Positions 1 through 23,213 of a stretch of DNA of 23,213 nucleotides are shown here, piece after piece. The first letter of the stretch is position 1; every line of letters begins with the position of its first letter. A program made the translations under genes and the position numbers. The notes beneath the pieces were generated by a model. That model had not been told where the DNA came from, did no database searches, and was given only the letters and a program-made list of their open reading frames with translations. This DNA comes from a virus. The DNA is taken from the IMG/VR virus record IMGVR_UViG_3300005056_000078, positions 1 through 23,213 of that record; one strand, 5' to 3'.

Positions 1-1
1 A

Positions 2-214
2 AGAGAAGTTGCAAAGCTAGCTCTTGAATTAAATGCTGCTGCTGTGATATTAACCCACAACCATCCTAGTGGAATACTAGAAGCATCATTAGCAGACAAA
101 GCAATAACTGAAAGAATACGAAAAGGCTTAGATATGCTTGATATAAGATTATTAGACCATATCATAGTGAGCCTTGGTGGAACATTTAGCTTTTCTGAAC
201 AGGGAATGCTGTAA
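2..214 (+). CDS. radC: RadC/JAB-domain protein, 3' part only (5' truncated by window edge)
   Basis: The reading frame open from base 2 to the TAA at 212 encodes about 70 C-terminal residues. It contains the peptide THNHPSG followed about 10 residues later by an Asp (LADKAIT), which is the HxHPSG(x)nD metal-binding signature of the RadC/JAB (MPN) family. It ends with the typical hydrophobic segment LLDHIIVSLGGTFSFSEQG. RadC-like proteins are common in mobile elements and phages. The old assignment to DNA repair is uncertain, and a metal-dependent hydrolase or nuclease-type role is inferred only from the fold. The N-terminal helix-hairpin-helix region of full RadC would lie outside the window, so whether this is full RadC or a short JAB protein cannot be judged. 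Confidence 0.85.
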   Translation, partial: REVAKLALELNAAAVILTHNHPSGILEASLADKAITERIRKGLDMLDIRLLDHIIVSLGGTFSFSEQGML

Positions 215-249
215 CTAACTTAACTAATTATAACTTGGAGTAAACTATC

Positions 250-423
250 ATGACTAACATGAAAATTAACAGTAATACCTACGCTAAACCTATGAGTGAA
301 GCAGCGAAAAAGTTCTTTGCATCACCATCTAAGCTTGGTAAAGGAAGACGTTTCCAAGGTAGTATCCATACTAACACTATCATGGTTAATGCTACTAACC
401 AATCAGTAGGAATGGGTGGCTAA
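250..423 (+). CDS. small basic hypothetical protein (57 aa)
   Basis: An ATG at 250 follows a ribosome binding site (TTGGAG) and opens a 57-residue frame closed by TAA at 421. The product begins MTNMKINSNTYAKPMSEAAKKFF and is rich in Lys, Arg, Ser and Asn, with a central basic patch (KLGKGRRF). No membrane helix or known motif is visible. The next gene starts one base after the stop, so the two are translated together. No function is recognised. The support is position, ribosome binding site and operon-like spacing. Confidence 0.6.
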   Translation: MTNMKINSNTYAKPMSEAAKKFFASPSKLGKGRRFQGSIHTNTIMVNATNQSVGMGG

Positions 424-424
424 C

Positions 425-526
425 ATGGCTAAATCAATAGTACATGTTAAGCTTTTACCTGTACATTGGGTATGTCGTAACATGACAGAAGCCGAACATA
501 AAGAAATTATGGAGTTTGAGCTATGA
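425..526 (+). CDS. very small hypothetical protein (33 aa)
   Basis: A 33-codon frame starts at ATG 425, directly after the previous stop, and ends at TGA 524, overlapping the next start as ATGA. The product starts MAKSIVHVKLLPVHWVCRNM and has an acidic helical end (TEAEHKEIMEFEL). It is too short for domain recognition. The back-to-back and overlapping junctions on both sides are the main evidence that it is translated. Confidence 0.5.
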   Translation: MAKSIVHVKLLPVHWVCRNMTEAEHKEIMEFEL

Positions 527-708
527 AAGAGCTAACTGGTAACAACTTATCAAAGGATAAGGTCTACCGATTCATTGATAGTCCTATCAACTTGAAGTAT
601 GTTGGTATGTTTATTGGCTTTCACTCATTTGTACGGGTTGATAGCCCTAGTGAAGTGTATGCAGAGATGCTTAAAAGTGAAATACACTTGATTGAAGAGG
701 TCAAGTAA
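523..708 (+). CDS. small hypothetical protein (61 aa)
   Basis: The start at 523 overlaps the stop of the preceding small gene by four bases (ATGA), typical of translational coupling. The 61-residue product begins MKELTGNNLSKDKVYRFIDS and ends with an acidic, probably helical tail (YAEMLKSEIHLIEEVK). No membrane segment or recognised domain is seen. The next gene begins two bases after its stop. Confidence 0.6.
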   Translation: MKELTGNNLSKDKVYRFIDSPINLKYVGMFIGFHSFVRVDSPSEVYAEMLKSEIHLIEEVK

Positions 709-709
709 C

Positions 710-1066
710 ATGACTGTAGAACTAACTATAGGTAGATATGACTTCTTATCTAAATGTGAGCGTGATGTTAACGACTTAATAGCTGGTAAGTCCACTATTG
801 TTGAGACAATATCAATAGTCACTACAAGAACCCAACCAAACGGACGTAGTATTATAATATTAGGTAATAAAGAATTGCCTGATGCTGTAGAAGAGTCTGT
901 AAAAGAAGTGTACCAAGAGCTAACAGAGTGTAGAAATAAACTAAACAAAACTATACTCAGTCATAAAGTAGATAAGTTGGAAGAACAAAGTAATAAAGGT
1001 TTTAATTATAAGACATTAACCGTTATTTTGTTAGTAGCAGCCAATCTTATACAATACTTTATGTAG
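710..1066 (+). CDS. hypothetical protein with C-terminal membrane anchor (118 aa)
   Basis: The ATG at 710 is preferred over an upstream TTG at 692 because it sits two bases after the previous stop and behind a GAGG sequence. The product (MTVELTIGRYDFLSK...) has a charged, helix-prone middle (residues about 60-95, ESVKEVYQELTECRNKLNKT and following) and finishes with one hydrophobic helix, TLTVILLVAANLIQYFM. This predicts a tail-anchored protein with its bulk in the cytoplasm. Family unknown. A lysis or superinfection-related role is possible for small phage membrane proteins, but nothing here shows it. Confidence 0.65.
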   Translation: MTVELTIGRYDFLSKCERDVNDLIAGKSTIVETISIVTTRTQPNGRSIIILGNKELPDAVEESVKEVYQELTECRNKLNKTILSHKVDKLEEQSNKGFNYKTLTVILLVAANLIQYFM

Positions 1067-1077
1067 TATTTAACTAT

Positions 1078-1101
1078 GTAGCATTCAATTATGAGTGCTA
1101 C
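1078..1101 (+). other. hairpin in the intergenic region before the 151-aa gene
   Basis: GTAGCATTCA and TGAGTGCTAC can pair over ten positions (one G-T wobble) around a four-base loop. No T-run follows, so it is not a standard intrinsic terminator. It may mark a processing site or a weak terminator between the first gene cluster and the next gene. Confidence 0.45.
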
Positions 1102-1173
1102 CTATGATAAATACTTATCAAACTAAATAAACTGTTCACTATCGAACAACTATTAACTAAAGAGAACTAAATT

Positions 1174-1629
1174 ATGTCTATATTAACTAAATTAGCAAAC
1201 CTTAACAAAGCCACTAACACTCCTGCCCGTCAAGAAATGACTGACTTGCAAGTAGAACAATGTAAAGAAGCTTTACGTCGTGACAATCGTGGTTATAATG
1301 TACAACCAAACCGTTTTGATATGGCTCAACCGTATCGTGTAGCTATCAACTATGAAAATGAGTGGAACAACTTCGGTAATTTCACTAGTGCTAACACTGC
1401 TGCTGCTATTGGTACAATCGTATCTGCTGCCTTCTTTGGTGACAAAGCTGTAGCTGGCGAATTTGTATTAGAAGATGCAGAGAAAGATGAAGAATTCATT
1501 GCTTGGATGGCTGATGCACGTAACCAAGAAGTTATTGCTAAAGCTAACGGTGATTCACCTAGTGTTCATGATGGTGGTGCACTTGCTCCTAATAAGGAAG
1601 CTGCTAGTAAAGAAGATAACCCGTTTTAA
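1174..1629 (+). CDS. hypothetical protein with SSB-like C-terminal tip (151 aa)
   Basis: A well-isolated gene with its own leader (AAAGAGAACTAAATTATG) and a strong terminator behind it. The product begins MSILTKLANLNKATNTPARQ. It has a polar middle with an aromatic patch (YENEWNNFGNF), an Ala-rich hydrophobic stretch (TAAAIGTIVSAAFFG) and an acidic segment (EDAEKDEEFIAWM). It ends KEDNPF. That ending resembles the acidic, Phe-terminated tips of bacterial SSB (DDDIPF) and T7 gp2.5, which dock partner proteins. The resemblance is short and could be chance, and no OB-fold can be asserted. The separate leader and terminator suggest strong independent expression. Confidence 0.75.
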   Translation: MSILTKLANLNKATNTPARQEMTDLQVEQCKEALRRDNRGYNVQPNRFDMAQPYRVAINYENEWNNFGNFTSANTAAAIGTIVSAAFFGDKAVAGEFVLEDAEKDEEFIAWMADARNQEVIAKANGDSPSVHDGGALAPNKEAASKEDNPF

Positions 1630-1647
1630 TCATTAAGTTGTAATATA

Positions 1648-1692
1648 AAGAACCTTGACTGTAATAGTTAGGGTTCTTCGTTATTATTATTT
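1648..1692 (+). terminator. intrinsic terminator after the 151-aa gene
   Basis: AAGAACCTTGACT (1648-1660) pairs with AGTTAGGGTTCTT (1666-1678) around the loop GTAAT: thirteen pairs including two G-T wobbles. A T-rich tail (1681-1692) follows. It lies 18 bases after the stop codon and fits a Rho-independent terminator. Confidence 0.85.
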
Positions 1693-1706
1693 AACTGGAG
1701 AAACTT

Positions 1707-1805
1707 ATGGCTATGGCATTAATATGTCTTATGGCATTTACTAGCGCTTTCAAGGGAAGAGGTTGGACTACTCTTGGCTTGATAGTATTGGCTTTCATGA
1801 TTTAG
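1707..1805 (+). CDS. small membrane protein (32 aa)
   Basis: ATG 1707 lies behind the recurrent leader GGAGAAACTT. The 32-residue product, MAMALICLMAFTSAFKGRGW and on to LIVLAFMI, contains two short hydrophobic stretches separated by a basic turn (KGRG). It could be a membrane hairpin or a single-helix peptide. The next ribosome binding site overlaps its stop codon. Function unknown. Confidence 0.5.
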   Translation: MAMALICLMAFTSAFKGRGWTTLGLIVLAFMI

Positions 1806-1815
1806 GAGAAACTAA

Positions 1816-1983
1816 ATGAATCAGTACATAGTAACATCAGGCATTAAAGGTATTGGTGGTCAACAGAAAGTTGTTGCACCTGACACAGTAGTTGCCGCAC
1901 AAATATGTGACTTCCCAATTCAAGATATAACTTCGGTTGTGTTTATGGAAGTTGTACCTGAACTTAACCAAGCAAGTGCTTAA
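1816..1983 (+). CDS. small hypothetical protein (55 aa)
   Basis: The start at 1816 follows TAGGAGAAACTAA. The product MNQYIVTSGIKGIGGQQKVV and on to DFPIQDITSVVFMEVVPELNQASA is short, beta-prone and without charge clusters or membrane segments. It sits in a row of small co-directional genes with near-identical leaders. No family recognised. Confidence 0.55.
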   Translation: MNQYIVTSGIKGIGGQQKVVAPDTVVAAQICDFPIQDITSVVFMEVVPELNQASA

Positions 1984-1993
1984 GAGAAACTAA

Positions 1994-2236
1994 ATGAGCA
2001 GACTACATCGTAGAGATTACATTAGACTTAGAATAGCAAGTCTACCCAGTGTTGAGCTTGAAGAAATCATAGCTTACGTAGAACACTGTAAAAATGAGGG
2101 AGTACGCTTGTGTAATGACAAGTTCCCCGATACACGCTTTAAGGGTACATACCCTCGTAAGCACCAAGAAGCTCGTTGGACTATTGACTTAATACGTCAC
2201 GAGCATAAGCATGGCAAATACACTGTTAGGAAATAA
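1994..2236 (+). CDS. small His/Arg-rich hypothetical protein (80 aa)
   Basis: ATG 1994 follows GAGAAACTAA eleven bases after the previous stop. The 80-residue product is strongly basic and histidine-rich (MSRLHRRDYIRLRI..., ending DLIRHEHKHGKYTVRK) with one acidic helix (SVELEEIIAYVEHCKNEG). It contains two Cys (EHCKNEG and RLCND) but no clear zinc-ligand pattern. Basic composition allows nucleic acid binding, which is inference only. The next gene starts two bases after the stop. Confidence 0.6.
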   Translation: MSRLHRRDYIRLRIASLPSVELEEIIAYVEHCKNEGVRLCNDKFPDTRFKGTYPRKHQEARWTIDLIRHEHKHGKYTVRK

Positions 2237-2238
2237 CA

Positions 2239-2559
2239 ATGACTATCCCTTTTATGATTACATTACTTGTGTTAGCCCTTTTATACTGGCTATACGAATT
2301 TAAAAAGTTTGACAACGCTATTGAAAATAGCAGAACACCTATTAGTATGGCTATGGCTGTACACCATGAAAATGCAAAGTTCCGTATTCGCTACCGTGAC
2401 CTAGAACCTAACCAAGAGCTATATAAACTAGGCTTACGCAGTGGTCAGTATGGTGTAATCCTTAAGCATAAATCTGGTATGTATGCCAAGACTACTGTTG
2501 ATGGTAAATGTAAATTCGTACTTATCCAGAGTTATAACTACGTACCTACTGGAGCCTAG
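2239..2559 (+). CDS. membrane-anchored hypothetical protein (106 aa)
   Basis: The first 20 residues (MTIPFMITLLVLALLYWLYE) form a clear hydrophobic N-terminal helix that lacks a cleavage or lipobox motif, so a signal anchor is expected. The remaining soluble part (residues about 22-106) is mixed alpha/beta with the stretch FRIRYRDLEPNQELYKLGLRSGQYG and ends in hydrophobic strands. It is separated from its upstream neighbour by two bases. Function unknown. Confidence 0.65.
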   Translation: MTIPFMITLLVLALLYWLYEFKKFDNAIENSRTPISMAMAVHHENAKFRIRYRDLEPNQELYKLGLRSGQYGVILKHKSGMYAKTTVDGKCKFVLIQSYNYVPTGA

Positions 2560-2560
2560 T

Positions 2561-2653
2561 ATGTCTTTCATGAAACTACCACCACCTGAAATAGGGTACA
2601 AGATATTCTTTGTAGTGCTTACACTTACTGCTCTTATCTTATCAGCCTATTAA
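2561..2653 (+). CDS. very small single-pass membrane protein (30 aa)
   Basis: A 30-residue frame starts one base after the previous stop. It begins MSFMKLPPPEIGYK and finishes with a single helix (IFFVVLTLTALILSAY). Position between two good genes and the obvious transmembrane segment support translation. It could be a holin-like or regulatory membrane peptide, but nothing decides this. Confidence 0.5.
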   Translation: MSFMKLPPPEIGYKIFFVVLTLTALILSAY

Positions 2654-2673
2654 TAATTCATTAGGAGAAACTT

Positions 2674-4035
2674 ATGAAATTATTTGATGACCAACTACTT
2701 GTGCTTGAACAGTTTGACGAGTGGCTGAACAATAGCAATGAAACTGTTTGTGGTTTGTTTGCTAGTGCAGGATTTGGTAAGTCGTACAGTATGAAGTCAT
2801 TGATTGATGAAGTTATTATAAAGAATAGTAACTACAATCCAGTGCTTACAAGTATGACTCATAGTGCTGTTGAAGTACTTAAAGATTTCACTGGTTTAAC
2901 CGTAACAACATTACATAGCCTTATGGGTTGGGTTCCTTATATTGATAAAGAAACTGGCGAAGAAGGCTTATCAACTCCTAAGATGCGGGATAAGAGTGCC
3001 GAGTCCAAACTAGAATCTACTGACTTATTATTAGTAGATGAAGCAGGGTTAACTGGGCATGACGAGTTAGCTTTATTGCTTGCAGAGGCAGCCGAGGTAG
3101 GATTCCGTATACTATTTGTTGGTGATTATAAACAGTGCTTCCCAGTAGTAAGGGAAGGGCAAAGACTTTGTGTACCAGCTTATGAATATACTAAAGAGCA
3201 TGGTACGTGGTTAAAGCTAGACATTCCTAAACGTGTAGACGAAGGGGATATGATTTACAAGCTTTCACTAGCATACCGCGCAGCAGTAGATGGTGCTAAA
3301 CAACCAAACCTACAGACAGCCCTTAACAAAGGCTCGAACAAAGGTGTGCGTGTAGTAGATGATATTGAAGAGTTAGCTTATAGAGCTTTCGCGGCTGGCA
3401 TTCGCGATGGTAATACAAGAAATATTAAAGTATTGGCATATACTAACAAACGATGCCTAACTCTGAACCGTAAGATTCGTAAGAAGATTATGGGGCATAA
3501 AGACCCTACTCCTACCGTTGGAGAAGAGATGGTTGCTAACACAGCTATCACTGATGTTTCTGGTGATGTTATCATTAGAAACAACAGCCTACTAACCGTG
3601 ACAGGTGTAGAGAAAACTACTAGTCATGGATTAGATGGTGCATTCATGCAATTCAATGACCGTGATGGTGAACCTATTGAAGAAATAGTATTCGTACCAT
3701 CTACACCTCAAAAGTTACTTGACCGTCTAAAGAAACTATCTAACGAAGCTAAGGCTATGAAAGCTAATGGCTTTGAAGAAGAGTCTCGTATGGCTTGGCG
3801 TAGCTTCTTTAGTCTTAAAGAGGGTTGTGCTGATATAAGATATACCTATGCAATGACTGTCAATAAGAGCCAAGGGATTACTCTTAAACACTCTTTAGTT
3901 GATATATGTGACATAGATGCCTGTCGTGACCATGAACAGAAAGTTCGTATGATTTACACAGCCATAACTAGAGCCACAGATTTTGTGACTATAGAAGGTG
4001 AGGTGACCAGTGAGCCGACTAACAACAGACCATAG
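2674..4035 (+). CDS. SF1 DNA helicase, Dda/RecD-like (453 aa)
   Basis: An ATP-driven superfamily 1 helicase. Motif I is FASAGFGKS (Lys36), motif Ia is near TSMTHSAVEVL, motif II is LLLVDEAGL (Asp122, Glu123) and motif III is GDYKQCFPV (150-158). The C-terminal UvrD/RecD2 half has TVNKSQG (from 395) and YTAITRA (428-434, motif VI Arg). Length matches T4 Dda (about 440 aa). The first Gly of the usual GxAGxGKS loop is Ala. Dda-type helicases remodel stalled forks and help start origin or recombination-dependent replication. The gene follows the standard GGAGAAACTT leader, and its last 26 bases overlap the start of the homing-endonuclease-like gene. A processive DnaB/gp4-type helicase is not seen in the window. 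Confidence 0.93.
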   Translation: MKLFDDQLLVLEQFDEWLNNSNETVCGLFASAGFGKSYSMKSLIDEVIIKNSNYNPVLTSMTHSAVEVLKDFTGLTVTTLHSLMGWVPYIDKETGEEGLSTPKMRDKSAESKLESTDLLLVDEAGLTGHDELALLLAEAAEVGFRILFVGDYKQCFPVVREGQRLCVPAYEYTKEHGTWLKLDIPKRVDEGDMIYKLSLAYRAAVDGAKQPNLQTALNKGSNKGVRVVDDIEELAYRAFAAGIRDGNTRNIKVLAYTNKRCLTLNRKIRKKIMGHKDPTPTVGEEMVANTAITDVSGDVIIRNNSLLTVTGVEKTTSHGLDGAFMQFNDRDGEPIEEIVFVPSTPQKLLDRLKKLSNEAKAMKANGFEEESRMAWRSFFSLKEGCADIRYTYAMTVNKSQGITLKHSLVDICDIDACRDHEQKVRMIYTAITRATDFVTIEGEVTSEPTNNRP

Positions 4036-4441
4036 TTATAGACTACCTTGTGGCAAACGTAAACGTTACAAACTGTCAAGATGTTGGTCTAATATGAAAG
4101 AACGGGCAAAAGGTCGGGAATACTGTGAAGTATACCTTGACTGGCTGGACTATGAAAAGTTCCATGCTTGGGCTTGGGCTAATGGTTACAAGGAAGGACT
4201 AACACTTTGCAGAACTGGAGATATAGGTAACTACGAACCTAGTAATGTAAGGTGGGACACTCAAGCTAGTAACACCATAGAAGCACAATCAAAGACTTAC
4301 AAGTTTATGTTAGGAGATATAGAAATTAAAATATGTAACCTAGCTAAGTACTGTAAGTCACATGGATTAAACGCTTCCCATATGTCAAGAGTACACAGTG
4401 GAAAACTAACTCAACATAAGGGATACACTAAAGAGAACTAA
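4010..4441 (+). CDS. putative HNH-type homing endonuclease (143 aa)
   Basis: The GTG at 4010, behind GAGGTGA, gives a 143-residue protein overlapping the helicase end. The pattern is that of free-standing phage homing endonucleases: an N-terminal RCWSNMKERAKG and YLDWLDYEKFHAWAWANGY region, then GLTLCRTGDIGNYEPSNVRWDT (the usual family form is LxRIDNDGNYEPxNCRW), then a C-terminal DNA-binding helix-turn-helix of the NUMOD type (LAKYCKSHGLNASHMSRVHSGK...HKGY). The start must be upstream of the internal Met28 to include the conserved WxxM segment. The normal Asp after LTL(D)R is Cys here, so activity is uncertain. Such genes cut and spread into intron- or gene-less alleles. Confidence 0.72.
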   Translation: MSRLTTDHSYRLPCGKRKRYKLSRCWSNMKERAKGREYCEVYLDWLDYEKFHAWAWANGYKEGLTLCRTGDIGNYEPSNVRWDTQASNTIEAQSKTYKFMLGDIEIKICNLAKYCKSHGLNASHMSRVHSGKLTQHKGYTKEN

Positions 4442-4442
4442 C

Positions 4443-4541
4443 ATGATAACTAAAACTAGAGTCAAAGTATTCTTTATAATGGCAATACTGACACTACTCA
4501 TAACTTACACTACATTAGTGGAGTTCCATAACCTATTTTAA
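4443..4541 (+). CDS. small membrane protein (32 aa)
   Basis: ATG 4443 lies two bases after the previous stop, behind GAGAACTAAC. The product starts MITKTRVKVFFIMAILTLLI and is basic N-terminally followed by a single hydrophobic helix, which predicts a type II or N-in orientation. No family. The downstream sequence AATGCCTTTACTCTAGG is repeated in slightly altered form at 5228-5245. Confidence 0.5.
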   Translation: MITKTRVKVFFIMAILTLLITYTTLVEFHNLF

Positions 4542-4564
4542 TGCCTTTACTCTAGGAGAAACCT

Positions 4565-5221
4565 ATGAAGCGCGAAATAGAAAACAGACCTAAGCAAATG
4601 TACGATGAAAAGTTCTTGGCAAGTGAATCCAAACCCAAGTTCGATGAATCAGAACTAGATGGTATGTTTGATATGCCAACTAACATGCCTACAATGGAGA
4701 TGTTAGCTAGTGCTGGATTGTCACCAACTGGGCGCAAACGCTCCGCTATCGATAAGCAGCTAATGTACATGCATGGTGCTAGCCCAAGACAAATGGGCAA
4801 GAGCCTACAGCAGACCTTACAAGTTGATATGGCTAAAGCTGAACAGCTAATGAAAGAATTTACTAGCTCTAACTTATGTCAAGAGTTATACCTTGATAAA
4901 ACATCTAAACCTTGCCAATTAGCAGAAATGCTTGGCTTCCCTAAATACAACAACACTAAACTAACTGGAATTAAAGAGAAACCTATGTCATTAAAAGTAA
5001 CACGCCCTGTATTAATCGGCACAGTAAACATCTTAACCGCACAAACATTTGAACTTGATGCTATCATCCGTGAAGCACAACTACAAATTAAAGCAAATGA
5101 AGATTTGCAAGAACTATCTCAGCATCATAAGAACATGAAAACTGAGCTAGAAGAAGTAATCAAGTTATGTGTTGAACAGCTTGACAAAGGTCTAGAGAAG
5201 AAAGAAAGCTTAGTCTCTTAA
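4565..5221 (+). CDS. hypothetical protein, apparent two-part fusion (218 aa)
   Basis: The start at 4565 follows the recurrent CTAGGAGAAACCT leader. Residues 1-140 are polar, Met-rich and helix-prone (FDESELDGMFDMPTNMPTMEML; SPRQMGKSLQQTLQV). Residues 141-218 (MSLKVTRPVLIGTVNILTAQ and on) contain a beta-prone start and a long charged helix (residues about 170-215, a possible coiled coil). The junction codons spell a second copy of the genome's gene-start leader (AAAGAGAAACCTATG, ATG at 4985, in frame). So the gene may be a fusion of two former genes or may produce a second 78-residue protein. No known domain. Confidence 0.7.
   Translation: MKREIENRPKQMYDEKFLASESKPKFDESELDGMFDMPTNMPTMEMLASAGLSPTGRKRSAIDKQLMYMHGASPRQMGKSLQQTLQVDMAKAEQLMKEFTSSNLCQELYLDKTSKPCQLAEMLGFPKYNNTKLTGIKEKPMSLKVTRPVLIGTVNILTAQTFELDAIIREAQLQIKANEDLQELSQHHKNMKTELEEVIKLCVEQLDKGLEKKESLVS
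4973..4987 (+). promoter_or_regulatory. internal ribosome binding site and in-frame start within the 218-aa gene
   Basis: AAAGAGAAACCTATG matches the leader found in front of many genes here (for example before 4565, 21174 and 22694). ATG 4985 is codon 141 of the enclosing gene, so initiation here would yield residues 141-218 as a separate 78-residue protein ending at 5221. Confidence 0.55.
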
Positions 5222-5241
5222 TCCTTTTAATGCCTTTTATC

Positions 5242-5263
5242 TAGGTAGTCTAATGGCTACCTA
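5242..5263 (+). other. hairpin in the 5222-5295 gap
   Basis: TAGGTAG (5242-5248) and CTACCTA (5257-5263) form a perfect seven-pair stem with an eight-base loop. A T-rich run follows only loosely (TAATTTAATC). It may be a weak terminator or processing hairpin between 4565-5221 and the next gene. Confidence 0.4.
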
Positions 5264-5295
5264 ATCCTAATTTAATCTAATTTGTGAGAAATATT

Positions 5296-5565
5296 ATGAA
5301 TGGTCGTAAAGCAAAATTATTACGTAGTCTAGCTGGTGTTAACAAACAGAATCGTGATAGCCGTAGTTATCATGGTACTAATGTGAAGACTAAACAGTTA
5401 CTTCACCCTACCGAAATTAATGTAGATGGTAGTCCTATCTTATTAGGTACTTACCAAACTGCTACGTATGCCCTAAATCAAGGCGCACGTTTACTAAATA
5501 AGATGTTGAAACGTAATTACTTAAGTACGTTACGTAATCCAACGAAGAACATGGTAATGGCGTAA
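5296..5565 (+). CDS. small basic hypothetical protein (89 aa)
   Basis: ATG 5296 is preferred over GTG 5284 because GTGAGAAA then serves as its ribosome binding site. The 89-residue product (MNGRKAKLLRSLAGVNKQNRDSR and on) is rich in Lys and Arg at both ends, with NQGARLLNKMLKRNYLSTLR near the C terminus. No Cys pairs or membrane helix. The charge suggests a nucleic-acid-associated or structural role, which is inference. It is the last gene before the first long structured noncoding stretch. Confidence 0.65.
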   Translation: MNGRKAKLLRSLAGVNKQNRDSRSYHGTNVKTKQLLHPTEINVDGSPILLGTYQTATYALNQGARLLNKMLKRNYLSTLRNPTKNMVMA

Positions 5566-5569
5566 GCTG

Positions 5570-6107
5570 TTATTGAGTATTGCTAGCCAGCGCAATTAAA
5601 GATTAACTGGTACATGGCGGTGTGATTCCGCGTGGGTGTGACGAAGTAACCTTACAAGCCCTCGTGCTTGAATAATAAAGTCAAATCTCGCTAGTGGGAG
5701 GATAAACTAACTAGCCACCTTTATAAGGGTGGTCTTGAGGCAATGAAGCGAACTGAGGCAATACTTAGTAGGCGCAGGGATAGGCTAGTATGGTAACGTA
5801 CTAGTCGATAGCCTCTAAACAGGCTCGCACTATGTAAGTGGAATAAAACTACGGCATACCCTACCAGAGGTTCATATCGGTTAGAATCCGAGTTGTCGCA
5901 AGCTATTTAGATACCGTGAGTGCATACGATAAAACTGTCGAGGTAGGACATAAAACCTATGGTGAGCCACACTTGAATGGTATGTTATAGTTTATCTACA
6001 TAAGTTCAGAAGAGAAAATGTAGACTCAATAATGAGTATAACAATGTACGCGTATCCTCCCAGCGAATGAGGTGTAGACTGTCCAGCTATGGGAAGGTCT
6101 TTAAAAA
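5570..6107 (+). ncRNA. candidate large structured noncoding RNA 1
   Basis: No plausible gene occurs in about 590 bases, while paired elements are dense. They include CAAGC/GCTTG around 5655-5670; GCTAGT (5690-5695)/ACTAGC (5709-5714); CCACC/GGTGG beside it; CTAGTA (5785-5790)/TACTAG (5799-5804) inside AGGCTA/TAGCCT; CACT/AGTG near 5828; TCGG-TTAGAAT-CCGA near 5877-5891; long-range CCTACC/GGTAGG (about 5860 with 5942); and a three-way junction at 5983-6043. A nine-base direct repeat TGAGGCAAT occurs at 5736 and 5754. Boundaries and strand are inferred: neighbouring genes are all on +. Size fits the ROOL/GOLLD type of phage RNA, but no consensus match was verified. Confidence 0.55.
5983..6043 (+). 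other. three-way helical junction within ncRNA candidate 1
   Basis: Closing helix TGTTATA (5983-5989)/TATAACA (6037-6043), seven perfect pairs. It encloses TCTACAT (5995-6001)/ATGTAGA (6018-6024), seven perfect pairs, and a small stem CTC/GAG (6025-6027/6034-6036) with loop AATAAT. The nesting is consistent and leaves short single-stranded joins, as expected for a folded RNA. Confidence 0.6.
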
Positions 6108-6152
6108 AGTAAATAGCAACTAATTTAACTAACTATTGATTGGAGGTATATC

Positions 6153-7133
6153 ATGCCTAACCAAAACTACGCTGCTGATGGTTCAGTCCTAAGTGGTTCT
6201 GTGTGGGTAAAGCAAGATATACTCTCACTGTTGAAGTTGAATAACTTACCAAAAGGCTTAGTTGGACTTAACACTAAACTAGGTCTAGCAGAGGTCATTC
6301 AAAAGGAAGGCAAGAAAGCAGTATTTATGAAACTCGGAAAGCTACTTAACCAACAAGGTCTGGAAGAGAAGCAAGTAAGAGAGTCTAGCCAGATACTAAC
6401 AGAATTGAAGATACTGCATACACAGGAAGTGTCCTTTGCATATACTGAGGAAGAAATCCTTAGAGTATACCAAGAAGGACCAAGTGCTTGCATGGCTAAT
6501 TGTGAATCAGTTGCACTATATTCCAATGACTATACAGCTGTTGCTTACCTAGAAGTTAAGGGTAAGATACTAGCCAGAACTGTAATATGTAGAGATAAAG
6601 AAATAGGTCTTTCTTATAACTCTTTGTATGGGTTTGGTGAACCACTTGCTAAGATGTTGGAAGAACTAGGTTATACTAGTGGAGACTTAGAGGGTTGCTA
6701 TTTACCACTAAGGCATGACCACCTAGGCAGGATAATGTGTCCTTACATAGATGGTACTAATTATATAACTGTAGAAGGTGATGAAATATCTATTTCTAGC
6801 GATGGTGAATACCAAGCAGATAGTACTGATGGTATCTTAGTGGAGCATACTTGTGATGAATGTCACGAAACGTTACTAAGAGATGAAGTTTATTACTCGG
6901 AGCATAGTGAACAGAACTTATGTGAGGGCTGTCACGAGGTCCATCATGTCTATATAGATGGAGAAAGTTATCACAAAGAAAGTGACTCTGTACAGGAACT
7001 AGAAGATGATAGTTATGTATTATCAGAAGATGCCGAGTACCTAGAGTATAGGAATGAATGGCACTTATTAGAAGATTGTGCATATAACAATTATGATGAA
7101 GTGTACATACTTAAAGAAGATTTAGATTTGTAA
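6153..7133 (+). CDS. probable zinc-binding phage protein (326 aa), between two structured RNA candidates
   Basis: ATG 6153 follows an excellent ribosome binding site (TTGGAGGT). Residues 1-95 are helical. Residues 97-180 contain VYQEGPSACMA and SVALYSNDYTAVAYLEVKGKILAR with LAKMLEELGY, a pattern I associate with uncharacterised phage proteins. Residues 234-260 carry CDEC...CEGC (Cys234, 237, 257, 260), a CxxC-x19-CxxC zinc site. The tail (280-326) is acidic and aromatic, with three short repeats of the type Y/H-x-L-x-E-D (SYVLSED, EWHLLED, VYILKED). Function unknown. Its place alone between two noncoding structured stretches allows a role with those RNAs, but this is inference. Confidence 0.8.
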   Translation: MPNQNYAADGSVLSGSVWVKQDILSLLKLNNLPKGLVGLNTKLGLAEVIQKEGKKAVFMKLGKLLNQQGLEEKQVRESSQILTELKILHTQEVSFAYTEEEILRVYQEGPSACMANCESVALYSNDYTAVAYLEVKGKILARTVICRDKEIGLSYNSLYGFGEPLAKMLEELGYTSGDLEGCYLPLRHDHLGRIMCPYIDGTNYITVEGDEISISSDGEYQADSTDGILVEHTCDECHETLLRDEVYYSEHSEQNLCEGCHEVHHVYIDGESYHKESDSVQELEDDSYVLSEDAEYLEYRNEWHLLEDCAYNNYDEVYILKEDLDL

Positions 7134-7353
7134 AGAATTCCTTTGTTGGATAATCCCGACAGGACGACGTAGGTATGGAGGCGTGGTTAAATAAACTCGA
7201 TGCAAATGGTTGCAGAAACCCACGTAATGGTGAAACACTAGCGCACTACTCAGGAGTCGGTGCATAAACTGACTGCTCTTATAGAACTTCGTGTGTCTAT
7301 GGTTCGCATACCTTAAGTGTCGATTAGTATCCGTAAGATACTACCAATATTAT

Positions 7354-7426
7354 GTTGTGGTAGCTCAGTTTGGCAGAGCAGTGGGGAATATCCCATTGGA
7401 CACTGGTTCGAATCCAGTTCACGACT
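7354..7426 (+). tRNA. tRNA-like element with abnormal anticodon loop (possibly degenerate or non-decoding)
   Basis: All tRNA arms are present. Acceptor GTTGTGG/TCACGAC pairs at 7/7 (two G-T). The D arm is GCTC-AGTTTGGCA-GAGC with the conserved GG. The anticodon stem is GTGGG/CCCAT, the variable loop is TGGAC, and the T arm ACTGG-TTCGAAT-CCAGT is perfect. Total 73 bases, and no CCA is encoded. The anticodon loop, however, has six bases (GAATAT), or eight if the last pair opens, and has no T at position 33. So no normal anticodon can be named. It may be a decayed tRNA or a tRNA mimic that is still processed by RNase P but does not decode. Confidence 0.7.
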
Positions 7427-7507
7427 AACAAAACCGTTGGACAACTTTGAGAAGGAACCAAAGCGGATAATTAGGTTGTAAGCCCTAAGAGAGCTATGTA
7501 TGAAAAG

Positions 7508-7575
7508 CTAACCAAATGAAGGTTAGTAAAGCGTGACACTGACGAGTGTTAGGTAGACGGCTAACATTTGGTTAG
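7508..7575 (+). other. long hairpin within ncRNA candidate 2
   Basis: CTAACCAAATG (7508-7518) and CATTTGGTTAG (7565-7575) pair perfectly over eleven positions. GTTAG (7522-7526) and CTAA (7561-7564) can extend it, and an inner hairpin ACACT-GACG-AGTGT lies at 7536-7549. Confidence 0.65.
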
Positions 7576-7600
7576 TTATATCTACAAATAGCAGCTAACT

Positions 7601-7722
7601 TATATTATCAAGCACACTCACGAGTAAGGTTCAAGTCCTTACCAAGCATACGACCTCTAGTTATGTTTACTCCGTTTCATGAAGCTATTCCTTTATGTAT
7701 GTCGAGTGTGTTTGATAATATA
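7601..7722 (+). other. 19-pair long-range stem closing a multibranch domain with a T-loop hairpin
   Basis: TATATTATCAAGCACACTC (7601-7619) pairs with GAGTGTGTTTGATAATATA (7704-7722): 18 Watson-Crick pairs and one G-T. Inside, GTAAGG-TTCAAGT-CCTTAC (7624-7642) is a perfect six-pair hairpin whose seven-base loop fits the tRNA T-loop consensus TTCRANY. CATAC (7647-7651) can pair with GTATG (7697-7701). Confidence 0.7.
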
Positions 7723-7856
7723 CGCTAGCGTGGTTATCACAGAACCTACATCTAGCAAATGAGTTGCTTAGTCCTAGTTAAAGGACTGTCCCGACGATAA
7801 TAAAAGGATAACAAGTTATGTTAAGGTGAATAGTGACCGTTTAGATTCGATAACAT

Positions 7857-7895
7857 TCCCTGCCCTACAAGGTAGATAATAGCCGCTGGCAGGGA
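7857..7895 (+). other. stem-loop domain within ncRNA candidate 2
   Basis: TCCCTGCC (7857-7864) pairs perfectly with GGCAGGGA (7888-7895). A nested hairpin CTAC-AAG-GTAG sits directly on it (7865-7875), consistent with coaxial stacking. Confidence 0.6.
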
Positions 7896-7905
7896 TAATA
7901 GAGTA

Positions 7906-7977
7906 TACTTGTAGTTAGGCATTAGTCTGGTGAGAACCAGTAATGCAGTGGAGCAAACTAGTGCCGAACTACAAGTA
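7906..7977 (+). other. 3'-terminal domain of ncRNA candidate 2 with GNRA tetraloop
   Basis: TACTTGTAGTT (7906-7916) and AACTACAAGTA (7967-7977) form eleven perfect pairs. GGCA/TGCC (7918-7921/7962-7965) can extend it. Nested inside are GCATT (7919-7923)/AATGC (7942-7946) and CTGGT-GAGA-ACCAG (7927-7940), a five-pair stem with a GNRA-type loop. GGCA and GCATT overlap and are alternatives. Confidence 0.65.
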
Positions 7978-8033
7978 CCCTTTACTTGAAATAGAGCAAC
8001 CTCGCTCACAATCTTTATATAGAGAGATAGAAA

Positions 8034-8378
8034 ATGTCTAATAAAACCCCTAAAACTACAATCCAAGAAATCTTTGGTAAATTCGCAGTACAAGTTGAAG
8101 ATGGCGAAGTAAAATTATTTGTTACTTTAAAAGAAGCTACTGCCGTAGAAACTGAGTTCCTTAAAGGTGCTGAGTTCCGTGATGAAGCTGCTGCTTTCTG
8201 CGCCAACCAAGGTATTGAAGGTAAGAATGCTAAGTCTAAGACTAACATCTTAGTAGCCTACTTCTCATGGGTAGAAGCTGGCAAGCCAGAAGCTCCAGTA
8301 GTTGAAGAAACTCCAGTAGTTGAAGACGAAGCTGTTGCTGCAGAAGCTGTTGCTGATGATTCAGAAGTAGAATTCTAA
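8034..8378 (+). CDS. small acidic-tailed protein, SSB-like C-terminal tip (114 aa)
   Basis: ATG 8034 lies behind AGAGATAGAAA. Residues 1-80 form a compact mixed domain (IQEIFGKFAVQVEDGEVKLFVTLKEATAVETEFLKGAEF...NILVAYFSWVEAG). Residues 83-114 are a Pro/Val/Ala/Glu-rich acidic tail with an imperfect repeat (PVVEETPVVEDE) ending DDSEVEF. The tail type, acidic with a final Phe, is that of SSB and T7 gp2.5, where it binds partner proteins and mimics DNA. A strong terminator follows and a long structured transcript precedes it. Function unknown. A DNA- or RNA-binding accessory protein is a reasonable guess. Confidence 0.8.
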   Translation: MSNKTPKTTIQEIFGKFAVQVEDGEVKLFVTLKEATAVETEFLKGAEFRDEAAAFCANQGIEGKNAKSKTNILVAYFSWVEAGKPEAPVVEETPVVEDEAVAAEAVADDSEVEF

Positions 8379-8391
8379 ACCAACCAGTAAT

Positions 8392-8425
8392 TGAATAAAA
8401 CCTAGCTAATGCTAGGTTTTATTCA
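8392..8425 (+). terminator. strong intrinsic terminator after the acidic-tailed gene
   Basis: TGAATAAAACCTAG (8392-8405) and CTAGGTTTTATTCA (8412-8425) form a perfect 14-pair stem around CTAATG. The A-run/T-run within the stem is typical of bidirectional terminators. It starts 13 bases after the stop codon. Confidence 0.9.
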
Positions 8426-8583
8426 GGTGGGTGCGCTCCTGATACGTAAGGCTGTATACCCCCCTACCCAGATATTTGGTGACTAGAGAAAGAATTAATG
8501 AATAATCTCAACGTACTGAAAAGGGTCGCAACCTGCGTTTCTACCTGAATAGAACTTACTAACTGAACTGACATTAACTAATT
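8426..8583 (+). other. short untranslated segment bounded by two terminators; possible small RNA or leader
   Basis: Between the terminators at 8392-8425 and 8584-8616 there is no convincing gene; the only frame with a fair ribosome site would be 16 codons from ATG 8498. GGTGGG (8426-8431) can pair with CCTACC near 8463-8468, enclosing ATAC/GTAT. A small RNA or the leader of the downstream genes is possible. I see no known riboswitch pattern. Confidence 0.3.
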
Positions 8584-8616
8584 GCTCATACCTTCTAGGT
8601 GTGGGCTTCTTTATTT
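8584..8616 (+). terminator. intrinsic terminator upstream of the tail-protein genes
   Basis: GCTCATACCT (8584-8593) pairs with AGGTGTGGGC (8597-8606), ten pairs with two G-T wobbles around a three-base loop, followed by TTCTTTATTT. It separates the short untranslated segment from the genes starting at 8637. Confidence 0.75.
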
Positions 8617-8636
8617 ATATTAACAAGAGACATAAC

Positions 8637-8801
8637 ATGATACCTAAAAGCACATACGTTAAGGTTTCTATTAGTGTACTTCAAGGAACTGCCACAACAC
8701 AAAGTGGTGGAGGTGGAGAGATTCCCGAAGTAGTAATTGAGACTTTAGGAGAGCTATACAACAACCTTGACATTCATAACATACTGGAGTTACATACGTA
8801 A
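8637..8801 (+). CDS. small hypothetical protein coupled to tail-protein gene (54 aa)
   Basis: ATG 8637 follows AAGAGACATAAC. The frame ends TAA at 8799, overlapping the next start as TAATG, so translation is coupled. The product has a beta-prone N terminus (STYVKVSISVLQGTATT), a flexible Gly-rich turn (SGGGGEIPE) and a helix-prone C terminus. It could be a small chaperone or virion partner of the following tail protein, but only the coupling supports this. Confidence 0.6.
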   Translation: MIPKSTYVKVSISVLQGTATTQSGGGGEIPEVVIETLGELYNNLDIHNILELHT

Positions 8802-10075
8802 TGACCATAGAAAAACTAACGGCAGGAACTAAGGGAGACTCACAAAACAGTACTGGTGCTGATATAGCAAGTAGTGTTAATTCTTTAATAGACCTAACAA
8901 AAGATACACAAAGCAGAAAGTACAACAACTCTATAGTACTTCTTGGAGACAGTATTACTTTGGCAAACCAATCAGGAACAGAGACTACATTATTTGTAAA
9001 TGATAATGGGTACTTCACTGTTGCTAACTACTTAATGAATAGTGCATTTAATGTACTAAATAATGCAGGTGTTTCATCAGAGACTACCGCGCAAATATTA
9101 GCAAGAGTAGATACAGATGTATTGCCGTACAACCCCAAGTATTGTATTGTCCTAGCAGGTACTAATGACTTAGGTGCAGGTCTTGATATTGACTTTGCCT
9201 ACAACAACCTTATAGCCATGATTGACAAACTAACAAGTGCAGATATTATACCTATCATGTGTACCATACCTGCAACTACAGGTATAGCTTTCTTAGATGA
9301 CTGGTATAAAATCAATACTAGACTAAGAAACTACGCTTTTGATAATGATACACTGATAGTTGATTTTGCATCTAGCTACTTAGACGCAGATAATGTGACA
9401 TCACCTTTTCACATACCTAATGCTACTAGTGACGGAATACACCCTAACAGGCTAGGTGCATATCTTATGGGCTTAGACTTAAGAGACGTACTACAACCCC
9501 TAATCAAGACTAGATTTGTACCAGTAGCAGGAAATAATAATCCTCACGATGCTGTAGATAATAGTTTGATGACAGGAACAGGCGGTACATTTGCTGGTGG
9601 AGCTACAGGAGTAGCACCAGATGGTTGGTTAATATTTGCTGTTACAGTAGGTGTAGGAGCTACCGTAGTCAGTGAAATAGTAGATAAAGTTTCTCATAAG
9701 GAATGTAAAGTAACTGTAGCAGGAGGCTCAACTCTGACTGAGGTTAGGGCACAACTAAATGCCCCATCAGGAACTACGCCAACCGAAGCTATGAGAGCTT
9801 TCTTTAAGTATGCACTAGCTGGTGGAGTTAACGTGAGAGGCTTGGGAGTTACTATAACTTACAAGAATGTTGCACTGGAAACTCTATGGCAAGAAATATC
9901 CACTAATCAGGGCGGTGACTTACACGAAATGTTAACTTTTGATGTAGAAGGTGCCCACGTGTTTAAAGATACACCTATTATGCCTGATGTAACTAACTAC
10001 CAAATAAGCTTAAAATGGCACAGTCTTGAGAGTGTAGTAACTTTCTCACAACCATCAATAGCTCATTTGATATAA
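8801..10075 (+). CDS. SGNH/GDSL hydrolase, probable tail fibre/tailspike (424 aa)
   Basis: The N terminus (SQNSTGADIASSVNSLIDL) resembles phage tail-fibre and tailspike starts. Residues about 43-230 form an SGNH hydrolase: block I IVLLGDS (Ser51 nucleophile), block II Gly90 in NNAGVS, block III LAGTND (Asn122) and block V DGIHPN (Asp211, His214). All four catalytic blocks are intact, so it should be an active esterase. Removal of acetyl groups from surface polysaccharide is the usual role in phages. Residues about 240-424 are Gly/Thr/Val-rich and beta-prone, consistent with a carbohydrate-binding or trimerising C-terminal domain. The gene is coupled to the small gene before it. It is the only virion-type gene in the window. 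Confidence 0.88.
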   Translation: MTIEKLTAGTKGDSQNSTGADIASSVNSLIDLTKDTQSRKYNNSIVLLGDSITLANQSGTETTLFVNDNGYFTVANYLMNSAFNVLNNAGVSSETTAQILARVDTDVLPYNPKYCIVLAGTNDLGAGLDIDFAYNNLIAMIDKLTSADIIPIMCTIPATTGIAFLDDWYKINTRLRNYAFDNDTLIVDFASSYLDADNVTSPFHIPNATSDGIHPNRLGAYLMGLDLRDVLQPLIKTRFVPVAGNNNPHDAVDNSLMTGTGGTFAGGATGVAPDGWLIFAVTVGVGATVVSEIVDKVSHKECKVTVAGGSTLTEVRAQLNAPSGTTPTEAMRAFFKYALAGGVNVRGLGVTITYKNVALETLWQEISTNQGGDLHEMLTFDVEGAHVFKDTPIMPDVTNYQISLKWHSLESVVTFSQPSIAHLI

Positions 10076-10081
10076 GAAAAG

Positions 10082-10110
10082 AGCTACCATAAGAGTGTGG
10101 TAGCTATTTA
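10082..10110 (+). terminator. probable intrinsic terminator after the SGNH gene
   Basis: AGCTACCA (10082-10089) and TGGTAGCT (10098-10105) pair perfectly with an eight-base loop, followed by ATTTAAT. The T-tract is weak, so termination may be partial, allowing read-through into the lysis genes. Confidence 0.6.
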
Positions 10111-10122
10111 ATAGAGGAACCT

Positions 10123-10575
10123 ATGAATTTTAAAATTGTCTTGATAGTTTTAATAACACTAACTATATCTTCATGCAGTGCTTTAAGTACCTTATCATCC
10201 ATACCTAATCCTTTAGGAGCTGACAAAGGTATCAATACTAACGTAGCACTTGGTAAAGACGTATCGGCTGACAATACTAAGTCACTTATTAATGTCAAAG
10301 GTGTTGATAGAAGTCAGCAGGAAACAACCACTAATCAAAATGCTAACCAGATTACTATAAATAATAGTAGTTTGGACAAGCGTATGTTGCTACTAGTTGG
10401 CGGCTTGATTACCCTTATTGTATTACTTGCTGGTATGGCTATTCCTACAAGAGGACAAGCTAACCGTATCAGAGAACTAAAAGAGAATTTAGAATATGAA
10501 CGTGCAAGAACGAATCTCACAGTCGAAGCAGCAACAAGTTATCGACAAGAAACAAGACCGCCAACGCAACTTTAA
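10123..10575 (+). CDS. lipoprotein with C-terminal membrane helix, candidate unimolecular spanin (150 aa)
   Basis: The first 18 residues (MNFKIVLIVLITLTISSC) form a lipoprotein signal with lipobox ISSC; Cys18 would be lipidated and carried to the outer membrane. Residues 19-85 are polar and Asn/Thr/Ser-rich, suited to the periplasm. Residues about 87-106 (MLLLVGGLITLIVLLAGMAI) form a membrane helix, followed by a basic flank and a charged 40-residue cytoplasmic tail. Lipoprotein plus inner-membrane anchor in one chain is the design of u-spanins such as T1 gp11, which fuse the two membranes at lysis. The lysozyme gene overlaps its last 80 bases. The long C-terminal tail is unusual for a u-spanin. 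Confidence 0.72.
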   Translation: MNFKIVLIVLITLTISSCSALSTLSSIPNPLGADKGINTNVALGKDVSADNTKSLINVKGVDRSQQETTTNQNANQITINNSSLDKRMLLLVGGLITLIVLLAGMAIPTRGQANRIRELKENLEYERARTNLTVEAATSYRQETRPPTQL

Positions 10576-11185
10576 TAGTGTAATTATTGTAGCTATCTTG
10601 TGTTGTGCTGTATATGCAGCCTACACAATACGTGGAAGCTTTAATGACGTACGCACAGTTAACAACCAAGCGGCTATTGAACGAGTAGCCTCTCAAGTAG
10701 TAGTTGAGTCTATGAAGACTCAATTTGAGAGACTTACTGATACCCAACATAGAACCAGCGAAATCTCTCAGCTAATGATAGATGAAGGTTTTAGAAAGTG
10801 TATTTATGATGACAGTCGTGGTCTAGCTACAATTGGCTTTGGTCACTTAATGCTGCCTACTGATACCTATAAATGTATCACCTACCGTCAAGCTGTAGAG
10901 CTACTACGTAAAGATTATGACTATGCTGCTAACAGTGTAGATACTCGTTACACTTGGGCTTCTGGTGAAGTCAGGCTAGTGCTAATCAATATGACTTATC
11001 AAATGGGACAGAAAGGAGTTAGCAAATTTGTTAATACTCTTAGTAACCTACGAGATGAAAACTTTGATGAAGCTGCTATTGAAATGCTAGACTCTCCTTG
11101 GGCTTCTGAGGCACAAACACCACGCAGAGCTTTACGCCTAGCTGGTCGTATTATGTCTATCTCAGTACAAGAAGGAGCTAGATAA
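10496..11185 (+). CDS. membrane-anchored lysozyme endolysin, T4 type (GH24, 229 aa)
   Basis: It cleaves peptidoglycan glycan strands. The GH24 catalytic triad is intact with T4 spacing: Glu97 (LMIDEGF), Asp106 (YDDSRG) and Thr112 (LATIGFGH), equivalent to E11/D20/T26. Upstream lie a basic, Gln-rich cytoplasmic segment (1-27), a membrane helix (about 28-45, VIIVAILCCAVYAAYTI) and a helical linker (about 50-92). It may be a signal-arrest-release endolysin or a permanently tethered one; the helix is more hydrophobic than classic SAR domains and the cytoplasmic segment is long. The start lies inside the previous gene in another frame, an 80-base overlap. The next gene is coupled by TAATG. Confidence 0.9.
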   Translation: MNVQERISQSKQQQVIDKKQDRQRNFNSVIIVAILCCAVYAAYTIRGSFNDVRTVNNQAAIERVASQVVVESMKTQFERLTDTQHRTSEISQLMIDEGFRKCIYDDSRGLATIGFGHLMLPTDTYKCITYRQAVELLRKDYDYAANSVDTRYTWASGEVRLVLINMTYQMGQKGVSKFVNTLSNLRDENFDEAAIEMLDSPWASEAQTPRRALRLAGRIMSISVQEGAR

Positions 11186-11841
11186 TGAGTGACTTAAACA
11201 GCGAACTTATAGACCTTTGTAGTATATATATAGAAGATAGAGACTGTAGCTACTTAGCCAAAGAAGGTTACATAGTCAACTACATGTCCACTACTGGGCG
11301 TAAGTCTGACTACATATGGCATAAGCATAGCATAACAGAAACACTTCGTATCATACGTGCTATGCGACTAACATCTGACCAAGCTCAGAAGCTAAAAGAG
11401 CATCACTTAATAGCAGCATTTCAAGAGCTTAGTAGAGTCTATGAATTTGGCGTTAAATCGCGTCATGTGGTCGCTGATGGCATCTTTAATTACTCACAAC
11501 ACAATGAAATGAGTTTGGGTGATGAAGCTATGAGCATGCTTGTAGAGAGCTTACAAATACAAGGCTTTAGAGGTCTTGTAATGCGTGAAGTAATCGAGCT
11601 ATACAATGTGATAGATGACAAGCTAAAGCTTAAACTAAGTACCACTGAGCAGCGAGATTTGATGTATAAACACTTTGAATCGTCAGGTTTTATTATGAAA
11701 ACTGGGGCGCATAGACCAGTAATTAATGGTAGGAAGCAACCAGCTATTATGATGGAAGGTACTAAGCCAGCCGAGGTACTATCAATTGGTATCGAAGTTA
11801 GCAAGAAAGTTGCAGCCAAGATATTTGGAGAGTTAGTATGA
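11185..11841 (+). CDS. hypothetical protein (218 aa)
   Basis: The start at 11185 overlaps the endolysin stop (TAATG). The 218-residue product is mixed, mostly helical, with no membrane segment or Cys-pair motif. Notable pieces are the N-terminal SELIDLCSIYIEDRDCSYLAKEGYIV, a central LTSDQAQKLKEHHLIAAFQELSRVYEF and a C-terminal RPVINGRKQPAIMM. I do not recognise it. Position between lysis genes and primase leaves its class open. A soluble protein of this size next to primase could serve replication, but this is weak inference. Confidence 0.7.
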   Translation: MSDLNSELIDLCSIYIEDRDCSYLAKEGYIVNYMSTTGRKSDYIWHKHSITETLRIIRAMRLTSDQAQKLKEHHLIAAFQELSRVYEFGVKSRHVVADGIFNYSQHNEMSLGDEAMSMLVESLQIQGFRGLVMREVIELYNVIDDKLKLKLSTTEQRDLMYKHFESSGFIMKTGAHRPVINGRKQPAIMMEGTKPAEVLSIGIEVSKKVAAKIFGELV

Positions 11842-11873
11842 TTAGTGATGCTTACTTAGATTAGGAGAACCTT

Positions 11874-12743
11874 ATGGGCAGACGTAATAAGAACAAAAGC
11901 GTTTGCTTAGAGAAGATTAGTTGTCCTGATTGCCAAATACAACCTAACACTCATTTGCAAACGTACAACAACATAGACCCTAGCTTGGGTATAGAGTGGT
12001 TTACTTCATTTTGCCACGGACCTTGCTGGGAGGCTAAGGGCGACCCTTATAGTAACAAGGTAGCCCCTAAGAAGAAATTTAAAACTCCAGAGCAACTAAG
12101 AGAAGAGACAGATGATGTCAAGTCTTGCAAGTTGTTTGCCCCAATCGAACCTTACCGAGGTATACCACCTAAGTACTACCTAAGCTGGGGATGCAGATTA
12201 TTACTATCAGAGTTTGATGGTAAGACTCCACATGGTATAGCTTTCCCATACTCAGACTATGGCAAGTTATGTGGATGGAAAGCAAGAGCTTTTAAGCTCG
12301 CCAGCAATGGCAAGAAGATAATGTATGCAATAGGTAGAACAGCTAATGCAGACCCATTTGGGTTAGCTAGAGCTATGCGACACCTAACAGATACATTATG
12401 GATTACAGAAGGTGAGTTTGACTCAATAGCATTAGACTATTGTATGAGGCTGGTTAAACCCTGTAACGGCTACCCTGTAGTATCACTAACTGCTGGTGGA
12501 GGGAGCATTGAGAAGAACCTTGACTATATTGAATCACGTATAAAGAGAAAGATTAAGTACCTAGTACTAGTCCTCGACGATGATGAAGTAGGCAAGCTAG
12601 CAGAAGAGACAGCCCGAGAACTTTGGGGTGACATGGTGATAGTAATACCTAAACCTAGAGGCAGTAAAGATACAAATGATGCGGTAAAGAATAATCAGGC
12701 TGTAAAGATGGGCAAGTTAGCCCTTAACTTTACGAGAACATAA
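11874..12743 (+). CDS. DNA primase with Toprim domain, T7 gp4 primase-like, no helicase domain (289 aa)
   Basis: It makes RNA primers for lagging-strand synthesis. The N-terminal zinc site has Cys17, Cys20 (CPDC) and Cys47, Cys51 (CHGPC). The middle (residues about 95-155) matches the RNA-polymerase basic region (WGCR...GIAFPYSDYGKLCGWKAR). The Toprim fold shows WITEGEFD (Glu179, Asp183), VLVLDDDEVG (Asp235-237) and SKDTNDAV, paralleling T7 gp4 motifs EGExD, DxDxxG and KDANE. Unlike T7 gp4, it stops after Toprim, and no RecA-type helicase follows in the window, so the replicative helicase must be encoded elsewhere or taken from the host. Leader: TTAGGAGAACCTT. Confidence 0.9.
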   Translation: MGRRNKNKSVCLEKISCPDCQIQPNTHLQTYNNIDPSLGIEWFTSFCHGPCWEAKGDPYSNKVAPKKKFKTPEQLREETDDVKSCKLFAPIEPYRGIPPKYYLSWGCRLLLSEFDGKTPHGIAFPYSDYGKLCGWKARAFKLASNGKKIMYAIGRTANADPFGLARAMRHLTDTLWITEGEFDSIALDYCMRLVKPCNGYPVVSLTAGGGSIEKNLDYIESRIKRKIKYLVLVLDDDEVGKLAEETARELWGDMVIVIPKPRGSKDTNDAVKNNQAVKMGKLALNFTRT

Positions 12744-12746
12744 ATT

Positions 12747-12875
12747 ATGAAAAAATTAACAGATAGAGAGGTAGAAATTCTTGAAGAAGCTTTAGCCCTT
12801 GAACAGGTGGAACAGATACCACCAGAGTTTTATGAATCATATGCCAGTGATGGTATATACCTTAACGATAACTAG
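12747..12875 (+). CDS. very small acidic hypothetical protein (42 aa)
   Basis: ATG 12747 lies three bases after the primase stop. The 42-residue product (MKKLTDREVEILEEALALEQ and on) starts with an acidic amphipathic helix and ends in a Tyr-rich stretch. No strong ribosome site is visible except the region of the preceding stop, so translation may depend on coupling to the primase gene. Function unknown. Confidence 0.5.
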   Translation: MKKLTDREVEILEEALALEQVEQIPPEFYESYASDGIYLNDN

Positions 12876-12890
12876 TCAGAGTACTGACTA
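12873..12890 (+). other. short hairpin overlapping the stop codon of the 42-aa gene
   Basis: TAGTCAG (12873-12879) and CTGACTA (12884-12890) pair perfectly around the four-base loop AGTA. There is no T-tract. It could be a processing site or protect the 3' end of the primase message. Confidence 0.4.
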
Positions 12891-12907
12891 AACCAAGGAG
12901 AGAAACT

Positions 12908-13141
12908 ATGAAACCTTATGTACAATATGTAGCAAGAACTGATTTAGATAATGGCGAAGAAGTCGCTTTTACTTTAGAACAAAACTATGAAATAAACTGT
13001 GCGTTTAGCTTAGATGGCGACACTCATATTAGTGTAGTAAATAATAAGGGTGACGTACACCACTTTGATATTACCGAAGAGTGGTTTAGTCAGAGCTTTG
13101 TAGTATGTGGTGACTTAGAAAGTATTTGGGAGGAAGTGTGA
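12908..13141 (+). CDS. small acidic hypothetical protein (77 aa)
   Basis: The start at 12908 follows AAGGAGAGAAACT. The 77-residue product is acidic and beta-prone (VQYVARTDLDNGEEVAFTLEQ; HISVVNNKGDVHHFDIT), ending WFSQSFVVCGDLESIWEEV. The stop overlaps the GTG start of the next gene (GTGTGA). No family recognised. The overlap implies joint translation with its downstream partner just before the polymerase gene. Confidence 0.6.
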   Translation: MKPYVQYVARTDLDNGEEVAFTLEQNYEINCAFSLDGDTHISVVNNKGDVHHFDITEEWFSQSFVVCGDLESIWEEV

Positions 13142-13311
13142 AGAGATTCATTAGGAAGTACGCAATGGACTCTAAGTACGACTCAGTAGTTTGGGAAGAA
13201 GAACTAGACCTAAAAGGCACTGATATTATATCAATGAAGCTTTTAAATGTAGGAGAGTCTTTCCAGACATTAGACCCTTTCATAATACTAGAGAGAATTG
13301 AAAATGACTAA
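13138..13311 (+). CDS. small hypothetical protein (57 aa), GTG start
   Basis: GTG 13138 is chosen over TTG 13126 because GGGAGGA lies just upstream at the right distance and the codon overlaps the previous stop. The product MKRFIRKYAMDSKYDSVVWE and on has a basic start and an otherwise mixed, beta-prone body. Its stop (TAA 13309) overlaps the polymerase start at 13304 by eight bases, so the three genes are translationally linked. Function unknown. Confidence 0.55.
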   Translation: MKRFIRKYAMDSKYDSVVWEEELDLKGTDIISMKLLNVGESFQTLDPFIILERIEND

Positions 13312-15250
13312 GCGACTATTCTGCTCAGACATAGAAGGAGACAACCTCCTATATGATGTCACTAAAATTTATTGTGGTAGCTTTCAAGAGCTAACACCAC
13401 ACATGCAAGACAAGGGCGAACTGTTTACTAAGACCTCAGCCGAAGACTTAGAAACAATGTTTGGCAATCCTGACCATATCGTAGTGATGCACAATGGTAT
13501 CGCTTATGATAAGCCAGCCCTTGAAAAAGTTTTAAAGTTCAAGGTAGAAGCAGAGGTAATTGATACCTTATTCCTATCTTGGTACTTATACCCTAGAATG
13601 CCACGTCACGGACTAGCTGTGTGGGGAGAAGAATTTGGTGTACCTAAACCAGTAATTGATGACTGGGAAGGCTTATCACTAGAAGAATATATCCATCGCT
13701 GCCAAGAAGATGTGAAGATTCAGACAGCACTATGGAAGCAGATATGGAAGCACTTAATGTTGCTCTATGGTACACCTGCTAAATGTTGGCACTTAATACG
13801 TCACTTAAATTTCAAAGCTAAGTGTGCTGCCATGCAAGAGAAGTCTCGTTGGAAGTTAGATGTACCTAAAGCCGAAGAAGTATTAGTTATGTTTGATAAT
13901 AAGTATAAGTTAGCTAAGACAGCTTTAGAACTTCGTATGCCTAAAATTAAGGTTATGTCTAAGAAAACTAAACCTAAGAAGTGTTTCAAGACTAATGGTG
14001 ATTTATCAGCCCTAGGTCAAAAGTGGAACGACTTAGTACTTGCCCAGATTCCTGATGAAGATTATGACTATGGCAGACCTGTTGTCTATGATGGTACTAT
14101 CGAAATAGTTAGTAAGTACAAAGACCCTAACGCTGGTTCTTCTCAGCAGTTGAAAGCTTGGCTTGATACTATGGGTTGGGTTCCAGAAAGCTTTAACTAT
14201 GTTCGCAACAAAGAAACAAATGAAACTCGCCAAATACCTCAGATTAAGAACGATGAAGGTCTATTGTGTGAAAGTATTGAGCGATTGATTCAGTACGAAC
14301 CAGCACTGGACCATCTACGTGAAATGTCTATCGTTAAACATAGAGGTGGTATCTGTAGAGGGCTACTTACTAACGTTGATGAAGACGGTTATGTATATGC
14401 TGCTATTCAAGGGCTAACTAATACCTTACGATTCAAGCATAAGATTTGTGTTAACCTTCCATCTGCTCGTAAGCCTTATGGCGAACTAATCCGTAGCTTA
14501 CTTATAGCTCGTAGTTCTAAAGTAGAACTTTGTGGCTCTGATATGTCTTCATTAGAAGATAGAACTAAGCAACATTACATGTGGAAGCATGACCCAGAGT
14601 ATGTTAAGGAAATGATAGTTCCTGGCTTCGACCCTCATATTGACATGGCTGTAACGGCTAAGATGATGACGCTAGAAGAAGCAACTAACTTTAAACGTAT
14701 TAAGAAGCTAGACAATCCTACCGAAGCAGAGAAGGTTGAGTATGAAAGGTTGGGAGGCATTCGTCACCCTGCTAAGTCAACTAACTATGCTGCTACTTAT
14801 GGAGCTAGAGGTCCGACTATTGCTCGTACTGCTGGCTGTTCAGAAGAAGATGGTGAGATACTTTACAATGCTTACTGGAGACGTAACTGGTCATTAACAG
14901 CAATTGCTGATGAATGTATAGTTAAGAACTCTCGTGGTATGAAGTGGCTTTTCTGTCCTGTAGCTCAAATCTGGTTGTTCCTTAAAGCTGAGAAAGATAG
15001 ATTTTCTACTCTTAACCAAGGCACTGGAACATACTGTTTCGACCGTTGGGTATTCTTTATACTTGAACGTAGACCACAATTAACTGCCCAATTCCATGAT
15101 GAAGTAATTTTAGAATTGAAGAAGGGCAACCGTGATGCCATGACTAAGATACTAAAAGATTCAATTGATGATGTTAATGATGAATTAAAACTTAACAGAA
15201 AGTTGGATTGTGACGTAGATTTTGGTGTCGATTACTCAGGAATACATTAA
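13304..15250 (+). CDS. family A DNA polymerase, T7 type, with 3'-5' exonuclease (648 aa)
   Basis: The replicative polymerase. The exonuclease domain has Exo I SDIEGD (Asp9, Glu11), Exo II HNGIAYD (Asp69) and Exo III HRCQEDV (Asp136), all catalytic acids present, so it should proofread. Pol motifs are A GSDMSSLEDR (Asp413, Glu418), B R-HPAK-STNYAATYG (Arg487, Lys491, Tyr499) and C QFHDEV (Asp599, Glu600). Motif B Tyr499 (not Phe) corresponds to dideoxynucleotide acceptance in T7 polymerase. Length is close to T7 gp5 (704 aa). ATG 13304 is chosen over TTG 13298 because the exonuclease domain then starts normally. T7 polymerase needs host thioredoxin; whether that applies here cannot be seen. 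Confidence 0.96.
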   Translation: MTKRLFCSDIEGDNLLYDVTKIYCGSFQELTPHMQDKGELFTKTSAEDLETMFGNPDHIVVMHNGIAYDKPALEKVLKFKVEAEVIDTLFLSWYLYPRMPRHGLAVWGEEFGVPKPVIDDWEGLSLEEYIHRCQEDVKIQTALWKQIWKHLMLLYGTPAKCWHLIRHLNFKAKCAAMQEKSRWKLDVPKAEEVLVMFDNKYKLAKTALELRMPKIKVMSKKTKPKKCFKTNGDLSALGQKWNDLVLAQIPDEDYDYGRPVVYDGTIEIVSKYKDPNAGSSQQLKAWLDTMGWVPESFNYVRNKETNETRQIPQIKNDEGLLCESIERLIQYEPALDHLREMSIVKHRGGICRGLLTNVDEDGYVYAAIQGLTNTLRFKHKICVNLPSARKPYGELIRSLLIARSSKVELCGSDMSSLEDRTKQHYMWKHDPEYVKEMIVPGFDPHIDMAVTAKMMTLEEATNFKRIKKLDNPTEAEKVEYERLGGIRHPAKSTNYAATYGARGPTIARTAGCSEEDGEILYNAYWRRNWSLTAIADECIVKNSRGMKWLFCPVAQIWLFLKAEKDRFSTLNQGTGTYCFDRWVFFILERRPQLTAQFHDEVILELKKGNRDAMTKILKDSIDDVNDELKLNRKLDCDVDFGVDYSGIH

Positions 15251-15251
15251 G

Positions 15252-15770
15252 ATGAAAATGATTTTATTAGGACATGCAGTAGGCAAACATTCCCTACTTA
15301 TATACCTAACAGTAGGTAAAGCCTACGAACATGCTGGCGCTGGATTCTTAGATGATAATGGTGACAGCCGTTTAGTAAGTAGTTTTGCTTGGAAAGTGTT
15401 AGAAGCAGGAGAACATCAATATAATGTTGATGCTCCTAACTACTCTGACCACATATCAGAAGAAGCGTATTCAGGCAAGCTGCCTGATGATGACCGTAGT
15501 GAACCTATAATGTCTAAGCCTCTTACTAAAGAACTTAAAGCTTCTGACACTATGGTAGGTGGTGACCACTATTTAAGAATGGGCTTACAACCTCTTGAAG
15601 CTACTTATCTTACCTATGGCTACATAGGTCTTAAAGCTGCTATCTTCACTAAGGTGATGAAGTACATTAACCGTAACAAAGACAATGAAGTAGAACAGCT
15701 TAAGAAAGCTAGACACTGTATTGACTTACTAATTGAAAAGGCAGAATTAGAAAATGAAAATAACAGCTAA
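15252..15770 (+). CDS. DUF3310-domain protein (172 aa)
   Basis: ATG 15252 lies two bases after the polymerase stop. Residues 1-70 are unassigned (MKMILLGHAVGKHSLLIYLT...). Residues about 105-165 match the DUF3310 pattern: VGGDHYLRMGLQPLEATY...GLKAAIFTKVMKYINRNKDNEVEQLKKARHCIDLLIE. This phage-specific domain is often labelled nucleotide kinase without firm proof. A link with nucleotide metabolism is plausible here because thyX follows, overlapping by 17 bases. The N-terminal part does not show a P-loop. Confidence 0.8.
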   Translation: MKMILLGHAVGKHSLLIYLTVGKAYEHAGAGFLDDNGDSRLVSSFAWKVLEAGEHQYNVDAPNYSDHISEEAYSGKLPDDDRSEPIMSKPLTKELKASDTMVGGDHYLRMGLQPLEATYLTYGYIGLKAAIFTKVMKYINRNKDNEVEQLKKARHCIDLLIEKAELENENNS

Positions 15771-16587
15771 GATTATTACTGATAGTATCAGTCGTGCTGG
15801 TGTTAGAATTATATCTATGGAACTAGAATATCCTCGCTTTATACATAGTGAGTTTATGACACATAGAGTTTTCTCTCGTAACGCTGCCAGTTCTCGTGCT
15901 ATCCCTATTGTTACTATGATGAAGCAAGTATCAGAAAAGCCAGCCCGTCCAGTACATTGGGGAGCTAATCAAGCAGGTATGCAAGCTGACGGAGTAGTAG
16001 ACATATCTAGCAAGTTATGTCTAGCCACTTGGAAAGCTGCTGCTGCTCGTGCTGTTGAATCAGCATTAGAACTCAAAGCACTAGGCTTACACAAGCAAAT
16101 TGTTAATCGTGTATTAGAACCATTCCAAATGATGAAGACTGTTGTAACGTCTACTGAGTGGGACAACTTCTTTATGCTACGTGACCACAAAGATGCTCAA
16201 CCTGAAATTGCTGTATTAGCTAGAAAGATGAAGGAAGCTCAAGAAGCTTCAACGCCTTTACTAATTGATAGTAATGAATGGCATGTACCTTATGTGAATC
16301 GTAAACGTGGTGTGCATGGTGAGTTAGTCTACTTTATTGGTAAAGATATTATCAGTGAAGAAGATGCACTTAAAGTATCTGCCTCGTGTTGTGCACAAGT
16401 AAGCTATCGTAAGACTGATAAGGGCATAGAGAAAGCCTTAAAGATTTACGACATGCTAGTTAACAACAAGCCAGTACATGCAAGCCCATTTGAACATCAA
16501 GGTAGACCACTAATGATGGCTAGATTTGGATTCAATTCTGGTAACTTACGTGGCTATGAACAGTACCGTAAACTTATTGAGAAGTAA
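15754..16587 (+). CDS. thyX: flavin-dependent thymidylate synthase (277 aa)
   Basis: It converts dUMP to dTMP using methylene-tetrahydrofolate, FAD and NADPH. The diagnostic region is FMTHRVFSRNAASSRAIP (residues 35-51); the classical RHRx7S motif appears with Thr in place of the first Arg (THRVFSRNAAS), a form I associate with phage and long ThyX proteins. The C-terminal region HASPFEHQGRP and NLRGYEQYRKLIE are also typical of ThyX. Length is within the family range. The gene overlaps the preceding DUF3310 gene and is followed by a TAATG-coupled thioredoxin-like gene and then the reductase genes, forming a dNTP synthesis block. Confidence 0.94.
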   Translation: MKITAKIITDSISRAGVRIISMELEYPRFIHSEFMTHRVFSRNAASSRAIPIVTMMKQVSEKPARPVHWGANQAGMQADGVVDISSKLCLATWKAAAARAVESALELKALGLHKQIVNRVLEPFQMMKTVVTSTEWDNFFMLRDHKDAQPEIAVLARKMKEAQEASTPLLIDSNEWHVPYVNRKRGVHGELVYFIGKDIISEEDALKVSASCCAQVSYRKTDKGIEKALKIYDMLVNNKPVHASPFEHQGRPLMMARFGFNSGNLRGYEQYRKLIEK

Positions 16588-16871
16588 TGAAAACTTTCAC
16601 GTTGTACACAGCCTCGTGGTGTAACCCATGTAAAGAACTTAAAACTTGGATGGTTGCTAAAGGAATCAAGATTGAATTAACTCACGTTGATATAGACCTT
16701 GACCCAGAAGCAGCCAATTCCGCTAGTGTTGAGAAAGTACCTACAATGAAGGTACAACTTAAAGGTTCTCATGGGTTCCAACTACTAGAAGGTCGTGAAG
16801 AAATTAAACCATATTTGGAGCATCTTAATGGAATCCACTCTTCCCAAACAAAAAGTAAGATGTCAGACTAA
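16587..16871 (+). CDS. thioredoxin/glutaredoxin-like protein (94 aa)
   Basis: A small redox protein with active site WCNPC (Cys12, Cys15) near the N terminus after a beta strand (KTFTLYTAS), and the cis-proline segment KVPTMKV, as in the thioredoxin fold. Length fits glutaredoxin or mini-thioredoxin. The likely task is to reduce the phage ribonucleotide reductase encoded next. Its start overlaps the thyX stop and its 3' end overlaps the nrdB start by 44 bases. Tail residues about 84-94 (HSSQTKSKMSD) are outside the fold and may exist only because of the overlap. Confidence 0.88.
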   Translation: MKTFTLYTASWCNPCKELKTWMVAKGIKIELTHVDIDLDPEAANSASVEKVPTMKVQLKGSHGFQLLEGREEIKPYLEHLNGIHSSQTKSKMSD

Positions 16872-17874
16872 AAAGTCTACACCTACTTATGATTACCCTG
16901 CTGCTGTACTAGCGGCAGAAGCTCAAGCCGACATTATGTGGCTACCTACAGAGCCTAAAGTAGAAAAGGATTTACATTGCATTAAGACTATGATGTCACC
17001 TTCACAGGTACATGGTGTTATGTCTACGCTTAAACTGTTCACTTTGTATGAACAAGTAGCTGGCAATGAATACTGGGGAGGTCGCTTTAAGCGTATGTTC
17101 CCTAGACCAGACTTCTTACGTATGGCTATGTGTAATGCAAACGTAGAAGTAAATGTACACTCACCTTTCTACCAACGTATAGACGAATTGCTTGGTCTTA
17201 ATACTGACGAGTTCTATAGCTCATTTACAGATGACCCTGTACTTAAAGCACGTATGGACTTCTTAGATGAAGTTATATCTGGTAAGAGTGACTTACTATC
17301 TGTTGCTGTATTCTCTATGGTTGAAGGCTCTATCTTATATAGTAGCTTTGCTTACCTTATGAGTTACCAAACAGAAGGCTGGAACTACTTAGCTAACATG
17401 CATGCTGGTCTAACTTTCTCTGTGAAAGATGAAAACCTACACTCAGAAGGTGGAGCATGGACATTCCGTACTCTACTAAGTGAGAAGCTAGAAGCTGAAA
17501 TAATCACAGATGAAGACATCATGTTACTCAAGCATGAAATACAAGATGCTGCTACTCAAATCTACATGCACGAGTGTAAGATTATAGACATGACTTTCTC
17601 AGAAGGGCATGACCATCCAGTAACAGCAGATGATTTACGTTCATTCGTACGTCACCGTATCAACCTTTGTTTACGTCAACTTGACATGGAACCTATCTTC
17701 CCAGAAGTAAAGAGTCCTATCGAAGGTTGGTTCTACAAAATGATTGGTGGAGATATTCAACATGACTTCTTTGTCAAAATTGGTTCTTCTTATAACCGTA
17801 ACTGGTCACGTACTGCATTCCGTTGGGTTGAAGGTGGTTTACTAGGACGTACTTGGGAGGAATGTAATGAGTAG
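16828..17874 (+). CDS. nrdB: class I ribonucleotide reductase small (radical) subunit (348 aa)
   Basis: It holds the dinuclear metal site and radical for dNTP synthesis. Proposed ligands are Glu75 (LYEQ), Glu107 and His111 (VEVNVH), Glu166 (SMVEGS), Glu202 and His205 (DENLH); spacing parallels E. coli D84/E115/H118/E204/E238/H241, except that the first ligand is Glu and the first Glu-His pair is spaced by three residues instead of two. Tyr115 (HSPFY) occupies the place of the radical Tyr122. The ATG at 16828 is favoured over an upstream non-ATG start. The last eight bases overlap nrdA. Gene order nrdB before nrdA is the reverse of the E. coli operon. Confidence 0.94.
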   Translation: MESTLPKQKVRCQTKKSTPTYDYPAAVLAAEAQADIMWLPTEPKVEKDLHCIKTMMSPSQVHGVMSTLKLFTLYEQVAGNEYWGGRFKRMFPRPDFLRMAMCNANVEVNVHSPFYQRIDELLGLNTDEFYSSFTDDPVLKARMDFLDEVISGKSDLLSVAVFSMVEGSILYSSFAYLMSYQTEGWNYLANMHAGLTFSVKDENLHSEGGAWTFRTLLSEKLEAEIITDEDIMLLKHEIQDAATQIYMHECKIIDMTFSEGHDHPVTADDLRSFVRHRINLCLRQLDMEPIFPEVKSPIEGWFYKMIGGDIQHDFFVKIGSSYNRNWSRTAFRWVEGGLLGRTWEECNE

Positions 17875-19561
17875 TAAATTTGAGAAATTATCAGCCGAGC
17901 GTAAGCGTTTACAAACTGATGGTAAGCTACCTAAGTGGTTTACAACGATGGGCTGGCAAGCCTTCAAAGGTAAATATCTATATCAAGCTAATACCTATGA
18001 AGAACAGATAGACCGAATTGTTGAGAATGTTGGGAAGTATTGTAAAAGTACTCCTGACTACTTTAAGGCTCGTTGGAAAGAGATGCTGATGAACAATCAC
18101 GCATACCTCGCTACACCAGTCCTAGCTAACAATGGTACATCTAGAGGCTTGTCAGTCTCATGCTCAGGAGGTGTTATTGATGATAGCATCTATGGGTTCG
18201 CAATAGGTCGCTTAGAAGCTTCTATATTGTCACAAGAAGGTTTTGGTACGAGTTCTTACTTAGGTGATATTCGTTCTAGAGGTTCTGAAATATCTCGTGG
18301 TGGTACTGCTGATGGTGTCTTACCTGTCTTTAAAGATATGGTAATAGCTGCTGACAATGTAAGCCAAGGAGGTATTCGTCGTGGTGCTTGGGCAGGTTAC
18401 TTGGGAATATCTCATGATGACTTCTGGGAGATTGCATTAGAGGTTAGAAATAATCCTGATGGCTCTAACGTAGGTTGGAATATCTACGATACAGATGTAG
18501 CTCTGCTTAACTCAGGCGATGAAGAAACTACTAAACGTTTCCAAGAGACTCAATATTTAAAGTGCCTTACTGGTAAAGGTTATTATTACTTCCCTGATAA
18601 AGTAGCTCGTGCACAACCTCCAATGTATGCTGAACATGGACTATCTAGTAAAGCTAGTAACTTATGTACTGAGATTACATTACATGCTGACAAAGACCAT
18701 AGTTATACTTGTGTCTTATCTGGTATGGTACTTACTACTTATGACGAGTGGAAAGATACTGATGCAGTATTCTGTATGGCTGTCTTCCTTGATTGTTTAG
18801 TAGAAGACTTCCTAGCTAAAGCTCGTGACATTCGTGGACTAGAAGCTATAGTAAAAGGTACTGAGAAAGGTCGTGCTATTGGCTTAGGAGCAACAGGTTA
18901 TCATTCAGCTTTACAGCAACGTATGTTACCTTGGGGTTCTATGGATGCTCACTTATTCAACATGTCAGTCTTTAAACATATACAAGAAGAGTCTTTAAAG
19001 GCTTCTCAGTTTATGGCTAAAGAATGGGGTGAGCCTGAATGCTGTGTAGGTCATGGTCTACGTAATACTCACAGAACTGCATTAGCTCCTAACGTGTCTT
19101 CTGCTTTAATCTTTAACTCTGAGTCTCAGGGTTGCACTCCTTGGTACGGTAACGTATATCAAGAAGGTACTGCCTCTGGTGACATGTACCGTATTAATCC
19201 TATGTGTGCTAAGTTACTAGATAAGTATGGTATGAATACCGAAGAAGTCCATATGGATATTCTTAATAACGGTGGTTCAGTACAACATCTAGACTTCTTT
19301 GATGAACTAGAGAAAGAAGTATTAAAGACTGCATTTGAAATTAACCAGATTGATATCATTAACGCAACTAGCCGTAGACAGCCTCGAATCTGTCAAGGTC
19401 AAAGCTGTAATGTATTCTTTGCTGCTGATGAAGATGAATCATATATTAGCTATGTTCACCAATATATCTTTGAAGATGAAAATATGAAGTCAGCCTATTA
19501 CTTACGTAGTAAAGCTGGTGTTGATGCTTCAAAAGGTGGTTGTGAGAACTGCGCTAGTTAA
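17867..19561 (+). CDS. nrdA: class I ribonucleotide reductase large subunit, no ATP-cone (564 aa)
   Basis: It reduces ribonucleoside diphosphates together with NrdB. Active-site features are Cys99 (SVSCSGG) and Cys282 (YTCVLSG) as the redox pair, finger-loop SNLCTE with Asn265, Cys267 and Glu269, and a C-terminal shuttle pair CENC (Cys559, Cys562). The protein starts directly with the catalytic barrel and is about 200 residues shorter than E. coli NrdA. The N-terminal ATP-cone that mediates dATP feedback inhibition is absent, so overall activity should not be shut down by dATP. The start overlaps the nrdB end (ATGAGTAG). Confidence 0.95.
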   Translation: MSSKFEKLSAERKRLQTDGKLPKWFTTMGWQAFKGKYLYQANTYEEQIDRIVENVGKYCKSTPDYFKARWKEMLMNNHAYLATPVLANNGTSRGLSVSCSGGVIDDSIYGFAIGRLEASILSQEGFGTSSYLGDIRSRGSEISRGGTADGVLPVFKDMVIAADNVSQGGIRRGAWAGYLGISHDDFWEIALEVRNNPDGSNVGWNIYDTDVALLNSGDEETTKRFQETQYLKCLTGKGYYYFPDKVARAQPPMYAEHGLSSKASNLCTEITLHADKDHSYTCVLSGMVLTTYDEWKDTDAVFCMAVFLDCLVEDFLAKARDIRGLEAIVKGTEKGRAIGLGATGYHSALQQRMLPWGSMDAHLFNMSVFKHIQEESLKASQFMAKEWGEPECCVGHGLRNTHRTALAPNVSSALIFNSESQGCTPWYGNVYQEGTASGDMYRINPMCAKLLDKYGMNTEEVHMDILNNGGSVQHLDFFDELEKEVLKTAFEINQIDIINATSRRQPRICQGQSCNVFFAADEDESYISYVHQYIFEDENMKSAYYLRSKAGVDASKGGCENCAS

Positions 19562-19570
19562 GGAACAGTA

Positions 19571-19963
19571 ATGATTAGATTCAGAAACTATCCTAAGCTA
19601 AAGCCTTTACCGCTAGAGGGCAAGTACGAACTCTTAGAAAACCTCAACGTAGTATACACTACAGACGATGGAGAGATAAAAGCCGTACTTGTCCCTAAAG
19701 GTTACAAGACAGATGGTGCTAGTATACCTAGAGCCTTATGGTCTTTAATAGGCTCACCATTCCAACCTAACTTTATAACTGCTGCTATAGTCCATGATTG
19801 GCACTGTAACATTCGTGATGGAGTAGTTAAGCTTAACTCAGACATAATATCAGTTGATGAAATGTCTGACTTATTCTTTGATTTACTAGTGTTGGATGAT
19901 GTTAGCTATATAGAAGCTGGTGCTATGGCAGCATCGGTAAGGATATACAAAACTTTATTTTAA
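19571..19963 (+). CDS. DUF1353-family phage protein (130 aa)
   Basis: The sequence VPKGYKTDGASIPRALWSLIGSP followed by AAIVHDWHC matches the DUF1353 family pattern (kGfxtDgaSiPr...aaixHDW). It is found in many phages and its function is unsettled. The conserved Asp and His (HDW) suggest a metal or catalytic site, but no activity is proved. The length is normal for the family. It starts nine bases after nrdA behind AAGGAACAGTA. The next gene begins after a short gap with the standard leader. Confidence 0.82.
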   Translation: MIRFRNYPKLKPLPLEGKYELLENLNVVYTTDDGEIKAVLVPKGYKTDGASIPRALWSLIGSPFQPNFITAAIVHDWHCNIRDGVVKLNSDIISVDEMSDLFFDLLVLDDVSYIEAGAMAASVRIYKTLF

Positions 19964-19975
19964 TTGGAGAAACCA

Positions 19976-20332
19976 ATGCAAACTTACCAAGAGAAAGCTT
20001 ATGCTACTGCTGCTTATGGTATGAACATAGAATATCCTTTCATGTCACTCTGTGAAGAGTCGGGTGAAGTTATGGGTAAACTAGGCAAATTCGTACGTAA
20101 GCAAAACGTATTTATGAACGATGCTGTAAGGTCTGCTTGTCTTCCTATGGAAGTTCATGAGCGTACACTGCGTGATAAAGTAATTAAAGAGCTTGGTGAT
20201 TTACAGTGGCAAATTGCTGCTTGTTGTACCGAGCTTGGTATTACATTAGAAGAACTACAAGCGGATAACCTAGCTAAATTAGCTGGTCGTGTTGCTCGTG
20301 GTACTATTGAGGGTGCTGGCGATAACCGCTAG
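19976..20332 (+). CDS. MazG-like nucleotide pyrophosphohydrolase (118 aa)
   Basis: ATG 19976 is chosen because TTGGAGAAACCA precedes it. The MazG signature is present: LCEESGEVMGKLGK (Glu27, Glu28, Glu31) and, after a loop, IKELGDLQWQIA (Glu72, Asp75), which together bind Mg for hydrolysis of NTPs to NMP and PPi. The length is that of single-domain phage MazG proteins. Phage MazG proteins have been proposed to alter (p)ppGpp or clear non-canonical or excess nucleotides. Its place after the reductase genes fits nucleotide pool control. Confidence 0.88.
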   Translation: MQTYQEKAYATAAYGMNIEYPFMSLCEESGEVMGKLGKFVRKQNVFMNDAVRSACLPMEVHERTLRDKVIKELGDLQWQIAACCTELGITLEELQADNLAKLAGRVARGTIEGAGDNR

Positions 20333-20366
20333 TACCATACTAACTTAAACTAATTTGGAGACACCA

Positions 20367-21101
20367 ATGTCTACTACTAATACACCAACCGCACAAAAGA
20401 AAGAAACATCAATCGTAACTATGAAAGATGTTATCTTCATGTTCAGTTCAGTTAATCGTCCTATCGAGCAACTTAACACTGACAACAAACCACCTTTATC
20501 AGACCCTAAATCGCCTACCTTTGGCTTAGAGTTCCACTCGTTTGAAATTAAAATTCTTATTTCTGAGTCTCGTTATAAGACTTTGAAGAAGAAATTCAAA
20601 GGTGCTAAGAACTTACCTAACGCTAAAGAGCTTGAGAAAGATGACTTACTTGAGAAGTACGACTACTTGAATGAAGCAGACCTTGATGATGACATGGTTC
20701 TAATCAAATTCTCACAAAGCTGTCTTGTTGGTAAACCTGATAAGAATGGTGTTCGTCGTGAATCTTACCCAGTTAAACAAATTGGTATCAAAGGCAAAGT
20801 CCAAGATGCTAATGGCGTTACAATCGACCAAGATACTAGCTTGGGCAATGGTACGAAAGGTCACTTTCAATTCCGCCCTGTTGATGGTACTAACGGTTTG
20901 TATCTTTATCCTCAGCTTATATGTGTTACTAACCTTATTGAATATGTTGGTGGCGAAGCAGAAGAAGACTTAGACTCATTAGGTTTGGAAGAACTTGGTG
21001 AAGCTGATTTAGATAAAGAAGCAGAAGAGTCAGATGCTAATCAAGCTGAACCTAATGCTGATGCAGACGACAAAGAAGGTGAAGCAGACCCAGTCTTCTA
21101 A
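20367..21101 (+). CDS. probable single-stranded DNA-binding protein with acidic tail (244 aa)
   Basis: ATG 20367 follows TTGGAGACACCA. Residues about 20-190 form a beta-rich domain with features of phage SSB/gp2.5/DUF2815-type proteins: an aliphatic-aromatic strand GLEFHSFEIKILIS, basic patch KTLKKKFKGAKN, a late GNGTKGHFQFRPV strand and YLYPQLICVTNLIEYVGG. Residues about 195-244 are an acidic tail (EAEEDLDSLGLEELGEADLDK and on) ending EADPVF, the Phe-capped tip that recruits polymerase and primase-helicase in T7. The family assignment is by pattern, not by alignment. A strong terminator follows. Confidence 0.8.
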   Translation: MSTTNTPTAQKKETSIVTMKDVIFMFSSVNRPIEQLNTDNKPPLSDPKSPTFGLEFHSFEIKILISESRYKTLKKKFKGAKNLPNAKELEKDDLLEKYDYLNEADLDDDMVLIKFSQSCLVGKPDKNGVRRESYPVKQIGIKGKVQDANGVTIDQDTSLGNGTKGHFQFRPVDGTNGLYLYPQLICVTNLIEYVGGEAEEDLDSLGLEELGEADLDKEAEESDANQAEPNADADDKEGEADPVF

Positions 21102-21115
21102 ACCTACTAAATATT

Positions 21116-21144
21116 GCCCACCTAAATACTAGGTGGGCTTTCTT
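21116..21144 (+). terminator. strong intrinsic terminator after the SSB-like gene
   Basis: GCCCACCT (21116-21123) and AGGTGGGC (21131-21138) form eight perfect GC-rich pairs around AAATACT, followed by TTTCTT. It starts 14 bases after the stop codon. Confidence 0.92.
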
Positions 21145-21173
21145 GTCCGCTATTTATAACTAAGGAGAAACCT

Positions 21174-21305
21174 ATGAAAACATACGTAGCAATATCAAAT
21201 AATGGCAGAACAAAACATATTTCTGCTTACACATACTCAGACGCTTACCAACAAGCTACAGATTGGGCTGGCGATGATGGTATAAGAGAAATGAACGAAC
21301 ACTAA
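21174..21305 (+). CDS. small hypothetical protein (43 aa)
   Basis: ATG 21174 follows TAAGGAGAAACCT, the standard leader. The 43-residue product (MKTYVAISNNGRTKHISAYT and on to EMNEH) starts with a beta hairpin-like stretch and a helix-prone second half (YSDAYQQATDWA). No recognised motif. It lies between the terminator and the exonuclease gene, whose leader starts within a few bases of its stop. Confidence 0.6.
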   Translation: MKTYVAISNNGRTKHISAYTYSDAYQQATDWAGDDGIREMNEH

Positions 21306-21317
21306 CTGGAGAAGCCT

Positions 21318-22295
21318 ATGAGCTTATCAGAACTAGGTCTTATAGGTGTCAAAAGTAAGACCTTATTAATTGATGGTGACATAATAATTTATCAACCATG
21401 TTGTATATTTACAGATGATGATGACCAAAGCCGTAGACAAATAGCTAGACACATCAACAACAAAATAGATAAGATGATGGAGGATGCAGGTTGTGATACT
21501 TACATGTTCTTCGTCACTACTAAATTTAATTTCCGCGACCAACTTGTAGATGACTACAAAGCTAACCGCGTAGATGCAGAACGTCCTGTTAACTTAGCAT
21601 GGGCAAAGCGGTGGGCAGTTAATTCACTTAACGCACACTTCCACAAAGGTCTTGAGGCTGATGACTTACTCGGTATCCATATGAAGAAGGATAGAGTAAT
21701 TTGGAGTCTTGATAAAGATTTAAAACAAATAGCAGGTGAACACCTTGACTATCATGACGACAAAGGTAAAGAACCTTATATTAATACCGTTACTAAAGAA
21801 GGTCACTTGTTCCTTAAGAAATGGGTTACTGATGCTGGCAATGCTCGTAAGAAGATTCAGTTCAGTGGAGACATTGGACTATACTTCCAAATGCTTATTG
21901 GTGACACTACCGATAATATATTAGGGTGTGCTGAACGCAAAGCTACTGCTCCTAAGTCAGGACCGAACAAGGGCATCCTTGGTGATGTTAAACGTCACGG
22001 TGTTGGCGAGATGGCTGCTTACAAATTAGTTGTAAATGCTATCATGTATAAAGGTAGCAAGACAGCTAGTGAAGCAGTGCTTGATATGGTTAAGGCTCAG
22101 TACTTTAAAATCTGGGGTAATGACTGGCAAGTACATCTTGAGACTCAGGCTAACTTATTATTCATGGTCAGACTTCAACGTGGTGATGTATTCAGACGTT
22201 GGACTGTTGATGGTCGTAAAGAGTACTTTCATTTAATTGAAGGTAAGGTATTGACAGAAGAGGTATTTCTAAATGACTATTCAACTAAGGGATAA
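21318..22295 (+). CDS. 5'-3' exonuclease, T7 gp6/flap-endonuclease type (325 aa)
   Basis: It degrades DNA from 5' ends, removes RNA primers and recycles host DNA. FEN/PIN-type metal ligands are visible: LLIDGD (Asp19, Asp21), FNFRDQLVDDYKANR (substrate-binding Arg/Lys), LEADDLLG (Glu113, Asp115, Asp116), SLDKDLKQI (Asp132, Asp134) and MLIGDTTDNILG (Asp196, Asp199), followed by a helix-hairpin-helix-like region (RHGVGEMAAYKL). Order and spacing match T7 gp6 and the T5/pol I exonuclease family. The start follows CTGGAGAAGCCT. The end overlaps the endonuclease VII gene by 23 bases. Confidence 0.93.
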   Translation: MSLSELGLIGVKSKTLLIDGDIIIYQPCCIFTDDDDQSRRQIARHINNKIDKMMEDAGCDTYMFFVTTKFNFRDQLVDDYKANRVDAERPVNLAWAKRWAVNSLNAHFHKGLEADDLLGIHMKKDRVIWSLDKDLKQIAGEHLDYHDDKGKEPYINTVTKEGHLFLKKWVTDAGNARKKIQFSGDIGLYFQMLIGDTTDNILGCAERKATAPKSGPNKGILGDVKRHGVGEMAAYKLVVNAIMYKGSKTASEAVLDMVKAQYFKIWGNDWQVHLETQANLLFMVRLQRGDVFRRWTVDGRKEYFHLIEGKVLTEEVFLNDYSTKG

Positions 22296-22680
22296 CCAAG
22301 TAGATGCTTATCGTAAACAGAAAGCCGCTAAACAAAAATATCGTTGTCCCATATGTTTGGGCAGTCTCGCACATGGAATTAATGCCCTTGACCACTGCCA
22401 TAGAAACGGACAAATACGTTCTACCCTATGCACTTCGTGTAATGTGGGAGAAGGTAAGGTCATGGCTGGTGTTAAGTTTAGAACTCCTATGGGTAACTTA
22501 GCTTACACCGACCCTGTAAAGTGGTTGCGTAATTTAGCTAATTACCTAGAACATCATGCAGCTAACCCTTCTGGTATATTCCACCCTACGTTTAATATGA
22601 AGACTGGTAAACAGAAGCCTATTAAACGGAAGGCTGCTGTGAAGAAGAAATCAACCAGAAAGATAGCTAAAGCCTTTTAA
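22273..22680 (+). CDS. recombination endonuclease VII (135 aa)
   Basis: A nuclease of the T4 endonuclease VII (gp49) fold that cuts branched DNA. Zinc ligands are Cys25/Cys28 (CPIC) and Cys53/Cys56 (CTSC). The His-Me finger is ALDHCHRNGQIR with Asp40, His41 and His43, and Asn57 closes the site (CN), as in T4 (D40, N62). The C-terminal extension (105-135) is very basic (KQKPIKRKAAVKKKSTRKIAK), suited to DNA binding. It likely resolves junctions during replication or packaging. It is shorter than T4 gp49 and resembles T7-group versions. Confidence 0.93.
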   Translation: MTIQLRDNQVDAYRKQKAAKQKYRCPICLGSLAHGINALDHCHRNGQIRSTLCTSCNVGEGKVMAGVKFRTPMGNLAYTDPVKWLRNLANYLEHHAANPSGIFHPTFNMKTGKQKPIKRKAAVKKKSTRKIAKAF

Positions 22681-22693
22681 TTTAGAGAAACCT

Positions 22694-22792
22694 ATGAAGA
22701 TATTAAGTATGAGTTCCAGACCTATTTGCATAGACTGCAACTATTATGCACCCTGTAAATGTGGTAATAACAATTTTATAAAGAGAAACTAA
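22694..22792 (+). CDS. very small cysteine-rich protein, possible zinc knuckle (32 aa)
   Basis: ATG 22694 lies behind TTTAGAGAAACCT. The 32-residue product contains four Cys in CIDCNYYAPCKCG, a CxxC-x5-CxC arrangement able to bind one zinc. It ends basic (FIKRN). Such mini-proteins are common but unstudied in phages. The next gene begins one base after its stop. Short length keeps this tentative. Confidence 0.5.
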   Translation: MKILSMSSRPICIDCNYYAPCKCGNNNFIKRN

Positions 22793-22793
22793 T

Positions 22794-23213
22794 ATGAACA
22801 TATTTCAACTACTAGGTCTACCCTCAGACCACCGTGACAATGAAAAGAAAACTACCCAGCTAGTTAAACACTGGGATGAAGTATCAGATATTCACAAGCA
22901 TGACAAGAAGCGTTTTGGCTTACAGCTAAAGAAAGATGGTGTCTGCTCTATCACAATCATTCGTGATGGTATGGCTTCTATCTGGTCACGTACTGCCAAG
23001 AAGTTTACTAATACTTCTCATATCTGCCATGACATCTCGCGTATGAACTTACGTGATGGTGTATACTTTGGGGAGCTAACTTGTGATGTTAGAGCTGGAG
23101 TATCGCTTGAAGTACTATCAGGCATAGTTAATCCTAACAGAGTTAAAGCTCTAGACCCAACCCAACTTAGAATTTCTAAGTGCCTAACTATGAACTTCTT
23201 CGATATGGTAAGT
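22794..23213 (+). CDS. ATP-dependent DNA ligase, N-terminal part (3' truncated by window edge)
   Basis: The frame is open for 140 codons to the window end. The nucleotidyl-transferase signature KxDG appears as LQLKKDGVCSITII (Lys46 would carry AMP), and YFGELTCD (Glu94) fits ligase motif III (GEL). A segment such as RDGMASIWSRTAKKF lies between them, where motif Ia residues are expected. The order and the neighbouring exonuclease and endonuclease VII genes fit a phage nick-sealing ligase. Motifs IV, V and the OB domain would lie beyond the window. Confidence 0.82.
   Translation, partial: MNIFQLLGLPSDHRDNEKKTTQLVKHWDEVSDIHKHDKKRFGLQLKKDGVCSITIIRDGMASIWSRTAKKFTNTSHICHDISRMNLRDGVYFGELTCDVRAGVSLEVLSGIVNPNRVKALDPTQLRISKCLTMNFFDMVS

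What the first reader, a model, noticed from the sequence alone, without database searches (positions are those of the whole stretch)
5570..6107. Second structured noncoding stretch upstream of the same gene
About 590 bases without a gene contain many perfect short helices and nested long-range pairings (CATACC/GGTATG around CCTACC/GGTAGG). Size is close to that of ROOL RNA. With the stretch at 7140-8000 it brackets one gene, so the two may be independent RNAs, two halves of one RNA, or diverged copies; both contain GTGCATA followed by AAACTG in a similar setting.
Basis: partly seen in the sequence, partly recalled or inferred. Interest (0 to 1): 0.75.

Follow-up and report, generated by a model that had tools for sequence, protein, structure and literature searches.

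The report
Split large structured RNA in phage
This gene-free stretch is most likely the front part of a large, fast-evolving RNA region of a virus of bacteria that resembles no catalogued RNA family, and in this virus an ordinary protein gene sits in the middle of that region.

Summary
Short helices (29 against 33±6 in shuffles), folding energy (z about -2, like many gene windows) and resemblance to 7134-8033 (41 shared 7-mers against 45±7.5) are at or near chance, and ROOL and GOLLD models do not match. What rescues the idea is a relative. IMG/VR contig L097 has the same gene order but, between the same two genes, one uninterrupted 1416-base noncoding stretch and no 326-aa gene. It carries recognisable parts of both window stretches: for 5566-6152 a two-hairpin module (5995-6049) with four double-compensated base pairs, present twice in L097; for 7134-8033 a tRNA-like domain, a 19-bp helix with 14 double compensations, and a ~100-nt motif also found in a gene-free gap of Vibrio phage CHOED. 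So both stretches belong to one conserved noncoding locus, split here by a protein gene (p326) that also occurs elsewhere in phages. They are not copies of each other. The first ~400 bases show no conservation. Transcription, boundaries and function are untested. By kind it resembles the large phage RNAs ROOL, GOLLD and the ICP1 lncRNA, without being a member of ROOL or GOLLD.

The parts
5566..6152 (+). Noncoding stretch IG1, the 5' part of the RNA locus; about the first 400 nt have no detectable homologue
   Evidence: No ORF of 50 aa or more; second longest gap of the window; GC 41.7% against genes 38.7±2.0 and other gaps 34.6%; lies between the same genes as the 1416-nt noncoding stretch of L097
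5995..6049 (+). Twin-hairpin module: UCUACAU 5995-6001 / AUGUAGA 6018-6024, then CUCA 6025-6028 / UGAG 6033-6036, then UAUAACAAUGUAC
   Evidence: Homologous to L097 3939-3994, with 4 double-compensated pairs, 1 broken, of 11; a further copy at L097 4074-4107
5579..6130 (+). Possible closing pairing of the first and last 150 nt of IG1 (for example UUGCUA near 5580 with UAGCAA near 6115)
   Evidence: MFE fold; best 5'/3' duplex -59.6 against -47.8±5.3 in shuffles; not supported by covariation
6153..7133 (+). p326, a 326-aa protein gene inside the locus; absent from L097; homologue downstream of p114 in L003 and in other phages
7134..8033 (+). Noncoding stretch IG2, the 3' part of the RNA locus
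   Evidence: Fold z -7.3; many conserved motifs with L097
7354..7426 (+). tRNA-like domain with an irregular anticodon loop (ARAGORN gives no identity; four-base anticodon aata)
   Evidence: Rfam tRNA 47.2 bits, ARAGORN; counterpart at L097 4287-4355 with a degenerate anticodon arm
7601..7722 (+). Long helix, arms 7601-7619 and 7704-7722
   Evidence: 19 of 19 pairs canonical in window and L097, 14 changed on both sides
7803..7903 (+). ~100-nt motif with GTTTAGATTCGATAACA and CTACAAGG, shared with L097 and Vibrio phage CHOED
8584..8616 (+). Conserved intrinsic terminator that probably ends the transcription unit

Best explanation
5566-6152 is the 5' part of a roughly 1.4-1.5 kb noncoding, structured RNA locus of a phage whose DNA polymerase is closest to those of Pseudomonas phage PA11 and Zobellviridae phage CW02. 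The locus lies between genes p93 and p114, probably inside one transcription unit that ends at the conserved terminator 8584-8616. In this phage an unrelated gene, p326, sits between the two RNA parts. Shown: the gene-free state, the synteny, the uninterrupted state in L097, and conserved compensated helices in both parts. Inferred: that it is transcribed and works as RNA, as one or two structural domains of a primary transcript, in the way large phage RNAs such as ROOL, GOLLD or the ICP1 lncRNA are thought to work. Those are made in quantity during the lytic cycle and (ROOL, GOLLD) fold into large multimeric scaffolds; here a tRNA-like domain is embedded.
For: L097 keeps the gene order Dda helicase, p218, p93, 1416 nt noncoding, p114, lysozyme, without p326. 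Twin hairpin 5995-6049 against L097: BLAST hits of E 1e-6 and 6e-5 to its two copies, 4 double compensations of 11 pairs, about 1e-4 by random substitution, lost on sliding the register, plus a further L097 copy with another stem. IG2: 14 double compensations in a 19-bp helix, motif E 1e-13 between L097 and CHOED, tRNA-like domain in both. No conserved terminator between IG1 and IG2; a conserved one after p114. GC content is above genes and other gaps. No match to PHROGs in any of the six frames.
Against: Only one relative covers IG1, and only about 55 of its 587 nt are demonstrably conserved. Fold energy is unremarkable. The two ends of IG1 may pair with each other, which would suit a separate RNA. 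No expression data. The CHOED motif sits near the start of its gap, not near the end, so the overall layout is not fixed.
Confidence: 0.62

Rival explanations
1. IG1 and IG2 are two independent phage RNAs that happen to be neighbours; p326 lies between them.
For: IG1's ends can pair with each other; sequence and fold strength of the two parts differ; in CHOED the IG2 motif occurs without any sign of the IG1 module.
Against: Contiguous and in the same order in L097 with no gene or conserved terminator between them.
Confidence: 0.27
2. IG1 is a leader (attenuator or riboswitch-like) that controls p326.
For: IG1 ends at the ribosome-binding site of p326.
Against: The conserved module exists in L097, which has no p326 there; the L003 p326 homologue lacks such a leader.
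Confidence: 0.03
3. IG1 is a decayed or unrecognised protein gene.
For: The longest open stretch, 61 codons, is not unusually short for its composition.
Against: No PHROGs match in six frames with stops masked; substitutions against L097 fall as compensated pairs rather than as codon changes.
Confidence: 0.03
4. The hairpins act as DNA, for example a replication origin or packaging site.
For: Compensated inverted repeats would also be kept in DNA.
Against: No turn of the GC skew here; a tRNA-like domain lies in the same locus; GC is higher than in flanking spacers.
Confidence: 0.05

Closest known systems
ROOL RNA (RF03087)
   Same: Phage or prophage encoded, about 570-660 nt, large structured noncoding RNA, often near tRNAs (PMC12286853)
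   Different: No model match in window, L097 or CHOED even at E 10; here a longer two-part locus with a gene in the middle
GOLLD RNA (RF02032)
   Same: Phage RNA of 800 nt or more with separate 5' and 3' parts and a linker that can contain tRNAs (PMC12286853); here a tRNA-like domain is embedded
   Different: No model match; motifs and helices differ
ICP1 lncRNA between gp139 and gp140 (PMC7567579)
   Same: Gene-free ~1-kb gap of a lytic phage, ~800-nt transcript, no Rfam family at its gathering score, similarly modest fold z of -2.6
   Different: No significant sequence similarity (best E 0.03); no tRNA in that phage; known to be the most abundant ICP1 transcript, whereas expression is unknown here
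Gene-free 1493-nt gap of Vibrio phage CHOED (KJ192399)
   Same: Shares the ~100-nt motif of IG2
   Different: No IG1 module; different order of parts

Membership tests
ROOL (RF03087) | Covariance model match above the gathering score of 99.1 bits | tested here: not met
   No match at E<=10 in window, L097 or CHOED; no true positive was available as a control
ROOL (RF03087) | Phage or prophage origin, near tRNA genes | tested here: met
   Phage contig; tRNA-like element at 7354-7426
ROOL (RF03087) | Assembly into an RNA-only cage | not testable with these tools
   Needs purified RNA
GOLLD (RF02032) | Covariance model match (gathering score 150 bits) | tested here: not met
   No match at E<=10
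GOLLD (RF02032) | Variable 5' part and conserved 3' part, tRNA sometimes in the linker | tested here: inconclusive
   The 3' part is better conserved than the 5' part and contains a tRNA-like domain, but only two full sequences are known
Functional tRNA | Seven-nucleotide anticodon loop and assignable identity | tested here: not met
   ARAGORN gives no identity and a four-base anticodon in the window and finds no tRNA in the L094/L097 contig; the L097 Infernal match has a degenerate anticodon arm

The most novel reading that the evidence does not exclude
A new family of giant phage RNA of about 1.4 kb with an embedded tRNA-like domain, tolerant enough of insertions that a complete protein gene can sit inside one continuous RNA, in the position where GOLLD and ROOL carry their variable linker.
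Probability: 0.25. Interest if true: 0.78.

Novelty: new variant of a known kind. Interest (0 to 1): 0.52.

Why it matters
Large phage RNAs such as ROOL and GOLLD are among the biggest structured RNAs without a known function. A further unclassified locus, with a tRNA-like domain and a natural pair of states (continuous in one phage, split by a gene in another), would show which parts can be separated. It would also extend this kind of RNA to phages of another lineage.

Tried and rejected
IG1 against 50,697 phage genomes gave no match. Pattern scans of IMG/VR with the IG1 module and three IG2 motifs found only L094/L097 and CHOED; the other matches, judged by their context, were chance. Scans of 84,980 genomes and the IG2 model in 274 genomes of one class found nothing. 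A protein search with p114 returned only L097. p114 and p326 against 48 related records found only L003, whose contig ends inside p114, so it cannot tell whether the RNA is there. The idea that IG1 and IG2 are copies of each other was rejected. A relation to the ICP1 RNA was looked for and not found. RF01998 was searched by mistake in place of GOLLD and replaced by RF02032. Two attempts to fetch a GOLLD-bearing mycobacteriophage as a positive control failed.

Full report
What was given. The finding describes a gene-free, structured stretch at 5570-6107 that may be a ROOL-like RNA, related in one of three ways to a second stretch at 7140-8000 on the other side of one gene. I call the stretches IG1 (5566-6152) and IG2 (7134-8033) and the gene between them p326.

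Setting. The window is a 23,213-base virus record. Its genes include a Dda-like helicase, a primase/helicase, a DNA polymerase, ribonucleotide reductase and a Gp2.5-like protein. The polymerase is closest (about 50% identity) to Pseudomonas phages such as PA11 and, at 48%, to Salinivibrio phage CW02 of the Zobellviridae. No close relative of the whole window is in the phage collection.

Checking the observation. IG1 has no ORF of 50 aa or more and is the second longest gap in the window, 587 nt against a median of 107. But perfect stems of 6 bp or more are not more frequent than in shuffled sequence (29 against 33.4±5.8), and only those of 8 bp or more show a slight excess, 5 against 2.0±1.4. 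The folding z-score is -2.2, or -2.0 on a second run against -1.7 for the opposite strand; 12 of 38 other segments of similar length in the same window do better, and local windows show no excess. This does not speak against an RNA: the known ICP1 transcript scores only -2.6 by the same measure. It means that single-sequence folding cannot decide. IG2 in contrast scores -7.3. IG1 and IG2 share no more 7-mers than chance.

A relative decides. Scanning IMG/VR for an IG2 motif brought in a 7474-base contig (L094, the same as L097 in window orientation). It has the same gene order on both sides: homologues of the 151-aa protein, the helicase, p218 and p93, then 1416 nt without a gene, then p114 and lysozyme. 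p114 is 65% and p93 58% identical. p326 is absent. The 1416 nt contain recognisable parts of IG1 and IG2 in the same order. So the two window stretches correspond to one uninterrupted noncoding locus in a relative.

IG1 evidence. The shared part is a module of two adjacent hairpins followed by UAUAACAAUGUAC (window 5995-6049, L097 3939-3994). Of 11 base pairs, 4 are changed on both sides and remain paired and 1 is broken. Random placement of the same 16 substitutions gives at least this in about 1 of 10,000 trials, and sliding the register destroys the signal. A further copy with yet another first stem lies at L097 4074-4107. The rest of IG1, in particular the first 400 nt, has no detectable counterpart. 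Six-frame translations with stops masked match no PHROGs family.

IG2 evidence. The tRNA-like domain (window 7354-7426, L097 4287-4355) is matched by the Rfam tRNA model in both. The window's anticodon loop is irregular and ARAGORN assigns no identity; in L097 the anticodon arm is degenerate and ARAGORN finds nothing. A 19-bp helix (7601-7619 with 7704-7722) is fully paired in both phages although 14 pairs are changed on both sides. A motif of about 100 nt (7803-7903) recurs in L097 and in a 1493-nt gene-free gap of Vibrio phage CHOED, with E 1e-13 between the last two.

The gene in the middle. p326 homologues occur in L003 downstream of p114 and in many Klebsiella and other phages, mostly of about 43 kb. 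It is therefore a gene that exists independently of the RNA, and L097 shows the locus without it. Whether it was gained here or lost there cannot be told from two phages. The L003 contig ends inside p114, so the RNA could lie just beyond its end.

Transcription. A strong terminator hairpin after p114 (8584-8616) is almost identical in L097. No conserved terminator lies between IG1 and IG2, and promoter-like sites are at chance level. Hence a single transcription unit is likely but not shown. The first and last 150 nt of IG1 pair better than shuffles (-59.6 against -47.8±5.3), which would fit a self-contained domain.

Known families. Searches against all of Rfam gave only tRNA in the window and L097 above threshold, and the ROOL and GOLLD models do not match at E 10. 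A true positive control for these two models was not available. By kind the locus resembles the large phage RNAs: GOLLD, whose linker can contain tRNAs; ROOL, of similar size to IG1 (PMC12286853); and the ~800-nt ICP1 transcript, the most abundant one of that phage (PMC7567579). None has a known function.

Verdict. The stretch most likely belongs to a large noncoding RNA locus that is split by a gene in this phage. How it works is inference from the kind of RNA; transcription, ends, number of molecules and function are open.

Noticed in passing
window 8379-8616; L097 5348-5543: Third conserved noncoding element, downstream of p114: flanking arms UAUUCAGGU (8420-8428) and ACCUGAAUA (8543-8551) and a terminator that is nearly identical in L097.
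   Followed up: partly
window 7354-7426; L097 4287-4355: tRNA-like domains with an irregular or degenerate anticodon arm inside a long noncoding stretch.
   Followed up: partly
L091 2795-4287 (Vibrio phage CHOED 44219-45711): 1493-nt unannotated gap with no Rfam family above its threshold; contains repeated hairpins such as CCGAGTTTCACATCAATAGTACC (twice) and GGCCTACTGGGTTACCAAAAGGCC (twice), and recurring AAATTA/TAATTT between them.
   Followed up: no
L135 41362-42452 (Salinivibrio phage CW02): 1.1-kb gene-free gap at the divergent gene junction, fold z -4.1; unexplained.
   Followed up: no
window 1630-1700; L097 about 836-897: Conserved spacer with a hairpin (AAAGAACCTT/AGGGTTCTT) after the 151-aa gene, probably a terminator.
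   Followed up: no
L138 98-1108 (Vibrio phage ICP1, complement): The ICP1 lncRNA gap matches no Rfam family at its gathering score; it shares GTTATGTTAAGG.GAA with IG2 (E 0.03), probably chance.
   Followed up: partly

Follow-up and report, generated by a model that had tools for sequence, protein, structure and literature searches.

The 900 bases at positions 7134-8033 of a phage record are, with a probability that we put at about 0.7, the gene for a large structured non-coding RNA of a class outside Rfam, which would be processed and act as a folded RNA. The record analysed here (IMG/VR record IMGVR_UViG_3300005056_000078, 23,213 nucleotides, hereafter the window) carries phage genes for DNA polymerase A, primase, exonuclease, ribonucleotide reductase and lysozyme, and the RNA gene would span roughly 600-900 bases on the same strand as the genes around it. 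Sequence comparison supports a core of ~620 nt (7354-7976), predicted to consist of a tRNA-like domain followed by a 3' domain with a long helix and a module of ~95 nt, and it is at this level that we demonstrate the structure, its conservation by compensatory change and the tRNA-like domain. We favour this reading because the + strand folds more stably than shuffled sequences (z -7.3), a related phage contig (L004) has a gap at the same place, the helices carry compensatory changes, Vibrio phage CHOED has the module too, and the tRNA-like domain keeps its position in L004 despite a decayed anticodon arm. Counted against it are the lack of the module in a second relative (L009), the lack of conserved structure in both the 5' 220 bases and the 3' terminal hairpin, and the lack of a terminator.

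To our knowledge, large ornate phage RNAs are few and have no known function. At least two assemble into cages made of RNA alone. A covarying class that Rfam lacks offers an independent case for asking if cages and the association with tRNAs are general, and one of its modules is present in a phage, CHOED, that has been isolated on V. anguillarum and sequenced.

The gene-free stretch and its relatives

Positions 7134-8033 contain no credible gene, as the first-pass annotation of this DNA had claimed, and are bounded by the stop codon of ORF 6153-7133 and the ATG at 8034. The longest ORF inside has at most 54 aa, except for antisense ORFs overlapping the next gene, and a conserved protein frame, looked for across the gap in window and L004, was not seen. 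The minimum free energy of the 900 nt was -282.6 kcal/mol on the + strand, against -230.2 +/- 7.2 kcal/mol for shuffles (0 of 20 reaching it), and the signal of the - strand was weaker (z -4.25). By piece, z was -4.6 for 7354-7584, -5.6 for 7585-7760 and -5.2 for 7761-8033, while that of 7134-7353 (-1.67) lay within the range of coding controls (12 pieces of 300 bases each, z +1.0 to -4.1); therefore, the whole fold signal comes from 7354-8033. A giant structured RNA over ~900 bases, as initially proposed, thus holds for the ~620-nt core but not for the first 220 bases, which are probably transcribed along with the rest of the stretch. Promoter-like sites in the gap region were not above chance in number, a phage-type promoter motif guessed from L004 and L009 is absent from the window, an ATAAAAC-type linker motif was no more frequent than in shuffles, and the region was found to lack a terminator at its end.

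The downstream protein of the window, used as a query, led to L004 (IMG/VR contig 3300034953_000021), which has counterparts of the window's helicase (73% identity), 114-aa protein (65%) and 218-aa protein (68%). Its gap, 1.4 kb (2582-3997), is uninterrupted and gene-free and has the same two neighbours as in the window, and at the DNA level only short blocks align. Contig 3300010883_000489 (L009) has a 1.7-kb gap at the same position, in which no homologue of the 3' module could be detected. The GTTTAGATTCGATAACA block of the module was also found in CHOED, in a gene-free gap of 1.5 kb (KJ192399, 44219-45711, equal to 3295-4787 of our extract L005) that lies in another genome context. The CHOED gap carries the same ~95-nt module and keeps the order of long hairpin, module and hairpin, but the remainder of it is unrelated to the window and no tRNA gene was found in it. 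Pieces of this gap match 11 places in CHOED's own genome, and the hairpin AAATCCGACA.TGTCTGATTT occurs close to each end of the gene-free stretch. Scans of viral contigs for relatives returned only L004, L009 and CHOED, and those of genome contigs nothing; a phage collection searched by protein and DNA yielded no close relative, and GTTTAGATTCGATAACA was found in no phage record, viral contig or GTDB genome beyond those named.

The features of the stretch, all on the + strand, are as follows.

7134..7353, +: first 220 bases of the gap; z 0.23 when aligned by structure only with L004 3110-3278
7354..7426, +: tRNA-like domain; 47.2 bits with the Rfam tRNA model; ARAGORN 'tRNA-???'
7508-7518/7565-7575, +: 11-pair helix CTAACCAAATG/CATTTGGTTAG in the minimum-energy fold; window only
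7554..7585, +: helix GTAGA/TCTAC beside conserved ACAAATAG; GTGGA/TCCAC in L004, with one double change and none broken
7601-7619/7704-7722, +: long 19-pair helix with variable interior; covariation with L004 and shuffle test
7624-7642, +: T-loop hairpin GTAAGG-TTCAAGT-CCTTAC within the interior of the long helix
7724..7756, +: conserved hairpin GCTAGCGTGGTT...AACCTACATCTAGC; 11 pairs kept in L004, with one double and one single change
7802..7898, +: conserved 3' module AAAAGGAT...GTTTAGATTCGATAACA, then a hairpin; covariance model R1, covariation and structure-only alignment (z 3.6)
7858-7864/7888-7894, +: module hairpin around CTACAAGG; compared with L004, double changes in 4 of 7 pairs
7907..7976, +: long hairpin that ends the core in the minimum-energy fold, with a GAGA (GNRA) tetraloop at 7932-7935
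7994..8033, +: probable leader of the next gene, with small hairpin GAGCAACCTCGCTC; seen in alignments, also in L004 and L009

In window, L004 and L009 alike, the gap immediately precedes gene 8034-8378 or its counterpart, and its last ~40 bases, with the small hairpin, are conserved in all three, as would suit a long cis-acting leader that controls translation or stability of this gene and uses the tRNA-like domain as a processing site. Such a leader is unlikely, since over 1.2 kb separates the CHOED module from the gene downstream of it, which is unrelated, and 900-1400 nt far exceeds the usual length of leaders. Positions 7994-8033 themselves are probably part of gene 8034-8378 rather than of the RNA.

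Compensatory changes in the 3' domain

Absence of covariation in related phages had been named beforehand as grounds for refuting a structured RNA, but the stems covary with L004, and the 19-pair helix that the first-pass annotation gave as its longest is present. Pairs were counted from an anchored structural alignment of window and L004, made with a custom script, and by direct counting. In the long helix, 18 pairs could be aligned (window 7602-7619/7704-7721, L004 3552-3569/3651-3668), of which 9 carry a double change, 2 a single one and 7 no change, and no pair is broken. A helix as long as this between the flanks was found in 0 of 2000 shuffles for either phage. The module hairpin has, besides the double changes within it, one more just outside, and the T-stem of the tRNA-like domain differs from that of L004 on both sides in 2 of 5 pairs, again with none broken. 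When the long helix, the 7724-7756 hairpin and the GTAGA/TCTAC helix were joined in one alignment of 34 pairs, all 68 cells were paired, against 33-45% with slid partners, and 11 double compensatory changes were seen, against 0-2; the variable interior of the long helix and six adjacent L004 bases had been excised from this alignment, which leaves the counted pairs unaffected.

A covariance model (R1) built from L004 and CHOED only, with the window held out, recovered window 7802-7898 at 49.7 bits (E 7e-7), far above its other matches, and structure-only alignment of window and L004 gave the long hairpin a z of 2.2 and the module hairpin one of 3.6. Together, the compensatory changes, the match of the held-out model and the order kept in CHOED indicate that the 3' domain is a conserved folded RNA. 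Both marks of a structured RNA, a fold beyond that of shuffles and compensated stems, were found. Since most of the core aligns with a single relative and the 95-nt module with one further, this covariation rests on two sequences for most helices and on three for the module. Structure-only alignment did not exceed shuffles in three places, 7134-7353, the 3' terminal hairpin and the upstream gap at 5566-6152, and therefore we claim no conserved structure for any of them.

Two details of the fold proposed at first are present in the window, but were not kept in L004: the T-loop hairpin inside the long helix, and the GNRA loop of the end domain. L004 does have a hairpin at the place of 7907-7976, formed by different pairs and with no statistical support for homology. 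L004 is also shorter than the window around 7508-7575, where the modelled 11-pair helix would cross the helix at 7554-7585, a possible pseudoknot.

The tRNA-like domain and its possible role

A tRNA-like fold had also been proposed from the sequence, and 7354-7426 indeed has complete acceptor, D and T arms with consensus D and T loops, in common with tRNA (RF00005). It differs from tRNA in an anticodon loop of 6 nt (GAATAT), in which ARAGORN took 'aata' as the anticodon, and in the lack of CCA, the next bases being TAAC. The L004 counterpart (3279-3347) scores 37.1 bits as a tRNA and was not called by ARAGORN, and its anticodon arm, being too short, would not form properly. The tRNA model thus scores both domains as a cloverleaf, but neither has a 7-nt loop with a readable anticodon. 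Given the 6-nt loop and the lack of a proper anticodon arm in L004, the tRNA-like domain probably does not decode. An elbow that is kept while the anticodon decays would be likelier in a structural or processing element than in a decoder. This points to a possible use of the tRNA carried by such RNAs for processing or structure instead of decoding.

T-arm-like hairpins recur in all the gaps, at 7407 and 7630 in the window, 3328 in L004, 4266 in the CHOED extract and 2071, 2272 and 2431 in L009. The gene-free stretch of L009 (915-2614) contains a real tRNA-Met (2379-2453) in addition to two further T-arm-like hairpins, as well as a duplicated phrase, GTGGTAGCGCACGT.AAAACGC, near 1994 and 2091.

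In the mechanism that we propose, the RNA would be transcribed together with the neighbouring + strand genes. Host RNase P and RNase Z would recognise the intact stack of acceptor and T arm and cut at the tRNA-like domain, and these cuts may free or trim the 3' domain. The stable 3' domain would then act as a folded RNA, possibly associating with itself, and not as a message or a simple antisense RNA. By analogy with GOLLD and ROOL, a scaffold or a self-assembling particle is a tentative suggestion for its role. The fullest form of this idea, in which a new giant phage RNA class builds an RNA-only self-assembled particle that displays or encloses a non-decoding tRNA-like domain and has a module mobile between unrelated phages, we regard as doubtful.

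Known large RNAs, other explanations and neighbouring elements

At gathering scores, tRNA was the sole Rfam match in the stretch, and cmscan with permissive filters gave no large RNA at a meaningful score. The ROOL model (RF03087, gathering score 99.1 bits) gave no match, while the same search found the published ROOL of plasmid pMP118 at 130 bits (E 1e-29); membership in ROOL, which the stretch resembles as a large phage RNA found near tRNAs, is thus rejected as far as the model reaches. The GOLLD model (RF02032, gathering score 150 bits) had no match at E <= 10 in the window, L004, L009, CHOED or ICP1, and on these searches, whose positive control covered ROOL only, membership in GOLLD is not supported. 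The first-pass annotation had placed the RNA among GOLLD/ROOL-type RNAs as a divergent member or a new class, and since both models were negative, the new class is the better half of that statement, membership being unsupported.

Expression of GOLLD rises during lysis. GOLLD has a variable 5' domain and a conserved 3' domain with tRNAs in the linker between them, this linker being past the middle (497-538 of 833), and forms a cage of 14 chains (PMC12286853). The stretch resembles it as a gene-free region of 0.8-1.4 kb encoded by phages, with a tRNA inside the unit or near it (tRNA-like in the gaps of window and L004, tRNA-Met in L009) and with a 3' part better conserved than the 5' part, all conserved helices here being 3' of 7354 and nothing conserved being detectable in 7134-7353. 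These features of size, tRNA position within the gap, conservation and phage context would fit a strongly diverged GOLLD with a variable 5' domain, a linker tRNA and a conserved cage-forming 3' domain (PMC12286853), and Rfam models do miss some published phage RNAs. One example is the gap beside the tRNAs of Staphylococcus phage K, where a review places a ROOL/GOLLD-like long non-coding RNA; this gap (L013 37679-38649) matched neither ROOL, GOLLD nor any other large-RNA model, and therefore Rfam may not cover all RNAs of this kind. Diverged GOLLD is nonetheless improbable, given the lack of any match at E <= 10 and a tRNA-like domain that is decayed and stands nearer the 5' end, about a quarter of the way in. 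For all its likeness to GOLLD in size, in the tRNA-like domain inside it and in the conservation of the 3' part, the RNA is most likely an unclassified one.

Vibrio phage ICP1 has an unclassified non-coding RNA of ~800 nt without orfs that is the most abundant ICP1 transcript (PMC7567579). It is alike in being unclassified, in its size and in its origin in a Vibrio phage, but it has no sequence similarity to the stretch, no tRNA, no meaningful R1 match and weak fold scores, and was rejected as a relative.

The retention of the tRNA elbow with loss of the anticodon would also be expected of a decoy against host defences that target tRNAs, carried on a stabilising RNA. We find this very improbable, as it accounts for only 73 of ~620 nt and the neighbourhood has no link to defence. 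Slightly less probable again are the remains of a decayed tRNA cluster in which foldback sequences arose by chance, to which the T-arm-like hairpins in all gaps and the damaged anticodon loops would point; decay does not leave double changes in 9 of 18 pairs while every pair stays intact, nor a module common to unrelated phages. Long near-perfect inverted repeats could also form a DNA-level structure (replication origin, cruciform or packaging site), which the stronger + strand fold signal, the G-U pairs in the helices and the tRNA-like domain make the least probable of all.

A second structured element follows gene 8034-8378, at 8379-8616 in the window, 4340-4535 in L004 and 2978-3172 in L009, and consists of a short hairpin, a long closed hairpin of ~110-140 nt and an intrinsic terminator. 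Its fold z is -5.0 in the window and -5.9 in L004, L009 has the same layout in different letters, and a search against Rfam gave no match of note. It is probably an independent small phage RNA.

On the other side of the stretch, ORF 6153-7133 encodes 326 aa with two CxxC pairs and has no Pfam or PHROG match and no match in the L004 or L009 contigs; distant homologues (~25% identical) were found in Klebsiella, Cronobacter, Acinetobacter and Rhizobium phages. This ORF was likely inserted into an originally single non-coding region. Upstream of it lies a gene-free stretch of 587 bases (5566-6152), weakly structured (z -2.2), some blocks of which recur in the 5' portion of the L004 gap (L004 2941-2986 for window 6004-6049). 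Its motif ACTCAATAATGAGTATAACAATGTAC recurs at two places of the L004 gap (2941-2986 and 3070-3098), and one of these places shows a compensatory change from ACTCA/TGAGT to AGTCA/TGACT.

What the first reader, a model, noticed from the sequence alone, without database searches (positions are those of the whole stretch)
7354..7426. tRNA-like fold with perfect acceptor, D and T arms but no usable anticodon loop
The anticodon stem closes on six bases (GAATAT), or eight if opened, and lacks the universal T33. All other parts are well conserved, including the T-loop TTCGAAT. Selective loss of decoding with retention of the tRNA shape suggests a mimic, perhaps a processing signal for RNase P/RNase Z that trims the surrounding RNA, rather than simple decay.
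Basis: partly seen in the sequence, partly recalled or inferred. Interest (0 to 1): 0.72.

Follow-up and report, generated by a model that had tools for sequence, protein, structure and literature searches.

The report
Anticodon-less tRNA mimic in phage RNA
A phage from a metagenome carries a tRNA-shaped RNA that probably cannot read codons, set inside a long, folded, non-coding RNA; a close relative keeps the same tRNA shape at the same spot without any anticodon arm, which suggests that the shape serves something other than translation, most likely to have the RNA cut.

Summary
Window 7354-7426 folds as a tRNA (Rfam 47.2 bits) whose anticodon arm closes on six bases without T33. It lies in a gene-free, strongly folded stretch, 7134-8033 (z = -6.5), of a Zobellviridae-like phage record. 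The closest relative found, L218, has the counterpart at the same place (37.1 bits): 16 of 16 acceptor, D and T pairs are kept, 4 with changes on both sides, while no anticodon arm can form. Four more tRNA-shaped elements with abnormal anticodon regions, and one normal tRNA-Met, lie in the islands of L010, L023 and L143. The stretch after the tRNA is itself a conserved RNA: 15 of 62 predicted pairs differ on both sides between window and L218; no Rfam family fits, GOLLD and ROOL included. Simple decay is less likely and decoding very unlikely. My reading: a tRNA-shaped domain of a large phage RNA, kept for its elbow and acceptor, probably an RNase P/RNase Z site, as in MALAT1/mascRNA. The shape's upkeep is shown for two records; cutting is inferred and untested.

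The parts
7354..7426 (+). tRNA-shaped element: acceptor 7354-7360/7419-7425, D arm 7363-7366/7376-7379, abnormal anticodon arm 7381-7396 (loop GAATAT 7386-7391), T arm 7402-7406/7414-7418, base 7426 in the discriminator place, no CCA
   Evidence: counterpart in L218 4285-4355
7134..8033 (+). gene-free, strongly folded stretch holding the element; the 3' part of the island before ORF8034
   Evidence: no + strand ORF of 60 codons; MFE -282.6, z -6.5, 0 of 60 shuffles as low; 300-nt window at 7501 z -8.0, the most extreme of the record's + strand windows
7574..8033 (+). 3' RNA shared with L218 4529-5005, conserved blocks AAATAGNAGCTAAC, ACAAGTTATGT, TTTAGATTCGATAAC and CCCTACAAGG
   Evidence: blastn blocks 77-79%, alignment, consensus fold with 15 of 62 pairs changed on both sides, motifs
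7601..7722 (+). 18-pair helix 7601-7618/7705-7722 with its inner stretch; 8 of 18 pairs changed on both sides in L218
5566..6152 (+). further gene-free stretch, probably the 5' part of the same island, parted from the rest by ORF6153
   Evidence: short matches to the L218 island (6004-6049, 6021-6049); z -2.2, 3 of 60 shuffles as low
6153..7133 (+). ORF6153, 326 aa, unknown function; lies inside the island here, is not in the island of L218 or L143, and lies after ORF8034 in L010, L011 and L023
   Evidence: no Pfam or PHROG match over cut-off
8034..8378 (+). ORF8034, 114 aa, acidic tail, unknown function; the gene directly after the island in window, L218, L143, L010 and L023

Best explanation
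The element is a tRNA-shaped domain without decoding function inside a large structured RNA that fills the gap before ORF8034. Shown for window and L218: acceptor stem, D arm, T arm and the usual D-loop and T-loop bases are kept while the anticodon arm is not. Inferred: in a longer transcript the elbow plus acceptor is read by host RNase P on the 5' side and by RNase Z or 3' exonucleases on the 3' side. That would free the element, part the upstream message from the 600-nt 3' RNA and ORF8034 message, and give the latter a defined 5' end. The element most likely arose from an ordinary phage tRNA and was reused. Confidence: about 0.65 that the shape is kept for a non-decoding role, about 0.45 that this role is processing.
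For: Same place and shape in L218 with 4 pairs changed on both sides, 3 on one side, 0 of 16 broken, and no possible anticodon helix above 3 pairs; chance 3 of 400,000 or 91 of 400,000 by two models. The neighbouring RNA is conserved in structure. In the islands of window, L218, L010, L023 and L143, 6 of 7 tRNA shapes have an abnormal anticodon region. T arms are enriched in islands, 8 in 7,627 bases against 3 in 131,410. mascRNA and menRNA, which keep acceptor, T arm and elbow without a conserved anticodon loop, are cut by RNase P and RNase Z and not charged (passages of PMC11693755).
Against: Only one clear orthologue was found, so the covariation rests on two sequences. L143 has a normal tRNA-Met in its island. 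L218's acceptor has a bulge. Folding of the islands in L150, L010 and L016 is ordinary (z -0.6, -1.1 and -0.1, 0.0). No transcript data. The scans that found most elements require acceptor and T arm, which favours seeing those arms intact.
Confidence: 0.5

Rival explanations
1. Plain decay: phage tRNA genes come and go in this island, and window, L218 and others were caught soon after losing the anticodon arm; the other arms have not yet had time to break.
For: L143 has a normal tRNA-Met in its island; the element resembles phage tRNA-Asn, tRNA-Ile and tRNA-Met (up to 80%); the window arm could come from a one-base deletion.
Against: In window and L218 both anticodon regions are broken in different ways, yet none of the other 16 pairs is broken; 6 of 7 island elements would have to be caught in the same state; L218 has lost the arm wholly.
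Confidence: 0.27
2. The tRNA shape is a building block of the large RNA itself (fold, assembly or stability of the 3' RNA) rather than a cutting site, as a docked domain.
For: It lies at a fixed place before a conserved folded RNA; tRNAs are sometimes found in the GOLLD linker (passages of PMC12286853); tRNAOther is proposed to be a tRNA-like element in a larger RNA (passages of PMC3399842).
Against: L150 has an island without any T arm; no interaction between element and 3' RNA was found or sought.
Confidence: 0.13
3. Decoy: the element occupies host factors that bind the tRNA elbow or acceptor end, for example tRNA-cutting defence enzymes, and has lost the anticodon that would mark it as a target.
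For: Phage tRNAs with changed anticodon loops are proposed to evade tRNA-cutting defences (title and abstract start of PMC10264068).
Against: Those tRNAs are proposed to be working tRNAs; no encoded CCA here; nothing ties the island to a defence gene.
Confidence: 0.06
4. A working tRNA with an eight-base loop that reads four bases (aata) and shifts the frame.
For: ARAGORN can draw an 8-nt loop with aata.
Against: No T33 in either reading; the counterpart in L218 has no anticodon arm at all.
Confidence: 0.03

Closest known systems
mascRNA / menRNA (tRNA-like processing elements of MALAT1 and MEN beta; Rfam RF01684)
   Same: tRNA shape inside a long non-coding RNA; acceptor, T arm and elbow kept; no conserved anticodon loop; not charged (passages of PMC11693755)
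   Different: Human, nuclear; small D arm and a long anticodon-side stem; cutting is proven there and not tested here; no RF01684 match among those listed for the window up to E = 5
tRNAOther of Bacillus cereus
   Different: Has a Trp anticodon; single chromosomal gene, not in a phage island
GOLLD and ROOL, large structured phage RNAs
   Same: Long non-coding RNA of phages, near tRNAs; in GOLLD a tRNA is sometimes within the linker (passages of PMC12286853)
   Different: No match to either model; no evidence here of multimers
Phage tRNAs with anticodon-loop mutations
   Same: Phage-encoded, tRNA fold, altered anticodon loop (title and abstract start of PMC10264068; a term search of its text for decoy, pseudo and similar words found nothing)
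   Different: Those are proposed still to work as tRNAs; here decoding is lost

Membership tests
Functional tRNA gene | cloverleaf score over the Rfam cut-off | tested here: met
   47.2 bits against 29
Functional tRNA gene | seven-base anticodon loop with T33 | tested here: not met
   six (or eight) bases, no T33; no anticodon arm in L218
Functional tRNA gene | aminoacylation and decoding | not testable with these tools
   no experiment possible
tRNA with intron, or tmRNA | intron in the anticodon loop; tmRNA fold | tested here: not met
   ARAGORN with introns 0-3000 nt and tmRNA search on 7001-8100; permuted tmRNA only 13.5 bits against 47
GOLLD (RF02032) | match to the covariance model | tested here: not met
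   0 matches at E <= 10 in the window; none listed at E <= 5 in 7100-8050
ROOL (RF03087) | match to the covariance model | tested here: not met
   0 matches at E <= 10 (whose control genomes rang nowhere, so weak alone); none listed at E <= 5 in 7100-8050
mascRNA-type processing element | acceptor, T arm and elbow kept without a working anticodon arm, inside a longer non-coding RNA | tested here: met
mascRNA-type processing element | cut by RNase P and RNase Z | not testable with these tools
   inferred only
Zobellviridae (host phage) | replication genes most like those of the family | tested here: met
   listed DNA polymerase hits 43-51% identical; 4 of 4 records opened from that list are classed Zobellviridae; no capsid or portal gene was examined

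The most novel reading that the evidence does not exclude
The gap before ORF8034 encodes a new class of large structured phage RNA (about 0.9-1.7 kb in window, L218 and L143) that has taken over tRNA genes as anticodon-less processing or assembly modules, a bacterial-virus counterpart of MALAT1/mascRNA. In some elements the former anticodon region holds a self-complementary stretch (ATGGCCAT in L010, TGATCA in L143) through which copies of the RNA could pair with each other; this last point was noticed afterwards and not tested, and the window's loop has no such six-base stretch.
Probability: 0.35. Interest if true: 0.78.

Novelty: new variant of a known kind. Interest (0 to 1): 0.6.

Why it matters
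Large structured phage RNAs such as GOLLD and ROOL are often found near tRNAs, for unknown reasons. A tRNA shape kept by compensatory change after loss of decoding, inside another such RNA, offers a testable reason: the tRNA shape as a processing or assembly module. It also warns that tRNA calls marked undetermined in phage genomes are not always junk.

Tried and rejected
Considered and rejected: tRNA with an anticodon-loop intron and tmRNA; permuted tmRNA (13.5 bits against 47); GOLLD and ROOL; four-base decoding (no anticodon arm in L218). The second T-arm-like hairpin in the window, around 7630, is probably incidental: its place in L218 holds a different hairpin and its acceptor partner is poor.

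Results against my reading: folding of the islands in L150, L010 and L016 is ordinary, so strong folding is seen in window, L143 and L015 rather than in all. The scan found T arms with an acceptor but no canonical anticodon arm also in control loci (6 of 30 T arms, against 7 of 39 in relatives), so that count alone shows nothing. Elements seen in L015 (868-945; 6 of 7 acceptor pairs) and L016 (about 7951-8010; no clear D arm) lie at other places; I left them out of the count of seven. L143 2220-2290 fails the T8 rule of the scan, and L218 was not yet held then, so neither is in its rows.

Full report
ARAGORN reports one tRNA in the 23,213-base window, at 7354-7426 '+', of undetermined identity and with a four-base anticodon. 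Rfam's tRNA model gives 47.2 bits against a cut-off of 29. Acceptor (5 Watson-Crick and 2 wobble pairs), D arm and T arm are complete. With the usual spacing the anticodon loop has six bases, GAATAT, and no T33; ARAGORN draws the other option, eight bases.

Setting. The window is a whole virus record named in IMG/VR style only by kinship of its relatives; its DNA polymerase is most like those of Zobellviridae phages. The element lies between ORF6153 and ORF8034, in 900 bases without a + strand ORF of 60 codons. That stretch folds to -282.6 kcal/mol, below 60 of 60 dinucleotide shuffles (z = -6.5). Of the 300-base + strand windows over the record the one at 7501 is the most extreme (z = -8.0; only the + strand was scanned). 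Rfam at E <= 5 lists for 7100-8050 the tRNA and seven matches far below their cut-offs.

Relatives. Scans with the DNA polymerase, ORF8034 and ORF5284 brought in the relatives. The place before the ORF8034 homologue is a gene-free island in several of them, of very different length: 1,700 bases in L143, 1,416 in L218, 908 in L150, 508 in L010 (with 329 more before its ORF5284 homologue), 416 in L023. In L019, L013 and L015 the gap there is short.

The key comparison is L218, the closest relative at this place (helicase 73%, ORF5284 61%, ORF8034 68% identical). ARAGORN finds no tRNA there, but Rfam's tRNA model scores 4287-4355 at 37.1 bits. Counted arm by arm, 16 of 16 acceptor, D and T pairs hold in both, the L218 acceptor with one bulged A; 4 pairs differ on both sides, 3 on one side and 9 not at all. 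Between the D and T stems L218 has 19 bases in which no helix longer than 3 pairs fits. If the same pattern of changes is dealt out at random, all changed pairs still pair in 91 of 400,000 trials; if 11 side changes are scattered over the stems, all 16 pairs survive in 3 of 400,000. Allowing for eight places of the bulge these become 0.0018 and 0.00006.

The two elements are at the same place, about 150 and 180 bases before a shared block AAATAGNAGCTAAC. The RNA behind them is conserved too. In the two-sequence consensus fold 62 pairs are predicted, 15 with both sides changed; an 18-pair helix (window 7601-7618/7705-7722) has 8 such pairs. Two sequences are few, and RNAalifold seeks such pairs, so this is good but not overwhelming evidence for a real RNA. 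In the window ORF6153 splits the island; it is absent from the island of L218.

Other islands. L010 has a tRNA shape at 2167-2238 (34.4 bits) with 7 of 7 acceptor pairs and an encoded CCA; its anticodon arm ends in a four-base loop in ARAGORN's drawing, or in a 12-base loop on a five-pair stem. L023 has two: 1002-1140, with a normal D arm and a long insert in place of the anticodon arm, and 1173-1243, with 7 acceptor pairs and A at position 33. L143 has a normal tRNA-Met at 2379-2453 (63.5 bits) and a shape at 2220-2290 with an abnormal middle. So of 7 tRNA shapes in these islands (window, L218, L010, L023 twice, L143 twice), 1 has a normal anticodon loop. Strict T arms number 8 in 7,627 bases of island and 3 in 131,410 other bases of the same eight loci (Fisher p = 1e-8); these loci were chosen with the finding in mind, and the figure includes the tRNA-Met and the second window hairpin. 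For comparison, ARAGORN finds 3 tRNAs in 119 unrelated phage loci, 0 of them undetermined, and 8 tRNA-Arg genes with normal loops in distant relatives.

Interpretation. Loss of the anticodon arm with compensatory upkeep of the rest is what one expects if something reads the elbow and the acceptor. In mascRNA and menRNA the same parts are read by RNase P and RNase Z and there is no conserved anticodon loop (passages of PMC11693755). [quoted passage not shown] tRNAs are sometimes present in the linker of GOLLD, a cage-forming phage RNA (passages of PMC12286853), but the window does not match GOLLD. My best reading is therefore a processing module within a new large phage RNA. What is shown is the shape's upkeep in two records; that it is cut, and by which enzymes, is inferred. 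Serial decay of tRNA genes in a tRNA-rich island remains the main rival.

Novelty. I searched the held library for tRNA-like elements with phage, anticodon and RNase terms, for GOLLD, for Zobellviridae with tRNA and for phage tRNAs with decoy terms. None of the listed titles and abstract starts describes an anticodon-less tRNA element in a phage non-coding RNA. Most subscription papers are not held, and I read none of the 18 papers. I call it a new variant of a known kind.

Noticed in passing
window 8413-8558; L218 about 5397-5510; L010 about 3400-3610; L009 about 60-330; L023 about 1741-1975: A second structured RNA after ORF8034, closed by a long helix (window arms 8413-8428/8543-8558), with shared pieces AATGAATA...GGTCGC in window, L009 and L218 and, by eye, TACGTAAG in window, L010 and L023.
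   Followed up: partly
window 5632-5683; L143 13184-13235; L157 2100-2126; L149 10291-10317: A short conserved non-coding block GTGGGTGTGAYGAARTAACC (86.5% over 52 bases with L143) found at different places of related phages.
   Followed up: no
L010 2753-2800; L011 4379-4420; L218 4251-4290: A conserved motif, a small hairpin, then AAGCGYAT, then a hairpin with GTGAGTC, with different stem letters in each; in L218 it stands directly before the tRNA-shaped element.
   Followed up: partly
window 6153-7133: ORF6153 lies before the island here but after ORF8034 in L010, L011 and L023, so it has moved.
   Followed up: partly
L121 12184-12255 (minus strand): A tRNA called Ile(aat) in an unrelated phage locus whose loop appears to lack T33 as well.
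   Followed up: no
L213 1496-1571, 1676-1751, 1970-2046: Burkholderia phage BcepSaruman: ARAGORN finds 4 tRNAs in this stretch, none annotated in the record's feature table there.
   Followed up: partly
L010 about 2190-2205; L143 about 2245-2256: Self-complementary stretches in the former anticodon regions (ATGGCCAT, TGATCA); possible pairing between copies, seen afterwards and not tested.
   Followed up: no
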